A stretch of 64,000 nucleotides of DNA. It comes from Microcaldota archaeon. GTDB lineage: Archaea; Micrarchaeota; Micrarchaeia; Norongarragalinales; Norongarragalinaceae. Position 1 is the stretch's first letter; the number at the start of each line of letters is the position of its first letter. The stretch is from contig JACQQD010000011.1 in the NCBI GenBank assembly GCA_016207165.1, positions 70,515-134,514 on the forward strand, given 5' to 3'. Below are positions 1-64,000 of the stretch, piece by piece. The notes below the pieces were generated by a model. That model was not told where the DNA came from and made no database searches. It saw only the letters and a list, made by a program, of their open reading frames with translations. The position numbers and the translations under genes were made by a program.

Positions 1-297
1 TACTTGAACGACCCCGGATACGGGTTCGGCGAAACGGTGGCCATGCGCGTGACGCTTTCCAACGCGACGGGGTCGCTAGACGCGTACGTGCTTCCGGACT
101 CCAAGGCGTTTGAACAAGCCAAGCAGTTGCCCGCCGACGCCTTCGAGCGGAGAGCGTTTCCGTACATCCAAGCCTTCGAGGCCCGAAACGCATTCAGCGC
201 AACGCTGAACGCTTCGGTGGGCATGGGGCTCATGGTCATCAACACAGCGTCCGGCGAGAACCAATTCCAGCTGGACGTCGAATTGGTGGACGACTAA
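1..297 (+). CDS. Hypothetical protein, 3' end only
   Basis: The reading frame is open from the first base of the window and stops with TAA at 295-297, so the start lies outside. About 98 residues are visible. They are soluble, without a membrane segment, and contain alternating beta-type stretches (VAMRVTLSN, FSATLNAS, NQFQLDVELVDD). That pattern would fit the last strands of an immunoglobulin-like or other beta-sandwich domain of a secreted protein, but this is only inference. No family is recognised. The next gene is on the opposite strand and convergent, 32 bases away. Confidence 0.6.
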   Translation, partial: YLNDPGYGFGETVAMRVTLSNATGSLDAYVLPDSKAFEQAKQLPADAFERRAFPYIQAFEARNAFSATLNASVGMGLMVINTASGENQFQLDVELVDD

Positions 298-329
298 GCG
301 CGCCGGCGTCTTTTCCCGCGGCCGGGGCG

Positions 330-1580
330 TTACGTGCCTTCCTTCCAGCTTTCCAGGTATTTTTCCTGTTCGGACGTCAATTGATCGATTTTGACGCCGA
401 GGGCGTCCAGTTTGGTTCGCGCCACGAACTGGTCCAACTCATTGGGCAATTCGTGGACGCCGGGTTTCAGGTTTTTTGCGTTTTGGACTAGGTATTCCGC
501 GGCCAGGGCCTGGTCGGAAAACGATAGATCCATGATTTCACTGGAGTGGCCCTCCGCCGCCGCCAAGTTCGCCAACCGGCCTTCACCGATGAGGTAAAGG
601 GTTTTTCCGTTCTTGAGGCGGTACGCGTCGTTGTTGTCGCGGATGCGCTGAACCTTCGTGGAAAGGCCTTTGAGTTCCGAAACGTTAATTTCGCAGTCGA
701 AGTGCCCCGAATTCGCCAAAATCGCTCCCTCCTTCATGGACTGAAAATGGCGTTGGCGGACGACGTCCTTGTCGCCGGTGACGGTGACGAACACGTCGCC
801 GATTTTCGCGGCGTCATCCATGGGCATCACCGCAAAACCATCCATGTACGCGGTGAGCGCCTTGACGGGGTCCACTTCCGTGACGACCACCTTGGCCCCC
901 AAGCCATGCGCTTTTTGGGCCATGCCCTTTCCGCACCAGCCGTATCCCGCGACCACCAGCGTTTTTCCAGCCATCAAGGCGTTTGTGGAACGCATGATGG
1001 CATCCAAGGTGCCCTGCGAGGTGCCGTAGTAGTTGTCAAAGTAATGCTTGGTCGGCGTGTCGTTCACGGCAATCACCGGAAACTTAAGCGCTCCGTCTCT
1101 GGCCATGGCGCGCAAGCGGATGACGCCGGTCGTGGTTTCCTCTTGGCCGCCGAGGATGCCCTTGATCAGTTCGGTGCGCGACGTGTGAAGGGTGTTGATG
1201 AGGTCGGCACCGTCGTCGATGACGACGTGCGGCTTGACGTCCAAAGCCCGGTTTAAGGCTTGGTAGTAGTCCTTGTTGGATATGCCGCGCCAGGCGAAAA
1301 CCGAAATGCCTTCTTCCGAAAGAGCGGCGGCCACGTCGTCCTGGGTGCTCAACGGGTTGGAGCCGCAAAGCGACACCTGCGCGCCGCCGGCTTGAAGCGC
1401 CAAAACCAAAATGCCGGTTTCCTTGGTCACGTGCAGGCAACACGCAATTTTTTTCCCGGCAAAAGGCCTCTGTTTTTGGAAGCGTTCATGGATTTGGGCC
1501 AAAACCGGCATGTGGCGGCGCGCCCAATCCATCTTCTCGCGGCCTTGGAAACCCAGTTTTTCATCCTTGACTTGACTCAT
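330..1580 (-). CDS. ahcY: S-adenosylhomocysteinase (adenosylhomocysteine hydrolase)
   Basis: This cytosolic enzyme hydrolyses S-adenosylhomocysteine to adenosine and homocysteine with tightly bound NAD, clearing the product inhibitor of methyltransferases. The protein has the archaeal N-terminus (GREKMDWARRHMPVLAQI), the substrate region with AVNDTPTKHYFDN, and a Rossmann segment LVVAGYGWCGKGMAQKA near residues 210-230. The C-terminus contains GEGRLANLAAAEGH. I chose the ATG giving MSQVKDEK (416 residues) because it matches the usual archaeal N-terminus. An ATG 21 bases upstream is also in frame. TATA-like TTTTAAGG and TTTAAGG sequences lie at about 1617-1640 on this strand's upstream side. 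Together with the metK gene at 52 kb it completes the SAM cycle. Confidence 0.95.
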   Translation of the reverse strand: MSQVKDEKLGFQGREKMDWARRHMPVLAQIHERFQKQRPFAGKKIACCLHVTKETGILVLALQAGGAQVSLCGSNPLSTQDDVAAALSEEGISVFAWRGISNKDYYQALNRALDVKPHVVIDDGADLINTLHTSRTELIKGILGGQEETTTGVIRLRAMARDGALKFPVIAVNDTPTKHYFDNYYGTSQGTLDAIMRSTNALMAGKTLVVAGYGWCGKGMAQKAHGLGAKVVVTEVDPVKALTAYMDGFAVMPMDDAAKIGDVFVTVTGDKDVVRQRHFQSMKEGAILANSGHFDCEINVSELKGLSTKVQRIRDNNDAYRLKNGKTLYLIGEGRLANLAAAEGHSSEIMDLSFSDQALAAEYLVQNAKNLKPGVHELPNELDQFVARTKLDALGVKIDQLTSEQEKYLESWKEGT

Positions 1581-1680
1581 GAGCGCATGCACCCAGTACA
1601 AACCACGGTGGGGGCTTTAAGGGCCCGCCACATTTTTAAGGGCGAGGTTTCACGCAAGAGTCTCAAGAGGAAAAAAGAAC

Positions 1681-1809
1681 ATGGGTTTAAGCGGGCTTTG
1701 GTTGCCCATCGTGTTTTACGCCTTGGTGTTCGGCGCGTTGTACGACGCCGGGGGACTGTTTGTGGCCATGGGCGTCTTGGGCGGCCTTGTCGCGGTCACC
1801 AGCGGCTGA
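1681..1809 (+). CDS. Small membrane protein, 42 aa
   Basis: An ATG preceded by a purine-rich stretch (AAGAGG about 12 bases upstream) opens a 42-codon frame. The product is almost entirely hydrophobic and would form one or two membrane helices (WLPIVFYALVFGALYDAGG, then a second glycine-rich segment). There is a single charged residue, an Asp in the turn. It ends only 6 bases before the TATA box of the ATP synthase operon and starts about 100 bases from the divergent ahcY. No family is recognised. It could be a spurious frame, but codon use and hydrophobicity are consistent with a real tiny membrane protein. Confidence 0.5.
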   Translation: MGLSGLWLPIVFYALVFGALYDAGGLFVAMGVLGGLVAVTSG

Positions 1810-1814
1810 CAACG

Positions 1815-1822
1815 TTTAAATA
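1815..1822 (+). promoter_or_regulatory. TATA box of the ATP synthase operon
   Basis: TTTAAATA preceded by AACG lies about 85 bases upstream of the atpH start. Archaeal initiation about 25 bases downstream would put the transcript start near 1843, giving a leader of about 60 bases. It rules out the upstream in-frame start codon at 1829, which would lie before the transcript start. Confidence 0.6.
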
Positions 1823-1906
1823 CCGGCGGTGCGATTAACGTCTCTCGTACCGACTGGTTTTGAATTTGGCCTCGTGGGGAGGGCAAAGAATCCAGGGTTT
1901 GATTTG

Positions 1907-2230
1907 ATGCAACCAAGCGACGACTCCGGAGAGCTGACAAAAAACCTCAAGGCCCTGTCCGACGAGGAAAAAAACCTGGAACAGCAGACGCAGCAAACCG
2001 AAATGGATCAGCAAAAAATCACGGCCGACGCCAAGAAAAAGGCGCAGGCCATCATCGAAAAAGCCCGCGGACAAGCCGAAAAAGAGCGGGAAAAACTCTT
2101 GGCCGCCCAGCAGGAAGACGTCGACCAAAAAGTCGACGCCATCCTAAGGAAAGCGGAAAAAGACGCAGCGGCCCTCGAAAAAAAGAAGTTGGACGTGTCC
2201 GACAAGCTGTTGCCTCTGTTGTTTCCGTGA
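1907..2230 (+). CDS. atpH: A-type ATP synthase subunit H (peripheral stalk)
   Basis: This is the first gene of the A1AO-ATP synthase operon. Subunit H pairs with subunit E in the peripheral stalk that braces the catalytic head against subunit I. The 107-residue protein is a nearly continuous charged coiled coil rich in Lys, Glu, Gln and Ala (for example KKAQAIIEKARGQAEKERE), as expected for the family. The start MQPSDDSGEL was chosen because the TATA box at 1815 excludes the longer frame. Its stop codon overlaps a GTG that could open the next gene. Assignment rests on coiled-coil character plus position directly before subunit I, since H sequences are poorly conserved. Confidence 0.85.
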   Translation: MQPSDDSGELTKNLKALSDEEKNLEQQTQQTEMDQQKITADAKKKAQAIIEKARGQAEKEREKLLAAQQEDVDQKVDAILRKAEKDAAALEKKKLDVSDKLLPLLFP

Positions 2231-2241
2231 TTTCCCGCATT

Positions 2242-4101
2242 ATGTTTTTCCCTGAACGACTCGTCAAAATCCGCGTGTACTCGCCGGTCCGCATGCGGGC
2301 CGACGTCGTGCAGGCGCTTTACGATTTCGGCGTCATCCACGTCACCCCCACGATACACTTCGCCTCGGACCGACCCTTGGAGCAGTACCGGTCCATTTCA
2401 GAGAAACTCATCGCCCTCCGGTCGTTGGCCGCCCAAGTACCGTTGCCGCAAGGCAAAGGGCGTCAGCGGGCCATGGCCGACTTGGAAGCGGATTTTGAGG
2501 AATTGGGAATCGAAGAAATTTTTGCCTGGCTCAAAGAGCGCACCGAACTCTCCAACACGTTATCCAACCTCCACTTGGAAGAACAAAAACTCCGTCCGTT
2601 CCGCCATCTTTCCATCAACCCCAAGTGGCTGCACACCCGCCGCCTGAAATTCGCGTACGTTCAGCCCGGCGAAAAATTTCCGTGGGACCGCCTCAAAGGC
2701 GTGCCGCACGAAACCCAAACGGTTCGCGACGAAAACCTGCAATACGTCCTGGTCGCCTACGACGCCAAACAAGAAGAAAAAGTCCAACCCGTCTTGGCGT
2801 TGGCCGAAAAGCGCCTCGAGATTCCCGACCCCAACGGCGCGACGTTTCGGCAGGCCTGGGAAAACATCGAAGTGCGCGGCCAGAACGCGGAAGTCGCGCT
2901 TTCCAGCCTCCAGAAGCGGATCGACTGGTTCTTGAAGCGGAAAGCCAAAGCGTGCGCGGACGTGCTGGCGTGTTTGGAGGTGGAAGCCAAGAAAGCCGAG
3001 CTTCCCACCAAGTTCGGTCAAAGCGTGACGTTGAGCGTGGCGGAAGGATGGATTCCGGAAAAAAAATACGGCGACTTGGAGCGCGCCCTGGAAAAACAGC
3101 TTGGAAACAAAGTGCTCTTGGAATCCGTCAAAACCACGCAAACCCCGCCGACCAAACTGGACAACCCGCGGCCCATCCGGCCGTTCGAGTTTTTGGTGCA
3201 AGCGCTTTCACTGCCCAAGTACAACGAATTGGACCCCACCATTCTGGTATTCTTGAGTTTCCCGTTCTTCTTCGGAATGATTTTAGGCGACGTGGGTTAC
3301 GGCTTGGCCATGGTGGCCTTGGCGTTGATTCTCCGCCAGAAATATCCGGAAGGCTTTTTCCGAAGCATTTCCGGCATGATGATTCTATCCGGACTTTGGA
3401 CGATGGTCTTCGGATTCATCTTCGGCGAGTTTTTGGGCGCCGAACGAGTACTGGGATACGAACTCCACCCCCTCATCCACCGCCTCCAGGCCGAAGGCAT
3501 CGACGCCCTCATGCAGTTGTCGCTCGTGTTCGGCTTCCTGCATTTGGGCATCGGGTTCGCGCTGGGAACCTACGTGAACCTCCGCGAACACCACGTCAAG
3601 CACGCCATCGCCAAGGCGTCCTGGTTGGTGCTGTTAATGGGCATCCTTGGATTTCTGTCGTTGACGGCGAACATCACGGCTTTAAACGTATTCCAATCGT
3701 ACGGGCAATTTTTTTCCCCGGACATCTGGCTGGGCCTCTCCGGCGTTACGCTGGTCGCGTTGTTGCTAACCGAAGGAGGAAACGCGTTGCTGGAGATTCC
3801 AAGCCTCATTGGCAACCTCGTATCCTACCTGCGTATCATGGCGCTGGGCATCGTCGGCGCCGTCTTGGCGTTGATGGTCAACACCATTCCACTGGAGCCC
3901 ACGCTGGACTTGGGCGGATTGGTTGCATTCGTCCTGTTCACCGTCTTTTTCATCGTGGGCCAGGTCTTCGCCCTGGCCCTGGGCATTTTTGAGTCCTCCA
4001 TCCAGTCCCTGCGTCTGCATTACGTCGAGTTCTTCTCGAAGTTCTACCAAGGCGGCGGCACGGCATTCGTGTCGCTGCGGGAAGGTTCCGAGCGCAAATA
4101 A
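2242..4101 (+). CDS. atpI: A-type ATP synthase subunit I (a subunit)
   Basis: Subunit I anchors the stalks and provides the two ion half-channels that feed the rotor ring. The N-terminal half (about residues 1-320) is the cytoplasmic arm with coiled-coil stretches. The C-terminal half has about eight membrane segments, beginning near ILVFLSFPFFFGMILGDVGYG. It contains the conserved segment NLVSYLRIMALGIVGA, whose arginine faces the rotor carboxylate. Of two possible starts, GTG 2227 overlaps the stop of atpH, while ATG 2242 gives the usual N-terminus MFFPERLVKIRVYS. I prefer the ATG (619 residues). Length is normal for the family. Confidence 0.95.
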   Translation: MFFPERLVKIRVYSPVRMRADVVQALYDFGVIHVTPTIHFASDRPLEQYRSISEKLIALRSLAAQVPLPQGKGRQRAMADLEADFEELGIEEIFAWLKERTELSNTLSNLHLEEQKLRPFRHLSINPKWLHTRRLKFAYVQPGEKFPWDRLKGVPHETQTVRDENLQYVLVAYDAKQEEKVQPVLALAEKRLEIPDPNGATFRQAWENIEVRGQNAEVALSSLQKRIDWFLKRKAKACADVLACLEVEAKKAELPTKFGQSVTLSVAEGWIPEKKYGDLERALEKQLGNKVLLESVKTTQTPPTKLDNPRPIRPFEFLVQALSLPKYNELDPTILVFLSFPFFFGMILGDVGYGLAMVALALILRQKYPEGFFRSISGMMILSGLWTMVFGFIFGEFLGAERVLGYELHPLIHRLQAEGIDALMQLSLVFGFLHLGIGFALGTYVNLREHHVKHAIAKASWLVLLMGILGFLSLTANITALNVFQSYGQFFSPDIWLGLSGVTLVALLLTEGGNALLEIPSLIGNLVSYLRIMALGIVGAVLALMVNTIPLEPTLDLGGLVAFVLFTVFFIVGQVFALALGIFESSIQSLRLHYVEFFSKFYQGGGTAFVSLREGSERK

Positions 4102-4145
4102 TTTGACGCGTATGAAAGTCATGTTCAAATTGAGGTGAACGAAAT

Positions 4146-4376
4146 ATGGCCATAGATATTGGAACGGGATTGATTGCCGTGGGCGCAGGTATTGCCGTCC
4201 TCGGAGGAGCCTTGGGCACCGCGTACGCACAAGGCAATATTGGTGCGGCCGGCATGGGGCTTTTGGCCGAGCGGGAGAGCGCGTTCGGAACCGTCATCAT
4301 CCTGCTGGCCCTGCCGGAAACCATCGTCCTGTTGGGTTTCATCATCGGCTTTCTGCTGTTGGGCAAGATCGCATAA
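4146..4376 (+). CDS. atpK: A-type ATP synthase subunit K (rotor c subunit)
   Basis: This 76-residue proteolipid forms the membrane rotor ring. It is a single helical hairpin with two membrane helices, the first glycine-rich (AVGAGIAVLGGALGTAYAQG) and the second carrying the ion-binding carboxylate in LALPETIVLLGF. This is the simple two-helix form, not a duplicated four-helix one. The carboxylate is followed by Thr, as in many Na+-binding rings, but a clear partner Gln in helix 1 is not obvious, so ion specificity is open. GAGGTGAAC upstream is a good ribosome-binding site. A small frame MKVMFKLR (4111-4137) ends on that site. Confidence 0.95.
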   Translation: MAIDIGTGLIAVGAGIAVLGGALGTAYAQGNIGAAGMGLLAERESAFGTVIILLALPETIVLLGFIIGFLLLGKIA

Positions 4377-4406
4377 AACCCCGTAAAAGAAAGAAGGGTT
4401 CCGGAT

Positions 4407-4955
4407 ATGAGTCTTGACCAATTGCGGAAGGAAATACGGCATGAGGCTGAAAGCCAGCGAAAGCACGCGTTGGCGGAAGCCAAAAAGCAAGCCGACGCCA
4501 TCCTGGCGGAAGCCGAACAGCAAGCCAAGGCCCTGGTGCAAAAAGCCAAAGCCGACGCCGCGTTGGAAGCGGAAGGCAAGCTCACGCAAGTCTCCGCCGC
4601 CCGCTTGAAAGCCAAAAAACGCATTGCGGAAGCCCGCGACCACCTCGTCCAACAGCAATTGCAACAAGCCCGGCAAGCGCTGGCGAAGTTCGCCGATTCG
4701 CCAAAATACGCTGGCGTGCTGAAAAAACTGGCGGACGAAGCCGCCGAAAAAATCGGAAAGAACGCCCAGCTTTTTGCCCGGGAAAAAGACGTCCCAAAAC
4801 TCAAGAAAATGGGGTATTCCGCCGAGGAAATGGATTGCCTGGGCGGCTGCGTGGCGGCTACCCCCGACGGGCGCATCCGCGTGAACAATACCCTGGAAGC
4901 GTTGTTTGAGGAAAACGAGGAGAAACTCCGCCAGAAAATCTTCGAGGAACTCTGA
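4407..4955 (+). CDS. atpE: A-type ATP synthase subunit E (peripheral stalk)
   Basis: Subunit E joins subunit H in the peripheral stalk, and its C-terminal globular part contacts the catalytic subunits. The 182-residue product has the expected layout: a long N-terminal coiled coil full of Ala, Lys, Gln and Glu (about residues 1-95), then an alpha/beta C-terminal domain with EEMDCLGGCVAATPDGRIRV and NNTLEALFEENEEKLRQKIF, a typical E-subunit ending. The start follows GAAGGGTTCC. The TGA stop shares one base with the ATG of atpC, implying coupled translation. Confidence 0.93.
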   Translation: MSLDQLRKEIRHEAESQRKHALAEAKKQADAILAEAEQQAKALVQKAKADAALEAEGKLTQVSAARLKAKKRIAEARDHLVQQQLQQARQALAKFADSPKYAGVLKKLADEAAEKIGKNAQLFAREKDVPKLKKMGYSAEEMDCLGGCVAATPDGRIRVNNTLEALFEENEEKLRQKIFEEL

Positions 4956-5965
4956 TGCCTGACCTCACGTACGCATACGCCAACGCCCGCATCAAAGCCA
5001 TGGAAACCAGGCTCTTGACGCCGGAGCAGTACCGCAACCTCTACAACGTCCAAAGCATTCCCGAAATGACGGCCATGCTTCAGGAGACGGCGTACCGCGA
5101 CGCGTTGGTGGAGGCCTCCAAGGAGTTCCAAGGCGTGGAACTGGTCCTGGAAGGGCTCCAAAAAGACTGGTTGGCCACGGTAACCAAACTGGAGCGCATC
5201 CTGCCTGAAAAAGCCAAGAAAGCATTCTCCGTCATGGTCGGCGAATGGGAAGTCCAAGACGTCAAAACCATCATTTCCAAGCGCGCCCTGGAACAGGAGA
5301 TTTCCTCGCCGGAGCTGGTCAACGCCACGCCGCAAAGCCGGAAACTCAACGAAAAGCTTTTGGCCGCCAAGACCTGGGAGGACACCGTCAAGGCATTGCA
5401 CGGCACGCCGTATTGGGAAAGCGTCAAAGCCGACGAAGCCAGCATCCTCAAAGACAAAGATTACCGCGCCCTCTCCGTGGCCCTTGACCGCGCCTACGTT
5501 TTGCGCGTCATGGACTTCTCGAAAGTCGCCCAGCGCAAAAGCACGCGCCAACTGCTCACCGAAAAGACGGACTTGGCCAACACCGTGCTCGTGCTTCGCC
5601 TCAAGTCATTTGCCTCCAGCGAACAAATCGAGAAACAACTCGTGGGCCCCGCGTCCCCGCGCGTCAAGCAATTGTTGGACGCCCCAAGCCTTGACGCCGC
5701 CATCGCCCTGCTTGACCTGCCGGACGACGTGCTCCAAGCCTACCAAAAAAAACATACGCTGAGCACCCTGGAAATGGCGTTGGAAAAAAAATTCGTCGAA
5801 CGCGTCCTGCGCACCTTCCGCACCAGCGTCTTGAGCTTCGGCGTCGTGCTGGGGTTTTTGTACCTCAAAAGCGCGGAAGTCAACAACCTCAAACGCCTGG
5901 CCCTCGGCAAGCACTTCGGCGTCGAAGAGGACCTGAAACAGTTTTTGTACGTACTGAGTGGATGA
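4955..5965 (+). CDS. atpC: A-type ATP synthase subunit C (central stalk socket)
   Basis: Subunit C (equivalent to V-ATPase d) sits on the rotor ring and receives the central stalk of D and F. The 336-residue protein begins with the family hallmark TYAYANARIKAMETRLLTPEQY, which carries the Y-x-x-A-R-x-[KR] pattern. The rest is helical with three repeated bundles. The C-terminus (SVLSFGVVLGFLYLKSAEVNNLKRLALGKHFG, quoted in parts) is the usual ending that contacts neighbouring subunits. The start overlaps the stop of atpE by one base, and its own stop lies one base before the chosen atpF start. Confidence 0.93.
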   Translation: MPDLTYAYANARIKAMETRLLTPEQYRNLYNVQSIPEMTAMLQETAYRDALVEASKEFQGVELVLEGLQKDWLATVTKLERILPEKAKKAFSVMVGEWEVQDVKTIISKRALEQEISSPELVNATPQSRKLNEKLLAAKTWEDTVKALHGTPYWESVKADEASILKDKDYRALSVALDRAYVLRVMDFSKVAQRKSTRQLLTEKTDLANTVLVLRLKSFASSEQIEKQLVGPASPRVKQLLDAPSLDAAIALLDLPDDVLQAYQKKHTLSTLEMALEKKFVERVLRTFRTSVLSFGVVLGFLYLKSAEVNNLKRLALGKHFGVEEDLKQFLYVLSG

Positions 5966-5966
5966 A

Positions 5967-6281
5967 ATGGATCACATCGCGGTGTTGGCGGATTCGGAAA
6001 CGCTTCTAGGCTTTCGGCTCGCCGGCATCCGGCACGCCTTTGTTGCCAACGGCAGGCCCGACGAGGAACTGGATACCGCCATGAAAACCCCGGGCATCGG
6101 CATCCTCATCGTCAGCCAAGACGTCTTCCAAGACGCCTCGCCCAAACTCCAGAAACACGCCACGGACAGCGCCAAGCCCGTGGTGGTGGTCATCCCCGGC
6201 AAGAAAACCAAGCAGGCCAAAGGCAGTGCGAACCTGGCGGCCATGGTCAAACGCGCCATCGGCGTGGACATCATGAAATGA
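5967..6281 (+). CDS. atpF: A-type ATP synthase subunit F (central stalk)
   Basis: Subunit F binds subunit D in the rotating central stalk. The 104-residue protein has the small Rossmann-like F fold: HIAVLADSETLLGFRLAGI at the start, GIGILIVSQDVF in the middle, PVVVVIPGKKTKQ toward the end, then the flexible C-terminal helix. ATG 5967 gives the typical N-terminus. A GTG at 5958 would overlap the end of atpC and add three residues. Overlap and order place it firmly in the operon. Confidence 0.92.
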   Translation: MDHIAVLADSETLLGFRLAGIRHAFVANGRPDEELDTAMKTPGIGILIVSQDVFQDASPKLQKHATDSAKPVVVVIPGKKTKQAKGSANLAAMVKRAIGVDIMK

Positions 6282-6308
6282 TTCTCGAATTGAAGGTGAG
6301 TGCAGCAT

Positions 6309-8033
6309 ATGGGTAAACTTGCAAAAATCAGCGGGCCCGTCATCGTCGCGGAAGGCATGTCCGGGTCGCAGATGAATGAAGTCGTCAAAGTCGGCGACCA
6401 AGAACTCTTGGGAGAAATCATTTCCCTCAAGTACGACCGCGCCAGCATCCAAGTCTACGAAGACACTTCAGGTTTAAAACCAGGAGACGCCGTCGTCGGC
6501 ACCGGCGCACCGCTTCAAGTCGAACTCGGCCCCGGCCTTCTGAAAGCCGTTTTCGACGGCATCCAGAGACCCTTGGACGTCATCCAGGAAAAAACAGGCG
6601 CCTTCATCCAGCGGGGCGTCAACATTCCGGCGTTGGACATCAAGAAAAAATGGGAGTTTGAAGCCATGGCCAAGAAAGGCGACGCCGTCGGCCCCGGCGA
6701 CGTACTGGGAACTGTTCAGGAAACCAACATCACGCACCAAATCCTCGTTCCCCCCATGGTCAAGGCCGGCACGCTTTCGTGGATCAAGTCCGGCAAATAC
6801 ACCGTCCGCGAAGGCGTCGCCCACATCGGCAAGACCGAAGTCGGACTCTCCCATCTCTGGAGCGTTCGCAAACCCAGGCCCGTCAAGGAAAAACTCCGCT
6901 TTGCCAACCCCCTAGTCACCGGCAAGCGCATCATCGACACGTTTTTCCCCATGGCCAAAGGCGGCGCCGGCGCCATTCCAGGACCCTTCGGAAGCGGGAA
7001 AACGGTAAATCAGCAAGACCTCGCCAAATACAGCGACGCACAAATCATCGTCTACATTGGTTGCGGCGAACGCGGCAACGAAATGACGGAAGTGCTCACC
7101 GAATTCCCCCAACTGGAAGACCCCAAAACCAAGAAACCCCTCATGGAGCGAACGGTGTTGATTGCCAACACGTCCAACATGCCTGTAGCGGCCAGAGAAG
7201 CCTCCGTCTACACGGGCATCACCCTCGCGGAATACTACCGCGACATGGGCTATTCCGTGGCTTTAATGGCCGACTCGACGTCGCGCTGGGCGGAAGCCAT
7301 GCGTGAAATCTCGGGACGCATGGAGGAAATGCCAGGCGAAGAAGGCTATCCTGCGTACTTGGGCCGCAAACTCGCGGAATTCTACGAACGCGCCGGCAAA
7401 GTCCAATGCCTTGGAAGCCCTGACCGCGAAGGCAGCGTCACCGTAGTGGGAGCCGTTTCCCCTGCCGGCGGCGACATCTCCGAACCCGTCTCCCAAGGCA
7501 CCCTCCGCATCACGAAAGTATTCTGGGCATTGGACGCCAACTTGTCCCGCCGCCGCCACTACCCCGCCATCAACTGGCTGAAAAGCTATTCGCTGTACGA
7601 CGGAGAACTGGAGGACTGGTACGCTCAAAACGTGGCCAAGGAATTCTACCCCTTGCGCGCCAAAGCCATGAACTTACTGCAGAAAGAAGAGGAACTCCAA
7701 AACATCGTGCAACTCATCGGCCCCGACGCCCTCCCGGACAAGGAGCGCTTGGTGCTGGAAGCCACGAAAATGATCCGCGAAGACTTCTTACAGCAAAATT
7801 CCTTTGACCCCGATGATGCGTACACGTCGCCCCAGAAGCAGTACTGGATGATCAAAACCATCCTGCACTACTACGACAAGGCCAACGACGCGCTGGCCAC
7901 AGACGTATCCCTGGAAAAAATCCTTTCCGCCAAAGCCCGCGAAGAAATCTCCAAACTCAAACGCATCCCAGAAAAACAAGTCAAGACCACGTGCGAACAA
8001 ATCCAAAAAGATTTCGAGCACGCATTGCGGTGA
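6309..8033 (+). CDS. atpA: A-type ATP synthase catalytic subunit A
   Basis: This is the ATP-binding catalytic subunit of the A1 head. The N-terminal beta barrel ([16 protein letters not shown]) is followed by the long non-homologous insert typical of A subunits and then the P-loop GPFGSGKT near residues 224-231. Other motifs are [13 protein letters not shown], the Walker B region [18 protein letters not shown], and [12 protein letters not shown]. At 574 residues it is of normal length, with no intein at the P-loop, a site where archaeal atpA often carries one. ATG 6309 follows GAAGGTGAG at ideal spacing. A GTG at 6300 is less likely. Seven bases after its stop comes the duplicated start of atpB. 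Confidence 0.97.
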
Positions 8034-8040
8034 AACCAAA

Positions 8041-8121
8041 ATGATCAAAGAATACCAAACGGATCTTTTCTTTTTTGACAAGAAAGGAAACATCCATGAA
8101 AAGAAAAAACCGCCTAGGTGA
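8041..8121 (+). CDS. Leader frame: second copy of the atpB start (MIKEYQT...)
   Basis: Seven bases after atpA, GGTGAAACCAAA precedes ATG and the codons for MIKEYQT, the exact N-terminus of atpB, which begins 86 bases further on. The two copies differ at four bases, all synonymous (ATC/ATT, AAA/AAG, CAA/CAG, ACG/ACC). After the seventh codon the frame diverges ([19 protein letters not shown]) and stops at TGA inside the ribosome-binding site of atpB. The divergent part holds arms TTTTCTTTT and AAAAGAAAA that could pair across the loop. It may be a translated leader peptide or the remnant of a replaced gene copy. atpD shows the same arrangement. Confidence 0.55.
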
Positions 8122-8126
8122 ATCAC

Positions 8127-9518
8127 ATGATTAAGGAATACCAGACCGTCAAGGAAATCTTCGGACCCATCGTCTTCGTCGAAGACATCCAGGACGCGGC
8201 CTACAACGAGACCGTCGACATCATCATGCCCAGCGGCGAAAAACTCAAGGGCCAAGTGCTGGAATCAAGCCGAGGCCTGGCCGCCGTGCAAGTCTTCGGC
8301 GCCACCACGGGGCTGGACACCAAAACCACGCGCATCCGCTTCTCCGGCGAAACCCTCCAGTTGCCAGTGTCCGACGACATGCTTGGCCGCGTCTTTGACG
8401 GCACCGGACAACCCATCGACAAAGGCGCTCCCGTCGTATCCAAGGAAAAACGCGACATCAACGGGTTCGCCATCAACCCCTACGCCCGAGCCAGCCCCCA
8501 CGACTTCATCCAAACCGGCGTGTCCACCATCGACGCCCTGAACACCCTCGTTCGCGGCCAGAAGCTACCCATCTTCTCCACCGCCGGCCTGCCCCACAAC
8601 GAACTCGCCGTACAAATCGCTAGACAGGCCACCGTCCGAGGAAAAGACGAAGACTTCGTCGTCGTGTTCGCGGCCATGGGCATCACCAACGCCGAAGCGC
8701 AGTTCTTCATGAAGGACTTCGAAAAAACCGGAGCCCTGGAAAGAGCCGTGCTGTTCTTGAATTTAGCCAACGACCCCTCCATCGAACGCCTCATTACCCC
8801 AAGAATGGCGCTGACGACCGCCGAGTACCTCGCCTACGAAAAAGACATGCAAGTGCTCGTCGTCATGACGGACATGACCAACTACTGCGACGCGCTTCGC
8901 GAAATCGCGGCCGCCCGCCAAGAAGTGCCCGGACGCCGAGGATACCCCGGATACATGTACACCGACTTGGCCTCTATTTACGAGCGCGCCGGCACCATCA
9001 AGGGCCGCAAAGGCACCGTCACCCAACTGCCGATTCTGACCATGCCGGAAGAAGACATCACGCACCCCATCCCCGACTTGACGGGTTACATCACCGAAGG
9101 CCAAATCGTATTGAGCCGAGAACTTCACCGCAAAACCATTTACCCCAACGTCGACGTATTGCCGTCGTTGTCGCGGTTGATGAACGCCGGCATCGGTTCC
9201 AACAGAACCCGCGAAGACCACGCCGGCGTTTCTTCCCAGCTTTACGCCTCGTACGCGCAAGGCCGCGACCTCAGGCAATTGGTGGCCGTGGTCGGCGAAG
9301 AAGCCTTGAGCGCCAAAGACAAGAAATTCCTGAAATTCGCCGACCAATTCGAGAAGCGCTTCGTCCAGCAAGGCCGCCACGAAAACCGGTCCATCGAGCA
9401 ATCCCTGGATTTGGGGTGGGAGTTGTTGTCGGAAATCCCCGAAGACGAACTCAAACGCGTCAAAACGGAACACCTCGAAAAATACGGGCGGAAATTCCGC
9501 GCCGGAGGCAAGAAATGA
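8127..9518 (+). CDS. atpB: A-type ATP synthase regulatory subunit B
   Basis: This is the non-catalytic nucleotide-binding subunit of the A1 head, alternating with A. The 463-residue protein has the B-type sequence throughout: [66 protein letters not shown]-like (here [16 protein letters not shown]) and [10 protein letters not shown]. As expected for B it lacks a canonical P-loop. GTG 8118 is in frame but overlaps the leader stop. ATG 8127 follows AGGTGAATCAC. The stop overlaps the next ATG (ATGA). Confidence 0.97.
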
Positions 9519-9829
9519 ATTTGACGCTGGAAATGCAGAAAGCGCTCTCCGAAACGCACTTGGACGAATACGGCTACACCGCCGCCCAAGTGCTCTACGA
9601 CTTGGAAAAGCTTTCCGACCGCGAAACCCACGTCGACGGCTCCAACGCCAACGACGCACTCCATGCGTCGCGTTGCCTGCGGCGCATGGCCGCCGACCCC
9701 AGAACAGCGGCCCGCTTTGCCGAACTCTTGTCCAAAGCGTTCACGGACGACGACGAACCCCACGCCAAAACCTGGGTCGTCCTGGAAGCCGCCCGCCGCT
9801 TCGAAGGCCAAGGAAAAAAAGGACTCTGA
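9515..9829 (+). CDS. Unrecognised protein between atpB and atpD
   Basis: The ATG overlaps the stop of atpB (ATGA), so this gene is translationally coupled into the ATP synthase operon. The 104-residue product is acidic and helical, with no membrane segment, no cysteine except one in ASRCLRRM, and no recognisable motif. [20 protein letters not shown] and [17 protein letters not shown] look like amphipathic helices. Most archaeal A-ATPase operons pass directly from B to D. A role as an assembly or regulatory partner is inferred only from position. It is followed by an A-rich stretch and by the duplicated start of atpD. Confidence 0.8.
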
Positions 9830-9945
9830 AAAAAAACACCAAACCAGAAGACAAAAAGAAAAAAAACCAAAAAAAAATCAAGAAAAGTAGAAGAATTAAT
9901 CAAATGGGAAAAAACGAAATTCAGGACGGAAAATAGTGGAACGTA
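9830..9945 (+). other. A-rich spacer before the atpD leader
   Basis: About 115 bases made largely of A runs interrupted by C and G (for example AAAAAGAAAAAAAACC). The composition is strikingly unlike the GC-rich neighbours. A ten-codon frame MGKNEIQDGK lies at 9904-9936. I see no gene, terminator or TATA box that I would defend here. It could be an unstructured RNA region or inserted sequence. Confidence 0.5.
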
Positions 9946-10071
9946 ATGGCTAAAGAAAACGTCAAACCGACTAGAATGGAACTTCTCAACACGGTCGCCC
10001 CAGGGGGAAGCGTCCCCCTTGGCCCGCCCTGGGCCTCGACCCCCTCAAACGGAGTGAAAAGTCATGGCTAA
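9946..10071 (+). CDS. Leader frame: second copy of the atpD start (MAKENVKPTRMELLNT...)
   Basis: ATG and the next 15 codons encode MAKENVKPTRMELLNT, identical to the N-terminus of atpD, which starts 118 bases downstream. The two DNA copies differ at five bases, all synonymous (AAA/AAG, CCG/CCC, ACT/ACC, AGA/CGC). The frame then diverges through a GC-rich segment whose arms CCAGGGGGA and TCCCCCTTGG form a strong hairpin. It stops with TAA inside the third codon region of atpD. Both copies are preceded by GTGRA-like purine sites. Whether the 41-residue peptide is made is unknown. Confidence 0.55.
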   Translation: MAKENVKPTRMELLNTVAPGGSVPLGPPWASTPSNGVKSHG

Positions 10072-10747
10072 AGAAAACGTCAAGCCCACCCGCATGGAAC
10101 TTCTCAACACGAAAGGCAAGCTCAAGCTCGCCGAAAAAGGCCACAAGCTCCTCAAACAGAAGCGCGACGCCCTGGTATTGGAGTTCTTCCAAGTCATCAA
10201 GAAAGCCAAAGACTTACGAACCCTTGTCGACGAACAACTCATCGCCGCCTACCGGGCCTTGGCCGTAGCCGAAGCCATGCACTCCAGGCTTTTCTTGGAG
10301 ACGGCGGCGGTGGCCGCCCACGAAGCACCCAGCATTTCCGTGTCCCAGCAGAACATTATGGGCGTGCGCATCCCCAAAATCCAGGGCCAAGCCATCCAAC
10401 GCAACATTTTGGAGCGCGGCTACAGCCTGCAAGGAAGTTCCGCTGGATTTGACGAAGCCGTGGACGCCTTCGAGAAATCCGTGGCCATGATCATCCAACT
10501 CGCGGAAACGGAGTCCGCGCTCAAAAAACTGTTGACGGAAATCGAGAAAACCAACCGCCGGGTCAACGCATTGGAGTACAACATCCAACCCTCCATGAAA
10601 GCCACCATGAAGGAAATCCAAGGACACCTCAACCGCTTGGAAGCCGAGTTGTTCTTTTCCCTGAAAGTCACCAAACGAAGACTGGAACGCAAGGCGGAAG
10701 CCGAAGAAGAAAAAGGCAGAGCCGCCGACAAAGCCCAAACCGGCTAA
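10064..10747 (+). CDS. atpD: A-type ATP synthase subunit D (central stalk)
   Basis: Subunit D is the central rotor shaft, a long antiparallel coiled coil reaching into the AB head. The 227-residue protein has the standard features: the N-terminal PTRMELLNTKGKLKLAEKGH, then LLKQKRDALVLEFF, a central short hairpin, and the C-terminal helix with NRRVNALEYNIQPSMKATM, the family's signature. The tail is Lys/Glu-rich. The start is the downstream of two near-identical copies. GGAGTGAAAAGTC precedes it. Its last four bases overlap the stop codon of the convergent dinB. Confidence 0.96.
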   Translation: MAKENVKPTRMELLNTKGKLKLAEKGHKLLKQKRDALVLEFFQVIKKAKDLRTLVDEQLIAAYRALAVAEAMHSRLFLETAAVAAHEAPSISVSQQNIMGVRIPKIQGQAIQRNILERGYSLQGSSAGFDEAVDAFEKSVAMIIQLAETESALKKLLTEIEKTNRRVNALEYNIQPSMKATMKEIQGHLNRLEAELFFSLKVTKRRLERKAEAEEEKGRAADKAQTG

Positions 10748-11793
10748 CCCAACGTCTTCTGCCCCTGCGCATCCACGAACCCGCTTACCCGGACGCCCAC
10801 CAACCGCACCTTTTTCCCAGCCAACAACGGCAACAACAAGGATTTCGCCGTGCTTGTGACGATATCCAAGGACTGGCTCAAGCGGACGGTTTTCGACCGC
10901 ACCAGAGTCGTGAAATCCGAGAACCGCAGCTTGACGCCCACCGTCTTGAAAAACACGCCTTCATTCTTCACGTCCCGCAAGACCCGCTCCGACAACCCGT
11001 ATACGGTCTGGACCACGTCCACGGCGTTGGCGGTGTCCTGGTAAAACGTGTGTTCGCGGGAAACGGATTTCGCCCGCCACGCCTCCGACAACTCGGCACC
11101 GGACTTGCCCCACGCCAAATCACGGAAATAAAACCCGGACACCCCCAAGTGCTCCACCAAAGTTCGAACCGGCGTCTTGGCCAAGTCGCCAATGGTTCGC
11201 ACGCCCACCTGCTCCAAACGCGCCGCGGTCTTCTTTCCAATGCCGGAAAGCGTGTCCACGGAAAGCGGCCACACCCGCGCCTCAAGTTCACTGGGCCGAA
11301 GAACAGTCAAACCATCCGGCTTTTTCAAGGAAGTGGCCAGTTTCGCCAACGCCTTGTTCCACGCGATGCCCACGGAACACGTCAACCCCTCCTCTTCCAG
11401 AATGCGGGCCTTAAGCTGCCGCCCCAACGCCTCGGCCTCCAAAAAAGAGCGGCCACTTAAGTCCAAGTACAACTCGTCCACGCTCACCGGCTGGGCCTTC
11501 GCCGAAAAACACGACGCCAGATTCATGATGCGGCGGGAAACGGCGCCGTAATGCCGGAAATCAACAGGCAGGAAAACGGCGTCCGGGCACGCAAAAAACG
11601 CCCGGGAAATGGGCATGGCCGAATGAACGCCAAATTTTCGTGCTTCGTAGTTGGCGGTGGACACCACGCCCCGGCCCCGTCCACGTCGAGGATCCGCGCC
11701 GACGATCACCGGCTTTCCCCGAATTTCGGGATAACGCAACTCTTCGACTTGCGCGAAAAAACAATCCATGTCCAAATGCAGAATAACCGACAT
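10744..11793 (-). CDS. dinB: Y-family DNA polymerase IV
   Basis: A translesion polymerase that copies across damaged bases. The catalytic core is intact: HLDMDCFFAQVEELRYPEIRG-type N-terminus (two metal-binding acidic residues and an aromatic steric gate), the second carboxylate motif SVDELYLD, thumb motif GIGKKTAARLEQVGV, and a little-finger domain. I start at MSVILHLDMD (349 residues), as in the family, although an ATG 42 bases upstream is open. The C-terminus ends in AQGQKTLG without the aromatic pair of a normal PCNA-binding box. It is convergent with atpD and divergent from the ABCE1 gene across paired hairpins. Confidence 0.93.
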   Translation of the reverse strand: MSVILHLDMDCFFAQVEELRYPEIRGKPVIVGADPRRGRGRGVVSTANYEARKFGVHSAMPISRAFFACPDAVFLPVDFRHYGAVSRRIMNLASCFSAKAQPVSVDELYLDLSGRSFLEAEALGRQLKARILEEEGLTCSVGIAWNKALAKLATSLKKPDGLTVLRPSELEARVWPLSVDTLSGIGKKTAARLEQVGVRTIGDLAKTPVRTLVEHLGVSGFYFRDLAWGKSGAELSEAWRAKSVSREHTFYQDTANAVDVVQTVYGLSERVLRDVKNEGVFFKTVGVKLRFSDFTTLVRSKTVRLSQSLDIVTSTAKSLLLPLLAGKKVRLVGVRVSGFVDAQGQKTLG

Positions 11794-11836
11794 ACCGGTC
11801 TGGCCCTCCCGCCCATCAACGGGAAAACACGGCAAT

Positions 11837-11928
11837 ACAGTAAACCACGAAAGTTTCCCGACAAAATAGTCGTGGTTTACTGTCTAGCAAACCCCGCCTA
11901 TTCGTTGTGAAATTTGCGGGGTTTGCTA
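11837..11928. repeat. Two tandem hairpins between dinB and the ABCE1 gene
   Basis: Two perfect inverted repeats stand side by side. The first has 14-base arms (ACAGTAAACCACGA at 11837 and its complement ending at 11883). The second has 13-base arms (TAGCAAACCCCGC at 11885, complement ending at 11928) and is 44 bases long. They lie between divergent genes, so they are not terminators. The second overlaps the TATA-like GCTATAAAAG that probably serves ABCE1. A related element occurs near 19.8 kb. Confidence 0.8.
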
Positions 11929-12025
11929 TAAAAGCGGCGGCAGACCTGCTGGCCGGTGACCCGCGCAAAAGCGTTTTTAACGCGGAAAACCAGGAACTCT
12001 TCAAAACAAATCCAGTGAAAACTTT

Positions 12026-13669
12026 ATGCCGCAAGGAAAGCGTTTGGCTGTTGTCAACCAAGACTTGTGCAAACCCGACCAATGCCAGTTGGAATGCATT
12101 GAAGTCTGCCCCGTCAACAAACTCAACCAGGAATGCATTGTCTTGTCGGATAACCGAAAACTGGCCGTCATTTCCGCCCCGCTGTGCACCGGCTGCGGCT
12201 TGTGCATCAAGAAATGCCCGTTCCACGCCATCGACATCGTCAACCTCGTCGCGCCCGTGGAAGATTTGCTGGTGTACTCCTACGGAGAAAACAGCTTCAA
12301 ATTGTATGGCTTGGCGCTACCCAACAAGGGCGTGTACGGCATGCTGGGCGACAACGGGTGTGGGAAAAGCACGAACATCAAGCTGCTCAACCGCACGTTG
12401 GACATCCAGCGAATGCCCGTCAAGGAATGGCAGAACTTTTTCACGGAAAAAAAATCGTTGGTCGTCAAACCCCAGGAATTGGTGTCCGCCCACTTGGGCA
12501 ACGTCGGCAAACTTCTGGAAAAAATCGGGGGCCCACGGCTTGACGAACTCAAGGACGCGTTGGACCTCGAATCGCTTTGGACCAGGGACTTTGAAGAGCT
12601 ATCCGGAGGCGAACTGCAGCGCGTCATGGTGGCGGCGGCGTTGTGCAAGAAAACCGGGGCGTACTTGTTGGATGAACCCTTCGCGTTTTTGGATTACGCC
12701 TACCGCATTAAACTCGTCGAGTACCTCCGCACCAAATTCCAAGACCAACACGTCCTCTTGGTAGACCACGACTTGTCGCTTCTAAGCTATGCCTGCAACC
12801 AGACGTACATCTTGTACGGCGAACCCGGCGTGTACGGAATCGTTTCCCAACCGTATTCCACCGACCGAGCCATCCACATGTTCCTGGAAGGCTTCCTGGA
12901 AGGGGAAAACGTGCGCTTCCGCGATGAGCCCGTCAAGTTCAAGACCGGCGCCGAAGAAAAACACGTCGAAAAAAACGTTTCCCTTCCATCCGCCCAAATC
13001 ACGCGGGGCACCTTCACGGTTTCCAATCCTTCCGACGTGCCGCTTCACGCCGGCGAAATCGTGGCCCTGGTGGGAAGAAACGGCACAGGTAAAAGCACGC
13101 TGGCCGCGCATTTCGCGGAGAAACTCGGCGGGTCGCTTAAACCCCAGCTCTTGGAGCGCTCCGACGACTTGGTGCTCGGCGTTCTCCGCACCGACACGCC
13201 GTTCCAGCAACGCTTCATCCACGACATGAACCTCAAAAAACAAGAGTTCTTCACCTTCAACCAGCTCAGTGGAGGCGAACTCCAGAAAGTCCGCGTGTTT
13301 GAAGCCCTCGCAAAGGACGCGCCGCTTTACGTAGTGGACGAGCCGACCAACATGATGGACGTGAAAGGCCGCGTCATGCTGTCAAGGCTGTTACGCGAAA
13401 AAGCCAGGGAAGGCGGCTCGATTCTTTTAATCGACCACGACCTGGAATTCGTTTTGAACACCGCCCACCGCCTCATGATCCTGGAAGGCGAACCCGCCAA
13501 AAACGGCCGCGTCGCCGGCGTCTACCCCAAAATGGAGGGGATTGCAAAGTTGTTGAAAGAATTCGGCTTGACGTATCGCCGGGACCAAAAGACGGACCGC
13601 CTCAAGCTGAACAAGGCCGGCTCCGTAAAAGACAGGCAATTGAAGGAATCCGGCCGATTCGTGGAATAA
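12026..13669 (+). CDS. abce1: ABCE1/RLI ribosome recycling ATPase
   Basis: This essential archaeal and eukaryotic factor splits ribosomes after termination. The 547-residue protein has the two N-terminal [4Fe-4S] clusters (CKPDQCQLECIEVCPVN and CTGCGLCIKKCP) and then two ABC ATPase domains with P-loops GDNGCGKST and GRNGTGKST. Both have the signature LSGGELQ, and the Walker B regions are LLDEPFAFLD and VVDEPTNMMD. Length is slightly below the usual 590. TATA-like sequences lie at 11923-11932 and near 11972, the latter inside a small GCGTTTTTAACGC palindrome. The downstream gene is convergent. Confidence 0.96.
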   Translation: MPQGKRLAVVNQDLCKPDQCQLECIEVCPVNKLNQECIVLSDNRKLAVISAPLCTGCGLCIKKCPFHAIDIVNLVAPVEDLLVYSYGENSFKLYGLALPNKGVYGMLGDNGCGKSTNIKLLNRTLDIQRMPVKEWQNFFTEKKSLVVKPQELVSAHLGNVGKLLEKIGGPRLDELKDALDLESLWTRDFEELSGGELQRVMVAAALCKKTGAYLLDEPFAFLDYAYRIKLVEYLRTKFQDQHVLLVDHDLSLLSYACNQTYILYGEPGVYGIVSQPYSTDRAIHMFLEGFLEGENVRFRDEPVKFKTGAEEKHVEKNVSLPSAQITRGTFTVSNPSDVPLHAGEIVALVGRNGTGKSTLAAHFAEKLGGSLKPQLLERSDDLVLGVLRTDTPFQQRFIHDMNLKKQEFFTFNQLSGGELQKVRVFEALAKDAPLYVVDEPTNMMDVKGRVMLSRLLREKAREGGSILLIDHDLEFVLNTAHRLMILEGEPAKNGRVAGVYPKMEGIAKLLKEFGLTYRRDQKTDRLKLNKAGSVKDRQLKESGRFVE

Positions 13670-13684
13670 AAAAAATGCGGGGCG

Positions 13685-14248
13685 TTAGGTCGTAACCTTC
13701 AACACGATTTGTTGGCCGTCCCGAAGCAACAATTCGCCGAACTGGTCTGAAGCCGACCCGTCCACCGTCATTTCAACACGACCGCAGTACTGGCCCACGC
13801 ATTTCGCGTCCAAGCGCGTGCCCCACACCGCGAAAAAGTTGCCCAACGTGTAATCCCGCGTGTCCGGAGACTCCACGTGAATCACGCCGTCCGGCTCATG
13901 CGTATGCAGGGGCTCGTGGCGCACGCCGATGCCGATGTTCACTGGAATGGGCACCGGTTTTCCATCCACGAAGATTTCCAGTTGCGAGTGCCAATGAATC
14001 GGGGCGTTGGACAACTTGGGCGGGTACGAAACCGCCCCGGCACCCGAACCGCCTTGCGAAAACAAGTACAGCATGCCGCCGGACAAGACCACCAAAACCA
14101 CCAACACCAACACTTTTCCTTTGTGCTTTTTGAAGTCCAAAAACGGTTTTTTTGGCGCGACGTAATGCTTGGCGTTTTCGTGGTCCCGCAACGCATCCGC
14201 GGATTTGAAGGCGCCGCCACAATCCGTGCACCGGTGTTCGTCCGTCAT
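13685..14248 (-). CDS. C2H2 zinc finger membrane protein with extracytoplasmic domain
   Basis: Three parts are visible. The first is a cytosolic C2H2 zinc finger (CTDCGGAFKSADALRDH, then H after ENAK) at residues 7-28. The second is a single membrane helix at about 45-67. The third is an extracytoplasmic domain rich in His: HWHSQLEIFVDGKPVPIPVN, then HEPLHTHEPDGVIHVES and LGNFFAVWG, with two cysteines in CVGQYC. The last domain resembles uncharacterised bacterial and archaeal secreted domains with the same HTHD/GVIHVE pattern. The histidines suggest metal binding (inference). It begins the minus-strand redox operon's last position, after the membrane protein and DsbA-like genes. Confidence 0.8.
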   Translation of the reverse strand: MTDEHRCTDCGGAFKSADALRDHENAKHYVAPKKPFLDFKKHKGKVLVLVVLVVLSGGMLYLFSQGGSGAGAVSYPPKLSNAPIHWHSQLEIFVDGKPVPIPVNIGIGVRHEPLHTHEPDGVIHVESPDTRDYTLGNFFAVWGTRLDAKCVGQYCGRVEMTVDGSASDQFGELLLRDGQQIVLKVTT

Positions 14249-14255
14249 GTGGCAA

Positions 14256-14501
14256 CTACCTCAGGCTTGAAAACCAAAGCGAACCCGTCTTTCCGTTCTC
14301 GCACACCGCCGTGCACGGCCCCGCCACCGGCCCATCCTGGTCGGAAACAAACCACGCCGGCACGGCTTGACCCTTCTCCAAAGATACTTCCGACGAGAAC
14401 AATGCGCCGGATTGCGGTTGAAGCCCTTGAGACAACTTGAACGCGGCAAACGAGGCCACCACCAAGCCTAAGACCACCAAAACCAAGACAATCTTCTTCA
14501 T
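14256..14501 (-). CDS. Small membrane-anchored protein with a cysteine pair
   Basis: An 81-residue protein with an N-terminal signal or anchor helix (MKKIVLVLVVLGLVVASFAA) followed by an extracytoplasmic tail with CTAVC. The start was chosen because AAGGAGG lies 9-15 bases upstream and the ATG overlaps the stop of the preceding gene (ATGA). No family is recognised. The cysteine pair and its place in a DsbA-like operon suggest a thiol role (inference). Confidence 0.7.
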   Translation of the reverse strand: MKKIVLVLVVLGLVVASFAAFKLSQGLQPQSGALFSSEVSLEKGQAVPAWFVSDQDGPVAGPCTAVCENGKTGSLWFSSLR

Positions 14502-15031
14502 GTGCGTTTCTCCTCCTTGACTTGACACGACGCGCAAGCGCCGTTGACTTTACCCGAAAAAAAGTAAAGCGACGACAGCGTCAGGCCCCCGCCCGCCAAC
14601 AAAAACGCGTCGCGGTGCTCCAACAAGAACAGCGTGGCGCCGGAACCCAAAAACGAGAACACGCCGGCCAGGCACCCCGCGCACGCCGCCGTGGAATACA
14701 AGCCCGAAAAAAATCCCGGCACCAATCCCGCGGCCGCCGCGCCCGTGGCGTGGCGGTCCTGCGTCAACACGTAATGCATCATGGCGACCAACAACCCCAT
14801 GCCCGCCGAGTACGCCGCCAACAACGCGTACGTCCACCACGGCGCGATGGCCAGCCAGAATTCCAACGTGTTGCCGGGAATGGTGAACACCGGAACCAAG
14901 ACGTACAGCACGGCGAACAAAACAGCGGAACCCGCCGCCAAAGCCTGCCGCGTCTCGTCCAAAAACACGGTGGCCAACGCCAGTCGAACGGAACGCCACG
15001 CCTCACGCAATGACTTCACCAGCAAAATCAA
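14498..15031 (-). CDS. Polytopic membrane protein with cysteine pairs
   Basis: A 177-residue protein with four or five membrane helices. Conserved-looking cysteines occur in STAACAGCLAGVFSFLG, at a membrane edge, and in the C-terminal tail GACASCQVK, so each end of the second half carries a CxxC. The start used is TTG 15031, which overlaps the stop of the DsbA-like gene. GTG 15019 (MKSLREAW) is an equally credible start. No family is recognised with certainty. Its placement between a DsbA-like protein and two small redox-type proteins suggests it passes electrons or metal across the membrane (inference). Confidence 0.75.
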   Translation of the reverse strand: MILLVKSLREAWRSVRLALATVFLDETRQALAAGSAVLFAVLYVLVPVFTIPGNTLEFWLAIAPWWTYALLAAYSAGMGLLVAMMHYVLTQDRHATGAAAAGLVPGFFSGLYSTAACAGCLAGVFSFLGSGATLFLLEHRDAFLLAGGGLTLSSLYFFSGKVNGACASCQVKEEKRT

Positions 15032-15825
15032 CCCGAAAGCTCCGCATCAATGGCCTGCGTGATGACGGCATACGGTTGCGCACCGACAATGGCCAAGCCG
15101 TTGACGAAAAACGTGGGCGTGCCGGACACGCCGACTTTCACGCCGTCGGCGAAGTCCTGTTGCACGGCTTGCGTATACTTGCCGGAATCAAAGCACTCGT
15201 TGAACGTCGCGGCGTTCAAGCCGAGTTCCTCCGCCCATTTTTTGTCAAAAGGCACGTCCACGGTGCCTGGGCCCAGCTTGTCCTGTTCGGCGAAAATCTT
15301 GTCATGCATCTCGAAATAGTTGCCTTGGTCTCCAGCACACCGCGCCGCCTCCGCGTACACCGGCGCGTTGGGGTGGAACGACAGCGGGAAGTCCTTGAAA
15401 ATGAAGCGCACCTTTCCGGCGTCCACGTAATCCTTGAAAAGGGAGGGAATGACTTCGTTGAACGATTTTCGGCAGAACGGGCACTGGTAATCCGAAAACT
15501 CGACCACGGTCACTTTCGCATCCGACTTTCCACGCCCAGCGGCAAACGAGCCCAACACAGTAGCCACGTCAGCGGCAGGAAGGGCCGTGGGTTGCGGAGC
15601 CGCCGGCGCCAGGGCCGCCGAACCGCCTCCGGAAATTTGGATGGCGGAAAGGCCCTTAGCCAGGGTGCCGGAAGCGGAAATGAAGGCGAACGACAAAATC
15701 AGGGAGGAAACCACGACGGAAACCGCCAACACGTACAAGGCCTTTGAACCGGAATCGCTCCGGGGATGCGAAGAAGGATGCGCGTGCGAAGCATGCGTGG
15801 ACTCGTGTTCCGTCAAGAAAACCAC
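15028..15825 (-). CDS. DsbA-like membrane-anchored thiol-disulfide oxidoreductase
   Basis: A 265-residue protein with a His-rich N-terminus (HESTHASHAHPSSH), one membrane anchor (about residues 28-52), an Ala/Pro linker, and a thioredoxin-fold domain of the DsbA/BdbD class. The active site is CPFC in VVEFSDYQCPFCRKSFNEV. The cis-proline loop is VSGTPTFFVNG. It would form or shuffle disulfides in extracytoplasmic proteins. It is first in a four-gene minus-strand operon. The divergent intergenic region to 15911 holds AATGT/ACATT arms and a perfect GCGCGG-A-CCGCGC palindrome. Confidence 0.92.
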   Translation of the reverse strand: MVFLTEHESTHASHAHPSSHPRSDSGSKALYVLAVSVVVSSLILSFAFISASGTLAKGLSAIQISGGGSAALAPAAPQPTALPAADVATVLGSFAAGRGKSDAKVTVVEFSDYQCPFCRKSFNEVIPSLFKDYVDAGKVRFIFKDFPLSFHPNAPVYAEAARCAGDQGNYFEMHDKIFAEQDKLGPGTVDVPFDKKWAEELGLNAATFNECFDSGKYTQAVQQDFADGVKVGVSGTPTFFVNGLAIVGAQPYAVITQAIDAELSG

Positions 15826-15833
15826 CGGTTCCT

Positions 15834-15878
15834 AATGTAACCTTTTTGTAACATTGCGCGGACCGCGCATTTAAATCT
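15834..15878. promoter_or_regulatory. Divergent regulatory region with two palindromes and a TATA box
   Basis: Between the DsbA-like gene and the plus-strand operon are AATGT...ACATT arms (15834-15855) containing two copies of TGTAAC, then the perfect palindrome GCGCGG-A-CCGCGC (15856-15868). The TATA-like ATTTAAAT follows immediately (about 15869-15876) and would place a transcript start near the ATG at 15911. The palindromes are well placed for operator function. Confidence 0.55.
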
Positions 15879-15910
15879 TTCGGGCTCCGAAGCCTTGCAG
15901 GTGGTTTTGC

Positions 15911-16222
15911 ATGGATTACACGAACGCCTTCACGCAAGGGTTGGTGTTGTTGGCGTCACTGGGTTTTCTGGCGGCGGTGTACTACACGTACCGCTTGTCG
16001 CAGGAAACCAAGGGCGAAAAGTATTGGACGTTTTTTTTGGTCGCCGCCTTGGCGCTGGCCATGCCGTACTGGCTCTCCGTCCCCCACGACTTGAACCTCA
16101 TCCCCACGGGCACCACCACGGCGATTGGGGAAGTCGCCGCCATCGCCGGTGCGCTCAGCCTGGCGTACGCCTCGCACGGCCTTTACCAGACCATGAAACG
16201 CATCAGAAAACGCGTGGAGTGA
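15911..16222 (+). CDS. Small three-helix membrane protein
   Basis: A 103-residue protein with three predicted membrane helices (about 10-28, 40-60 and 70-92) and a basic C-terminal tail (KRIRKRVE). There are no cysteines. The sequence resembles no family I can name. It is the first gene of a three-gene plus-strand unit with a winged-helix regulator and a glutaredoxin-like protein, separated by 4 and 3 bases. Confidence 0.75.
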   Translation: MDYTNAFTQGLVLLASLGFLAAVYYTYRLSQETKGEKYWTFFLVAALALAMPYWLSVPHDLNLIPTGTTTAIGEVAAIAGALSLAYASHGLYQTMKRIRKRVE

Positions 16223-16226
16223 TGGC

Positions 16227-16502
16227 GTGCAGAACAAGTCCATCCTGTTTTACTGGAGCCGAGGCGCGGAGGTACGCCGAAAAATACTGAGGCTCGTCCA
16301 CCACGCCAACCAGAAAAACAAGCCCGCGTTTCTTAACGCGTTGGCCAAGACGCTCAAACTCTCGCACGTCGCCGTCAAAAAACACGTGGACTTGTTGCTC
16401 GAAGAAGGCTTTTTGGAGGAAGTCAACCCCGGCGGCAAGCCCATTTATCTTCGGCTCTCCAAAAACGGTGCAACCGTTTTAAGCGAGTTTTCCAAGAATT
16501 GA
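16227..16502 (+). CDS. Winged-helix transcription regulator
   Basis: A 91-residue basic protein made almost entirely of a winged helix-turn-helix of the ArsR/MarR-like archaeal type. LSHVAVKKHVDLLLEEGFLE is the recognition helix region and PIYLRLSKNGATVLSEF the wing and last helix. The start is GTG, four bases after the upstream stop. No metal-binding cysteines are present, so it probably senses something other than metal through thiols, or acts constitutively. It is a candidate for binding the palindromes at 15.83-15.87 kb. Confidence 0.8.
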   Translation: MQNKSILFYWSRGAEVRRKILRLVHHANQKNKPAFLNALAKTLKLSHVAVKKHVDLLLEEGFLEEVNPGGKPIYLRLSKNGATVLSEFSKN

Positions 16503-16505
16503 TGT

Positions 16506-16820
16506 ATGGACGTCAAACTGTACCACACGCAAACCTGCCACATCTGGTCGAAGGCACTGGAAGAACTGAAAAAGGCGTTTGCGGAATCCGGCGTCCGCGT
16601 TGAAATCAAAACCATCGTCGTGAACACGCAAGAAGAAGCCGAACAACACCGTTTTTTGGGTTCGCCCACCCTGCACGTCAACGGACGGGACGTGGACCCC
16701 ATGGCTGAAAAAATGACGCGGTACGGGTTGTCGGCGTGCCGAACCTACTGGTGGAAAGGCAAATCCTTCGAGTACCCACCCGAAGAAATGGTCTTGCAGG
16801 CGCTGAAAACGGAAACGTAG
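16506..16820 (+). CDS. Glutaredoxin/thioredoxin-like protein with CxxW motif
   Basis: A 104-residue thioredoxin-fold protein of the family found near mercury and redox genes. The N-terminus is LYHTQTCHIWSKALEEL, where the family usually has C-P-N-W. The central part RFLGSPTLHVNGRDVDP contains the cis-proline loop, and the C-terminal YGLSACRTY carries the second conserved cysteine. The two distant cysteines could bind metal or act as a redox pair. It is cotranscribed with the winged-helix gene. Confidence 0.8.
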   Translation: MDVKLYHTQTCHIWSKALEELKKAFAESGVRVEIKTIVVNTQEEAEQHRFLGSPTLHVNGRDVDPMAEKMTRYGLSACRTYWWKGKSFEYPPEEMVLQALKTET

Positions 16821-16836
16821 CGGGCCCGACCCCGTT

Positions 16837-17226
16837 TCACTTGGCGGCATCCACCATTTGTCGAAGTTCCTTCGCCGCCGGCTCCGCTTTTTCCTTGGAA
16901 ATCTCCGGGAAAAACTCGGAAACCATGGCCGGGTTCATGCCGGCAATGACGGTCTTTCCATCCTTTTCAAACACGTTGATCTTGCACGGCATGCACAAGG
17001 ACACGAAACGGTTCCGGTTCAAAAACTCGTTTCCGTATTTTCCGGAGCAAATCTCGATGATTTTCAGCGGTTTCTGCTGGAAGCCTTTGGCGGCCAACCG
17101 CTCGGCCACATCGTACACTCCAAACACGGTCCAACCCGCTTTTTCCACGGCACTTAAAACGGAGACCGTGGCCTCGTCCACGCTTTTCCGGGTTTCAACG
17201 GCGTACATGAAGTCGTCTGGATTCAT
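16837..17226 (-). CDS. DUF302 family protein
   Basis: A 129-residue protein matching the DUF302 fold: an N-terminal ETRKSVDEATVSVLSAVEKA helix region, VFGVYDVAERL, PLKIIEICSGKYGNEFL, and the typical VSLCMPCKINVFEKDGKTVI with a CxxC. The role of the family is unknown; members occur beside thioredoxins and metal genes. ATG 17226 follows AAGGTGG at good spacing; a TTG six bases upstream is in frame. It is convergent with the glutaredoxin-like gene and lies downstream of copA. Confidence 0.88.
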   Translation of the reverse strand: MNPDDFMYAVETRKSVDEATVSVLSAVEKAGWTVFGVYDVAERLAAKGFQQKPLKIIEICSGKYGNEFLNRNRFVSLCMPCKINVFEKDGKTVIAGMNPAMVSEFFPEISKEKAEPAAKELRQMVDAAK

Positions 17227-17321
17227 TTTCAACCACCTTCAGCGTTTCCTTTTTACATGAACGTCCCGTGCTATAAGGCCGGACGGTTTCGCCGCGTCAC
17301 CCACTCTTACCGTAAAAAAAC

Positions 17322-19538
17322 TCAGGAATGAACCGGCTTCACGTTTTTTAGCGGCGGCTTGTACAGCTTCATCAAGGCCGCGTTGGAAGTCACCGAAACG
17401 CTGGAAAGGGCCATGGCCAGGCCCGCGATGGCCGGATTCAAAAGAAAGCCGGTGAAGGGATAAAGAAGTCCGGCAGCCACGGGAATGCCGATCACGTTGT
17501 AACCGAAGGCCCAGAACAGGTTCTCCTTGATTTTCCGCATGGTAAAACGCGACAAGTCAATAGCGGTGACCACGTCGCGCACGTCGCTTTTAACCAGTAC
17601 GATGTCCCCGGTTTCAATGGCTACATCCGTTCCACCGCCCATGGCGATGCCCAAGTCCGCGGCGGCCAAAGCCGGCGAGTCGTTGATGCCGTCGCCTACC
17701 ATGGCCACGGTCCGGCCCTTTTTCTGGAGGGCCCGCACGTTTTTCTCCTTGTCCTTGGGCAACACTTCCGCCAGGACGTTGTCAATGCCGAGTTGACGGG
17801 CAATCGCGTTCGCGGTCCGGGAATTGTCGCCGGTAATCATGTACACATCCAAACCCATGCGCTGCAAGCGCTTGACGGCTTCCTTGGAACCGTCCTTGAG
17901 CGTGTCGGCCACCGCCAAAAGGCCGGCGAACCGCCCAGCCATCCAAACGGTGACTACGGTCTTGCCCTCGTTTTCCCACGCGTGCTTTTGTTTTTCGGCG
18001 GCGGCGGGCAGCTTTTTTCCCGCCAGGGATGCGGTGCCCACCGCGACTTTTTTTCCTTGAACCGACGCCGTGACGCCCTTTCCGGCCACGGCGTGGAACG
18101 CGGAGGCTTTCTTCAACGATATCTTTTGCTTCTTGGCGGCCTGGACGATGGCTTGAGCCAAAGGATGTTCGGAAAGCGATTCCACGGACGCCGCCTTCTC
18201 CAAGAGGATGCGCTCGGAAACACCTTTTTCAGTCCAAACGTCGGTTAACGCGGGCTCTCCCCGCGTCAGCGTGCCGGTCTTGTCAAACACGATGGCGTCC
18301 AGCCTCCGCGTTTCCTGGAGGGCTTTGGCCGTTTTGAACAGGATGCCGTTTTGCGCCCCAAGACCGGTTCCCACCATGATGGCGGTGGGCGTGGCCAAAC
18401 CCAACGCGCACGGGCACGCGATCAATAAAACGGCCATGAAGGCGGAAAGAGCGAACTCGAAGGGCTGTCCTGCGGCGAAAAACCAGTAACCAAACACCAG
18501 AAACGCGAACACCGACACCGCCGGAACGAACACGGAGCTGACTTTGTCCACGAGTTCCTGGATGGGGGCTTTTCGGCCTTGGGCTTCTTCAACCAACTTG
18601 ATGATTTGCGCCAACAGCGTCTCGCTTCCCACCTTGGTGGCCTTGCAGGTGAGGCTGCCCTGCTTGTTGATGCTGGCGCCAATGACGGAATCGCCTTTTT
18701 TCTTGTGAACAGGCATGCTCTCGCCGGTCACCATGCTTTCGTCCACCGCGCTGTCCCCGGAAAAAACGACGCCGTCCACGGGAATTTTTTCGCCGGGCCG
18801 AACTAGAAAGACGTCGCCGACTTTCAGCGACTCAATGGGCACCGTGACTTGGCGGCCGTTTTTGATCAGCGTGGCCGTCTTGGGCTGCAAACCCATGAGT
18901 TTCTTGATGGCTTCCGACGTCTTTCCCTTGGCGATGGCTTCCAACCATTTTCCCAAAACGATGAAAGTCAGTACGAACGTGCCGACTTCGTAGTACAAGT
19001 CGCCTTTGAAGCCCAGGGTAGTCATCAGGCTGTAGAGGTACGCCGCGCCTACGCCGATGGCCACCAGGCTGTCCATGGTCGGGGACTTGTTCAGGATGCC
19101 GCGGACTCCACGGATGAAGATGACGCGGTTGACCCACATGACGGGAGTCGCCAACGCGAACTGAATCCAGGCGGAATACGCTTCAAACCACTCCGGCAAT
19201 GGAAGAAAAATCCATTCCAAGTGCTCGAAAAAAAGGACCAAAAGCGGGATGCTTAACGCCAGGGAAAACAGGAAGCGGAAGCGGTACTCGGCCATCTCGC
19301 GTTCTTGGACTTGCTCGGAAGACTCGCTTTCAACCCACGGTTCGGCGTCGTAGCCCGCGTCCACCACGGCGTCGCGAAGGACGTCCAAGGCCACGGATTC
19401 CCCGTGTTGCACCACGGCTTTTTCGTTGGAAAGCGAAACTTCCGCGGTTTTGACCCCCGGAACCTTTTCAAGCGCCTTCTGCACCAGGTTCTGGCAGTGC
19501 GGGGAACTCATGCCAATGACGTGCAGTACGGTCTTCAC
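17322..19538 (-). CDS. copA: Copper-exporting P1B-type ATPase
   Basis: A 738-residue heavy-metal ATPase that exports Cu+ with ATP. All core motifs are present: the membrane metal site [12 protein letters not shown], the actuator loop VTGESMPV, the phosphorylation site [20 protein letters not shown], and the hinge [28 protein letters not shown] (quoted in parts). The single N-terminal metal-binding domain is degenerate: GMSSPHCQN replaces the usual GMxCxxC, so only one cysteine remains. The separate chaperone gene lies 12 bases upstream, forming an operon. The chaperone may therefore deliver copper directly to the membrane entry site. Confidence 0.96.
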
Positions 19539-19550
19539 GATTCAAACGCC

Positions 19551-19757
19551 TTAGGCCAGCTGGTAGCCGGAATTCTTGACGGCGTCACGCAACTGGGCCG
19601 CCCCCAGCGTCTTGGGGTCGTATTCGACGTCCATTTTGCCGGTCGCGTAATTGACCTGGCAATTCGACACGCCCGGCATTTTGGATACGTTTTTCTGGAT
19701 CGTGGCCGCACAGGACGCGCAATGCATGCCGCGCACGTCGAACTTGGTCTTGACCAT
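19551..19757 (-). CDS. copZ: Copper chaperone, HMA domain (CopZ-like)
   Basis: A 68-residue single heavy-metal-associated domain with an intact site GMHCASCAATIQKNV. It would carry Cu+ in the cytosol to CopA, encoded immediately downstream. Start ATG 19757 follows GAGGTG at 6 bases. A GTG nine bases upstream is in frame. TATA-like GCTATATTC at 19782-19790 would place the transcript start at or close to this ATG. Elements of the 19.78-19.89 kb regulatory region overlap that box. Confidence 0.93.
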   Translation of the reverse strand: MVKTKFDVRGMHCASCAATIQKNVSKMPGVSNCQVNYATGKMDVEYDPKTLGAAQLRDAVKNSGYQLA

Positions 19758-19782
19758 ACCATGCACCTCTTGAAACCGAATA

Positions 19783-19892
19783 TAGCAAACCTCGAAAGTC
19801 TCGCAAGACTTGAGAGCCGTTTGCTAGATAGTCGTTCACGACTATTTCGTCGTCTTATTTTCGTGGACGACTATATATCCGATTTTGATATA
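19783..19892. promoter_or_regulatory. Copper operon control region with stacked palindromes
   Basis: Three structures stand upstream of the chaperone-copA operon. At 19783-19826 is a 44-base inverted repeat with TAGCAAAC ends and an inner AAGTCT/AGACTT hairpin; it overlaps the TATA box. At 19828-19845 is the palindrome ATAGTCGT-TC-ACGACTAT, with a third half-site ACGACTAT at 19867-19874. At 19874-19892 is TATATC-N7-GATATA, also found once at 22460. The region between this and 19991 shows nothing else that I recognise beyond A/T-rich TATA-like ATTAAATAG at 19908. Confidence 0.6.
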
Positions 19893-19991
19893 GTGATGGC
19901 CGTCCGCATTAAATAGCTTTACGGCCCAAGCGCGCCCAGGCGAGGGCGCCGGAAAAACGGAACTTGAAAAAAGGAGGACCGAACCCGCCGC

Positions 19992-20477
19992 CTAAACGGC
20001 CACGATCTTGCCGACGGCCATGCGCATGCTGCAGCCGTATTCCAAAGTCTGGCCTTTCTGCATGGAAGGCAAGTCAAACGCGACGGGCTGTCCTTTGGGC
20101 AGTGGCGCGGATTTGCCGAGGCTGTAAAACACGACGGAATTGGCGCACCCCGCCTCGTCCACGCGCGTCATGGTCAAGTGGATGGGTTTGCCGGATTGGA
20201 CCTGCAACACGTTGGGTTGGTACCGGAACGATTCAAGCCGGATTTCGGCGTCCTGCGCGTCCGGGGTGCCCCCGCCAACACCGGGAAGAAGTCCGGGTTG
20301 CGGGGCCGTGTTTTGGGCGCCGTTCAAGTAGAAGGCGTACGAAGCCGTCAACCCGACCAAAACCAAAAACGCCAATACTCCGAAGTACATGGCGTTGTCC
20401 GATTTGGCGGCCGGCGGTTGCGGCGGGCAGTCTTTGCAGGCCGCATCGTCTTGGGATTGCGAAGAAGAATCCGTCAT
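19992..20477 (-). CDS. Membrane-anchored cupredoxin-like protein
   Basis: A 161-residue protein with a cytosolic N-terminus carrying CKDC, one membrane helix (about residues 30-50), and an extracytoplasmic cupredoxin-type beta sandwich. The domain ends with LEYGCSMRMAVGKIVAV, matching the C-x-M-x-M ending of copper-resistance cupredoxins. A further conserved Cys lies in DEAGCANSVVF. It probably binds copper outside the cell. ATG 20477 was chosen; the frame stays open far upstream but would overlap the next gene. It is the last gene of a minus-strand set after the CcdA-like protein. Confidence 0.85.
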   Translation of the reverse strand: MTDSSSQSQDDAACKDCPPQPPAAKSDNAMYFGVLAFLVLVGLTASYAFYLNGAQNTAPQPGLLPGVGGGTPDAQDAEIRLESFRYQPNVLQVQSGKPIHLTMTRVDEAGCANSVVFYSLGKSAPLPKGQPVAFDLPSMQKGQTLEYGCSMRMAVGKIVAV

Positions 20478-20511
20478 GTGCGTTAATCCAATTCTTTTTT
20501 CGCGCCCATAT

Positions 20512-21273
20512 TTATGTGGCTTGCGGTAGGTACGGGAAAAGCAGGTACGCGGCGGCCAAAGCCAAAACCAGGCTTGACAAGCCTCGAAGGATGCGGATGA
20601 ACGACGGGGTATTCGGAAGGCTTTGGCGGGCTTCAAGAGCCAGGTACGTGGCCGCAAACATGGCCAGCGCGGAAACCAAGACGAAAAAGAAAAAGGCAGG
20701 GGCCACGGTTTGAACTCCGGTTGCCAAGGGAAACACGAACAACGCAAGCAGTACCGGCGTGGTGCAGAAGGCGCCGGTCAACCCGTAGAAAAAACCGATG
20801 GAGAAAAAACCTCGGGGACGCCCAGCTGGCATCAAACGCGGCGCCGGAAGATAGCGGGCCAGCGGCACGTCAAACCAAAGAAAGACGGCAAGCACCGCCA
20901 ACGCGAGGCCGGCTAAAATGCGGGTGTTGACCAGAAAACCGGCCAACGCCGAACCGAACAGCCAAAGCACGCCCAAGGCCAACGCATAAAACGCGGCAAG
21001 GCCAGTGGCCGCAAACGCCGCCAACGCCCAAAACGGCGCTTGGGGTTTTTGGGCGTTGAACACGAGGCTGACCATGGCGGGAAACGCGGCGAGGCTGCAT
21101 GGATTGAAAAACGCCACCAAACCCCCCAACGCGGCAAAAGCCATGAAAATCGCGGGAGGCATTTGCTCGGGCGCCAGGCCGCCGGCGGCGAAAGCGACGA
21201 GTTGGGGGGCGAGAAAAAGGCCGAGTGCAAGCACGACCGTCAAGGCGGCCACGTAGGCAACAAAGCGTGTCAT
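20512..21273 (-). CDS. ccdA: CcdA/DsbD-type membrane electron carrier
   Basis: A 253-residue protein with six or seven membrane helices and the two hallmark cysteines in equivalent helices: FFNPCSLAAFPAMVSL and YGLTGAFCTTPVLLALF. CcdA and the DsbD core move electrons from cytosolic thioredoxin to extracytoplasmic thiols. The start overlaps the stop of the PadR-TRASH gene. Downstream is the cupredoxin gene. A second CcdA-like protein is encoded at 26.2 kb, so the island has two. Confidence 0.88.
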   Translation of the reverse strand: MTRFVAYVAALTVVLALGLFLAPQLVAFAAGGLAPEQMPPAIFMAFAALGGLVAFFNPCSLAAFPAMVSLVFNAQKPQAPFWALAAFAATGLAAFYALALGVLWLFGSALAGFLVNTRILAGLALAVLAVFLWFDVPLARYLPAPRLMPAGRPRGFFSIGFFYGLTGAFCTTPVLLALFVFPLATGVQTVAPAFFFFVLVSALAMFAATYLALEARQSLPNTPSFIRILRGLSSLVLALAAAYLLFPYLPQAT

Positions 21274-21677
21274 GGGCGGCGCTCCATGGCTTGCGCACAG
21301 AAGTGGCAGCAGTACGTCCGTCCGCGATAATCGTGGCCGCCTTCAAACACTTTGCACCCGCAGTGCGCGCACGTTTTGATCCGGGCGCCCAACGCCGCCT
21401 GCAAGAGCCCGCCAAAATGCGTCAACAAAACGGCGACCTGGGTGCGTCCCTTCGGAGTCAAATCAAACACGGTGGCGCGGCCCTTTCGTTTTGACCGGAT
21501 CCACTTTTTCTTTTCCAACTCCCGCAAAAAAGGGTAGACGTGACTGGCGCTGACTTTCTGGTTGAGTTGACGGCCCACATCCAAAATAAGTTGGTAACCA
21601 TGGGCCGGCGTTTGGTTCAACCGCAAAAGAATGGATAGGCGCAACAGGTTGTGCACTTTGGGAATCGTCGGTTTCAT
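21270..21677 (-). CDS. PadR-like regulator fused to a TRASH metal-binding domain
   Basis: A 135-residue protein. Residues 1-85 form a PadR-like winged helix (LSILLRLNQTPAHGYQLILD, SHVYPFLRELEKKKWIRSKR, GRATVFDLTPKGR). Residues 105-135 form a small treble-clef zinc or copper site: CAHCGCKVFEGGHDYRGR then YCCHFCAQAME. This is the TRASH architecture used by archaeal copper regulators such as CopT. Metal sensing is therefore the best inference. ATG 21677 is preferred; GTG 21692 is in frame. Its target could be the 19.8 kb control region. Confidence 0.85.
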   Translation of the reverse strand: MKPTIPKVHNLLRLSILLRLNQTPAHGYQLILDVGRQLNQKVSASHVYPFLRELEKKKWIRSKRKGRATVFDLTPKGRTQVAVLLTHFGGLLQAALGARIKTCAHCGCKVFEGGHDYRGRTYCCHFCAQAMERRP

Positions 21678-21696
21678 GGTTTTCTCAAGCACGATC

Positions 21697-22434
21697 CTAC
21701 TCGGCCAGCTTCCGCTTGGCCCGATTCAGGTGGACGTTCGTCTTCTGCACCCACGTAGCATAGGCATCGGCTTTGCGCTCCTCTTCTTGGGTCATGGCCG
21801 CCGGCGCGACGATGGGCTCGGGGTAAACGGATTGCAAAAGCCGCGTAATCGGCTTGAGGACGTAGGAGCCCTCCCGGATGTGGGCCAGTTCATGCAATAA
21901 GACGGCCTGCATCTGCCGCTCCGACAGCGTTTCAGACATGCCGACGGTGATGAATATGGCGGGCCTCAATCCGCCGGTGGAGTACGCCTCAGGCCTACCC
22001 GAATCCACGATGAAGACGTCGGGCGCCTTCCGCATTCCCAATTCCCCGGCGTGCCGATGGATGAAGCGTTGCCAGCGCCCGGCTTCCGGCTGCGCCCGCC
22101 AACGGTGAAGCATTGGAACCACCAGCAACCCGAAGGCCAAACCCAAAGCCAAGGTGATGGGAATGACGTAAAGCAGCGTCTGCGTCAGACCCACTTCGCA
22201 AAGTCCGGCCTGCTTGCAGGTCAGCGTGGTGGCAAAGAAGACCAACGGAAACAGCAACAACGCCACGTGAGCATGCATGAGAATCGAGCGTGTTCTCGCG
22301 GAAAATCCCAAGTAGCGGGATGACAAAATAAGCAAGACGGCGAAAGCCAGGCTTGCCGCTACCAGCGTGACGTTGGTGCCGTCCTGAAAGAACAGCGTCC
22401 CGGCATCAATGACGTGATCGGCCATACCCCACAT
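21697..22434 (-). CDS. M48/M56-type membrane metalloprotease (BlaR1-like sensor)
   Basis: A 245-residue protein with about four membrane helices in its first half and a zinc protease domain with HELAHI and the downstream EEERKADAYA (E-x-x-A-D), which give the three zinc ligands. Bacterial BlaR1/MecR1 sensors combine such a protease with a BlaI repressor; here a BlaI-type gene lies immediately upstream on the same strand. There is no penicillin-binding domain, so the signal must differ. TATATAAAG-like sequence (22456-22464) puts the transcript start almost on the ATG. A palindrome overlaps it. Confidence 0.88.
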   Translation of the reverse strand: MWGMADHVIDAGTLFFQDGTNVTLVAASLAFAVLLILSSRYLGFSARTRSILMHAHVALLLFPLVFFATTLTCKQAGLCEVGLTQTLLYVIPITLALGLAFGLLVVPMLHRWRAQPEAGRWQRFIHRHAGELGMRKAPDVFIVDSGRPEAYSTGGLRPAIFITVGMSETLSERQMQAVLLHELAHIREGSYVLKPITRLLQSVYPEPIVAPAAMTQEEERKADAYATWVQKTNVHLNRAKRKLAE

Positions 22435-22459
22435 ACGTACGACTTTCCCGCTCCGGCTT

Positions 22460-22478
22460 TATATCAGTTTCCGATATA
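22460..22478. promoter_or_regulatory. Palindrome TATATC-N7-GATATA over the M56 promoter
   Basis: TATATC AGTTTCC GATATA lies over the TATA box of the M56 protease gene, between it and the BlaI-type gene. The same arms and the same seven-base spacing recur at 19874-19892 before the copper operon. It is a plausible operator, most simply for the adjacent BlaI-type repressor. Confidence 0.6.
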
Positions 22479-22487
22479 GTTCTTGCG

Positions 22488-22847
22488 TCATTTGTTCTTG
22501 CGGTACTTTTCGTCGAAATAGTTGATGGCCGAGTCCCCAAAACGCGCCACCAGGCGGTCCACGGCTTGTTGCACGATGCTTTTCTGGAATTGTTCCCTGG
22601 ATTGCAGGGGGCGGTAGATGTACGCCAAGCCGCCGCGGCCGGTGGTGATGCGGCGTGAGACCAGTTTGCGTGCATACAGCCGGTCCAGCGTCACCGCCAC
22701 GCTGGTCTGGGCGCACGGGTGGCGCTTCCTGATTCGGCCGTAAATCTCGCGTACTTTAGCCTCCCCCCCGGATTCCCAGAGCGTCTCAAGGATCTTGGAT
22801 TCCAAGGGGCTAAGCACATCCGATACGGCGTCGGCTTTCTTGACCAT
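22488..22847 (-). CDS. BlaI/MecI/CopY-family repressor
   Basis: A 119-residue winged-helix repressor of the BlaI family: LSPLESKILETLWESGGEAK, VREIYGRIRKRH, TSVAVTLDRLYARKLVSRR and GLAYIYRPL are the standard order, followed by the dimerisation helices (FQKSIVQQAVDRLVARFGD). It would be released from DNA by cleavage by the M56 protease encoded next. ATG 22847 is chosen because TATA-like GCATATATAG at 22869-22878 puts the transcript start there. A GTG 15 bases upstream is in frame but would lie before the transcript start. This regulator type is typical of bacteria. Confidence 0.9.
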   Translation of the reverse strand: MVKKADAVSDVLSPLESKILETLWESGGEAKVREIYGRIRKRHPCAQTSVAVTLDRLYARKLVSRRITTGRGGLAYIYRPLQSREQFQKSIVQQAVDRLVARFGDSAINYFDEKYRKNK

Positions 22848-22897
22848 ACCACGGATTGGCACACCAGGCTATATATGCATTTCTTTTACGCAAAGCA

Positions 22898-22912
22898 TTT
22901 CATTTAATGAAA
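22898..22912. promoter_or_regulatory. Palindrome TTTCATTTAATGAAA upstream of the triple-redoxin gene
   Basis: A perfect 15-base palindrome just upstream of the TATA-like GATATTTAATAG (22914-22925) serving the gene at 22971. A near-identical TTTCATATAATGTAA occurs at 24133-24147. Further on, TAATGC-GTT-GCATTA (22936-22950 region) forms a second palindrome close to the transcript start. Confidence 0.6.
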
Positions 22913-22970
22913 AGATATTTAATAGATGTAACACTAATGCGTTGCATTACAAAATGAGGTTGAATGAAAA

Positions 22971-24092
22971 ATGAGTTTACGAAACACCCCCCTACACGCG
23001 CGCCAAAACCGGATGGAAAGCATCGCCCTCGTGCTTGCCGCCGCGACTCTGATGATAGCCTCTTTCTCACTTTGGCAATCCGTGGAGGCCGGCAACACCC
23101 TGGAATCCAGACTAGCCGTACCCACGCCCTTGCCGTTGCCCAAAATCAACGTCATCCAATTAGTCAACCCGGTATGCGCGGACTGCTGGAACGCAAAAAG
23201 CGTTATGCAAACGCTTCCTTCTCTCGCGTCCGTTGAGGCACGCCTCGTTGATTTCCAGACTCCGGAAGGCCAAGCGCTGATCCAGCAATTCAACGTCACG
23301 AAAGCGCCAACCGCGATTGTCACCGGCCAGATTGACGACGCCCGTTTGCGGCCCTTTCTTTCGCAAGGCTGGACCCGTCGCGGCGATGCCTACGTTTTCG
23401 TGGCCCAGGAACCCGTCTACTTCAACCCCCAGACGCTTGAAGTCACCGGCCGCGTTGAATTGACCCGCGTCGTTGAGCCCTCCTGCACATCGTGCGTCAA
23501 TTTGGCTCCCTTAACCGAACAACTCAAGCAGGCCGGAATCGCCATCGGTTCGGAACAAGAATTCAACGCCAGGTCACCAGAAGGCACAAGACTCATCCAA
23601 AGATACAATGCGACCACGTTGCCCTTGCTCATCCTTTCCAAAGACGCCCAAACCTACCCCCGCTTCCTGCAGGCCTGGCAGGACGTGGGTTCCGTCGAAC
23701 CGGATGGCGCACTGGTCTGGCGCCAGGCGACGCCGCCGTATTTGAACTTGACGTCCAACCAAACCGAGGGCATCGTGGACCTGACGGAATTGGTGGACGC
23801 CTCCTGCACGTCCTGCTACGACGTCAAGACCCACCAAGCCATCCTGGCCAATTTCGGAGTGGTCATCGGCAACGTCACGCGCTGGGACGTGAAAACCGTC
23901 CAAGGACGCGGGCTGATTGAAAAATACGACGTCAAGCAGGTGCCCACTGTGCTTCTGTCTCCGGATGCTGGACTGTACGACGCACTGACTTCAATCTGGA
24001 CGCAGGTCGGCAGCCAAGAGCCGGATGGCGCGTTCGTCTTCCGCAACATGGAGGCCCTTGGCAACGCGACCGCGGTCAACGTGACCCGGTGA
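22971..24092 (+). CDS. Membrane-anchored protein with three tandem thioredoxin-like domains
   Basis: A 373-residue protein with an N-terminal membrane anchor (about residues 17-38) and three tandem thioredoxin-like repeats outside the membrane. Each has a C-x-x-C after a hydrophobic strand: NPVCADCW (Cys 69/72), EPSCTSCV (172/175) and DASCTSCY (279/282), spaced by 103 and 107 residues. Each also has a matching cis-proline loop (TKAPTAIV, ATTLPLLIL, VKQVPTVLL) and a conserved GRxLIxxYx region. This would give six redox-active cysteines on one chain, suited to relaying electrons or holding metal. I know no named family with this architecture. It opens a long plus-strand operon. Confidence 0.88.
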   Translation: MSLRNTPLHARQNRMESIALVLAAATLMIASFSLWQSVEAGNTLESRLAVPTPLPLPKINVIQLVNPVCADCWNAKSVMQTLPSLASVEARLVDFQTPEGQALIQQFNVTKAPTAIVTGQIDDARLRPFLSQGWTRRGDAYVFVAQEPVYFNPQTLEVTGRVELTRVVEPSCTSCVNLAPLTEQLKQAGIAIGSEQEFNARSPEGTRLIQRYNATTLPLLILSKDAQTYPRFLQAWQDVGSVEPDGALVWRQATPPYLNLTSNQTEGIVDLTELVDASCTSCYDVKTHQAILANFGVVIGNVTRWDVKTVQGRGLIEKYDVKQVPTVLLSPDAGLYDALTSIWTQVGSQEPDGAFVFRNMEALGNATAVNVTR

Positions 24093-24132
24093 ATGCGTTA
24101 CAAGCGTTGCAAAGGTTTATTAACATGAAGTG

Positions 24133-24147
24133 TTTCATATAATGTAA
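24133..24147. promoter_or_regulatory. Palindrome-like TTTCATATAATGTAA before the first GLPNMVGGC gene
   Basis: It matches the palindrome at 22898-22912 in 13 of 15 positions. A TATA-like TTTATTAAC at 24115-24123 would start transcription near 24145, so the site covers the start point. Upstream lie two GCGTTRCA repeats (24097-24114), also present near 22940. Confidence 0.5.
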
Positions 24148-24168
24148 TGCTTTTCGAGAGGTGTCTAG

Positions 24169-24960
24169 ATGAAAGAGAATGAACCGTCGCATCATCATGA
24201 TCCAACGCAACGCGCGCAGGAGTCTCATGGAAACGCGGAACGGACTCGTCCGCACTGGCTTTGGACCTTGTTCCTGCTCACCGCGTTTTCCGTGGCCATC
24301 ATGGCGTTCAACCAGCTTCAAATCGCGGACATTCAATACGGCATGGCCACGTATGCGGCCGCCGAGATAACGACAGGCTCCGGCACGCCCGTCGGCTCGT
24401 CTGGCGCATCGGACGGAATTTCCGCGGCCAACCTTCAGGCGTTGGCGGACCGCATCATTCCCCGCGGAATACCCGCCGTCTACGGCAATGAACTGGGCGT
24501 GTCGTACGACGACCCCGTCTCGGCCATGAAAGTCATGGCACCCATGGATGACGGCATCACGCTCTCGGCTGAACAAAACGCGCGGTACGTGAAAATAGCC
24601 TCGCCGATTTCCTGCGAGTACTGTTGCGGCGCCGAGTCCATCATTTTCCCCAACGGACAGGCGGCGTGCGGCTGCCAGCACTCGTACGCCATGCGGGGCC
24701 TGGCCAAGTATCTGATTACGAAGCACGGCACCCAGTACACGGATGAACAAGTCCTGGAGGAGTTGGGCAAGTGGAAGACGCTGTTCTTCCCCAAACAGAT
24801 TCTAACCAAGGCCCTGGCCTTTGAATCCGCTGGAAAGGACGTCAACACCATCGATTTGACGTCGAACAAGTACCGCGGGTTCACCGCGCAAAGTGCCGCG
24901 GCATCCGCTGGCCAAGCGCAGGGAGTCGCCGGCTTGCCGAACATGGTCGGCGGTTGTTGA
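24169..24960 (+). CDS. Membrane-anchored Cys-rich protein with C-terminal GLPNMVGGC tag
   Basis: A 263-residue protein. In order it has a His-rich cytosolic N-terminus (SHHHD), one membrane helix (about 29-47), a linker, a compact domain with ISCEYCCGAES and AACGCQHSYAMRGLAKYLI followed by YTDEQVLEELGKWKTLFFP, and an Ala/Ser/Gln-rich tail ending in AGLPNMVGGC. The five clustered cysteines (C-x2-CC and C-x-C) and a histidine look like a metal site. The last nine residues are identical in the next two membrane proteins. Function is unknown. GAGAGGTG precedes the ATG. Confidence 0.85.
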   Translation: MKENEPSHHHDPTQRAQESHGNAERTRPHWLWTLFLLTAFSVAIMAFNQLQIADIQYGMATYAAAEITTGSGTPVGSSGASDGISAANLQALADRIIPRGIPAVYGNELGVSYDDPVSAMKVMAPMDDGITLSAEQNARYVKIASPISCEYCCGAESIIFPNGQAACGCQHSYAMRGLAKYLITKHGTQYTDEQVLEELGKWKTLFFPKQILTKALAFESAGKDVNTIDLTSNKYRGFTAQSAAASAGQAQGVAGLPNMVGGC

Positions 24961-24980
24961 AAAGGGAGGACTGAAAGAAA

Positions 24981-25136
24981 ATGCAACGATGCAAGAAATG
25001 CCAAAAGCCGTACCTTTCGTGTTGCGGCGACACAAGCGAGTACTGTTTCGATTGCCAGCCGCGCGAGAAAGGGATGTGCGCCATTGACGCGCCAAAAAAA
25101 ACCGCAAAGATAAAGGGAGGTCATCGCCATGGATAA
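24981..25136 (+). CDS. Cys-rich 51-aa zinc-ribbon-like protein
   Basis: A 51-residue protein between two tagged membrane proteins. Cysteines are arranged C-x2-C (RCKKCQK), CC (LSCCGD), C-x2-C (YCFDCQP) and a final C, enough for two small metal sites. It lacks a signal peptide or membrane helix, so it is cytosolic. AGGGAGGACTG precedes the ATG. Its last codons overlap the start of the next gene (25129), so it is translationally coupled. The HRHG ending may add metal ligands. No family is recognised. Confidence 0.75.
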   Translation: MQRCKKCQKPYLSCCGDTSEYCFDCQPREKGMCAIDAPKKTAKIKGGHRHG

Positions 25137-25410
25137 GATCGTCATTCTATCGGCTCTCATGGGCCTGGTGCTGGTCGCCTCGGCGTTCCAGGCATTCGAG
25201 TTAAACGGCCTGAAAAACCAGTTGTACGCCAAGACCGGCGCCGTCGCGCTTTCTTCAGCCCCAGCGCAACTTGCTTCCGGCGGGGGCGAAACGTATGAAC
25301 AAATGATGCAACGCATGCACCCCGACCAGTTCGCACAACAACAGGCCGCCAGCGCGGCGGTGGGTGGAAACGCGCTCAACGGATTGCCGAACATGGTGGG
25401 AGGATGCTGA
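25129..25410 (+). CDS. Small membrane protein with C-terminal GLPNMVGGC tag (paralog 2)
   Basis: A 93-residue protein with an N-terminal membrane helix (ILSALMGLVLVASAFQAF), an ELNGLKNQL amphipathic stretch, a low-complexity Gln/Ala/Ser region, and the ending NALNGLPNMVGGC. Its first 35 residues align with the proteins at 24169 and 25415 (pattern L-x-x-L-x-x-F-x-x-x-E/Q-L-x-x-L), so the three are paralogs. The single cysteine is the last residue. GGGAGGTCATCGCC is a strong ribosome-binding site. Confidence 0.85.
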   Translation: MDKIVILSALMGLVLVASAFQAFELNGLKNQLYAKTGAVALSSAPAQLASGGGETYEQMMQRMHPDQFAQQQAASAAVGGNALNGLPNMVGGC

Positions 25411-25414
25411 AACC

Positions 25415-25618
25415 ATGGACCACATGTTGGCGTTGACGGCCTTGTTGGCATTGGTTTTGGTGGCCGCGGCATTCCAAAGCGTTGAACTGGCCGACCTAGA
25501 GTCCAGTTTGGAGAAAATCAAGCCGGCGGCCGCCCCGTCTGCACAGCCATTGGTCGCGGCGGCTCCGGCACAGTCCGGCGGCTTGAACGGCTTGCCGAAC
25601 ATGGTCGGCGGTTGTTGA
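25415..25618 (+). CDS. Small membrane protein with C-terminal GLPNMVGGC tag (paralog 3)
   Basis: A 67-residue protein with an N-terminal membrane helix (LALTALLALVLVAAAFQS), VELADLESSLEKI, an Ala/Pro/Ser-rich linker of about 25 residues, and GLNGLPNMVGGC. Architecture equals paralog 2 with a shorter linker. The DNA of the tag and the following bases is almost identical to the first paralog (GGCTTGCCGAACATGGTCGG...), whereas paralog 2 uses other codons. The only cysteine is terminal. The start lies four bases after the previous stop. Confidence 0.85.
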   Translation: MDHMLALTALLALVLVAAAFQSVELADLESSLEKIKPAAAPSAQPLVAAAPAQSGGLNGLPNMVGGC

Positions 25619-25641
25619 AAAAAAGGGAGGGGATGAGACGA

Positions 25642-26250
25642 ATGACGAGTTACCCTTGGGTTTACATGGCGCTGGCGTTGCTGCTGGTGCCTCTGGCGAC
25701 AGCGGCCACGCCGCGCATGCTGGTGTACAAAAACGACGCCTGCAGCCACTGCGGGCCGTACCTCCAGCAACTGTTCGCCATGCTGGAGGAAAACGGGGTT
25801 GCGGCGGACCAAGTCGTGGTCCGCGACTATTTGAACAGCCCGAACGACCGCCGGGAAGTCGCCGAACTTCAAGCCCGCTTTGGCGTGCCGTTGGACATGC
25901 AAGGCCACATGGTGGCGGTCATGGATGGCGTTTACGTTCTGGAAGGACACGTGCCGCTTTCGGTGGTGCAAGGCTACTTGAACGCGCCCAAGCCCGACCA
26001 ACCGGTGGTGGTTTACCAGGACTCCATGCAGCCAAACGTCCAAACGTACGCCGTACTGTACGCAGGAAAACGCCAAATTTATGCCGTCAACGGCGAACCC
26101 GTAACCCCGCCGTCCGAGGATTACTCCAAGTACGTCATTCCAGCCATTCTCTTGGCCATGACCGGCCTGTTGGCGTTTCTCGGATTGAAGAAAAACCAGT
26201 CGTCCAACGGCCAAAACGGAGTGGAGATGAAGAGGAAAAAACATGGTTGA
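25642..26250 (+). CDS. Membrane redoxin with CSHC active site
   Basis: About 202 residues: signal peptide (YMALALLLVPLATAATP), a glutaredoxin/thioredoxin-like domain with LVYKNDACSHCGPYLQQL, a second part with PVVVYQDSMQPN, and a C-terminal membrane helix (about 165-185) with a basic tail. The CSHC motif would face outside. The neighbours (CcdA-like protein overlapping by 8 bases) suggest it receives electrons from CcdA. Start 25642 was chosen over 25633 for spacing from GGGAGG. Confidence 0.85.
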   Translation: MTSYPWVYMALALLLVPLATAATPRMLVYKNDACSHCGPYLQQLFAMLEENGVAADQVVVRDYLNSPNDRREVAELQARFGVPLDMQGHMVAVMDGVYVLEGHVPLSVVQGYLNAPKPDQPVVVYQDSMQPNVQTYAVLYAGKRQIYAVNGEPVTPPSEDYSKYVIPAILLAMTGLLAFLGLKKNQSSNGQNGVEMKRKKHG

Positions 26251-26920
26251 TTTCTGGCAATTGGCGGCGTTGGTGACGTCTTCCGGATTCCTGGACGGCA
26301 TCCACCCCTGCGGTTTCGCCGTGTTGCTGTTCTTCATCGCGTTCTTGCTTTCGCTCCAGCGCTCGCGAAGGCACATCCTGCTCATGGGCGGCGCCTACAT
26401 CGCCGGCGTCTTTTTCACGTACTTCTTGATCGGCCTGGGCATCTTCAAGGCCGTGTCGTTTTTCCCGGGCCACTTCTTCGCCATCGCCGGCTCGCTGTTG
26501 TTGGTCGTCATCGGACTCATCAGCATCCGCGACGGATTCACCGGAAAGGAAACATTGGCCATCCCTAAAATCAGCAAGCCGTGGATTAACGACGCCATCC
26601 AAAAAGCCACGTTGCCTGCCGCTTTCGTCGCCGGCCTGCTCGTCGGCCTCTGCGCGTTTCCCTGCGCCGGCGGCATTTACCTAGCCGTTCTGGGATTCTT
26701 GACCGTATCGACGACGTTCTGGGAAGGCGTGGGTTTTCTGGCATTGTACAACGTCTTCTTCGTCATGCCGCTGATTTTGACGCTTTTGTTCGCATCCAAC
26801 GAAAACGTCCTGAACCGGTTGGAAACGCTGGAGCAGGACAACCGAAAGAAGTTCAAGTTTGCCCTGGGCATCGCCGCCATCGCGTTGGCGTCATTCATCT
26901 TGTACTCGGTGTTGGCATGA
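26243..26920 (+). CDS. ccdA: CcdA/DsbD-type membrane electron carrier
   Basis: A 225-residue six-helix protein with paired cysteines in symmetric helices: FLDGIHPCGFAVLLFF and LLVGLCAFPCAGGIYLA. It belongs to the cytochrome c biogenesis protein CcdA/DsbD family and would carry electrons from cytosolic thioredoxin to the CSHC redoxin and possibly the tagged proteins. It overlaps both neighbours (ATGA at the downstream end), a tight operon. Its second motif has an extra cysteine compared with the copy at 20.5 kb. Confidence 0.93.
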   Translation: MVDFWQLAALVTSSGFLDGIHPCGFAVLLFFIAFLLSLQRSRRHILLMGGAYIAGVFFTYFLIGLGIFKAVSFFPGHFFAIAGSLLLVVIGLISIRDGFTGKETLAIPKISKPWINDAIQKATLPAAFVAGLLVGLCAFPCAGGIYLAVLGFLTVSTTFWEGVGFLALYNVFFVMPLILTLLFASNENVLNRLETLEQDNRKKFKFALGIAAIALASFILYSVLA

Positions 26921-27513
26921 AGAAGCGGAACCGTGCGGCCAAACGAAAGGACGGCCTGACGTCCTATTTGGAGCGCCACGACGTTCTGGCGGGGGTGCTG
27001 GCCGCCGCCGTGCTGCCAGCGTTTTACTTGGCCTTGTTGACCGGGCTCAATGGATTCGGCCACGCCCTGCTGCAAATCAGTTCGTTGGCTGGCTGGATGG
27101 CCCTTTTGTCCACGGGGTTGGGCCTCCAAGTGCAATTGTACTTCCGGTTGCGCCGGCTCCACCGCGAAGCCAACGCCCAAGGCGTCGCCGCCTCCGGCGG
27201 CGCGTCGGCATTTTCCATGGCGGCCTGCTGCGCACACCACGCCGCCGACGTGTTGCCCGCATTCGGATTGGCCGCCGCCGCTTCCTTTCTGTCCTACTAC
27301 CAAGACAGCTTCCTGCTCTTGGGCGTTTTGAGCAACATCGGCGGGCTTGGGTACATGCTGTCCTGCTACCAGGACTCGCGCCTGAAGACGGACGGTTTTC
27401 TGGATGCGGCACTGCGGTTTCCCTTGAAAGAGTGGCTGCCGTTTTACGTCGTGGCCGCGGCGGCGTTGTTCGTCGCACACGCGGCGTCGCTTTGGTTCAA
27501 ATCGATACATTGA
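26917..27513 (+). CDS. Membrane protein with CCAHH motif
   Basis: A 198-residue protein with about five membrane helices. The most distinctive segment is SMAACCAHHAADVLPAFGLA at a helix edge, followed by FLSYYQDSFLLLGVLSN and a second YQDS. Adjacent cysteines and histidines inside a membrane suggest a metal or quinone site. I recall similar proteins near copper or thiol genes but cannot name the family. It overlaps the CcdA-like gene by four bases. Confidence 0.8.
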   Translation: MKKRNRAAKRKDGLTSYLERHDVLAGVLAAAVLPAFYLALLTGLNGFGHALLQISSLAGWMALLSTGLGLQVQLYFRLRRLHREANAQGVAASGGASAFSMAACCAHHAADVLPAFGLAAAASFLSYYQDSFLLLGVLSNIGGLGYMLSCYQDSRLKTDGFLDAALRFPLKEWLPFYVVAAAALFVAHAASLWFKSIH

Positions 27514-27523
27514 GGTGAGTGGG

Positions 27524-27829
27524 ATGAAACATTTCGAGTATGTCGTCGTTTTCGTGGCCGTCATGGCGTTGGCGTTCGCCTTCTTCGTGTACGCGCCGGG
27601 AGGCGTCCAGAAAGACGCGGGCGGCAACGTCTTGGCCGGCGGCCAGAATTTCCAGTTTTACCAGCAGAAGGCCGCCGCGTTGGGAAACGAATGCGGCGAC
27701 TTGAACGACGAAAGCAACGTCCAGCATTTGTCGCACCACCCGGACCGCTACGCCGATTGCCTCAAGCAAGTCGAACCGGGCGCGTTGCAGAAGGCGACCG
27801 GAAAGACGCTACAGCAAATCGTCGGGTGA
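27524..27829 (+). CDS. Membrane-anchored extracytoplasmic protein with two cysteines
   Basis: A 101-residue protein with an N-terminal anchor helix (VVVFVAVMALAFAFFVYA) and a soluble domain with two cysteines (NECGDLND and YADCLKQ), a His-rich HLSHHPDRY stretch, and the conserved-looking end EPGALQKATGKTLQQIVG. The start ATG is preceded by GAGGTGAGTGGG. No family is recognised. It likely works outside the membrane with the redoxins. Confidence 0.75.
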   Translation: MKHFEYVVVFVAVMALAFAFFVYAPGGVQKDAGGNVLAGGQNFQFYQQKAAALGNECGDLNDESNVQHLSHHPDRYADCLKQVEPGALQKATGKTLQQIVG

Positions 27830-27836
27830 ACACGGG

Positions 27837-28052
27837 ATGAACGCTTGGATAAAAAAAGGCGTGGACGGCCTTGCGAAGAATCACGGCTTGTTAATGGCGT
27901 TGTGCATTGGCCCGTGGATCGTCTTGGGCGCGGCCTACGCCTTGGGATTCCGCCATCCGCTGTTATGGCCGGCGGCCCTGGTGTTGTGCATTGGGTCCCA
28001 CGTGCTGATGATGGCGGCGCACTCCGACAAAGAAGGGAAAACCTGCCACTAG
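27837..28052 (+). CDS. Two-helix membrane protein, DUF2933-like
   Basis: A 71-residue protein with two membrane helices separated by a short turn (GFRHPLLWP) and a C-terminal CIGSHVLMMAAHSDKEGKTC followed by H. The pattern of two helices ending with cysteine and histidine-rich tail resembles DUF2933 proteins, which occur with copper and redox genes. The start is seven bases after the previous stop. Confidence 0.7.
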   Translation: MNAWIKKGVDGLAKNHGLLMALCIGPWIVLGAAYALGFRHPLLWPAALVLCIGSHVLMMAAHSDKEGKTCH

Positions 28053-28072
28053 CCAACAGGAGGTAAACCGTC

Positions 28073-28159
28073 ATGGACTGGAAGGAAATCGCGCTTTGGT
28101 TGGGCTTTGTCGCCGCGTTCGGCGGCATGTGGGTCGTCATGCACGGCATTCCGAAGTGA
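28073..28159 (+). CDS. Tiny membrane protein, 28 aa
   Basis: A 28-residue single-helix protein (MDWKEIALWLGFVAAFGG and onward, ending HGIPK). A strong AGGAGGT ribosome-binding site lies 7 bases upstream, which argues that it is real. It stands in line with the preceding small membrane proteins of the same operon. No cysteine. Confidence 0.65.
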   Translation: MDWKEIALWLGFVAAFGGMWVVMHGIPK

Positions 28160-28199
28160 TGGCATTGACGCGAGACGCGGAAAGGAGGTGGGGAAAAAG

Positions 28200-28232
28200 A
28201 TGACCAAACCGAAGAAAAGCAGGGGTTGTTGA
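28200..28232 (+). CDS. Possible decapeptide gene MTKPKKSRGC
   Basis: A very strong site AAAGGAGGTGGGG (28180-28192) lies 8 bases before an ATG that opens only ten codons and ends in Cys. A second short frame with GTG start (28247-28303, 18 residues, basic) follows. The bases between 28160 and 28353 hold no longer gene. The unusually good translation signal is what makes this worth listing. It could be a peptide, or the site could serve another purpose. Confidence 0.3.
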   Translation: MTKPKKSRGC

Positions 28233-28361
28233 AACCGTTGGGGACGTGAACCGGTTTTCCGGAAAAGCCGCCCGCGCGAAGAAGCGTTACGAAAAAGAAT
28301 AACAAGACGACACCATTACTTTTGAGAGAAAGCCTAAACGGGAGGCGAGGTTGATGAAATC

Positions 28362-28625
28362 GTGAAATCGCAAAAACTGGATGAAAAAGCGGCCGGCATG
28401 GCGCTTTCCGCCGTGTTCGGCGCCTGGTATTTGATCTGCGCGCTGGCCTGGTACGCATTCCAGAACCCCACGATGATGCTGGGCCAAAACATGTTCCACG
28501 GCGTGAGCCTGCAAATGCCAACGTGGAGCCTGGCCGGCGTTTTGTCGGGCCTGGTCGCATGGCTCGTTTTGGCGTACGCCAGCGGTTACGTGTTCGCACA
28601 CCTCTACAACCGCACGGCACGCTGA
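28362..28625 (+). CDS. DUF5676 family membrane protein
   Basis: An 87-residue two-helix protein with the family pattern: ALSAVFGAWYLICALAWY, then MFHGVSLQMPTWSLAGVL, then YASGYVFAHLYNRTA. Function unknown; members occur near copper and redox genes. The GTG start follows a tandem 8-base repeat (TGAAATCG twice at 28355-28370). The upstream repeat contains an ATG whose frame stops after three codons, and the GGGAGGCGAGG site is better spaced for that ATG. Confidence 0.85.
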   Translation: MKSQKLDEKAAGMALSAVFGAWYLICALAWYAFQNPTMMLGQNMFHGVSLQMPTWSLAGVLSGLVAWLVLAYASGYVFAHLYNRTAR

Positions 28626-28796
28626 GACAGCCAGAACGTGGAGAAGCCGTTTCCCCCTTTCTTAGTTTCAAACCGTCTTGGGCACATGCGTTGAAACAAA
28701 TCACAGTCTAAATCGGCGGATCGGTTTCGGATAACCCTATAAACCTTTTCACTCCCCTATGTTGATGTCGTTGACGTTTTAGCAGGTGCAATTTCC

Positions 28797-29318
28797 ATGG
28801 CGTTGTTCTATTCGTACGTTGCGGCCTTCGGCTTCTCGCTAGCCATCATCCTTTTGTCCGCCGCCTATGCGTACAAGCATTACGCCAAGACCAGCGAAAT
28901 GTGTTGCATGATGGTGGGCATGGCGTATGGGACCGTCGCCGGCTTTGCCGCGGGAACGCTTTTGGTTTTGCCGACGGGCGACTACGTGCTGGGCATGATG
29001 GGCGGAACGGCGTTGGGCCTGTTGGTGGGCGTGCCCATGGGGCGTTGGGGCGGAGCGTTGGGAAGAATGGAGGGCGTCATGGCTGGGGTCATGGGCGGAC
29101 AAATGGGGGCCATGGTGGGCTTGATGGTTCGGCCCTTCGACGTGACATTGTTCATGGCGTACTATTTCGCGATGCTAGCGCTTTTGATGGGCGAAATGGC
29201 GTACGTCATGTACAAAAGCGCGAAAGTCAGTTTCCCAAAACGGGGAGCCGCCTTGTTTGCCCTCATCAGCCTCGTCGCGCTGGCACTGCCCTTTTTCTTG
29301 GACTTTTCCGTGTTCTGA
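28797..29318 (+). CDS. Glycine-rich polytopic membrane protein
   Basis: A 173-residue protein with about five membrane helices packed with Gly and Met. SEMCCMMVGMAYGTVAGF is distinctive, followed by GMMGGTALGLLVGVPMGR and MAGVMGGQMGAMVGLMVRPF. The methionine and CC content suggests copper contact (inference). TATA-like CCTATAAACC (28735-28744) lies about 55 bases upstream, so this gene starts its own transcript at the end of the island. No named family. Confidence 0.8.
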   Translation: MALFYSYVAAFGFSLAIILLSAAYAYKHYAKTSEMCCMMVGMAYGTVAGFAAGTLLVLPTGDYVLGMMGGTALGLLVGVPMGRWGGALGRMEGVMAGVMGGQMGAMVGLMVRPFDVTLFMAYYFAMLALLMGEMAYVMYKSAKVSFPKRGAALFALISLVALALPFFLDFSVF

Positions 29319-29329
29319 ACTCCCTTTAA

Positions 29330-30049
29330 TTAGCGGATTTGGAAGACCTGCTTGAACGTCCGGATATCCAAGGACGAGTCAAAGGTTCCGTTCGGACACG
29401 ACAGGCTGTAAATAAAGACGATCTTGTACAAACCCGGTTCGACCGGCACGCGGTCGTTCACGCACGAAACTTTGCCAAACGAGCAAGAGGCAGCGCCCAC
29501 GTCAAACGATTTCTGGTCCCACACCCAGGTAGCGGCTTGTTGACAGGCGTTGCTGACGGGCGTACAGGCGCCAGGCCCGCATGCGTTGGAACAGGAAGGC
29601 CAGCACGCGTAGTTGTCCACCGGCAACTTGGCAAACTCTTCAAACGAGTCGTCGCCGTATTGCTTGTAAACCGTCCAGCTTTGCTGGGCGTGCACGTACA
29701 CGGGTACCGGCGAATTCACGCGGAACAAGACGGGCTTTCCTTTCGGAACGGTTTGCTCGAACTCCAGGGAAACCGAGTCGTCGTGGCTTTTCATCACGGA
29801 AAACGGATCCACGTAGGCGTTGGGCGTTGGAGACGCGGAGGCAAGAGGCGCTTGGGAAGCGGAAGGCGTCGGAGAAACAAGCTCAACGGCGGGAGAAGGA
29901 GTTGAAACTTGAGGCCCTACGGTGGCAACAGAAGGGGCAACGGAAACCGAGAGCGGAGGGGAAACGGAAACGATTTCCAGGGAAGGCAAGTCAGACTGCA
30001 CACACCCCAGCAACAAAAAAGCCGCCACCCAAAAAAGTGTTCCGCGCAT
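29330..30049 (-). CDS. Secreted lipoprotein with cysteine-rich C-terminal domain
   Basis: A 239-residue protein starting with a lipoprotein-type signal (MRGTLFWVAAFLLLGCVQSD), so the cysteine at about residue 16 may be lipidated. A Ser/Pro/Thr/Val-rich stalk of about 80 residues follows, then a beta-rich domain with cysteines in ACWPSCSNACGPGACTP and onward. No catalytic motif is seen. It resembles archaeal surface proteins whose stalks are glycosylated. Convergent with the gene ending at 29318. Confidence 0.8.
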   Translation of the reverse strand: MRGTLFWVAAFLLLGCVQSDLPSLEIVSVSPPLSVSVAPSVATVGPQVSTPSPAVELVSPTPSASQAPLASASPTPNAYVDPFSVMKSHDDSVSLEFEQTVPKGKPVLFRVNSPVPVYVHAQQSWTVYKQYGDDSFEEFAKLPVDNYACWPSCSNACGPGACTPVSNACQQAATWVWDQKSFDVGAASCSFGKVSCVNDRVPVEPGLYKIVFIYSLSCPNGTFDSSLDIRTFKQVFQIR

Positions 30050-30185
30050 GGTTTCAAGGTGAAACCCATGCCCTATTAAATGGTCTAGACGGGCCACGTC
30101 AAAAAACGGGGTTTTTAAAAGGCGGATTCCTAAAGCGTTACGTCGTTTTTTGAAAACCAAAAACACTTAGAGGTGTCGTTGTCCC

Positions 30186-32180
30186 ATGGATGTGAGCCTG
30201 ATGTTGCCGCTGGCTTTTGGAGCCGGCGTTTTGACGCTTTTGTTTTCCGCATACCTGACGTTTAGCGTGCTAAAGAGGCCGACGGGATCCGAGAAAATGC
30301 AGTCCATTGCCAAAGCCATCCAGGAAGGCGCGTCCGCCTACCTTTCCCGCCAATACAAGACCCTCGTCATCTTCGTCGTTTTGCTGGCGGCCTTGATCGG
30401 CTACTTCATCAACTTCGACACCGGCATCGCCTTTTTGGGCGGAGTGATCGCTTCCGCGTTGGCTGGCACCGTAGGCATGATGGTTTCGGTTCGAGCCAAC
30501 GTGCGCACCACCCAGGCGGCCACCACGGGATTGAAGCCGGCATTGGACGTAGCCGTGAAAGGCGGGGCCGTAACCGGATTTACCTTGATTGGCTTGGGGC
30601 TTTTGGGCGTCGCAGGGCTCTACAGCATCTACAGCAACCTGGAAGTGCTCATCGGATTTGGCTTCGGCGCATCCCTCATCTCGCTTTTTGCCCGCGTGGG
30701 CGGCGGCATTTACACGAAAGCCGCGGACGTGGGTGCGGACTTGGTGGGCAAAGTCGAGAAAGGCATTCCCGAAGACGACCCCAGAAACCCGGCGTACATC
30801 GCCGACAACGTCGGCGACAACGTGGGCGACTGCGCGGGCATGGCCGCCGATTTGTTTGAATCCTATGCCGTGACCCTCATTGCCGCCATGTTGTTGGGCG
30901 GCTTGGCGGCGGCGAGCCTCGGCGGAACCGCGTTGGAGTACATACTGCTTCCTCTCGGCGTGGCGTCGGTCGCTGGAATCGCATCCATCGTCGGCTCGTT
31001 TTTCATTCGGTTGGGTTCAAGCCAAAACATCATGCACGCCTTGTACAAAGGCGTGTTTGGAACCGCCGTTTTGTCCGCCGTCGGCTTCTATGTCTTGACG
31101 TCCGACCAACTCAACTTGTTTTACACCACCCTAGTCGGCCTCGTCATTACCATCCTGATGTTCCTCATCACCGAGTATTACACCGCCAAAGAGTACCGGC
31201 CCGTCAAAGAAGTGGCGGAAGCCTCCAGAACAGGCGCGGGCACCAACCTCATTTCGGGATTGGCCGTGGGTTTGGAAGCCACCGCTCTTCCAGCACTTCT
31301 CATCGTGTTGGGCATTTGGGCGGCCTACAGTTTCGCGGGATTGTACGGCATTGCCTTGGCGGCCGCGGCCATGCTGTCCATGACGGCCATGGTCATCACG
31401 TTGGACGCGTACGGGCCGATTACGGACAACGCAGGCGGCATCGCGGAATCCAGCGGCCTACCCGCCAAAGTCCGGAAAGTCACCGATGAACTGGACTCGG
31501 TGGGCAACACCACCAAAGCGACCACCAAAGGCTTTGCCATCGCCGGAGCCGCCTTGGGAGCGCTGGCGCTTTTTGCCGCATTTGCAGAAGCCACGCATCT
31601 GACCACCGTCAACTTGCTCAAACCGTCCGTAGTCATGGGTTTGTTCATTGGCGGCGTGCTGCCGTTTCTGTTCGCCTCACTGCTGATGAAAGCCGTGGGA
31701 AAAGCCGCGTTTGAAATCGTGGAAGAAGTCCGACGCCAATTCCGCACCATCAAAGGATTAATGAAAGGCACGGCGCGGCCCGACTACGCGCGCTGCGTGG
31801 ACTTGGCAACAGCCGGGGCCCTCAAACAGCTGTTGATTCCCGGCGTTTTGGCCGTGGCGGTTCCGCTTTTGGTCGGATGGCTTTTCGGCGTGGAAGCACT
31901 GGCGGGATTGCTGGGAGGCGTGATCGTGTCCGGCTTCTTGTTGGCGTTGTTCATGGCTACAAGCGGAGCCACGTGGGACAACGCCAAAAAATACGTGGAA
32001 GACGGACACTTCGGCGGCAAGGGCTCCGACACGCACAAGGCGGCCGTGGTCGGCGACACGGTGGGCGACCCCTTCAAGGACACTGCTGGACCGAGTTTGA
32101 ACTCGTTGATCAAGGTCGTCAACACCGTGGCGCTCGTGTTTGCCGGCGTGCTCTTGACGTACGCCTTGAACCTGGTGTAA
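30186..32180 (+). CDS. hppA: Membrane-bound pyrophosphatase (ion-pumping)
   Basis: A 664-residue integral membrane pyrophosphatase that pumps ions with the energy of PPi hydrolysis. The substrate loops are intact: [50 protein letters not shown], and the C-terminal [26 protein letters not shown] (quoted in parts). The determinant [10 protein letters not shown] near residues 438-447 has Lys where K+-dependent enzymes have Ala, the signature of K+-independent H+ pumps. TATA-like GTTTTTAAAAGG (30110-30121) and GAGGTG precede it. Confidence 0.96.
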
Positions 32181-32188
32181 AAAAATTG

Positions 32189-32198
32189 TTTTTTTTTT
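32189..32198 (+). terminator. Poly-T stretch after hppA
   Basis: A run of ten T residues starts 8 bases after the hppA stop, the form of an archaeal intrinsic terminator. No strong hairpin precedes it. Confidence 0.5.
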
Positions 32199-32228
32199 GA
32201 AGAAGTATCGAATTGAGGGTGGTAAAAA

Positions 32229-32648
32229 ATGGTGGCGGTGTTGAACGTGAACTTGGTGGCCGTGCTCGTGGCGGCCGTCGTGCAAATGGCGTTGGGCTTT
32301 TTGTGGTACTCGCCCATGCTTTTTGGCAATTCATGGATGAAACTAGTGGGCATAAAACCCTCGGACATGGAGAAAGGCAAGAAAGAAATGCCGAAATCGG
32401 CGGGACTGGGATTTTTGGCGGCGGTAGTCATGACGTTCATCCTCGCGCAAGTCATCGGCTTCATGCAAGCCGCCACCCTGGTGGATGGCTTGCTGGCTGG
32501 GTTCTGGATGTGGCTGGGCTTTGTCGCCACGGTGTTGGCCGGCTTCGTGCTTTGGGAAGGAAAACCCGTCAAGCTGTACTTGATCAATTCGGGGTACTAC
32601 TTGGTGGCCCTGCTTTTGTCAAGCGCCATCCTCGTCCTCTGGAAGTAA
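32229..32648 (+). CDS. DUF1761 membrane protein
   Basis: A 139-residue protein with four membrane helices and the family's opening pattern: [22 protein letters not shown] then WMKLVGI. The conserved Gly-x-x-W-Y/F-S-P motif in helix 1 is clear. Function unknown. GAGGGTGGTAAAAA precedes the ATG. It is followed by a hairpin terminator. Confidence 0.88.
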
Positions 32649-32656
32649 ACCGTTTC

Positions 32657-32688
32657 GAGGTCCGTTGGACCTCACTTTCCTTTTTTTT
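32657..32688 (+). terminator. Hairpin terminator after the DUF1761 gene
   Basis: GAGGTCC-GTT-GGACCTC forms a perfect 7-base-pair hairpin, followed five bases later by a T run (TTCCTTTTTTTT). It looks like a bacterial-type intrinsic terminator, with the T tract also suiting archaea. Confidence 0.75.
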
Positions 32689-32826
32689 GTCATTTTGCCT
32701 GAACTAGATAAACCACGTGCTAAGAAGAAAGAAAAAACGTCAAAGGGCCACAACACGGCATGCAAAAAGTGAATCCGGAACACGTTAATTAAATCACTAG
32801 GCCTTTTGGTACAACGGGTAACTCCC

Positions 32827-33681
32827 ATGGTCTCGCAAATCAATGCACTGGTCGGCGTCATCGCCACGCTGTTGATTGCCATCTACGCCTTCCGAAAAAA
32901 GCAGTTGACGGAAAAAGGAGTCATTGCCGCCATGGGCGTCGGCATCACGCTTTTTGCGTTGGGCGGTTGGACGTGGTTCTCGCTGTTGGCCCTGTTTTTC
33001 ATTTCCTCGGCGGCCTGGTCCAAGTTCAAGAAAAACGAGAAAAAACCGTTCACGCAAGAACACGAGAAAACCGACGTGCGCGACGCCTGGCAGGTGCTCG
33101 CCAATTCCTTGTTCGCCGTGGTATTGGCCGCCATCCACTTCTTGAACCCTGACGCCGCGCTATTCGCCGCGTTCGCCGCGGCCGTGGCCACCGTCACCGC
33201 GGACACGTGGGCCACCGAAATCGGCATCCTGGACCCCAACGCCTACTCCATCCTGCATCGCAGCAAAGCGCAACGAGGCGACAGCGGCGTGGTGTCCGCC
33301 GGAGGCCTGGCGGCCGCCGCCGGGGCATCCGTTTTCATCGCGCTTTCCGCCGTGCTTCTAAACACCGTGAACAACGACTTGGCCGTCCATGGATTCTCCG
33401 ACATTCTCACCGCCCAATTCGTCGGCGGGGCCATGTTCGTCGCCATCGTCGCCGTCGCCGGCTTTTTCGGCTCCGTGGCGGACAGTTGGCTGGGCGCCAC
33501 CATCCAAGCCAAATACGAGTGCCCGAAATGCGGCAAACGCACGGAACAACCCATCCACTCCTGCGGCACCAAAGCCAAACTCGTCCAAGGATTCGCCGTC
33601 ATCGACAACGACTCCGTAAACTTTCTGGCCTCCATTGCCGGCGGGTTTATGGCCTACGTGCTCGGCGTATTCTTGTTTTAA
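32827..33681 (+). CDS. DUF92 membrane protein
   Basis: A 284-residue protein with six to eight membrane helices, with the DUF92 core: DVRDAWQVLANSLFAVVLA, AAVATVTADTWATEIGIL and DSGVVSAGGLAAAAGA, then FGSVADSWLGATIQAKY. A small zinc ribbon (YECPKCGKRTEQPIHSCG) sits in a late loop. The plant member VTE6 is a phytyl-phosphate kinase and the archaeal role may concern isoprenoid lipids (inference). A TATA-like TTAATTAAATC lies near 32785. Start MVSQINAL was chosen. Confidence 0.88.
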   Translation: MVSQINALVGVIATLLIAIYAFRKKQLTEKGVIAAMGVGITLFALGGWTWFSLLALFFISSAAWSKFKKNEKKPFTQEHEKTDVRDAWQVLANSLFAVVLAAIHFLNPDAALFAAFAAAVATVTADTWATEIGILDPNAYSILHRSKAQRGDSGVVSAGGLAAAAGASVFIALSAVLLNTVNNDLAVHGFSDILTAQFVGGAMFVAIVAVAGFFGSVADSWLGATIQAKYECPKCGKRTEQPIHSCGTKAKLVQGFAVIDNDSVNFLASIAGGFMAYVLGVFLF

Positions 33682-33737
33682 TTGGTTCGTAAAAGCAAAC
33701 GGTTGAAAAACCCGACACCCCCAAAAACATGCACCGC

Positions 33738-34751
33738 ATGATCAATTTTGCCAGCGACAACTGGGCGCCCGCCCACCCCAACGTCCTGAAAGCCGTCCAG
33801 GATGCCAACGAAGGTCCCGAACCCGCATACGGCAACGACGAGTGGACAAAGAAAGCGGAGGAAAAGTTCAAAAAAGTTTTCGGAAAACAAGCGGAAACCT
33901 TTTTTGTTTTCACGGGCACCGGCGCCAACGTGCTTTCGCTGCAAGCCCTCACTCGACCCCACCACGCTGTTTTGTGCGCGAAAACCGCGCACGCGTATGA
34001 AGACGAATGCGGGGCGCCGGAACGCTTCACCGGCTCCAAGCTCTTGCCCCTGGAAACAAGCCACGGAAAACTGGATGCGGAAACCCTGGAAAACCACTTG
34101 GGCCACATGGCGCCCCACCAAAACAAGCCTACTACCGTTTCTATCACGCAGTCCACAGAACTGGGCACTACGTACACCTTGGAGGAAATGGCGGACCTAA
34201 CGGAATGCGGCCAACGCAACAAACTGGGCCTGCATGTGGACGGGGCACGGCTTTGCAACGCCGCCGCCTACCTCAACGTTCCACTAAAGCAATTGGTTGA
34301 AGGAGTGGACGTACTGTCGTTTGGCGGAACCAAGAACGGGTTGCTGGGCGCGGAAGCCGTCGTCTTCTTGAACCCGGAAAAAGCGGAGGAATTCGCGTAC
34401 ACGCGCAAGCAATCCATGCAGTTGGCGTCCAAGATGCGTTACCTGTCCGCACAGTTTCTGGCGTTCTTTGAAAACGATTTGTGGCTGGAAAACGCGCGTC
34501 ACGCCAACGAAATGGCGAAACGCCTGGAAGAAAAAATCAGGGAGGCGGGGGCACTCACGGTCCTCCACCCCGTGGAAGCCAACCTCTTGTTCGTCAAACT
34601 ACCCCAACGCGCCATCGACGTCTTGCAAAAAGACTACGCCTTCTACGAATTGGATCCAATTAACCACGTGAGCCGGTTCGTCACGTCGTTCAACACGAAA
34701 AAAGAGGAAGTCGACGCGTTCGCGGAAGCCATCCAAAAAGCGGTTCGCTAA
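33738..34751 (+). CDS. ltaE: Low-specificity L-threonine aldolase
   Basis: A 337-residue PLP enzyme of fold type I that cleaves threonine to glycine and acetaldehyde. Visible features are the N-terminus INFASDNWAPAHPNVL, EPAYGNDEWTKKAEEKF, FFVFTGTGANVLSLQ, the His-rich CAKTAHAYEDE, the Asp-containing HVDGARLCNAAAYL, and the PLP lysine in SFGGTKNGLLGAEA. ATG 33738 gives the usual start; an ATG 9 bases earlier is in frame. It would supply glycine and one-carbon units. Confidence 0.92.
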   Translation: MINFASDNWAPAHPNVLKAVQDANEGPEPAYGNDEWTKKAEEKFKKVFGKQAETFFVFTGTGANVLSLQALTRPHHAVLCAKTAHAYEDECGAPERFTGSKLLPLETSHGKLDAETLENHLGHMAPHQNKPTTVSITQSTELGTTYTLEEMADLTECGQRNKLGLHVDGARLCNAAAYLNVPLKQLVEGVDVLSFGGTKNGLLGAEAVVFLNPEKAEEFAYTRKQSMQLASKMRYLSAQFLAFFENDLWLENARHANEMAKRLEEKIREAGALTVLHPVEANLLFVKLPQRAIDVLQKDYAFYELDPINHVSRFVTSFNTKKEEVDAFAEAIQKAVR

Positions 34752-34753
34752 GA

Positions 34754-34864
34754 TTACCAGACTTTCCTCTTTTTCGGCCGCTTGCCTTTAAGCTTGGACT
34801 TGTCGCGTTTTTTCCTCAAAGCGACTTGCCGCGCGCGGCGGACCTGCTTGGATTTCAACACCAT
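34754..34864 (-). CDS. Small strongly basic protein, 36 aa
   Basis: Encoded convergent to threonine aldolase, with an ATG preceded by GGAAGGTGTTTCCAGT on its strand. Of 36 residues 17 are Lys or Arg (KQVRRARQVALRKKRDKSK, then KGKRPKKRKVW). This composition suits an RNA-binding peptide or a tiny ribosomal protein comparable to eL41, but it matches none I know. TAA stop at 34754-34756. Confidence 0.6.
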   Translation of the reverse strand: MVLKSKQVRRARQVALRKKRDKSKLKGKRPKKRKVW

Positions 34865-34905
34865 ACTGGAAACACCTTCCCATGTTCATTGAGCCAATCA
34901 ACCAA

Positions 34906-35799
34906 TTAAAACGATACCATGCGCTGGTACAAGCCAAAGCGCTCGTCAATATCTTTCCTCGAAACGGATGCGAGGCGCTTGAGACCAAAATCTTCTACAG
35001 CCAGAGAACCCATGACGTGTCCAAAAGCCATGGCTTTTTTGTAAGAAGAAACGTCCCACGTCTTGCACTGCGTTAAGTGCCCCAAAAACCCGGCGGCAAA
35101 ACTGTCTCCAGCGCCAGTCGGGTCCACCACCTCTTCCAGCGGAAACGCCGGCGACGGCAAAATGAAGTCCTTGGAAAACAACAGCGCGCCGTGCTCGCCC
35201 TTCTTAATCAAAACCAGTTTCGGCCCCAAGTCCAGCACGTATTTCGCGGCTTTCACCAAATTCGGCGTGTCAGCCAGCATGCGGGCCTCCACGTCGTTTA
35301 ACAAAACCGAATCCACCGCGGAAACGACGCGGTCCAAGTTCCTTCGATCGTTCTGAATGTAGAATTCAATGGTGTCCAACATGGAAAACTTCGGGTCTTC
35401 CATCTGTTCCAACACGGACAACTGTTGCTTGGGGGGAAGCGTACCCAAGTACACGAAGTCATGGCCCCGCCACGCTTTCGGCACAACGGGCTTGAAATCC
35501 TGCATGCAATTTAATTCCAGCTTGTTCGTGGTGCGGGCCTGCAAGTCAAAACCGTAATTCCAGTCCACGAAAAACGTCTTTCCGCCTTTTTGCACGCCGT
35601 CCATGGCGACGCCTTTTTTCTCCAAAAACCGCCAGTGTTCAACCGGAAAATCGTCGCCCACACAGCCCACCAAATGGGTCTTGGAAAAAAACGAGGCGCC
35701 ATAAGAGAAAAACGACGCCGCACCGCCCAACTGCCGTTCGTACACGGCAAACGGCGTGCGCGTGGTGTCCAAAGCAATGGAGCCGGTACAGACAATCAT
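34906..35799 (-). CDS. PfkB-family sugar or nucleoside kinase
   Basis: A 297-residue ribokinase-fold kinase. The N-terminal GSIALDTTRTPF and GGAASFFSYGASFF match the first PfkB region, and VVDPTGAGDSFAAGFLGHL is the second signature with the catalytic Asp and anion hole. Substrate is not evident; archaeal relatives act on nucleosides, ADP-ribose or sugars. The start is at the end of a region shared with HicA 13 bases upstream. Confidence 0.9.
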   Translation of the reverse strand: MIVCTGSIALDTTRTPFAVYERQLGGAASFFSYGASFFSKTHLVGCVGDDFPVEHWRFLEKKGVAMDGVQKGGKTFFVDWNYGFDLQARTTNKLELNCMQDFKPVVPKAWRGHDFVYLGTLPPKQQLSVLEQMEDPKFSMLDTIEFYIQNDRRNLDRVVSAVDSVLLNDVEARMLADTPNLVKAAKYVLDLGPKLVLIKKGEHGALLFSKDFILPSPAFPLEEVVDPTGAGDSFAAGFLGHLTQCKTWDVSSYKKAMAFGHVMGSLAVEDFGLKRLASVSRKDIDERFGLYQRMVSF

Positions 35800-35812
35800 G
35801 CCCTAGTTTACC

Positions 35813-36040
35813 TCAAGCATACTTCATGAATTCGTCACGGTTGATTTGCAAGTCTTTTCGAATAATCTTGTTCAGCAGCCCCCGGTCAACGTCGTCTCCG
35901 GGATGGTTGGGCACCGTAGTCGTTCGACCATCCGGATGCTTAAAGAACATGTGGCTCCCATGCTGACGGTCCAAGCGGAAACCGATTTTTTGAAGGATTT
36001 TTGCGACTTCTTTTGCCGACAGCAATGGCAACTTGGTCAT
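35813..36040 (-). CDS. hicA: HicA-type toxin (mRNA interferase)
   Basis: A 75-residue double-stranded RNA-binding-fold protein: LSAKEVAKILQKIGFRLDRQ, GSHMFFKHPDGRTTTVPNHP with the catalytic histidine, and LLNKIIRKDLQINRDEF. It would cleave mRNA when free of HicB, whose gene lies 27 bases upstream on the same strand. Confidence 0.93.
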   Translation of the reverse strand: MTKLPLLSAKEVAKILQKIGFRLDRQHGSHMFFKHPDGRTTTVPNHPGDDVDRGLLNKIIRKDLQINRDEFMKYA

Positions 36041-36067
36041 GACGTCAAAACCGCTTGAAAATGACCC

Positions 36068-36280
36068 TTACCCGACAGCCAGCTTTTGGATTCCCAAAAA
36101 CTTCTGCTTGCCTTCAACGGTTTTCTCCATGAGACACAACTCGATGACTTCACGGGTGCGCTTGAGCAACTCGTCCATGGTCTTAGCTTGGGTGTGGCAA
36201 CCCGGGAGCTCGACGACTTCCGAAATGAGGTACCCGTCTTCGCCTTGTTCAATGATTACCGTGTATTCCTTAGTAGCCAT
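36068..36280 (-). CDS. hicB: HicB-type antitoxin
   Basis: A 70-residue HicB partial RNase H-like fold: KEYTVIIEQGEDGYLISEVV, LPGCHTQAKTMDELLKRTRE, and VIELCLMEK. There is no C-terminal DNA-binding domain, so autoregulation would need the complex or another factor. Start MATKEYTV follows GGTGAAAAA. It precedes hicA in one transcript. A TATA-like CGCTTTATACTGCCG box is at about 36310-36322 (minus direction). Confidence 0.9.
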   Translation of the reverse strand: MATKEYTVIIEQGEDGYLISEVVELPGCHTQAKTMDELLKRTREVIELCLMEKTVEGKQKFLGIQKLAVG

Positions 36281-36403
36281 TTTTTCACCGGTACGCCCTA
36301 TGGACGCGGCAGTATAAAGCGTTGCGTATTTGAGGGACTGACATAAAGTTGAAAACAAAATTGGAGGAAAGAGGCGGCGAGGCCGCTCTCCCAAAAAACG
36401 GGT

Positions 36404-37237
36404 TCAACCCTTCGCGCCTTTCAGGTACAGCAAGGTGTTCAAAACCATGTTGCGGCTTCCGCCCGTCTGGGTCGTGCCGGGGTCAAAGGCGAAATACAGC
36501 GTCTTTCCAGCCACGAGGCCCTGGCTTTCGATGATGCCAAAAGTCGCCGGAGAGGTGGGGCGTCCGCCCACGCTGTCGATGTACGCCAACACCTTCGAGT
36601 TGGCGTTCGGAAGCACTTCAATCACGCGTCCGCTGAAAACGAAGTTCTTGATGCCGTTGAACATGGGGTGGTCCACGGAAACGATGCGGAACTTGCCGCC
36701 GGAGACATCCACCGAACCCCGCGTGTTCACGGGTTCGTGAAACAATACCGCCCGGTACGTCACCGGAACGACGTCGCCCAAGGAACCAATGCCGATGTCC
36801 CAGCCGATGGCGTTCACGTCGTCGCTTACCGTCGTGCACGCGTCGCCGACGACAATAAGTTTTCCGCCAGCCTTGATGCGGTCGGCAATGACTTTCCGCG
36901 CCGTCCGATCGCACACGCGAGAGCCCTGAAGAACCACGACGTCGGCGTCATCCAAAACGCCTGGAACGATGAAATCCTGCCTGAAATCGGCCACGTACGT
37001 CACGCCGGCGATGCGGAAGTCCTCGCTTTGCAGCATGAGTTTAAGGGGTTCCGAGGCTTTTCCGACGATGTAGACGTTGATTTTGGGAGCGGGAAAAAGT
37101 CCTCCAACCACCGGCACGGAGCTGAGGTTGACCAAACCGAACTTGCCGGCAATGAACACGCCGAGAATGATGATGAGAATCAACGGGATCAAGCTTTCGT
37201 ACGCTTTACCCGGAACGGCGTATTGACCCCGCTTCAT
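36404..37237 (-). CDS. Membrane-anchored GATase-like protein, paralog A
   Basis: A 277-residue protein with one N-terminal membrane helix (about residues 13-33) and a soluble alpha/beta domain. The domain has DADVVVLQGSRVCDRTARKV and GGKLIVVGDACTTVSDD, the strand-turn pattern of class I glutamine amidotransferase-like or ThuA/DUF4350-like folds, without the catalytic triad. It ends in VLNTLLYLKGAKG, a typical last helix of such domains. The next upstream gene (37333) has the same layout. Function unknown. Confidence 0.8.
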   Translation of the reverse strand: MKRGQYAVPGKAYESLIPLILIIILGVFIAGKFGLVNLSSVPVVGGLFPAPKINVYIVGKASEPLKLMLQSEDFRIAGVTYVADFRQDFIVPGVLDDADVVVLQGSRVCDRTARKVIADRIKAGGKLIVVGDACTTVSDDVNAIGWDIGIGSLGDVVPVTYRAVLFHEPVNTRGSVDVSGGKFRIVSVDHPMFNGIKNFVFSGRVIEVLPNANSKVLAYIDSVGGRPTSPATFGIIESQGLVAGKTLYFAFDPGTTQTGGSRNMVLNTLLYLKGAKG

Positions 37238-37332
37238 CCAAATACCACCACTTGTGAGTTTAAACTTTCAAGAAGACCTTGCCTTCTTTTGTTTATAAAA
37301 CGTGCCCTCCTTTTAAAGGATTTGCACGGCGC

Positions 37333-38352
37333 TCAGTCCCGGTTTTCCGTCTCCGCGGCGGTCCGATCCGGCGCAAAGGGGGTTCCCGAACAAGCCGCGA
37401 TGTAGTCCCACATGTTCGTCATGAGGGTGTTGGAATTCACGCGCTCGGGAGGGAAGGCAAAGTAAATGACTTTGCCGGCAAAGCGGGTCTCGAAGATGCC
37501 TGGATACCGGTCGGAGCCGTCTTCGATGAACGCCAGGATATCCGTGGCGGACGTGTCGGCGCGCACGATGGCGTATTCCTGGATGAACGTATTGGACAAC
37601 GTCCGAACCAGTCCCCGGGCCACCAAGTGGTCGGGACGCACAATAGTCAAATTGGCGTAGTGGCCCCGCGAACGGTACACCGTGCGGTTGTAGTCGGCGG
37701 CCACCGCCGCCTTCAATAACCGGAAGCCCGTGCGCACGCGCGAGGAGTCGTTCAGAACGTCAAACCACTCCGTTTCCTGCCAGTGCTTGATGCTTTCCTT
37801 GGCGTATTCGCTGTCCCAAGACTGGTTGCGGATGACCAGCGAACGCGACAATTCCCGGTAAAACGAAGCGTTTTCCTGTTCGGCCGTCAGCACGTCGTAG
37901 GGATCGATGGTGTGAACCGTCGCCGAGTCACCCACCAGCACCAGCGTCCCGCCCCGCTCCAAGTAATCCGCCAACACCCTTGTTTGAAGGGAGGTGAGGG
38001 TTTTGGCACGCTCCAAAATCACGACGTCGTAACGCCGCAAGAGCCCCAGGCTCAAGTCGGACACGGGAATCGGCACCAAGGCGATGTCGGGACGCAACTG
38101 CCGGATGCGTTCCTCCAAACTGCCGGGATGGTCGGGGTCAATGTACGGGTTTCCGATCCCGTCTCCCTCCGGCCCATACAGGATGGCGACTTGGCTGTGG
38201 CTGCGCACCACCACGTCGCAGTAAATGTTGCACCAGCCGGGAATTTGGGAGCAGTGGATCCACTGGAATTTGGTTAGAACCACCAAGAGCACGACGACTA
38301 AAACGGCTAAAACCACCAAGTGCGTCAGGTCGCGGCCGAAATTGGAGGGCAT
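37333..38352 (-). CDS. Membrane-anchored GATase-like protein, paralog B
   Basis: A 339-residue protein with one N-terminal helix (VVLAVLVVVLLVVLTKF) and a soluble domain that mirrors the downstream protein: RYDVVILERAKTLTSLQTRV, GGTLVLVGDSATVHTID, a long insert, and FAGKVIYFAFPPERVNSNTL, with the C-terminal NMWDYIAAC. The same-strand order and shared motifs (GGxLxVVGD, GKxxYFAF) show the two arose by duplication. The intergenic 95 bases hold a TATA-like TTTATAAAAC. Function unknown. Confidence 0.8.
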   Translation of the reverse strand: MPSNFGRDLTHLVVLAVLVVVLLVVLTKFQWIHCSQIPGWCNIYCDVVVRSHSQVAILYGPEGDGIGNPYIDPDHPGSLEERIRQLRPDIALVPIPVSDLSLGLLRRYDVVILERAKTLTSLQTRVLADYLERGGTLVLVGDSATVHTIDPYDVLTAEQENASFYRELSRSLVIRNQSWDSEYAKESIKHWQETEWFDVLNDSSRVRTGFRLLKAAVAADYNRTVYRSRGHYANLTIVRPDHLVARGLVRTLSNTFIQEYAIVRADTSATDILAFIEDGSDRYPGIFETRFAGKVIYFAFPPERVNSNTLMTNMWDYIAACSGTPFAPDRTAAETENRD

Positions 38353-38394
38353 GGGACAGAATCTTTAAAAGCCAGCTTCAATAAAAACGAATCT

Positions 38395-38547
38395 ATGGCC
38401 AAAGACACCATTTCCGCGCCCCAGTCCCAAACCGGTCTGATGCGCTTTTACGACGTCTCGTCCAGCAACATCCAAATCGACCCCAAAGTCGTCATCGCCT
38501 TGGCCGTCGCCGTCATCGTCCTGGAACTGGTTCTGCAAGCATTCTAG
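38395..38547 (+). CDS. secG: Sec61-beta subunit of the protein translocase
   Basis: A 50-residue tail-anchored protein with the archaeal Sec61-beta pattern: SQTGLMRFYDVSSSNIQIDP followed by one membrane helix (KVVIALAVAVIVLELVLQAF). It joins SecY and SecE in the translocon. TATA-like TTTAAAA at 38364-38370 would start transcription within a few bases of the ATG, so the mRNA is probably leaderless. Its stop overlaps the stop of the convergent AT-rich gene. Confidence 0.92.
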   Translation: MAKDTISAPQSQTGLMRFYDVSSSNIQIDPKVVIALAVAVIVLELVLQAF

Positions 38548-39368
38548 AAAAAGATTCTAGCAGTATAAGCTACGCTAAAACCCCTTTCGTGTTGCGCGGA
38601 CTTTAAATCTTTAAAGCTCAATTCTTGATTTTTCTTTAAGTTGCTAATAACCGAGTTAAGTGCTAAAACTTCTGCCTGAGTGCCTATCAAATGAATTGCT
38701 ATCCAATTTTGATTTGAAGAAGAAGCTAGTTCTTTAATGGAATCAACTAAACGCACTTCGTCCAAAAGCTCATCTGGTTTTACCAACAGTACAAAGGAAG
38801 TATAGTTTTCAGCCCAAAAATTGAACTTCTCAACTATCTTTGCCTTGTTTTGCTTCGGCGTACCTAAGATAGGCGCAAGTTCATCAAGTAACAAGAATAT
38901 GTCGCCAGTCGATAACATGTGGAGAATACTTAAACCGCGCTCTTTGTAAAGAGTGTAAACTGAATCTTTTATACGAGCAACACGATCATTGAGACCTTTT
39001 TTTTGCAAATCCAAAAGAGCCTGGCCCTGACGCAAAGCTGAACGATCAGGAGTTGGTAGTAGATAGTAAAGCGCTTCAAGCCGGGAATCTTCAAACTGTA
39101 TTTCAGTAATTTCTCTCGCAGCACTTGGATCAGTAGATGCCAAAACAGACGAGTTACTCCACAACTTAGAAAGGACTTTTCTGGCTTTTTCTTTAAGCTC
39201 TTCTGGGATCGCTCGCCAAAGATTTACTATTTGTCTGATGGCGGAAAACGTTTTCTCTGGGGTTAGCCCACCAAGCGCGGAAACCGCGTCGACAATCGAG
39301 GAGATAATACGGATGGCGAAACTTTTATCGAGATCATCACCGCTATTCTTTTTGGCTTTTTGGCTCAC
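38544..39368 (-). CDS. Unrecognised protein in an AT-rich island
   Basis: A 274-residue protein of clearly lower GC content than all neighbours. It is soluble and mostly helical. Segments such as SIVDAVSALGGLTPEKTFSA and DSVYTLYKERGLSILHMLS lead to STGDIFLLLDELAPILG, and then NYTSFVLLVKPDELLDEV and NWIAIHLIGTQAEVLAL, which alternate strands and helices. It may be an effector or regulatory protein, but no motif is recognised. It pairs with the small gene upstream (12 bases apart). Composition suggests recent acquisition. Confidence 0.75.
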   Translation of the reverse strand: MSQKAKKNSGDDLDKSFAIRIISSIVDAVSALGGLTPEKTFSAIRQIVNLWRAIPEELKEKARKVLSKLWSNSSVLASTDPSAAREITEIQFEDSRLEALYYLLPTPDRSALRQGQALLDLQKKGLNDRVARIKDSVYTLYKERGLSILHMLSTGDIFLLLDELAPILGTPKQNKAKIVEKFNFWAENYTSFVLLVKPDELLDEVRLVDSIKELASSSNQNWIAIHLIGTQAEVLALNSVISNLKKNQELSFKDLKSAQHERGFSVAYTARIFF

Positions 39369-39379
39369 ACAAATCCCAA

Positions 39380-39634
39380 TTAATCGCGCCTATCAAAATG
39401 TGAGCTCATGTGCTCGGCAAAACAATAGGGAAAGTTGTTGACAAAAGTAGCTGAACCGGGTAAAATTGAAAAGCTACCCGAGTGGACTTTTTTACCCGAA
39501 TAAGGGCAAATAACGACTTTCCCTGAAGATTTCTCGATAATGAAACCCTCCGAATCCTTTTTCTTGTCGAACAAATCAAGTATAGAATCTAGATTTTCTT
39601 TTGTGACTTCCAAGACATTGGATATTGTCTTCAT
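39380..39634 (-). CDS. Small protein with possible zinc finger, AT-rich island
   Basis: An 84-residue protein. The second half has C and H residues spaced like a zinc finger: VVICPYSGKKVHSGSF then YCFAEHMSSHF. The N-terminus is an amphipathic helix (ENLDSILDLFDKKKDSEGF). It is encoded directly before the 274-residue gene in the same AT-rich segment, so they likely form a transferred pair. No family is recognised. Confidence 0.7.
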   Translation of the reverse strand: MKTISNVLEVTKENLDSILDLFDKKKDSEGFIIEKSSGKVVICPYSGKKVHSGSFSILPGSATFVNNFPYCFAEHMSSHFDRRD

Positions 39635-39789
39635 TGAGTCAACCCCCGCAGATTAGAGAATAACAGGGAGTAAATAAATGTAGGGTTTATTTTTTATACT
39701 CAGAAAGAGAGTCGATTTATAAAGCCCTAGGGAAAGTGCCGCTAAAGGGCACAATGGCACGTTTGCGGCGAGAATCGAGTTTTGCTTAA
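39635..39789. other. AT-rich intergenic region
   Basis: About 155 bases with TATA-like TTTATTTTTTATAC and GATTTATAAAGCC and no open frame of note. GCCGCTAAAGGGCAC and GTTTGCGGCG fragments suggest weak structure. It contains the promoter for the AT-rich gene pair and marks the right border of the composition change. Confidence 0.4.
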
Positions 39790-40314
39790 TTAAAGCACTC
39801 TCCGAAACGCGCCTCGCTTTTTCTCGATGACTTCGCCTTCCTCCTTCAACACATACAGCAGCGCTTTGATGCCTTCTTCCGGCAATTTGAGCGTTTGGGA
39901 CAACTCCAGGCTGTCTTTTTCCTCGGACAGAGCGGAAAGAATCCTTCGCGCATTGGTTTCAAAAAACCGCCGGGACACCAAGTAAAACTTCTTGTCAAAC
40001 CCCCGCACTCCCTTGACGTCCCCGGATTTGATGGCCGCCTCGTGACGGCTGGAAAACGTTTTGGCATCCAGTTCCCCGGATAGGACCAGAAACCCGGAGG
40101 GTTCAAGGGGAGAAAAAGGCGCGGACACCGGACCGGTTTTCTTCAAGACGGCTTGCTTGACGTCGGCCAACTTCAAACCGGATTTCACCAAAGCCAGAAC
40201 GCCGTCCTGGACTTCGACGAAGTCGTACTCCTGGCCTTCGGCGAGTCCCAGTTTTTTTCGGAGGGACTCCGGCAAGCTGATGGCCAAAACCTCGCCGTGA
40301 CGAAAGAACCGCAT
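39790..40314 (-). CDS. AbrB-like N-terminal domain fused to a helical C-terminal domain
   Basis: A 174-residue protein. Residues 1-50 match the SpoVT/AbrB swapped-hairpin DNA-binding fold (FFRHGEVLAISLPESLRKKLGLAEGQEY, quoted in parts). The middle part contains PFSPLEPSGFLVLSG, and the end (SLELSQTLKLPEEGIKALLYVLKEEGEV) looks like a winged helix. It may be a transcription regulator. It diverges from the surface-protein gene at 40418, its likely target (inference), over a short TATA-containing region. Confidence 0.75.
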   Translation of the reverse strand: MRFFRHGEVLAISLPESLRKKLGLAEGQEYDFVEVQDGVLALVKSGLKLADVKQAVLKKTGPVSAPFSPLEPSGFLVLSGELDAKTFSSRHEAAIKSGDVKGVRGFDKKFYLVSRRFFETNARRILSALSEEKDSLELSQTLKLPEEGIKALLYVLKEEGEVIEKKRGAFRRVL

Positions 40315-40417
40315 GCCATGTTGGATGCCGGGCCCGTGCTTTAAAGGTTTAGAAAAACCGCGGTTTCATTTTTTTCTACTCAACCCTTAAACCCAACCCT
40401 TCCACCCAATTTCGACC

Positions 40418-43400
40418 ATGCGCATGGCGTGGCTCCTGCTTTTGCTTCCTTCCGTGTTCGGCATCAGTTTCGGCGAGTACGCGTTCTGGTTCCCGGAAGT
40501 ACCAGACCGAATCGTATTGCATCCCTGCGCGTCTCTTTCGCAAACCCTGTTCTTGACTCCGGCGGCGGCCCAAAAACCCGGTTTCAGCCAAGGAATCCAA
40601 AGCGCGCTTTTGGCGGTCGAGCAATTCAAGGCGGCCCGCCAGTGGGCGCTTCTGCAGGCCTCGCCCATCATTTTAAACCAAGGCAACGCCGCCGTACATT
40701 TTTTGGCGTCCTCGTACTGCCACCGCCACGCCGCGCAAGGACTGCGTTTGGCCGTGGACGCCGTAAACCATAACTGGGAGGCGTTGGATGCGCAAATCGC
40801 GGACGTTGAATTCATGGGCATGCAAAACCTTGGCCCAACCGGCCGCGTTTTTTCGGCGTTGAAGGAAGCCGAACGCGACATCCAATCCCGCGACAAAGCC
40901 ACGGAATCCCTTGGAAGCGCGTTCGTGCGCGCCCTGGGAAAAACGCAGGACGCCGTAGAGGCCCCGTTGCTTGCAAGGGAGGCGGCCGTGCAACTAATCG
41001 GGCCCCGTGGATTGTTGGAAGCCCAGGTGCGAATCATCAACGACATCCAAAAAGCCCGGGAGAACGTCGAAGACCAGTACCACGAGTTGGGCGACGACGT
41101 GACGCAGCGCCTGCAGGACGCGCGGCGCCTGCAAGCGGACGTGGACGCCGAGAAACTGTTTTTGGTGCCGGAAAACGCGTTCCGCGTGGCATCCGCGGAC
41201 TACACCCAAACCGGCACCGTCCAGTCGTTTCCCGCGCTTTACAAGCAGGCACAAAACGGCATCCAGGACGGCGCCGAAGAACAGAAAAATGCGGAGCGAA
41301 CCTGGAAGGAGAAGGAACGCGGGTTCGGCGCACGGTCGCTGGACTATTTGGACGCCGCGCGCCAGCACGCAGATGCCGCCGTGGCGGGCCTGACCTCCGT
41401 CAAACGCCAGGGCGAAAACCTGGAAAAAGACGTTTTGACGTCCGTGGAATCCTTGGTTCAAAGATTGGGTGAACGAAAGTCCGACGATGCCGTGCTGGAA
41501 TACCGGCGGCTCCAAGCCATTGAAACCAGCCAAAACCCGTTGGCGGACACGCAGGGAGAGCGCATCCTGCAATTGGTGCACGCCCACGACATGCTTGAAG
41601 AAGTCCAAAAACGCTTTCTTTCGCCGGTGGACCAAGTCACCGAAATCCGCCGAGAACTTGCGCGAGTCGAAAACCTCATTTCGCGTGCGGAAAAAGACGG
41701 CGTAACCGTTGACGCCGAAAAACAGGCGTGGCAGGCCCTGCAATCCGTCTCCGAAAACGTGGAGGACGCCGAACCCTTCCTAGGAAAGCTTGACGAACTG
41801 CATGGACAAGTCATTGCCGCGGCCCAAAAACGCTTCGCCTCGTTGCCAAAGCGGCGCGCGGCACTGGCCGCGTACCAGCCCTTCATCCTCCTTCCGCAAG
41901 GATTGGGCGAAAGCGATGAGTTGGTTTGGAGCGACGCCATCGGCTCGCTTAAAGGCATGGCCGAGGAAATGGAACGGCTTGAGTCTACCGTGGAAAAACA
42001 AAGACGGACGTGGCTGTTGGATCACCTCGAAAAAAACCGGCGCGTGCAGACGGCATCCACTTCCGTGCGCGCCGACGAGCCCGCCACGCAAACCATCCAC
42101 GTCACATACGCCAACCAACTTGACTTCGGCGACGAAGACCCCCTTTTCTTGGCGTGGCCGGAGGCCGTGCCCAAGGACGCGACGCTCATTCAAGCCGACG
42201 CGGGCCTGCGCGTGCTTTCGGGAACCCTTCTACTAAAAGCCGTTGAACCCCACAGCGAGTATTCAGCCACGTGGCAGGCCAACGCCACCCCCGTCCGCAC
42301 GCTTTCCTGGGTTGAAAAAACCCGGCACGCCTCCACGGCCCGGATTGTGCGGGAGGTCACCTGGACGTACTCCAGTTCCCTGGAGCAGCCCGTCCAATTG
42401 GAACACGACTTCGGCCACGAAGTAAACCAAGTAACGGGTCTTGCGGACGCGGCGATAAACCAAGGCGTTCTCCACACCGTGGTGCCGGCGGTCACCGGAA
42501 AAAACACCGCCGCGTTTTCATACGTCGTCGAAAACCCCGTCATAGTGGCCAAGCACGCCGATGAAGGCGCGTGGAAGTACACGATGCGAAACACGCTTCC
42601 GTTCGCGTATTCTCTGGAAGTTGAATTTCAGGAAATCACGGCGTGCCCAATGGCTTCCACCGATTTTTACGTGGCGTCCCCCTCGGAAAACCTCCGCATC
42701 CTGTCGGCCAACGTCACCCTGGACGCCCTCGAGGAAAAAACGCGGTACGCGACGCTGGACTGCCCCAAGGATTCCCTGGCCAACCAGACCAAAATGTTCT
42801 CCGGATTGCCGACGCTCTCCAGCGAACAAAAACGGGTCTTGACGCAAGCCGAAGACGCGTTAACTCAGGGCCGGACCGACGACGCGGCGTGGTGGTTGTT
42901 CCAGTTGCAAGCCCCCCATTTCCAACCCGACCTCTTGGCCCAAGCGCGCACCCTGGCGGGCGCGTCGGAAGCCGCGCAAACGCTTTTTGCTTCAGCCCAA
43001 GACGCGATGCGGCGCGGGGATGAAACAGCCGCCAAGCAGTGGATCCAACAATTGGAGGACCACGTCGAAACGGAAAGAAACGTCGTGCAAGGACAGTTGA
43101 CCGCGTTGTGCGCGAAGTGTCCGGAACCCGTAGAAAAAATCCGCGCCGACGCCGAAAACTTTTTGTTCACCGGGCAACTCCAGAAGGCACGAGACGCCCT
43201 GGCGCGGGCCAGACCAATCCTGGAAGAGCACGAACGCCAGCAACAAGCCGAAGACTTGGATTTGCAGGCCGCATTGGAGGCGTTGGACGAAGTAGGATGG
43301 CCGCAAGTTCCCGCTTTCCAGACGGCGTTTGACGTGCCGGCCAGCGTCACGAACTGGCGCGGCCGGCAACCCAATTACCAGTCGGCCAAGAAAAACCACG

Positions 43401-43837
43401 AAGCCCTGTCCAAGAACGTGGCGCAACTGGACGAGTACCGAAAACGGGCGGCTGAAGGAAAAGCGGTGACCGGTGCGTCCATCCGGCTTGTACTGGATGG
43501 TGCACGAACGAACGCCGAAAAACTGGATGCGGACTTGGCGCAGGCCCGCCAAAACGCCAAGGACGCGGTCGACGTGGCGCAAAAAGCGGTGCAGCAGTTT
43601 GGCGCGCCATCCGACAAGACCGCGCTGAAAGAAGCCGAGGAAGCGCTGGCAGAAAACCGCTTCGCATTGGCCCAATTTTCCGCCGAGCAAGTGGCCGGAC
43701 GCACGCAAAAAAATCCGGCCACCGCCCACCTCGCCGCGGAACCCGGGACCCTCGCGGTAGGCGTCGGCGCGCTGGTGGTGCTTGGAGCCTTGGCGTACCA
43801 CTTTCGGAAACCGGAAAAGCCGTTGGAGGAATTGTAG
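40418..43837 (+). CDS. Giant secreted coiled-coil surface protein
   Basis: An 1139-residue protein with a signal peptide (MRMAWLLLLLPSVFG), very long helical coiled-coil stretches rich in Ala, Glu, Lys, Gln and Arg (about residues 40-540 and 800-1095), a central beta-rich domain (about 550-800) with TIHVTYANQLDFGDEDPLF and cysteine-containing EITACPMAS, and a C-terminal membrane anchor (TLAVGVGALVVLGALAYHF) with a charged tail. A CxxC (LCAKCPEP) lies near residue 905. This resembles archaeal surface stalk proteins. No close family is recognised. Confidence 0.85.
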   Translation: MRMAWLLLLLPSVFGISFGEYAFWFPEVPDRIVLHPCASLSQTLFLTPAAAQKPGFSQGIQSALLAVEQFKAARQWALLQASPIILNQGNAAVHFLASSYCHRHAAQGLRLAVDAVNHNWEALDAQIADVEFMGMQNLGPTGRVFSALKEAERDIQSRDKATESLGSAFVRALGKTQDAVEAPLLAREAAVQLIGPRGLLEAQVRIINDIQKARENVEDQYHELGDDVTQRLQDARRLQADVDAEKLFLVPENAFRVASADYTQTGTVQSFPALYKQAQNGIQDGAEEQKNAERTWKEKERGFGARSLDYLDAARQHADAAVAGLTSVKRQGENLEKDVLTSVESLVQRLGERKSDDAVLEYRRLQAIETSQNPLADTQGERILQLVHAHDMLEEVQKRFLSPVDQVTEIRRELARVENLISRAEKDGVTVDAEKQAWQALQSVSENVEDAEPFLGKLDELHGQVIAAAQKRFASLPKRRAALAAYQPFILLPQGLGESDELVWSDAIGSLKGMAEEMERLESTVEKQRRTWLLDHLEKNRRVQTASTSVRADEPATQTIHVTYANQLDFGDEDPLFLAWPEAVPKDATLIQADAGLRVLSGTLLLKAVEPHSEYSATWQANATPVRTLSWVEKTRHASTARIVREVTWTYSSSLEQPVQLEHDFGHEVNQVTGLADAAINQGVLHTVVPAVTGKNTAAFSYVVENPVIVAKHADEGAWKYTMRNTLPFAYSLEVEFQEITACPMASTDFYVASPSENLRILSANVTLDALEEKTRYATLDCPKDSLANQTKMFSGLPTLSSEQKRVLTQAEDALTQGRTDDAAWWLFQLQAPHFQPDLLAQARTLAGASEAAQTLFASAQDAMRRGDETAAKQWIQQLEDHVETERNVVQGQLTALCAKCPEPVEKIRADAENFLFTGQLQKARDALARARPILEEHERQQQAEDLDLQAALEALDEVGWPQVPAFQTAFDVPASVTNWRGRQPNYQSAKKNHEALSKNVAQLDEYRKRAAEGKAVTGASIRLVLDGARTNAEKLDADLAQARQNAKDAVDVAQKAVQQFGAPSDKTALKEAEEALAENRFALAQFSAEQVAGRTQKNPATAHLAAEPGTLAVGVGALVVLGALAYHFRKPEKPLEEL

Positions 43838-43873
43838 CAACGCTTTTTAGCCTGGCGTGCCTGGACTTGCTTC

Positions 43874-44518
43874 ATGGACGTCAAGCTTCCCACCTGGGAC
43901 GAACTGCAAGGGCTGGTGCCGTTTCTCCCAAAGAAAAAGCCGGTGCACAAGCTCAAGTGGAGCCTGCCGGAACAGCGATTCACCCTGCCGGTTCAAGACG
44001 CCGAAAAGGCCGTCTTTGACTTGAAGAAGAAGGGCGCCACATTCGTTTCCGGCGGCGAATTCAGCGATGTCGTGCACGCCAAAGAATACGGCCAAGGCGT
44101 GTTTGCGTACTTCGTCGTCCGCATCGAGAAGAAAACCGAAGACGAACACGTCTTGTTCGACGGGTACATGATCCAAGAAGAAGAACCCCTTAACCTGGAT
44201 TTGACCAGCTCCTTTTCATTCATGGAGGACTTGGAACAACTCGGCTACCAACAAGTGCTCCAGCGTTCCGTCACGGAGTGGCGGCTTTCCAAACTCCCAC
44301 TAAAAATGGTCGTGGTGGACGTGGAAGGATTCGGCCAATTCCTGGAAATCGCGTTGCCCGCCACGAAAATCGAGAAGCAACGGGAAACCCAGCAAAAAGC
44401 CCTGGAAGACCTCGTCAAGAAATTGGATGCAAAACTTCAAGACGCCATTCCCACCGACGTCATCACGCTGCAGTGGCTCTCCGAACAGCAAAAACAAGCC
44501 GGGGCGCCGCCCCAATAA
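43874..44518 (+). CDS. CYTH-like domain protein with coiled-coil tail
   Basis: A 214-residue cytosolic protein. The core has the beta pattern of CYTH proteins (class IV adenylate cyclase/thiamine triphosphatase): VFAYFVVRIEKKTEDEHVLF, a helix region, then WRLSKLPLKMVVVDVEGFGQ and FLEIALPATK, which mirrors the family's LD-x-V-x-GLG-x-FxEIE. The N-terminal ExExK motif is absent, so catalysis is doubtful. The C-terminus is a helix (KQRETQQKALEDLVKKLDAK). The gene follows the surface protein by 36 bases. Confidence 0.6.
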   Translation: MDVKLPTWDELQGLVPFLPKKKPVHKLKWSLPEQRFTLPVQDAEKAVFDLKKKGATFVSGGEFSDVVHAKEYGQGVFAYFVVRIEKKTEDEHVLFDGYMIQEEEPLNLDLTSSFSFMEDLEQLGYQQVLQRSVTEWRLSKLPLKMVVVDVEGFGQFLEIALPATKIEKQRETQQKALEDLVKKLDAKLQDAIPTDVITLQWLSEQQKQAGAPPQ

Positions 44519-44680
44519 AACGGAAAAGAACTTTCGCTTTTTCGGTTTTGAAGATGGGCGAGATTCGACGCCTGCCGTAACTTTAGCCATAGATTATTAC
44601 CAAGTAGCTACCAACCGGCGTTATCTATTTGATAAATACCTGAGACGCGCCATACGGTTACCCAATTTACAAGTGGGTTT
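44519..44680. other. AT-richer intergenic region with promoter
   Basis: About 160 bases after the CYTH-like gene contain T-rich stretches that could end its transcript (CGCTTTTTCGGTTTTG), then an AT-rich section with TATA-like GATAAATACC at 44631-44640. That would start transcription near 44663, just before the GTG of the nuclease gene. Nothing else is recognised. Confidence 0.45.
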
Positions 44681-46165
44681 GTGAGACCTATAGAAAAAAG
44701 GCGTGCAAGCACCATCGAGAAAGCGGTCCTCACGGTCACGGTGACTGCTTTGCTACTCGCAGGATGCGTGGCACCGCTTCCCTCGAATCTACCTACCCCG
44801 ACGTCCTCTCTAACTCCAACACCCATTCTTTCCTCTACGCCTGTCCTCGCGGACGTCCAAATCTGCACTCCTGACTTACTTTTATGCAACGGCAACCTCG
44901 TAGTGCGATGCTCGCCGGATGGAAACAGTATTACCGCGATTTATGACTGTTCGCCGCAGCCATGCGCTTACGGCCGATGCGCGCTGCTCCGTGAAACCCC
45001 TATCGTGCAGGCAACAGCAACACCGTTCTTCCCAACCCCAACGTCTTTCGCTGCCGTAGCTACACCACCCTTACTTGTCGTTGAATGCCCAGAAACGGTA
45101 TGCCTCTTTGAAGACTCAGCGTGGTTCCGCCTCTCGGGTCCAGGGTGCGGCTACTCCTGCTACGCAACCCCGAATGTTCAAGGGTGCTATTACTACACCG
45201 CGCGATACTGTCCCTACGGCTGTTCAAACGGCGAGTGCGTACTGCCAACGGCTACACCAACGAGCACGGCAATCACCAGGCCCATCTCAACCTCAACTCC
45301 AACCGCCTCAACACCGCCTGCGAGCCCCGCGCCAACCCCTGCCGCGTGCGCGCAACAGGGCCAGTCGTGCTCTTCCAGATTCCCCTGCTGTTCAGGCCTT
45401 GTGTGCAACGCGGGTTGGACGAGCACATGCAAGCAACCCAGTACGGCATCGCCCACGCCGACTCCTACCACACAGCCCGCGCTTAGCGTAACACAAGTGC
45501 TGGATGGTGATACCGTAGTCCTCAGCGATTTCTCCAGGGTGCGCTTACTCGGAATCGACACCCCGGAAAGCGACCAGTTTTACTATAGCAATTCGAGGGC
45601 CGCCCTGGAAAGGCTTGTTCTGCAGAAAGAGGTAACACTAGAAGCCGACACGGACCCAATAGACCAGTACGGACGTCTGCTCCGCTATGTTTACGCCGAC
45701 GGCGTGTTTGTTAACCGGGAAATGGTTTCACGCGGGCACGCTCACGTTCGCATATACTCGTCCAACACCAGGTATGCTGCCACTTTGCGCGCCGCCCAAC
45801 AAACTGCGAAGGCCGCCGCCACCAACTATTGGACGCCTTCCTCCATAACCTGCATTGCGGTCAGCTCTTTCCAATACGCAGACACAACCGACGAACGGTT
45901 TACACTACAAAACAACTGCCCCAATGCGGTGGACCTGTCGAATTGGGTTGGCTACGACGAAGGCAACGAACAATATCGCTTCCCTATCTTCACCCTCACA
46001 AACGGATCCATGGTCACTGTGCATACCTTTTCGGGAACAAATACCGGAGTAGATCTCTACTGGGGCCGACCTTCCAATCGGTATATCTGGAACAACGACT
46101 ATGACACGCTCTTCTTACGTGATACGAGCGGCCTGCTGGTTTTGACCTATTCCTACGGTCAATAG
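44681..46165 (+). CDS. Secreted lipoprotein with thermonuclease and lamin-tail-like domains
   Basis: A 494-residue secreted protein with GTG start. The signal peptide ends in a lipobox (TALLLAGC). After Thr/Pro-rich linkers come three Cys-rich modules (about residues 55-95, 130-185, 220-250), the last like AQQGQSCSSRFPCCSGLVC. A staphylococcal-type nuclease domain (about 265-395) follows with VLDGDTVVLSDFSRVRLLGI, DTPES and DQYGRLLRYVY, keeping the acidic calcium and catalytic Arg/Glu pattern. The C-terminus (about 395-494) is a beta domain like lamin-tail folds. It could degrade extracellular DNA for nucleotides. Composition is less GC-rich than neighbours. Confidence 0.88.
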   Translation: MRPIEKRRASTIEKAVLTVTVTALLLAGCVAPLPSNLPTPTSSLTPTPILSSTPVLADVQICTPDLLLCNGNLVVRCSPDGNSITAIYDCSPQPCAYGRCALLRETPIVQATATPFFPTPTSFAAVATPPLLVVECPETVCLFEDSAWFRLSGPGCGYSCYATPNVQGCYYYTARYCPYGCSNGECVLPTATPTSTAITRPISTSTPTASTPPASPAPTPAACAQQGQSCSSRFPCCSGLVCNAGWTSTCKQPSTASPTPTPTTQPALSVTQVLDGDTVVLSDFSRVRLLGIDTPESDQFYYSNSRAALERLVLQKEVTLEADTDPIDQYGRLLRYVYADGVFVNREMVSRGHAHVRIYSSNTRYAATLRAAQQTAKAAATNYWTPSSITCIAVSSFQYADTTDERFTLQNNCPNAVDLSNWVGYDEGNEQYRFPIFTLTNGSMVTVHTFSGTNTGVDLYWGRPSNRYIWNNDYDTLFLRDTSGLLVLTYSYGQ

Positions 46166-46216
46166 AAATCAGGCATGAAAAAAAAGCGTGTAAAAAAACA
46201 GAAAATCAATCGGGAT

Positions 46217-46321
46217 TTACGAGTCGTCCTCGAAGTCGGCTTCATCGTCCCAGTCTTCGTCCTCTTCCCAGTCGTCCTCGTCTTCCCAATCCTCTTCGGA
46301 TTTGCGTTTTTTCTTCGGCAT
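46217..46321 (-). CDS. Tiny acidic repeat protein, 34 aa
   Basis: Starts MPKKKRKSEED and continues with repeated D/E-rich W units: EDWEDEDDWEEDEDWDDEAD. Four-fifths of the chain after the basic head is Asp, Glu or Trp. It is 28 bases downstream of the adenylate kinase gene on the same strand. The basic N-terminus plus acidic repeats suggest a nucleic-acid mimic or a chaperone-like peptide (inference). TAA stop at 46217-46219. No family known. Confidence 0.6.
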   Translation of the reverse strand: MPKKKRKSEEDWEDEDDWEEDEDWDDEADFEDDS

Positions 46322-46348
46322 CACGGGTCACCACAAAGGGTGCATTGA

Positions 46349-46894
46349 TTAGCGCATCGGCTTTATAAACTTGTCGCGGCCGGCGTGGCGCACCAGCCAC
46401 TCGGACCAATCCGCGGCGTCGGCGCGTCCCTCCCGGATCTTATCCCAAAGCGCTCCGACGGTCAACCGGTGCGTCGCATCCACCTGCACGATTTTGGGGT
46501 AAAAAGACTCCGCGCGCACCAAACAATAATCCAACGCCTCCGCCAACAAATTGTCCTCGGTCTTGGGTTTGGCATATTTGCGCTTGGCCAAGCGCTTGCG
46601 CAACTCTTCGGGCTCGCAACGCAGAACCACCATGACGTCGACAGGCAAAAAAAACTCGCACAACAGGTGGCTGTCCAAGACCAAGTCGTCGTATCGCTTC
46701 AACCTGTACGCCAAGCCCTTGCGCAGTTTCGTCAAGTACACCGTTTTTTCCCGATCGCCGCGGCGCACGTAATACCACTTCTTCTCGTCGACAAGTTCCT
46801 TGACGTCCAAGTACGCGTAGCCCAATACATGGGCAAGCGCCTTGGCCGCCGTCGTCTTGCCGGTGCCGGGAGTCCCCGTGATGCCGATGCGCAT
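46349..46894 (-). CDS. AK6/Fap7-type adenylate kinase
   Basis: A 181-residue P-loop kinase: RIGITGTPGTGKTTAAKALA, the adenylate kinase-like LVLDSHLLCEFF, VMVVLRCEPEELRKRLAKR and YPKIVQVDATH. Archaeal and eukaryotic AK6/Fap7 proteins act in small ribosomal subunit maturation with ATPase and adenylate kinase activity. Length is typical. Divergent from the EF-Tu-like gene. Confidence 0.9.
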   Translation of the reverse strand: MRIGITGTPGTGKTTAAKALAHVLGYAYLDVKELVDEKKWYYVRRGDREKTVYLTKLRKGLAYRLKRYDDLVLDSHLLCEFFLPVDVMVVLRCEPEELRKRLAKRKYAKPKTEDNLLAEALDYCLVRAESFYPKIVQVDATHRLTVGALWDKIREGRADAADWSEWLVRHAGRDKFIKPMR

Positions 46895-46948
46895 ACAGGC
46901 GTTGACGCACCCGCCGCATTTAAAACGCTGGGGACGAAAGAAAAGTCA

Positions 46949-47869
46949 ATGGCATCCCTGAACATCGCCGTGATTGGCGGAGACGCCGAAAACCGGAAAT
47001 CCGTGGCATCGGCCCTTGGAAAAAAAGCCACGGTCCAGGACGTCACCACGTACACCACCGTCTTTCAAGGAAAAAACGTGACCGTGGTGGAGCCCTCGGC
47101 CTATCCGGAAAAGCCCGCGGCGTTGATCATGGCCCTGAATGCCGCGGATTTTGTGGTCCTGCTTTCAGATCCCAGCCCCTTTTTAGGCGAAATGCTCGTC
47201 GCCCTCTCGCTGTTGTCCAAAAGCCACGGCTGCGTCATTGGACCAAGCGACGTTTCCGCGTATTTGGCCGAAGCCAACTTGCGGTACGAAACCTTTGACG
47301 ACATCACTCAGGCCAAAGCCCACATCTTGTCAAAGGACATGCCGCATGACGCCGACGCACCGCTGAAAGCGTGGATCGACCAAAGCTTTGACGTCAAAGG
47401 CGTGGGAGCCGTGGCGCTGGGCTGGGTCAAAAAAGGCGCCATCCACGTGCACGACGAACTGTCCGTGTTTCCTCAAGAAAAAAAAATCGAGGTCCGCTCC
47501 ATCCAGGAAAATGACGTCGACGTAAAGCAAGCTCAAGCAGGCGACCGCTTCGGCATCCGCTTCAAGGGACTTGAACCCGGCGACCTCTCGCGCGGCAACG
47601 TGCTGGGCGTTGCGAAAACATTTTCTGAAATTGAGGCCACCGTTTCCGTTCCGAAATACCTCAAAGCCCCGCCCGGCAAGACGCTTCACGCCGTCGCGGG
47701 CCTGCAAAGCGTGCCCTGCGTCGTGAACCCATTGCTTGAACCCGGAAAAAACGTGGACGGCCTCATCCAATTCCACAAACCCGTCGCGTTGGCCCACGAC
47801 GACGTGACGCTGTTGGACTTGAACGAAAAACGACTGCGCATCGCCGGAGTAGCCCTTGGAGTCGGTTAA
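46949..47869 (+). CDS. EF-Tu/SelB-like protein with degenerate GTPase domain
   Basis: A 306-residue protein with the layout of a translational GTPase: a shortened G domain (about 1-165), then a beta barrel like EF-Tu domain 2 (KGVGAVALGWVKKGAIHVHD, then AGDRFGIRFKGLEPGDLSRG) and a third barrel. The P-loop is altered (IGGDAENRKSVASALG, with Arg where GKS should have Gly) and no DxxG or NKxD is visible, so GTP binding is doubtful. Archaeal relatives annotated as elongation factor Tu domain 2 proteins are similar. ATG 46949 is close to a purine-rich AAAGAAAAG. Confidence 0.8.
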   Translation: MASLNIAVIGGDAENRKSVASALGKKATVQDVTTYTTVFQGKNVTVVEPSAYPEKPAALIMALNAADFVVLLSDPSPFLGEMLVALSLLSKSHGCVIGPSDVSAYLAEANLRYETFDDITQAKAHILSKDMPHDADAPLKAWIDQSFDVKGVGAVALGWVKKGAIHVHDELSVFPQEKKIEVRSIQENDVDVKQAQAGDRFGIRFKGLEPGDLSRGNVLGVAKTFSEIEATVSVPKYLKAPPGKTLHAVAGLQSVPCVVNPLLEPGKNVDGLIQFHKPVALAHDDVTLLDLNEKRLRIAGVALGVG

Positions 47870-48181
47870 ATGCTAGTCATGGCCTACATTGCGTGCAAAA
47901 ACCAAGAAGAGGCGGAATCCATCGGAAAAAAACTGGTGGAAGAAAAACTCATCGCCTGCGCCAACGTCATTCCGTCCGTGGCGTCCACGTTTTCATGGAA
48001 TGGAGAAACTCAAACGCAAAACGAAGCGCTCTTGATTCTAAAGACCTTGAAACGCAAGATGGACGCCGTGGAAGAACGCGTCAGACAACTGCACTCCTAC
48101 GACGTGCCCTGCATCGCGTTTTATCCGGCCGTGCACGCCAACGCGCAATACGTGAAATGGGTCGAAACCGTGGTGTCATGA
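47870..48181 (+). CDS. cutA: CutA-type divalent cation tolerance protein
   Basis: A 103-residue trimeric CutA1-fold protein: VMAYIACKNQEEAESIGKKL, VEEKLIACANVIPSVASTFS and then WNGETQTQNEALLILKT, plus LHSYDVPCIAFYPA. These are the family's conserved segments. The role is uncertain; copper or other divalent metal tolerance was the original phenotype. It starts one base after the upstream stop and overlaps the kinase gene below (ATGA). Confidence 0.93.
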   Translation: MLVMAYIACKNQEEAESIGKKLVEEKLIACANVIPSVASTFSWNGETQTQNEALLILKTLKRKMDAVEERVRQLHSYDVPCIAFYPAVHANAQYVKWVETVVS

Positions 48182-48984
48182 TCGCGGGGTTGGACTGGGG
48201 CGGCAGCTTTGCCGACGCGGTCCTCTGGAAGGAAGAATTATCCGCCACATACAGCGTGCCTTCCCGGCAAACCACGGCCGAGAACCTGTTGGCCGGATTG
48301 TTGAGCCAGGAAAACCTCACCGCCGAAAAACTGGAATACGTGGCGGTCACCGGCGGCGACCAAAACCGCGTCGGCAAGACGCTATTCGGCGTGCCCGTGC
48401 GCGTGCAAGACGAAATCCAAAGCATCGCCCGCGGCGCGCACCACGCGTCCAAAAAAAATGAAGCCGTCGCCGTGTCCTGCGGCACCGGCACCGCCATCGT
48501 CTACTTTTTGCAAGACGAGGGATTCCACGTCCTGCACTTGGGCGGAACCGCGGTGGGCGGCGGGACACTGGAAGGACTGGCGCGCGCGTGGCTTGGCGTC
48601 GAGGTCACGGAACTAGAAAAGTTGGCGCAAACCGGCCAAGCCCTGGACTTGACCGTCGGCGACATCGTGGGCAGCGGCATCGGCATGGTGCCCGCGGATG
48701 CGACGGCATCGCATCTGGCCAAGGCCACCAAAGACGCCAAGCCAGAGGATGCCGCCAAAAGCCTCCTGCACTTGGTCGCGGAAACCATTGGCACCGTTGC
48801 GAGCCTCGCGGCGGACAAGACGGGCTGCAACGAATTGGTGTTCACCGGACGCGTGGCGAAAAACAAGGCCGTCCAGGAACGCATCGAAAAAACGACGAAA
48901 CTGTATGGAAAGAACGCGCATTTTCCAGAAAACGGGGAATACGCCACAGCCATCGGCGCGGCGATTCAATCCAAAACCTCATGA
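48178..48984 (+). CDS. coaW: Type II pantothenate kinase-like
   Basis: A 268-residue actin-like ATPase of the type II pantothenate kinase class: the phosphate 1 motif IAGLDWGGSFADAVLW, VSCGTGTAIVYFLQ, HLGGTAVGGGTLEGLARAWL (the strong type II PanK feature), and the adenosine motif NELVFTGRVAKNKAVQ. Archaea mostly start CoA synthesis with pantoate kinase instead, so this enzyme suggests a route from pantothenate, maybe salvaged. The ATG overlaps the cutA stop. Confidence 0.85.
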   Translation: MIAGLDWGGSFADAVLWKEELSATYSVPSRQTTAENLLAGLLSQENLTAEKLEYVAVTGGDQNRVGKTLFGVPVRVQDEIQSIARGAHHASKKNEAVAVSCGTGTAIVYFLQDEGFHVLHLGGTAVGGGTLEGLARAWLGVEVTELEKLAQTGQALDLTVGDIVGSGIGMVPADATASHLAKATKDAKPEDAAKSLLHLVAETIGTVASLAADKTGCNELVFTGRVAKNKAVQERIEKTTKLYGKNAHFPENGEYATAIGAAIQSKTS

Positions 48985-49073
48985 AAAAGGGGAGAGCCGG
49001 GAGCATCCACCCCACCCACGAAACGGATGTCCCACCCTTCAAGCGCCGTTATCGCGACGCCAACAAAGAATAG
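48981..49073 (+). CDS. Possible 30-aa basic peptide
   Basis: ATG overlaps the stop of the kinase gene (ATGA). The product is 30 residues, hydrophilic and basic (KKGRAGSIHPTHETDVPPFK then RRYRDANKE). It continues the operon, but its size and lack of homologs leave it uncertain. The next gene is convergent. Confidence 0.4.
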   Translation: MKKGRAGSIHPTHETDVPPFKRRYRDANKE

Positions 49074-49128
49074 CCATCCGAAAACGAGTTTAAATAGCCA
49101 GGGACAGGTCCTGGCCGGTGAAAAAAAG

Positions 49129-49317
49129 TTAGATGTGGCTTTGAAGCACGCGGACTTCCTGGGGCGTGAGCTTGACCACGGAACTCAAACCACACTTGGG
49201 GCACTCGGGGTGATGCAGCGACAACTGCGTCTTGGCCGTGTCCTCGGAAGGCACAAACAAGAATGTTTCCTCGCACGCGCCGCACTGCACGTTGCGGGCC
49301 AATTCCTTGCACTTCAT
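49129..49317 (-). CDS. Small zinc-ribbon protein
   Basis: A 62-residue protein with two CxxC knuckles: VQCGACEETFLFV and PECPKCGLSSVV, separated by about 26 residues, the shape of a zinc ribbon. It is cytosolic. A T run (CTTTTTTTC on its strand) directly follows the stop and could end transcription. A ribosome-binding site CCTATG-type context is weak. Function unknown; such ribbons often bind RNA or DNA. Confidence 0.7.
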   Translation of the reverse strand: MKCKELARNVQCGACEETFLFVPSEDTAKTQLSLHHPECPKCGLSSVVKLTPQEVRVLQSHI

Positions 49318-49383
49318 AGGGACAATAAATAGGGCTAAACTCCTTTATATCCCCCGTCGTTTGACGAAGACGCTGGCGGCGGT

Positions 49384-50211
49384 TCAGTCCCGAATGGGAA
49401 TGACGGAGCCGGAAGACGCCTTGCGGGAGAGCTTCTCGTCCACGATTCGCGCCGCCTTTTCGCCGCTCAAGAACATGGCGCCAAAAATGGGGCCCATGCG
49501 CGGCAAACCAAACGTCGAATTGACCGCCATGCCGCAGACGACCAAACCCGGATATATTTCCTGGGTGTGCTCGACGGTCACCTTCTCGGAGGCTTCCGTC
49601 CACATGCTTCCTTCCCGGCCTTTGACCGGAAAACCAATCTTGTCGCCGGCCACCGACGCGATTTCCGTGGCGTGACCGGACGCGTCCACCACCATTTTTG
49701 CTCTAAACGCCAAAGGGTCCACGCACGTGACCCACTCCGGGTAATTCGACACCGCATGCCAGTTGGCCACCACGCCCTTAATGCCCTCGTGGTCGCGGTA
49801 AATCACGTCCACCACTTCCACGGCGTTAAGCATCTTGGCGCCCGCGTCAAAGGCTTTGCTCAAGAGTTTGGTGGACACCTCGTAGGCGTCACCCACATAA
49901 AGTCCGGCCTTGTAGGGCTTCATGGACTTCACGCCGGCTTCCTCCAACAAATACAGGGCCGGCTCTTCCACGACCAACTTGTTCATGAGCATGCCGCCCA
50001 AATACATGCCGCCGCCCGGCTTGATGTTTTTCTCCATGACCACCGTCTTGTAGCCTTTCTCGGCCAGTTTCCACGCGGCAATGGTGCCCGCCGGACCCGC
50101 GCCGACGACAACCACATCGCAGTCCGCAGCGTCGTGCAATTCCTTCAAGTATTCCGAGACAATGGCCTGCGTCACGTCCTTCTCGTCGATTTTCATGTCA
50201 ATTCCCGTCAT
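49384..50211 (-). CDS. thi4: Thiazole synthase Thi4 family
   Basis: A 276-residue FAD/NAD-dependent enzyme making the thiazole of thiamin. Features are the dinucleotide site DVVVVGAGPAGTIAAWKLA, KNIKPGGGMYLGGMLMNKLV, VDPLAFRAKMVVDASGHATE, and the C-terminal GMAVNSTFGLPRMGPIFGAM. Just before VDP is a cysteine (EWVTCVDPL) at the place where yeast and haloarchaeal suicide enzymes hold the sulfur-donating Cys and methanogen enzymes have His. ATG 50211 is 9 bases after GAGGTG; other in-frame starts flank it. A small gene lies upstream. Confidence 0.92.
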   Translation of the reverse strand: MTGIDMKIDEKDVTQAIVSEYLKELHDAADCDVVVVGAGPAGTIAAWKLAEKGYKTVVMEKNIKPGGGMYLGGMLMNKLVVEEPALYLLEEAGVKSMKPYKAGLYVGDAYEVSTKLLSKAFDAGAKMLNAVEVVDVIYRDHEGIKGVVANWHAVSNYPEWVTCVDPLAFRAKMVVDASGHATEIASVAGDKIGFPVKGREGSMWTEASEKVTVEHTQEIYPGLVVCGMAVNSTFGLPRMGPIFGAMFLSGEKAARIVDEKLSRKASSGSVIPIRD

Positions 50212-50241
50212 TTCTATTCCCACCTCGAAATCCGAAAAATA

Positions 50242-50379
50242 CTAAATGCGTTTCACGAAGACGTCCTTGCCGCGCATGAAGTACCGCAAAAGTCCCCGCT
50301 GGCACATGCCTTTGGCGCGCAGTTCCGACAACACGGATGCCGGCAACGTCGCCGGGTTGACTTTGCCTTGGTGCCTCAC
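50242..50379 (-). CDS. Small basic protein upstream of thi4
   Basis: A 45-residue protein with a GTG start (RBS-like GAGGTCG) ahead of thi4 on the same strand: RHQGKVNPATLPASVLSELRAK then GMCQRGLLRYFMRGKDVFVK and RI. It looks like a short helix-turn-helix or RNA-binding peptide. TAG stop at 50242-50244. Between it and thi4 are 30 bases. No family known. Confidence 0.5.
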   Translation of the reverse strand: MRHQGKVNPATLPASVLSELRAKGMCQRGLLRYFMRGKDVFVKRI

Positions 50380-50501
50380 GAAACGACCTCTCCCCCGACA
50401 TACTAGAAACCGGCCCTATTTGAATGCTTGGGATGCACACCCCCCAAAAAAAGTAAGCTTATAAAAAAGGGGCCAGGTACACTTGCTAGCGTTTGGTTTA
50501 C

Positions 50502-50622
50502 GGGCCCGTAGCTTAGCCTGGCTGGAGCACTCGACTGATAAGCGCAAAGCGGTGGATCGGCGCGATCCAACGCATTCGCCTTGGACATCGAGAGGTCGGG
50601 AGTTCGAATCTCCCCGGGCCCA
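50502..50622 (+). tRNA. tRNA-Ile (GAT) with intron
   Basis: The acceptor arm GGGCCCG (50502-50508) pairs with CGGGCCC (50615-50621), with discriminator A at 50622. The anticodon stem CTCGA (50530-50534) pairs with TCGAG (50588-50592). The anticodon GAT is at 50537-50539. The T arm has GGTCGGGAGTTCGAATCTCC. A 46-base intron (50541-50586) interrupts between positions 37 and 38, the canonical archaeal site. The CCA end is not encoded. Confidence 0.95.
50541..50586 (+). other. Intron of tRNA-Ile
   Basis: 46 bases between A37 and A38. The sequence can form an internal hairpin (GGATCG/CGATCC at about 50554-50567), as expected for archaeal introns removed by the splicing endonuclease at a bulge-helix-bulge. 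No frame. Confidence 0.85.
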
Positions 50623-50662
50623 TTTCCAAAAACCTTTAATTCGCGCCCCGCATGAGGGCTCC

Positions 50663-51202
50663 ATGAAAATCATCCTTGCCGGCGTCTTGCTGGTCGGACT
50701 CATTCTGGCGGGGTGCGTCCAACAAGTTCAAACTCCTTCATCCGACAAGCTCACAAAGTACGCCAGCGAAACCGCGGGGTTCAGCATCAAGTACCCCCAA
50801 GGCTGGAACGTCGTGGAAAACCCGGATGAAGTATTTGCCGTGTTCATTGAGTCCTACGGGGAACGGATGGCGGTGGCGGCCCACGACAACAGCGGCGAAA
50901 AGCTTTCTTTGAAAGAACTGGTCTCCACGTATGCCGCCGGGACCAAGGAAGAAATGGCTCGGCAACAGGCCGGAAAAATCAGCGTCGTTTTTGACGGGCC
51001 GACTGCCATCAACGGGTACACGGCGCATGCCATTGTTTTGGAACAAGACGGCGAAACGGGATTCAAGGAAAAAGCCGTCGTGATTCAATCCAAAAAGAAC
51101 CCGGGTAAAATCTTTTTGGTCGTCATCTTCGCATATAAGAACACGTTCACCCAAAACAGCGCGGCGTACGAAACCATATTCCAATCCTTCCAAGAAAACT
51201 GA
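50663..51202 (+). CDS. PsbP-like lipoprotein
   Basis: A 179-residue secreted lipoprotein: signal and lipobox MKIILAGVLLVGLILAGC, then a PsbP/DUF-like alpha/beta domain starting SETAGFSIKYPQGWNVVENP and ending IFLVVIFAYKNTFTQNSAAY. Such domains occur in many archaeal and bacterial lipoproteins; ligand unknown. The gene begins 41 bases after tRNA-Ile. Confidence 0.85.
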   Translation: MKIILAGVLLVGLILAGCVQQVQTPSSDKLTKYASETAGFSIKYPQGWNVVENPDEVFAVFIESYGERMAVAAHDNSGEKLSLKELVSTYAAGTKEEMARQQAGKISVVFDGPTAINGYTAHAIVLEQDGETGFKEKAVVIQSKKNPGKIFLVVIFAYKNTFTQNSAAYETIFQSFQEN

Positions 51203-51206
51203 ACGG

Positions 51207-51767
51207 TCATCGGCCCACCAAGTCCAAAAGATTGGATTTCGTGATGATGCCGGCCACCTTGTTCTTTTTCCGCACCAGCACCGCGAAGTGGTAGTTCAAC
51301 AGAGAGGAAACCGCGGGCAAGGGAGTTGACTCGTCCACCACGGGAAACGCTTCTTCCATGACGTCGCCCACGGGTTGGAAGGACAAGTCCTCCAAGGACG
51401 CGCCGGCCGAAATTTTTTCCAGCACCGTCTTGTCGGAAATGCTGCCCACCGGGTGGCCGACGTCAAACACCGGCAACTGGGAGAAATCCCTCTTCCTCAT
51501 TAGCTTCAGCGTGTGACCCACTGAATCCGAGGCATGGACGAAGACCACGGGCGCGGACATGATCTGGCCCGCCCGCACCACCGTCTTGCGCTCCAACCGC
51601 TCCAGGGCCTCGAAAATGCGGACGGTGTTGGAGTAGGACGCGTCGATGGCATTGGACTCGATTTTCGCGATCAGCGACTGCGAGACGCCGGATTCCTTGG
51701 CCAGTTGCGACTGGGTCAAGCCAAGCTTTTTGCGGCGCGCCCTGATTTCCTGCGTCGACGGAAGCAT
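51207..51767 (-). CDS. HTH (Xre type) and CBS-domain regulator
   Basis: A 186-residue protein with an N-terminal helix-turn-helix (ARRKKLGLTQSQLAKESGVS then QSLIAKIESNAIDASYSNTV) and two CBS domains: VRAGQIMSAPVVFVHASDSV, FSQLPVFDVGHPVGSISD and VGDVMEEAFPVVDESTPLPA. CBS pairs bind adenosyl ligands such as AMP, ATP or SAM. The divergent gene is metK and a clear palindrome lies between them. The most economical hypothesis is regulation of metK by an adenosyl ligand (inference). Confidence 0.93.
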   Translation of the reverse strand: MLPSTQEIRARRKKLGLTQSQLAKESGVSQSLIAKIESNAIDASYSNTVRIFEALERLERKTVVRAGQIMSAPVVFVHASDSVGHTLKLMRKRDFSQLPVFDVGHPVGSISDKTVLEKISAGASLEDLSFQPVGDVMEEAFPVVDESTPLPAVSSLLNYHFAVLVRKKNKVAGIITKSNLLDLVGR

Positions 51768-51863
51768 GAAAAAAATTGGGGTGGGGAGGAAGGTGGGTTA
51801 ATCCTTACCCTGCCCAACGAAGGACATTCGGCCCCTCTTAACGTGGTACTACACAACACCCCT

Positions 51864-51885
51864 TTTTATTCGTATCGGAATAAAA
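51864..51885. promoter_or_regulatory. Inverted repeat before metK
   Basis: TTTTATTC and GAATAAAA, perfect 8-base arms, flank GTATCG (51872-51877). The repeat lies 70 bases upstream of the metK ATG and about 100 bases from the divergent HTH-CBS gene, covering a TATA-like TTTTTATT. A second TATA-like GCTTTTAAG is at 51897-51905. GGAGGT precedes the ATG. The repeat is a good candidate operator for the HTH-CBS protein. Confidence 0.65.
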
Positions 51886-51954
51886 CCGCCAAGAAGGCTT
51901 TTAAGAAAACCCGCGCACACGCGTTGAAGAATTTTTTTGGAGGTCTCAAAACCC

Positions 51955-53139
51955 ATGGGAACGTATTTTTTCACGTCGGAGTCAGTAACTGAAGGTCACC
52001 CCGACAAAATCTGCGACCAAGTCTCCGACGCGATTTTGGACGACTTGCTGCGCCAGGACCCCGAGTCCCGCGTGGCGGTGGAGTGCCTGACCACCACGGG
52101 AATGGTCATGGTGGCCGGCGAGGTGACGACCAACGCCTACTCGGACGTGTCCGGCATCGTGCGGAAAACCCTCAAGGAAATCGGGTACACCAACCCTGAA
52201 TACGGCTTGGACTGCTCTGACTGCGCGGTGCTTACCAGCATCCACGAGCAAAGCCAGAACATCGCTATAGGCGTAAACCACTCGCAAAACAAGGAGCAAG
52301 GCGCCGGAGACCAAGGCATGATGTTCGGCTACGCCTGCAACGAGACGCCCGAACTTCTGCCGCTTCCCATTTCCCTGGCACACCAGCTGACCTTGCGCCT
52401 CGCCAAAGTCCGAAAAGAAAAAATACTGTCCTGGGTGCGGCCGGACGGCAAAAGCCAGGTCACGGTGCAATACGAAGACGGAAAGCCCGTGCGCGTGGAC
52501 ACGGTGGTCATCGCCGTGCACCACAACCCCGACGTGTCGGGAGACAAAATCAAAAGCGAAGTCATCGAGCACGTCATCAAGCCCGTGTGCGGAAAATGGA
52601 TCGACGAGAAGACGACGTTTCACGTCAACGCCACCGGCATCTTCGTCGTCGGCGGCCCGGAGGCGGACACGGGTTTGACAGGCCGCAAAATCATCGTGGA
52701 CACGTACGGCGGCTACGGCCGACACGGCGGCGGCTGTTTTTCCGGCAAGGACCCCTCGAAAGTGGACCGATCCGGGGCATACGCCGCCCGCTACATCGCC
52801 AAGAACCTGGTGGCCGCCGGGCTGGCGGAAAAATGCGAAGTCCAGTTGGCGTACTCCATTGGCGTGGCACAACCCGTTTCCGTGATGGTGGAAACGTTCG
52901 GCACCGGAAAAATGCCTCACGAGGCGCTGGAAAAACTCGTTCGCGAACACTTTCCCTTGAAACCAAAAGCCATCATCGACCACCTCCAACTCAAGCGGCC
53001 CATTTACAAGAAGACCGCGGCGTACGGTCATTTTGGGCGGAACGACCCGGACTTCACGTGGGAAAAAACGGACCAAGCCGAGACACTCAAGCAAAGCGCC
53101 GCGGCGCAAGCCTTGAGCGGAGGGAAAAAAATTGGTTGA
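51955..53139 (+). CDS. metK: S-adenosylmethionine synthase, bacterial type
   Basis: A 394-residue methionine adenosyltransferase of the bacterial/eukaryotic family: [80 protein letters not shown] and [20 protein letters not shown], then [20 protein letters not shown]. Most archaea have an unrelated-looking MAT instead, so this gene is likely acquired. ATG 51955 follows TTGGAGGTCTC. It is divergent from an HTH-CBS gene and feeds ahcY-linked methylation. Confidence 0.96.
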
Positions 53140-53369
53140 AACGCATTGCCTCGGAGCGGTTCTAACGGGGCCGGTTTCCCGGTCGCACGACGCCGCCGGC
53201 GCTTCGGTGGCCTTGTAGCCCAGAAGCGGTAGCGGAACGTCCTCCAGTACGCCCACGCCAAGAAATGGAAGGTGCCGAGTCACATCAACGTCGAACCCAT
53301 CTCCAACCGCAACCTGGAACTCGTCGAACCCCCCCTGGTGCGGTCGCTCAAAGGCGTGAGAAACCGGCT
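53140..53369. other. Intergenic region after metK
   Basis: About 230 bases with no obvious large gene. A GTG at 53272 opens 33 codons (PSHINVEPISNRNLELVEPP, then LVRSLKGVRNRL) ending at 53373. The product is hydrophilic, and its frame continues upstream only as far as a stop at about 53231. It may be a small or decayed gene; I cannot decide. No promoter or hairpin stands out. Confidence 0.3.
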
Positions 53370-53957
53370 TTAGAACAAATGGAACGTCAAAACGGCGGCA
53401 GCCAACAAAACGAAGTGAAGCACGCGCGAAACCAACGAAAACAACGCGAATTTCTTGACATCCATGCGGACCAGTCCCGCCACCAACGTCAACGGGTCAA
53501 ACACCGGCGAGGCGGGAATCACGCCGAACAAAACAATGGGAATGGGGCCGTACTTGTCAAACAATTCCTTGGCTTCCTTGACGTCCTTTTCCTTGACGAA
53601 GCGCCGAATGAAGCGCTTGTGCAGGAAAAACGCAAGGTAGTAATTCAGAAGCGCCGCCAAAAAAGACGCGACCACCGCTACCAAGACGACCGGCACGGCG
53701 TTGGCTGGGAAAAGCTTGATGGCGATGGCAAACGAGGCATCCGTGGGCGCGGGAAGCAAGGTGGACCCCAAAAACACGATCAAAAAGACGCCAGGCAACC
53801 CGTACGTTGCGATGAACGCCTCCGCCGTCGTGTAAATTTGCGGAAACTCCACGGCGATGTAGTCCAACGCCAGCAATACCAGCAAGATGACGCCGACGCC
53901 AAACACCACGTGCTTGAAGAAATTGACCTTGGAATGCAACAAAAACGCCTTGACCAT
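53370..53957 (-). CDS. DedA/VTT-family membrane protein
   Basis: A 195-residue polytopic protein of the SNARE-associated (VTT) type: VEFPQIYTTAEAFIATYGLP, GSTLLPAPTDASFAIAIKLF, LAALLNYYLAFFLHKRFIRR and YGPIPIVLFGVIPASPVFDP, including the reentrant-loop proline and glycine-rich motifs. DedA-type proteins act on membrane lipids or undecaprenyl-like carriers. ATG 53957 was chosen over an earlier in-frame ATG. Confidence 0.88.
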   Translation of the reverse strand: MVKAFLLHSKVNFFKHVVFGVGVILLVLLALDYIAVEFPQIYTTAEAFIATYGLPGVFLIVFLGSTLLPAPTDASFAIAIKLFPANAVPVVLVAVVASFLAALLNYYLAFFLHKRFIRRFVKEKDVKEAKELFDKYGPIPIVLFGVIPASPVFDPLTLVAGLVRMDVKKFALFSLVSRVLHFVLLAAAVLTFHLF

Positions 53958-53991
53958 AAAAAACAATGCAATTCAAAGTTAAAATAAAATG

Positions 53992-54606
53992 CTACCGCTT
54001 GGCCACCAAACCCAAATTCTGGCCTTTAAAAGCTCGAACTTTTTCGCCGGACGTCTCGCAGAAAACCTCGGCCACCGAAAAACCCGCCGCTTCCGCCAAC
54101 CCCCGTAACTCCGCTTCCTCGAAAAAATAATAGTACCGTGAATGGCCCCGCCACGGCACGTCCAATTCTTTGGGTTTTAACCGGAATCGTTCCTGCAACC
54201 GGTTCCAGACCGCCACGCACAAAAATCCGCCTGGCGAAAGCACTCGGAAAAACTCGGAAAACACGCGGCCGTGCTCCGACGGACGGACGTGGTGCAACGC
54301 CGCCAAACAGATCACGGAATCAAACGAAGAGGACTCGAAAGGCAACTGTTCCAGCCGCCCCAAGCGCGTGGACGCGTTTGGAATGCCAAACAAGTTTTTC
54401 TCCGCCAAAAAAAGCATTTCCCCTGAGGCATCCAACGCCACCACCGACTCCGCGAGGCCCGCTACGGCCAAGGCGTTGCGCCCGTTGCCGCAGCCCGCAT
54501 CCAGAACCCGCCCTGAAAGAAACGGCAAAAACAAGGAAAGAACCGACGAAGGCGTCCTGCGGAACGCGTCCCATTCCTTCGCGAACGCGTCAAAGTCCGA
54601 ACTCAC
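53992..54606 (-). CDS. SAM-dependent methyltransferase
   Basis: A 204-residue class I methyltransferase: motif I VLDAGCGNGRNALAVAG, then VVALDASGEMLFLAEK, SFDSVICLAALHHVRPSEHG and RVLSPGGFLCVAVWNRL. The GTG start overlaps the stop of the glycosyltransferase (GTGA). The small fold with C-terminal LGLVAKR fits the UbiE/tRNA U34 type of enzyme. The target is not clear; position in the glycan cluster suggests lipid-linked sugar or surface modification, but tRNA wobble methylation is equally possible (YFFEEAEL and W-R-G-H-S-R-Y-Y pattern). Confidence 0.88.
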   Translation of the reverse strand: MSSDFDAFAKEWDAFRRTPSSVLSLFLPFLSGRVLDAGCGNGRNALAVAGLAESVVALDASGEMLFLAEKNLFGIPNASTRLGRLEQLPFESSSFDSVICLAALHHVRPSEHGRVFSEFFRVLSPGGFLCVAVWNRLQERFRLKPKELDVPWRGHSRYYYFFEEAELRGLAEAAGFSVAEVFCETSGEKVRAFKGQNLGLVAKR

Positions 54607-55286
54607 CGCGAAAACCTCAATGCCACGGTATGCGCCAACAGCGTCACGGCGCTTCGGATTTTCGCGGCCTCCACCGGTCCACCGGGCACCGAATGCCACG
54701 CCACCGGCAACTCCAAAACCGTCAAGCCCCGCTTTTTGCACCGCCACAAAAACTCGACGTCCCACTCAAAGCCCTTCGACTGCATCCGCGACAACACCGA
54801 ACGCGCGGCGGCCGCCTTGAAGACCTTGAACCCGCACTGCGTGTCGGCGAAACGCAGGCCAAAAAGCCACTGCACCAAGAAATGATACACGCGGCGGGAC
54901 CAATCCCGGTACCAAGGCCGCCGCACCCGCGCCGCGCCCACGTACCGCGAACCAATGACCACGTCGGCGTGCCGAAGCGCCGCCAACGCATCCAAAAACG
55001 CTTCCGGCGCCGTAGCGCCGTCCGCGTCGTAAAACGACCACACGTCGCCTTTCGCCACCGCAAAGCCGCGGTTCAGCGCCGCGCCCTTGCCCTCCGAATG
55101 CCGAGCAACCAAAAGCCGCACCCTCGGAAAAACGCGTCGCGCCACGGACGCGGTCTGGTCTTGCTCATCGGTGACCAACACGACTTCGAAGGAAATTTTT
55201 CGGGAGGCAAGCAATTCCACCAACTTCTTCAGGGGCCCCGCCAGCCGCTTTTCCTCCAAGTGCGCGGGAATCACGACAGACAACAT
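54603..55286 (-). CDS. Family 2 glycosyltransferase (dolichyl-phosphate sugar type)
   Basis: A 227-residue GT2 enzyme: LSVVIPAHLEEKRLAGPLKK, VTDEQDQTASVARRVFPRVR, GKGAALNRGFAVAKGDVWSF, YDADGATAPEAFLDAL (metal-binding DxD), and DTQCGFKVFKAAAAR with the Q/C-G-F-K/R motif. It has no C-terminal membrane helix. It would add sugar to a lipid phosphate. A second such enzyme lies at 59.0 kb. Confidence 0.9.
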   Translation of the reverse strand: MLSVVIPAHLEEKRLAGPLKKLVELLASRKISFEVVLVTDEQDQTASVARRVFPRVRLLVARHSEGKGAALNRGFAVAKGDVWSFYDADGATAPEAFLDALAALRHADVVIGSRYVGAARVRRPWYRDWSRRVYHFLVQWLFGLRFADTQCGFKVFKAAAARSVLSRMQSKGFEWDVEFLWRCKKRGLTVLELPVAWHSVPGGPVEAAKIRSAVTLLAHTVALRFSR

Positions 55287-56339
55287 TCAATCCGCCACCT
55301 TCTCGAACAACAAGCCCACCAAAAGACCGCCGGACAACGCCAACGCCATCTCGAAAAACGTGACGAAACGCTCCGTGAACACGCCGAGACCCAACGCATC
55401 GTTTTTCACCAGCAACAACGTGGCCAAAAGCCACGCGACCACCAACCATTTTCGATCCGCGTCCGCCCTGGAAAAGCCAATCCACAAAACCCCAAAATAA
55501 CCCATCGCGTAGGGAAGCGACGCGGCTTTTGCCAGCAAGTCTACGCTCGCGCCGAACTCGCGGGCGCCCAACTGCGGCAAACACTGAAATGCCAGGCACG
55601 ACGCGCCCGTCAACGACACGTGCCACGCCAGGTACGTGAAAAACCCGACCAAGGCGCCCACCAGCGGCAACTCAAAAAAATAATCCGCGAGCCGGGAAAA
55701 CACCACGCCCCGCCTCAAGATGGACAGCGTCCAATACAATCCCGACGTGCCGAAAAAAACCAAGAGCGAAGGCGGATGCGTCAACCCCAAAACAAAAGCC
55801 CCCAACACCACCGCCGCCCACATGCGCTGCAGCAGGAAATACAAGAGGAAAACGACCAGGACGACGCCCAAGGAAATCGCGCTGGGCCGCGTGCCCCACG
55901 TCATCACGCCGTTGGACAAAAGCACCAAAAACGCCGCGGAAACACCCGCCTGCCAGTTGGACAGAGTCTTTCCCAACAAGTAAAACCCAAGCGGCAAAAG
56001 GACCGCCATGAGCAAGGCGAACAACCGGATGGCCCACAACCAATTCAGCCCCGTCAAATCCGCCAACCCCGAAACCAAGGACGCGTACGCGGGAACGTGG
56101 TACGACGGCGTCACGCCACCGAAAACCAATTCATACGGAATCCAAAAACCCGTGCCGTCAACGTACCGCACCCGGCCGGAGTGCAGCAACGCGTTGTCAA
56201 AAGAAGGAAGCAAATACGACGCATCGTCAAAAAAAGCGGCGTAGGTCAACGCCACGCTGAACAACAAAACGATGCCCAACGCGATGAACTCCAAGGAAAC
56301 CCGCGACAAGACAGGCTCCGGCACCTTTTTTTCAGTCAT
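55287..56339 (-). CDS. Polytopic membrane protein, GT-C-like
   Basis: A 350-residue protein with about nine membrane helices. The first extracytoplasmic loop carries an acidic FFDDASYLLPSFDNALLHSG and then YVDGTGFWIPYELVFGGVTP, typical of lipid-linked sugar transferases of the GT-C superfamily (the DD is a candidate catalytic pair). The rest includes LVLLSNGVMTWGTRPSAISL and GLTHPPSLLVFFG. It overlaps the next upstream gene by four bases. Substrate unknown. Confidence 0.8.
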   Translation of the reverse strand: MTEKKVPEPVLSRVSLEFIALGIVLLFSVALTYAAFFDDASYLLPSFDNALLHSGRVRYVDGTGFWIPYELVFGGVTPSYHVPAYASLVSGLADLTGLNWLWAIRLFALLMAVLLPLGFYLLGKTLSNWQAGVSAAFLVLLSNGVMTWGTRPSAISLGVVLVVFLLYFLLQRMWAAVVLGAFVLGLTHPPSLLVFFGTSGLYWTLSILRRGVVFSRLADYFFELPLVGALVGFFTYLAWHVSLTGASCLAFQCLPQLGAREFGASVDLLAKAASLPYAMGYFGVLWIGFSRADADRKWLVVAWLLATLLLVKNDALGLGVFTERFVTFFEMALALSGGLLVGLLFEKVAD

Positions 56340-56800
56340 TCAATCACGTGGTACACCAACGCGCGGCCGTCACGATGCAACAACTCAAAAAAGCGTTCGT
56401 CCTTGAACTTCTCCAGTTCCGGCTTTTTCCAGCCGTACGCGTAAAAAGAAGTCCGATCCGCCACCAACACGTACGTGGAATTGTACTGCAACAACAAGCG
56501 GTGCGCCTCTTCCGACGAATTCGTCAAAAACACCCTCTCGTTGGCCGAATACCGGTCATTGGGCCGGTCCGCCAACTCCCACGCCCCGCCCACCGAACAC
56601 ACTTGCCGCGCCACGGCGGTGAGCATCTCGCACGCAAACAAGTCCCCCGAAAAGTGCGACAACACAGGCACGTTGACATCAATCCACTCCGCCGCGCGCA
56701 CTTCGTCCTTTAAGACCGTGGGGTTATTCCACGGCTGCATGACGTTGCGCATGACGGGGTACAAAAACCAAGCGGAGAACGCCAAAACCACGACGAACAC
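56336..56800 (-). CDS. Membrane-anchored extracytoplasmic protein, partner of the GT-C-like protein
   Basis: A 154-residue protein from a GTG start. It has one N-terminal helix (VVVLAFSAWFLYPVM) and an extracytoplasmic domain with ACEMLTAVARQVCSVGGAWE and NSTYVLVADRTSFYAYGWKK, ending YHVIE. This resembles the C-terminal globular domain of archaeal GT-C proteins, here as a separate gene. An alternative is one gene with a frame change between this and the upstream 107-residue protein. A longer open frame upstream is a shadow. Confidence 0.65.
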   Translation of the reverse strand: MFVVVLAFSAWFLYPVMRNVMQPWNNPTVLKDEVRAAEWIDVNVPVLSHFSGDLFACEMLTAVARQVCSVGGAWELADRPNDRYSANERVFLTNSSEEAHRLLLQYNSTYVLVADRTSFYAYGWKKPELEKFKDERFFELLHRDGRALVYHVIE

Positions 56801-56805
56801 GACGC

Positions 56806-57129
56806 TTAGAGCCCTTTGGCGAACCAATGCAACAACCCCAACACCGCCAACAACGCATACCCGCCCACCAGCGTCCAAAACGACAACCCCACGGTAAACG
56901 CCAAAACCACGGCGATGCCCGCCAACAACAAAACCGACGCCACCACGGCCTCCACGTATTGCGCAAAAGACAACCGGACCCGGAAAGGAAACACCAGCGC
57001 GAACACGGCGTCTTCCAAAAGCGGCCCGCCCGACAACAGCTTTCGCCCTGGAACGAACAGGAAAAACAAAAGCGCCAAAACAGTGCGCCCCCACGTGAAC
57101 GCATCCGGTGCCGCCGTCGCCTCAATCAT
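56806..57129 (-). CDS. Small membrane protein, DUF1616-like N-terminus
   Basis: A 107-residue protein with three membrane helices and the segment LFFLFVPGRKLLSGGPLLED with FPFRVRLSFAQYVE, which resembles the N-terminus of DUF1616 archaeal membrane proteins. It lies between the 629-residue GT-C-like protein (5 bases) and the anchored domain (5 bases). It may be a truncated copy or the first half of a split gene. Confidence 0.65.
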   Translation of the reverse strand: MIEATAAPDAFTWGRTVLALLFFLFVPGRKLLSGGPLLEDAVFALVFPFRVRLSFAQYVEAVVASVLLLAGIAVVLAFTVGLSFWTLVGGYALLAVLGLLHWFAKGL

Positions 57130-57134
57130 TCAAA

Positions 57135-59027
57135 TCACGAAACCTCAAAGACGCGGATGCGCCCGGAATCAAACCGCAATGCGTACGACGCGCCACCAAA
57201 GGGATGAGGGCAAGCGTATTTAGCGGTTTCACTGGGCCCCACGTACACAAACGACACGCCCCATTTTTTGGCCGCGGCCACCGACTCCGCCTCCGACCCG
57301 CAATACACCGCCTGCAACGCCGACTCGCGCTCCGCGTACGGCAACCCATAGTTGTTCATCCAACCCGAATACCCCGTCAACCGAAGCCTTCCCGCCACCG
57401 AATCAACGGGCGAATTGTGAACCGGGTAAGCGGCCACCACCGCCAACTCCGGCACGTTTTCCTTCATCCACGCGCCCGCCTCCAGTTCCGCAGACGTCAA
57501 CCCGGTGTACTGGGACTGAAACGCCCACCCCAAAAACAATACAGGAGATAGCACGCTGAACAACACCACTACGAAGACGACCGCCTTTTTTTGCTCCGCC
57601 AAAAACGACGCCGCCAACACCGCGCCCGGAAGAGTCAAGTACGCCAAAAACTTGGCCATATCCCACTGCGTTCCCGACAACGACACCGCGTTGACCAGCA
57701 AAAACAACGCCGCCACCCACGCACCCAACAACGCCTTGCCTTCCAATTTCGTCCAAACCAATGCCGCGCAAGCCAACAAGAAAGGCAACCCCAAATTCCC
57801 GGCGTAAAACACGACGAACCCCACCGGGTCCAACGGCGCCAGCCAACCCGGCGTGAAACGCATCAGGCCCGCCTGACCGCCCACCGACAACGCGTTCCAG
57901 ACAAACGGCACGGAAAAAAGAAGCCCCGGCAAGAACCACAGCCACAAGCCAAACGTCCGCACGTCGTTGCGCGACTCAAACAAGAACAGCACGCCCAACA
58001 ACATCAACGCCGCCCCGAAGGCAAAATATTGGAACGGCGCCAACATGCCCACCAACAACCCGGCCAAAAACACGTGTTCCCTGCGCCGAGGCACGACCAA
58101 CATCAACGCCAGCACGGCCGCCAACACCGCGATGCCCACCATTTGCGGCCTCTGGACGGACAAGTACCCGCCCAAAAGCGAGGGCACCTGGAAGAATTGC
58201 CAATCGTTGTCGTACGGCGTCTCACGGATCAAGTCCAACGTGGGATTCTCGGCAAAATCCGCAAAAAAATGCAGGTAACCGAATCCTCCGCCGAACAAAA
58301 ACAACAACACCGCCAGCCACGCCACTTTCCTTGGAAGAAACGCCGACGCCAACGAGAACGCGGCCAACAAAACCAAGGCCCCGTACAACGCGTTCTCGAA
58401 ACGAATCAAGCCATGCACGTCCACGCCGGAAAACGCGGAGACCAACGCCGTGTGGAAATCCGCGAAAAAATGGTACGTCAACGGCGCGCCCGCGAAAAAC
58501 GGCGTCTGCGGAGGAAAGTTGCCGTGATTAATCGACTCGATGATCGGCAGGTGCGCGAACAAGTCGCTGTAATTCCAGGCCCCCACCAACACGCCCTGAG
58601 CCGAAGGCACCCACAACGTCGCGGAAAAAAACGCGAACAACAACGCGAAAAAACCCGCCGTGGCCGCCAACGCGTCCAACGAAATCTTCGGAAGCGACGC
58701 GTCCAACCCGTACGCCAAAAACGACAAGACGCCAAAAGCCAAAAGCACGGAGGACGACGAATACCCCAAAGCCAGCGACGCCAAGTACACGGCGTACGTG
58801 GACAACAAAACGCTCGACAGCAAAGCCAACGCCCAGAAAAGCGCGCCGGAGACCTCCACACGCAACCGCTTCAACAACGCGAAACCCGGAAACAAGAAAC
58901 CGAACAACAGCGCCGCCGCCAAAGCCAAACCCGAATGGACGCTGGCCGAAAGCAAGAACAGCCACAAAAACGCCACGGGCCACGCAGCGAAAAGCCTTTT
59001 CGGCACTACGAACGAAGCCGCCACCAC
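57135..59027 (-). CDS. Large polytopic GT-C-like membrane protein
   Basis: A protein of about 630 residues with 13 or more helices and a C-terminal extracytoplasmic domain. The key loop is HGNFPPQTPFFAGAPLTYHF then FADFHTALVSAFSG, a pattern typical of archaeal membrane proteins related to oligosaccharyl and mannosyl transferases. Near the end PVHNSPVDSVAGRLRLTGYS and CGSEAESVAAAKKWGVSFVY form the globular part. Start chosen at GTG 59027 (GTG 59024 equally possible); it overlaps the upstream glycosyltransferase by about 20 bases. Substrate unknown. Confidence 0.8.
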   Translation of the reverse strand: MVAASFVVPKRLFAAWPVAFLWLFLLSASVHSGLALAAALLFGFLFPGFALLKRLRVEVSGALFWALALLSSVLLSTYAVYLASLALGYSSSSVLLAFGVLSFLAYGLDASLPKISLDALAATAGFFALLFAFFSATLWVPSAQGVLVGAWNYSDLFAHLPIIESINHGNFPPQTPFFAGAPLTYHFFADFHTALVSAFSGVDVHGLIRFENALYGALVLLAAFSLASAFLPRKVAWLAVLLFLFGGGFGYLHFFADFAENPTLDLIRETPYDNDWQFFQVPSLLGGYLSVQRPQMVGIAVLAAVLALMLVVPRRREHVFLAGLLVGMLAPFQYFAFGAALMLLGVLFLFESRNDVRTFGLWLWFLPGLLFSVPFVWNALSVGGQAGLMRFTPGWLAPLDPVGFVVFYAGNLGLPFLLACAALVWTKLEGKALLGAWVAALFLLVNAVSLSGTQWDMAKFLAYLTLPGAVLAASFLAEQKKAVVFVVVLFSVLSPVLFLGWAFQSQYTGLTSAELEAGAWMKENVPELAVVAAYPVHNSPVDSVAGRLRLTGYSGWMNNYGLPYAERESALQAVYCGSEAESVAAAKKWGVSFVYVGPSETAKYACPHPFGGASYALRFDSGRIRVFEVS

Positions 59028-59704
59028 AAGCCCACCACATCGGAACCCATGCGCCACGCATCCCTGAACAGGTTCACCTTGCTGCCCTCTTCCTTCTCCC
59101 GCCACGCCACCGGCACTTCAACCACGTTCAACTTCAGCCGCTGCGCCCACACCAAGACCTCCGTATCCCAAAACCAGTGGTTCGCCTTGGCTTTCGCGCA
59201 CAAGCGCAACCCGACGTTCTTCTTGAAGAACTTGAACCCGCACTGGTGGTCCGACACCCGTGACCCAAGCCAAAGCCGCACCCACGCATTGTACACTTTG
59301 CTGAACACGTCCCGCGTGAACGACCGCGACGCACGGCTTTCCTTGACATACCGGGAACCCACGACCACGTCCGCGAATACCAAAGCCGGCAAAACGCGCC
59401 GCAACGCCTCCGGGTCAGTAGCCAAGTCCACGTCCATGTACCCCACGAATTTTCCCTTGGACTTAAAAAACGCTTGAGCCAACGCGCGACCCCGGCCCAA
59501 CCGGCCCTTGAACGAAAAGCACCGCACATTCGAAAAACGCTTCGCCAACTTCCGCCCCACGTCCGCTGTGCCATCGGCGCTTCCGTCCTCGGCGATGAGC
59601 ACCTCAAACGAGGTACCCTTCAAGACGCGGCGGGCAGCCCGCACCGCCTTTTCCAAGCGCTTGGCCTCGTCGTGGGCAGGCAAAACCACGGAAAACTCAA
59701 CCAT
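59006..59704 (-). CDS. Family 2 glycosyltransferase (dolichyl-phosphate sugar type)
   Basis: A 232-residue GT2 enzyme similar to the one at 54.6 kb: EFSVVLPAHDEAKRLEKAVR, VLIAEDGSADGTADVGRKLA, GRGRALAQAFFKSKGKFVGY, MDVDLATDPEALRRVLPAL (DxD) and DHQCGFKFFKKNVGLRLCAK. It is unlikely to be membrane-spanning itself. It overlaps the epimerase gene by eight bases. The cluster therefore has two distinct sugar-lipid synthases, each followed by a GT-C-like protein. Confidence 0.9.
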   Translation of the reverse strand: MVEFSVVLPAHDEAKRLEKAVRAARRVLKGTSFEVLIAEDGSADGTADVGRKLAKRFSNVRCFSFKGRLGRGRALAQAFFKSKGKFVGYMDVDLATDPEALRRVLPALVFADVVVGSRYVKESRASRSFTRDVFSKVYNAWVRLWLGSRVSDHQCGFKFFKKNVGLRLCAKAKANHWFWDTEVLVWAQRLKLNVVEVPVAWREKEEGSKVNLFRDAWRMGSDVVGLWWRLRS

Positions 59705-60581
59705 TTTTTTCCAACCAATCCACGTACAACGTTACGCCTTCCTCAAAACCCGTTTTTTGCTTCCAGCCCAACGCCTCCAGCTTCGACCCGTCCACGCGGG
59801 TGCGCGACACGTCACCCTTCCAACCCTTCGCGCCACCCGTAAAAGAAAAAACGGGGTCCAAACCCATGGCCTTGCACACCGCGCGCGCCACGTCGTCCAC
59901 CGGACAATCATGGCCCTTGACGTTGTACACCTCGAAATTTTTTTCCTGATTCTCAAAAGCGCACAACACCGCGTCCACCACGTCCGACACGTACACGTAC
60001 GACTTGGTTTGCCTGCCATCCCCCAAAATTTCCAACCGGCTTGCATTGCCCTGAAGTTTCCGGAAAAAATCGTACATGACGCCCCGCCGCGACCTTGGAC
60101 CGAACACGTTGCCCAACCGCAGCACCGTCACACCCAAATTGGACCCCGCCATGCCACGCGCCAACGACTCCGCTTCGGCTTTCGACGCCGCGTACCGGCT
60201 CTCCGGATTCAACGACGCCTCCTCGCCCGCGGGCGCATCGCGGGAACCGTACACCGCCGCCGTGGACGCCAACACGAACCTCGGCACGCCCGCGTCCCTG
60301 CACGCCTCCAAAACCGTTCTCGTGCCCTCCACGTTCACCCGCCGCACGCGCTTTGGTTCCGCCTCGCCTTGGCGCACGTCCGCCGCGGCCGCGAAATGAA
60401 AAACCGCTTCGGCACCCTCCACCGCCTCCAAAACCGCCGCCGCGTCGCAGACGTCCGCCTCCACCAGTTCGCCGGAAACGAATTCCTTGGAGCTAGAAGA
60501 CAAGTCGTCCAATGCCACGGCGTTGAGCCGATCGCACAAGTGGCTGCCAATGAATCCGGCGCCTCCGGTCACTAGAATCAT
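59697..60581 (-). CDS. NAD-dependent sugar nucleotide epimerase/dehydratase
   Basis: A 294-residue extended SDR enzyme: ILVTGGAGFIGSHLCDRLNA (dinucleotide site), DVCDAAAVLEAVEGAEAVFH then FAAAADVRQGE, the catalytic YAASKAEAESLARG (Y-x3-K), and LRLGNVFGPRSRRGVMYDFF. It is of the UDP-glucose 4-epimerase or glucuronate epimerase type; exact substrate is unclear. It is first in the minus-strand glycan cluster and supplies a sugar nucleotide to the transferases downstream. Confidence 0.92.
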   Translation of the reverse strand: MILVTGGAGFIGSHLCDRLNAVALDDLSSSSKEFVSGELVEADVCDAAAVLEAVEGAEAVFHFAAAADVRQGEAEPKRVRRVNVEGTRTVLEACRDAGVPRFVLASTAAVYGSRDAPAGEEASLNPESRYAASKAEAESLARGMAGSNLGVTVLRLGNVFGPRSRRGVMYDFFRKLQGNASRLEILGDGRQTKSYVYVSDVVDAVLCAFENQEKNFEVYNVKGHDCPVDDVARAVCKAMGLDPVFSFTGGAKGWKGDVSRTRVDGSKLEALGWKQKTGFEEGVTLYVDWLEKNG

Positions 60582-60718
60582 GTATAGACGAAAACAAGGA
60601 AAAAAAGGAACTTTAACCCCCCAGTCCCGCCAAAAAAAACCGGGCGTCGCCCAACCCCATCACGTCGTCACTCAAGACCAAAAAAACGGCTTTAAACCCC
60701 TCCCGCCACGGATTCGTT
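60582..60718. other. Intergenic region upstream of the epimerase cluster
   Basis: About 137 bases. A TATA-like ACTTTAACCCC is read near 60610-60620. The region is otherwise GC-rich with A/C tracts, and I see no hairpin. Promoters for the leftward glycan cluster and for the small plus-strand genes should lie here. Confidence 0.4.
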
Positions 60719-60796
60719 ATGGGTTGGTGGTGGGACTTCAAAGTCCTCGTCTGGCTCGCCTTTCTCGTCATCCTACTGTTGACCTTGTTCAAGTAA
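60719..60796 (+). CDS. Tiny membrane protein, 25 aa
   Basis: ATG opens MGWWWDFKVLVWLAFLVILL and LTLFK, a single membrane helix with a Trp-rich head. The TAA stop is at 60794-60796. There is no strong ribosome-binding site, but the sequence is a typical membrane peptide. It is followed by another small gene 40 bases on. Confidence 0.5.
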   Translation: MGWWWDFKVLVWLAFLVILLLTLFK

Positions 60797-60836
60797 GAGG
60801 AAAAGCATTTAAGCCAACCCAAAGAAACCGCTATTC

Positions 60837-60977
60837 ATGAAAGTTCTCCTTAAAGCCATGAAGACCATCGTGGAGCCGTTGCCTGGAAAACCCCGCGAAG
60901 TGGTGGAAGACAAACGCCGCCGAATGCAGGCTTCAAAGCGATCTTCTGAGAAAGGGTTCGGACGACGGGGAACCTAA
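60837..60977 (+). CDS. Small basic protein, 46 aa
   Basis: A 46-residue cytosolic protein: MKVLLKAMKTIVEPLPGKPR, then EVVEDKRRRMQASKRSSEKG and FGRRGT. TATA-like GCATTTAAGCC lies about 25 bases upstream (60805-60815), so it may be a leaderless mRNA. It overlaps the stop of the convergent HEAT gene by 4 bases. Function unknown. Confidence 0.55.
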   Translation: MKVLLKAMKTIVEPLPGKPREVVEDKRRRMQASKRSSEKGFGRRGT

Positions 60978-61438
60978 CGGTTTTCCAATCGGTCCAAAAG
61001 CCGTTGGTGAATCTGCCGAGGTTCGGGGTAATTGGGTTTAAGCTCCCGAAACGCCGCCATGAATTGCTTGTGTTTTCTCAGCAAAGCATCCGGAAAACTT
61101 TCGGCCACCCGCAACGCCTGGAAACGCACCGCCAACGAAGAGTCCACAAATGCGCGGGCCAAAATCGAAACGGCGTCATGGCTGGCCGACGCTGAGAAAA
61201 GAGGCGCCGCCTCCACGATTTCAATCAACACGCGTTCGTGTTCCGTCGATTTGAATGCATTCAACAAGTGCTTGGCCGCCAACGGATGCGCGGTTTTTCC
61301 AAGTTCCTTCACGCCACGGATGCGTTGGGCAACATCTGGGTCGTGCAAATAAAGGGCCAGCGACTCGACGCGTTCAACGCCTTGACCGCGGTTTTTCTGC
61401 TGCAAACCCTCGACAAACCTGGAAAACCACGAAGGCAT
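60974..61438 (-). CDS. HEAT-repeat protein
   Basis: A 154-residue alpha-solenoid with about four HEAT-type helix pairs: YLHDPDVAQRIRGVKELGKT, HPLAAKHLLNAFKSTEHERV, HDAVSILARAFVDSSLAVRF, QALRVAESFPDALLRKHKQF. ATG giving MPSWFSRF was chosen. Such proteins scaffold protein-protein contacts. No enzymatic motif. The gene is transcribed toward the small protein and away from tRNA-Arg. Confidence 0.8.
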   Translation of the reverse strand: MPSWFSRFVEGLQQKNRGQGVERVESLALYLHDPDVAQRIRGVKELGKTAHPLAAKHLLNAFKSTEHERVLIEIVEAAPLFSASASHDAVSILARAFVDSSLAVRFQALRVAESFPDALLRKHKQFMAAFRELKPNYPEPRQIHQRLLDRLENR

Positions 61439-61547
61439 GACGAAAAATTCCTGAAGGAAAATATTAACCCACCGCTTGAACCTGAAGCACACCTCAATCC
61501 GAGAAAGCAATCGGGAAACGGTCTTGGCTTGAAATAAAAAGAGAAAG

Positions 61548-61712
61548 CGGGCCCGACGGGATTTGAACCCGCAACCTGCTGGTGTCTCCCAATGGGAAAA
61601 ACCGTTTTTTGCCGGACTTTCCCCAAGACCGAAGCCTCGGCTTCCAAACCAACAAAACTGGAAAAGCCGTTGATCGGAACCAGCCGCTCTGTCCTGGTTG
61701 AGCCACGGGCCC
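61548..61712 (-). tRNA. tRNA-Arg (CCG) with intron
   Basis: Read on the minus strand, the acceptor GGGCCCG pairs with CGGGCCC and is followed by discriminator G. The anticodon stem GCTGG pairs with CCAGC, and the loop TTCCGA gives anticodon CCG (Arg). The T arm is GCGGGTTCAAATCCCG. An intron of roughly 88 bases interrupts between positions 37 and 38. It contains the hairpin GAAGCC-GA-GGCTTC. The CCA end is not encoded. Confidence 0.93.
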
Positions 61713-61762
61713 GCAGAAGCACTGTAGTGGACTAACGAATTAAAAAAGCCCGGTGGTGGGTT

Positions 61763-62911
61763 TCAAGCCATGACTTTCTGCAACAGCCAGGCGAACACGG
61801 CGGCAAACAACTTGAAGAAAAAGCCCAGCAAGCTGACCATGCTTGCCGCGGCCACGGCCAAGACCAAAGGCAGGTTGTCAAACACGGGCTTGACGGCCGG
61901 AAGTTCGGTGACCTGGTTGAGCGCTTGAGTCAGCGCGGCCTCCGACGCCGTGTCGTTGGCCACCTGCTCGGCCACCGACGCCTGGACTTGCTGGATGGAG
62001 GCGGCCGACAAAGCGATGAACTCGTTGTAGGCGGCGTCCGACGTCATCGCCGCCTTGACGTTCTCGGCCCACGCGCGGCGCACGGACTGGTTAAACGACG
62101 TCAAACCCGGAATGGTCTCCACCGCCGACTGCACGCGTTCCACGGACACGGAATCGGAAAACGTTTTCTTTGAAATGGCGCCCCGCAGGAAACCCTCATC
62201 CAACTGAAAGCCTTCAATGAGGCTGGCGACTTGCCCGCCCACGTCCGGCACCAACGCCAGCGTGGACGACAAAAACGTCTGCTGATAGAACGCCGGCGCG
62301 GCGCTGACTTTGAAAAACGTCAAAAGAAACGCCAATACAACCAAAACCAGCATGCCTTTGCCCACCGCCCCGTACGCAGCGGAAAAATTGAAGTGGTCGG
62401 ACCGCGCGGCAAAAAAAGCCACGGACGACACGGCCACCGCCATGGCGAGAAACACGCCGAAGTAGGGAGCGTACAGAACGCCCAAGACGACAGCGGGAAG
62501 CAGCGTCACCGGGAAAGCCAGTAACGCCGTAAACATATTCTGTTTATAGCCGTAGTGGACCGCCAACGCCAAAACCAAGGAAAACAAGACCAAAAACAAG
62601 ATCATGGACAAGCTGTAAATCTTGGCCAAGTTGAATTCAATGCGGGACACGTCAACGAGGTCCACCGAGGAAAAGCCCACGTTCTGAAACAAGAACGCGG
62701 CAAATGAAAAAAACAGGAGGATCAGGACCAACAGCGGCGCTTTGAGCTTGAAATTCGGGTCCAACACCATGCCGGAAAGCGAAGGCACTTTCAGGTCCAT
62801 GGTCTTGTGGGGCGCCGGGGAAGAAGCCGTCTTCTCGGTGGGCGCTTTCTCCAATTTCATCTTTTCGAGGTCCTGAACCATGGAGTCGCCTGTCTTTTTT
62901 TTAGCCGCCAT
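61763..62911 (-). CDS. Membrane protein with extracytoplasmic helical domain
   Basis: A 382-residue protein. A basic cytosolic N-terminus (AAKKKTGDSMVQDLEKMKLE) is followed by about seven membrane helices (residues 60-220), a largely helical extracytoplasmic domain (about 225-340) without cysteines, and a last helix (LVLAVAAASMVSLLGFFF). The middle resembles no family I can name. Start MAAKKKTG was chosen because it follows the divergent region of methionine aminopeptidase's end. It lies after tRNA-Arg. Confidence 0.75.
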   Translation of the reverse strand: MAAKKKTGDSMVQDLEKMKLEKAPTEKTASSPAPHKTMDLKVPSLSGMVLDPNFKLKAPLLVLILLFFSFAAFLFQNVGFSSVDLVDVSRIEFNLAKIYSLSMILFLVLFSLVLALAVHYGYKQNMFTALLAFPVTLLPAVVLGVLYAPYFGVFLAMAVAVSSVAFFAARSDHFNFSAAYGAVGKGMLVLVVLAFLLTFFKVSAAPAFYQQTFLSSTLALVPDVGGQVASLIEGFQLDEGFLRGAISKKTFSDSVSVERVQSAVETIPGLTSFNQSVRRAWAENVKAAMTSDAAYNEFIALSAASIQQVQASVAEQVANDTASEAALTQALNQVTELPAVKPVFDNLPLVLAVAAASMVSLLGFFFKLFAAVFAWLLQKVMA

Positions 62912-62957
62912 GAAAAACGCTAACGAAACCCCAGTATAAAAAAGAAGCGCTCCGGGC

Positions 62958-63845
62958 CTACACCAGCACGCGAACGGAATCCTTTTCCACAATCACGGTG
63001 GTTTCCGCCTGGGACACCATGCCCGCGTTGACTTCGTTGAGAATGGGGTACTCCCGAAGGATGCCCTGGCGCAAAAGATCGCGGACCGCCAAATTCACCG
63101 ACGCTTCAGAACGCAGCACCGGCAGCAAGTGCCGCTTGGCGAACGGAAGCGTCTGACGCTGTTCGTGAATCCACTGCAAGGCGTTGCGGCTCTGCGGAAG
63201 CCGGGCACCCCGGTCGTCCACCAACGCGTAAATCTCCGTCACCGAACCGTCCTCGACGCGCCCCGCGCCGTTGGTAGCAAAAGGCTCCACCGCAAACACG
63301 TCGTCCTCCTTTAACACGTAGTCACCCACCGGCACGTTCGGCACGCTGACTCCCGCATGCACTACCCAAGGTGCCAATGAGTGGCCACACAAATTCTCAA
63401 TCGGCCGAAAACCCGCCTTGGTAATCGCGTCCGAAATGGCTTGCCCCACGTCCTTGACCGTCTTTCCGGCGCGCATGACGGACAACGCGTCGTCCAGCGC
63501 CTGCTTGGACGCGGAAACCAGTTTCTCGTGCTCGTTGGAGGCATTGAACGTGAAAGCCTGGTCAATGATGCAGCCTTCCACGTGCACGCCGAAGTCCACC
63601 TTGACCACGTCGGAATCCTTCAACACCCGTCCGTCGTTCATCGCCGGCGTGTCATGCGCCGCGGCCTCATTTAACGACAGGCAGGCCTGGAAGCCCATGA
63701 AGGCGCCCTGGCTTTGAATCTCGGATTCGATTTTCTCGGCGGCGTCCAACAACTTGACGCCCGGCTTGACGAAGTCTTCGGCAATCTCGCGGACGGACGC
63801 CGCCACGCGAGCAGCCTCCAAGTAATGCAGGTGTTCATCCGACAT
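62958..63845 (-). CDS. map: Methionine aminopeptidase, type II
   Basis: A 295-residue archaeal enzyme that removes the N-terminal methionine. Metal ligands are in place: VVKVDFGVHVEGCIID (two Asp), CGHSLAPW (His), FAVEPFATNG (Glu) and SQAETTVIV (Glu). The type II insert of about 60 residues is present (ALQWIHEQRQTLPFAKRHLL). Upstream a TATA-like GTTAAATGC at about 63866-63876 lies near the start. The divergent plus-strand lipoprotein begins at 63906. Confidence 0.96.
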   Translation of the reverse strand: MSDEHLHYLEAARVAASVREIAEDFVKPGVKLLDAAEKIESEIQSQGAFMGFQACLSLNEAAAHDTPAMNDGRVLKDSDVVKVDFGVHVEGCIIDQAFTFNASNEHEKLVSASKQALDDALSVMRAGKTVKDVGQAISDAITKAGFRPIENLCGHSLAPWVVHAGVSVPNVPVGDYVLKEDDVFAVEPFATNGAGRVEDGSVTEIYALVDDRGARLPQSRNALQWIHEQRQTLPFAKRHLLPVLRSEASVNLAVRDLLRQGILREYPILNEVNAGMVSQAETTVIVEKDSVRVLV

Positions 63846-63905
63846 AAGCTAACGCCTAAGTACAGGCAAATGCATTTAACCGTTGCGCACCCTAAAACGA
63901 AAAAC

Positions 63906-64000
63906 ATGAAAGCAATACTCGTGGGCTTGCTGGTGCTCTCGTTTCTAGGCGTTGGCTGCCTGGAAGCCGCCAATTCAACGGCAACGCCGACCCCAACCGC
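63906..64000 (+). CDS. Lipoprotein, 5' end only
   Basis: Begins with MKAILVGLLVLSFLGVGC, a lipoprotein signal ending in Cys, then a Thr/Pro-rich stalk (STATPTPT). The gene runs off the window. TATA-like CATTTAACC (63872-63880) precedes it, divergent from map. Confidence 0.7.
   Translation, partial: MKAILVGLLVLSFLGVGCLEAANSTATPTPT

What the first reader, a model, noticed from the sequence alone, without database searches (positions are those of the whole stretch)
24169..25618. Three adjacent membrane proteins share the exact C-terminal nonapeptide GLPNMVGGC
Proteins at 24169, 25129 and 25415 differ in length (263, 93, 67 residues) and middle sequence, but each has one N-terminal membrane helix, a flexible Ala/Ser/Gln linker and the same last nine residues, ending in a cysteine. 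In the middle copy the codons differ (GGA/GGC, GTG/GTC, TGC/TGT), so selection acts on the peptide. In the two smaller proteins this cysteine is the only one. Such a tether with a terminal thiol could be a redox or metal-carrying arm, a lipid or nucleotide attachment site, or a processing signal that exposes a GG end. The neighbours (CSHC redoxin, CcdA-like carrier, CCAHH membrane protein, triple thioredoxin) favour thiol chemistry. I know of no described system with this tag.
Basis: partly seen in the sequence, partly recalled or inferred. Interest (0 to 1): 0.9.

Follow-up and report, generated by a model that had tools for sequence, protein, structure and literature searches.

The report
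Invariant C-terminal MVGGC thiol tag
Tiny DPANN archaea carry sets of neighbouring membrane-anchored proteins that all end in exactly the same five amino acids (Met/Gln-Val-Gly-Gly-Cys), always alongside one uncharacterised cysteine-rich protein and usually next to electron-passing thiol proteins, which suggests a dedicated 'thiol arm' for handling copper or disulfides outside the cell.

Summary
The three window ORFs end in GLPNMVGGC; their genome (a Micrarchaeota species) has the tag nowhere else. The core is [M/Q]VGGC-COOH. In 80 DPANN loci, 157 ORFs end in MVGGC, all 10 single-mismatch ends are M→Q, and the motif occurs internally once in ~10^6 positions; codons are fully diversified. In 194 Nanoarchaeota genomes the tag occurs in 55, and all 55 also encode the large protein "F0" (24169). 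The small "F2" proteins (25129, 25415) are a transmembrane anchor plus linker plus tag; in all 89 examined the terminal Cys is the only thiol outside the membrane. AlphaFold places F0's own tag confidently (pLDDT 85) beyond a disordered linker, but not F2's (57), suggesting that F0's CxxCC…CxCxH domain is the tag's receptor. The operons couple F0/F2 to a thioredoxin-fold protein and CcdA or a CPLC membrane protein, often inside copper islands. Best reading: a thiol arm working like the C-terminal cysteine arms of ribonucleotide reductase or MerA. Docking is inferred from confidence values; chemistry and substrate are unproven. F0 and F2 match no Pfam or NCBIfam model at its cut-off; F0 has no PDB fold match.

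The parts
24169..24960 (+). F0: membrane-anchored Cys-rich protein, 263 aa; TM helix 29-68, domain about 85-235 with invariant C149 C152 C153 C167 C169 H171, linker, tag
24931..24957 (+). tag GLPNMVGGC of F0 (core MVGGC 24943-24957)
25129..25410 (+). F2a: 93-aa TM anchor + Met/His motif helix + tag
25288..25329 (+). Met/His motif ETYEQMMQRMHPDQ in F2a
25381..25407 (+). tag GLPNMVGGC of F2a, different codons
25415..25618 (+). F2b: 67-aa TM anchor + linker + tag
25589..25615 (+). tag GLPNMVGGC of F2b
22971..24092 (+). F7: triple thioredoxin-like protein (CADC, CTSC, CTSC); its family adjoins the tag genes in 14 of 16 type II loci
25633..26250 (+). F1: CSHC redoxin-like membrane protein, in the place of DUF411/CopG in other loci
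26243..26920 (+). F4: CcdA-like membrane protein (HPCGF, FPCAG)
26917..27513 (+). F8: CCAHH multi-TM protein, recurrent neighbour
22488..22862 (-). BlaI/CopY-family repressor (PF03965), divergent
21697..22434 (-). M48/M56-like membrane metalloprotease paired with the repressor
17322..19538 (-). CopA-type Cu+ P-type ATPase
   Evidence: TIGR01511 622 bits, cut-off 397
19551..19766 (-). CopZ-like HMA metallochaperone
19992..20747 (-). cupredoxin-domain protein

Best explanation
[MQ]VGGC-COOH is a docking tag that presents a single terminal thiol. F0 and F2 are anchored by one N-terminal helix and carry the tag on a flexible linker on the outer face of the membrane (inferred). The Cys-rich domain of F0 is the tag's receptor: it binds its own tag in cis and those of F2 in trans (inferred). 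The docked thiol meets the CxxCC...CxCxH centre and passes electrons to it, or completes its metal site. It is recharged by the operon's thioredoxin-fold partner (CGHC/DUF411 redoxin or triple thioredoxin), fed with cytosolic electrons through CcdA (or, less certainly, CPLC). The likely output in type I loci, including this one, is keeping extracytoplasmic copper sites reduced or loaded. Shown: the tag, its invariance, its co-occurrence with F0, the operon architecture and the copper context. Inferred: docking, direction of electron flow, substrate.
For: Tag invariance with only M->Q tolerated and always exactly C-terminal in 178 ORFs. 55 of 55 tag genomes encode F0 and no F0-less genome has the tag; the same in the window's phylum, 15 of 15. 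Tag pLDDT 85/75 in F0 but 57/56 in F2. About nine F0 genes lack a tag where an F2 keeps one. M/Q choice concordant within genomes despite different codons. F2 has no other thiol outside the membrane, 0 of 89. Operon company: thioredoxin-fold protein plus CcdA or CPLC. Copper genes. F13, homologous to F0, has C-terminal Cys tails and lies near CcdA, TlpA, DUF411, SCO and P-ATPase genes in Burkholderia. Published analogues PMC5704485, PMC4500099, PMC6696091.
Against: No biochemistry. A single Cys can only form mixed disulfides, unlike the Cys pairs of RNR and MerA. CPLC is not homologous to CcdA and has only two conserved Cys, so electron supply in most type I loci is unclear. The need for an exact C-terminal position is unexplained by thiol chemistry alone. 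Part of the F0 co-occurrence is built in, since F0 usually carries the tag.
Confidence: 0.5

Rival explanations
1. Metal hand-over rather than electron transfer: the terminal thiolate (with the C-terminal carboxylate and, in some F2, Met/His motifs) binds Cu(I) and delivers it to or from F0, DUF411/CopG and cupredoxins, as MerA's C-terminal cysteines deliver Hg(II).
For: Copper islands: CopA within 10 kb in 31 of 47 type I loci, CopZ and cupredoxin genes in the window, Met/His motifs in 37 of 89 F2, MerA precedent (PMC4500099).
Against: The tag Met is replaced by Gln in whole genomes; type II loci mostly lack CopA (3 of 16) but keep CcdA and thioredoxin.
Confidence: 0.25
2. Structural lock: the tag only assembles F0 and F2 into a complex, held by a disulfide or a buried carboxylate, with no catalytic role of the thiol.
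For: Strict sequence and C-terminal position, predicted placement on F0.
Against: CcdA and thioredoxin neighbours imply turnover of thiols.
Confidence: 0.13
3. Processing or attachment signal: the end is cleaved after GG, lipidated or conjugated.
For: Absolute C-terminal position and strict consensus; a membrane metalloprotease neighbours some loci.
Against: No candidate modifying enzyme recurs in both locus types; the metalloprotease is present in 11 of 47 long type I loci only; some F0 carry one residue after the Cys.
Confidence: 0.1
4. Recent duplication or gene conversion explains the identical ends, without function.
For: In the window, copies 1 and 3 share identical tag DNA.
Against: 110 of 117 within-locus pairs differ in codons; 117 different 18-mers among 178 tags; only M->Q tolerated.
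Confidence: 0.01

Closest known systems
C-terminal cysteine tail of class I and monomeric class II ribonucleotide reductase (PMC5704485)
   Same: A flexible C-terminal tail with conserved Cys, reduced by thioredoxin or glutaredoxin, that reaches into the enzyme's active site.
   Different: RNR uses a Cys pair inside one enzyme; here a single, exactly terminal Cys, also carried by separate membrane-tethered proteins. No homology seen.
C-terminal cysteines of mercuric reductase MerA (PMC4500099)
   Different: MerA has a Cys pair and is a cytosolic flavoprotein; no homology seen.
CcdA - TlpA - ScoI/CoxB thiol relay for CuA assembly (PMC6696091, PMC9145763)
   Same: CcdA moves reducing equivalents outward; TlpA keeps extracytoplasmic copper-site cysteines reduced before metallation; CcdA, thioredoxin-fold and copper genes recur here.
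   Different: No Sco or TlpA family member was identified in the window operon; F0, F2 and the tag have no counterpart there.
CopG/DUF411 (PMC7558416)
   Same: Thioredoxin-like CGCC proteins next to the tag genes in most type I loci (PF04214, 84 bits in one tested).
   Different: The window's own protein at this place has CSHC and scores below the DUF411 cut-off.
CutF (PMC8456105)
   Same: Small exported copper-related protein whose short C-terminal sequence is essential for activating a partner.
   Different: CutF has a CXXXC motif and a proline-rich end; no sequence relation seen.

Membership tests
CcdA/DsbD transmembrane family (26243) | two membrane Cys next to Pro in a duplicated TM core | tested here: met
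   HPCGF and FPCAG in the sequence
CcdA/DsbD transmembrane family (26243) | Pfam PF02683 cut-off 27.1 bits | tested here: not met
   19.0 bits; type II CcdA proteins do pass, 56 bits
DUF411/CopG (25633) | PF04214 cut-off 27 bits and CxCC motif | tested here: not met
   17.3 bits, CSHC
Thioredoxin (22971) | PF00085 cut-off 23.5 bits and CxxC | tested here: met
   26.3 bits; CADC, CTSC, CTSC
RNR/MerA-type C-terminal thiol arm | Cys on a flexible C-terminal tail | tested here: met
   linker pLDDT 54, F2 tail 57
RNR/MerA-type C-terminal thiol arm | tail reaches the active-site domain | tested here: inconclusive
   tag pLDDT 85/75 in F0 only; no coordinates
RNR/MerA-type C-terminal thiol arm | pair of Cys in the tail | tested here: not met
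   single terminal Cys, 0 of 89 F2 have another
RNR/MerA-type C-terminal thiol arm | reduction by thioredoxin or metal transfer | not testable with these tools
   needs biochemistry
Sortase/CTERM-type C-terminal sorting signal | motif followed by C-terminal TM helix and basic tail | tested here: not met
   tag is the last residues; the TM helix is N-terminal
CcmH/NrfF or PCYCGC family (F0 domain) | Pfam or fold match | tested here: not met
   no such match among 77 members at E<=1; no PDB fold match
F0/F13 superfamily | shared CC...CxH...wFP domain | tested here: met
   hhalign probability 96%, E 2e-9

The most novel reading that the evidence does not exclude
A previously undescribed modular system: an exact C-terminal pentapeptide, [MQ]VGGC-COOH, works as a portable thiol-carrier tag read by a dedicated receptor domain (F0), letting separate membrane-tethered proteins feed electrons or Cu(I) into one Cys/His centre, with the unrelated membrane partners CcdA and CPLC interchangeable.
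Probability: 0.35. Interest if true: 0.92.

Novelty: new variant of a known kind. Interest (0 to 1): 0.8.

Why it matters
A short C-terminal tag this invariant across several archaeal phyla, found only in genomes that also carry one unannotated domain, gives a clean handle on how DPANN archaea with reduced genomes manage copper and disulfides outside the cell. It would add an in-trans version of the C-terminal thiol arm, names two unannotated protein families plus a candidate CcdA substitute (CPLC), and is directly testable with a purified domain and synthetic peptides.

Tried and rejected
CcmH/NrfF and PCYCGC for the F0 domain: rejected. Metal coordination by the tag Met: weakened by concerted M->Q. 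Gene conversion as the cause of identity: rejected. CPLC as a remote CcdA: rejected (hhalign probability 1.3%). CcdA as universal partner: rejected, only 11 of 47 long type I loci. F0 on plasmids or in viral contigs: none. PDB by sequence: nothing meaningful. F0 residues co-varying with M/Q: nothing convincing, only four Q sequences. Literature: no relevant paper found on this tag or system (the six papers holding the letters MVGGC were judged by title and topic only).

Full report
CHECK OF THE OBSERVATION. The three ORFs exist at the stated coordinates and end in GLPNMVGGC. The two short ones have no other cysteine. In the organism's whole 1.27 Mb assembly the tag pattern occurs only at these three places, with no hit for the reversed control pattern. 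Contigs of its closest relatives are labelled Candidatus Micrarchaeota.

HOW STRICT THE TAG IS. Homologues of the 263-aa protein (F0) were found in 13 of 59 relatives and in 177 places in GTDB genomes; the 80 best are all DPANN archaea by label or by neighbour (Micrarchaeota, Woesearchaeota, Aenigmatarchaeota, Pacearchaeota, Diapherotrites, Nanoarchaeota; a few records say only 'archaeon'). The other 97 were not shown, so a wider spread is not excluded. In nearly every locus F0 and one to three adjacent small membrane proteins (F2) carry the tag. Among 10,925 ORFs of at least 45 aa in the 80 loci, 157 end in MVGGC; all ten one-mismatch ends are QVGGC; no other single substitution occurs; internal MVGGC occurs once in 994,119 positions. 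The upstream GLPN is variable, so the core is [MQ]VGGC-COOH. Over 178 distinct tagged ORFs all four Val and Gly codons are used, 117 different 18-mers occur, and 110 of 117 within-locus pairs differ in codons. M or Q is chosen per genome: of loci with two or more tags, 69 are all M, 5 all Q, 1 mixed. Two genomes of one genus (G024, G027) end in QIGGCG or QIGGCS instead.

THE TAG TRAVELS WITH F0. A pattern-only survey of 194 genomes from the phylum of G344 (a genome near the Pacearchaeota/Nanoarchaeota records) found the tag in 55 genomes, nearly always as close pairs, against one hit of the reversed control pattern. An independent profile search found F0 in 58 of the same genomes: all 55 tag genomes and three more, one marginal. 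In 301 genomes of the window's phylum, all 15 genomes with clustered tags have F0; the isolated hits that could be read were not plausible genes. Since F0 usually carries the tag itself, part of this is built in; the informative part is that no other tagged gene set exists without F0.

ANATOMY. F0 has a TM helix (29-68), a confidently modelled domain (about 85-235) and a disordered linker. Residues C149, C152, C153, C167, C169, H171, R139, K203 and others are invariant in 77 homologues. No Pfam or NCBIfam match reaches its cut-off and no PDB fold matches. F2 proteins (89 examined, median 77 aa) have a TM helix, a Gly/Ser/Ala/Gln-rich stretch and the tag; none has another Cys outside the membrane; 37 carry a Met/His motif. 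In the AlphaFold model of F0 the tag has pLDDT 85 (251-260) and 75 (261-263) after a linker at 54. In the model of F2, whose tag is equally conserved in its alignment, it is 57/56. Loss of the tag from F0 in about nine loci, where in most an adjacent F2 keeps one, fits docking in trans.

NEIGHBOURHOOD. Typical type I operons read F0 - F2 (1-2) - DUF411 or CGHC redoxin - CcdA-like or CPLC membrane protein, preceded by a divergent BlaI/M56 pair or a membrane winged-helix regulator. CcdA and CPLC are almost mutually exclusive: CcdA only 10, CPLC only 32, both 1, neither 4 of 47 long loci, and are not homologous. CopA lies within 10 kb in 31 of the 47; the window has CopA, CopZ-like HMA and cupredoxin genes. 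Type II loci (16 examined, mostly of this type) read F0-II - F2 - triple thioredoxin (14/16) - CcdA (13/16; two tested score PF02683 E 4e-15), with CopA in only 3. The constant company of the tag is therefore thiol-redox proteins; copper is the frequent but not universal setting.

A SISTER FAMILY. F13 (up to 450 aa) is homologous to the F0 domain (hhalign probability 96%, E 2e-9). Its bacterial relatives on Burkholderia and Paraburkholderia plasmids lie near P-type ATPase, CcdA, TlpA, DUF411 and SCO genes and have a twin-arginine-like N-terminus. Most F13 proteins with a complete end also carry a cysteine close to the C-terminus (ASCG, SCGV, ATSC, EASGC), in two genomes as three SCGV repeats. 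A flexible C-terminal thiol tail may therefore be an old trait of this superfamily, with [MQ]VGGC its refined DPANN form.

MECHANISM. Best reading (0.5): a docked thiol arm. Electrons from the cytosol pass through CcdA (or CPLC) to a thioredoxin-fold protein, then to the terminal Cys of F2 or F0, which docks in F0 and reduces, or completes the metal site of, its CxxCC/CxCxH centre; in type I loci the clients are probably extracytoplasmic copper sites. The published analogues are the RNR tail (PMC5704485), the MerA tail (PMC4500099) and TlpA reducing ScoI and CoxB before metallation (PMC6696091). Rivals are a Cu(I) hand-over arm (0.25), a structural lock (0.13) and a processing or attachment signal (0.1).

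VERDICT. Protein families not described in the libraries searched, an invariant tag, and a testable receptor hypothesis. Interest 0.8.

Noticed in passing
L023:9092-10057, L025:13380-14378, L030:5804-7156, L031:14021-15379, L236:5593-6543: F13, a sister family of the F0 domain (CC...DCNHG..AALGL), with near-terminal Cys tails (three SCGV repeats in L030 and L031) and Burkholderia plasmid relatives beside CcdA, TlpA, DUF411, SCO and P-ATPase genes.
   Followed up: partly
L046:1613-2161 and 47 other loci: CPLC: unannotated multi-TM family with a conserved AHCPLC near its N-terminus, almost mutually exclusive with CcdA; not homologous to it.
   Followed up: partly
L032:9649-11010: F0 fused behind a CPVC membrane domain like the separate CPTC neighbour family, a fusion hint of interaction.
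   Followed up: no
L030:10642-11424, L031:9721-10527: F0 homologues ending QIGGCG and QIGGCS, without F2, beside a CuA/COX2-like protein and a NosR/NapH-like ferredoxin protein (families recognised by eye).
   Followed up: no
window 21697-22862 (-): BlaI/CopY-like repressor plus M48/M56 metalloprotease pair divergent from the tag operon; in other loci a membrane winged-helix regulator takes this place.
   Followed up: no
window 24981-25136 (+): 51-aa CxxC-rich (zinc-ribbon-like) ORF between F0 and F2a, also seen in a relative (L021).
   Followed up: no
window 27837-28052 (+); L045:12121-12624; L108:11110-11547: Other neighbours with C-terminal cysteines: small proteins ending ..KTCH, ..DCCKEW and ..ECCRNW.
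   Followed up: no
window 28797-29318 (+): Met/Gly-rich multi-TM protein, recurring in the islands and sometimes fused to an HMA domain.
   Followed up: no
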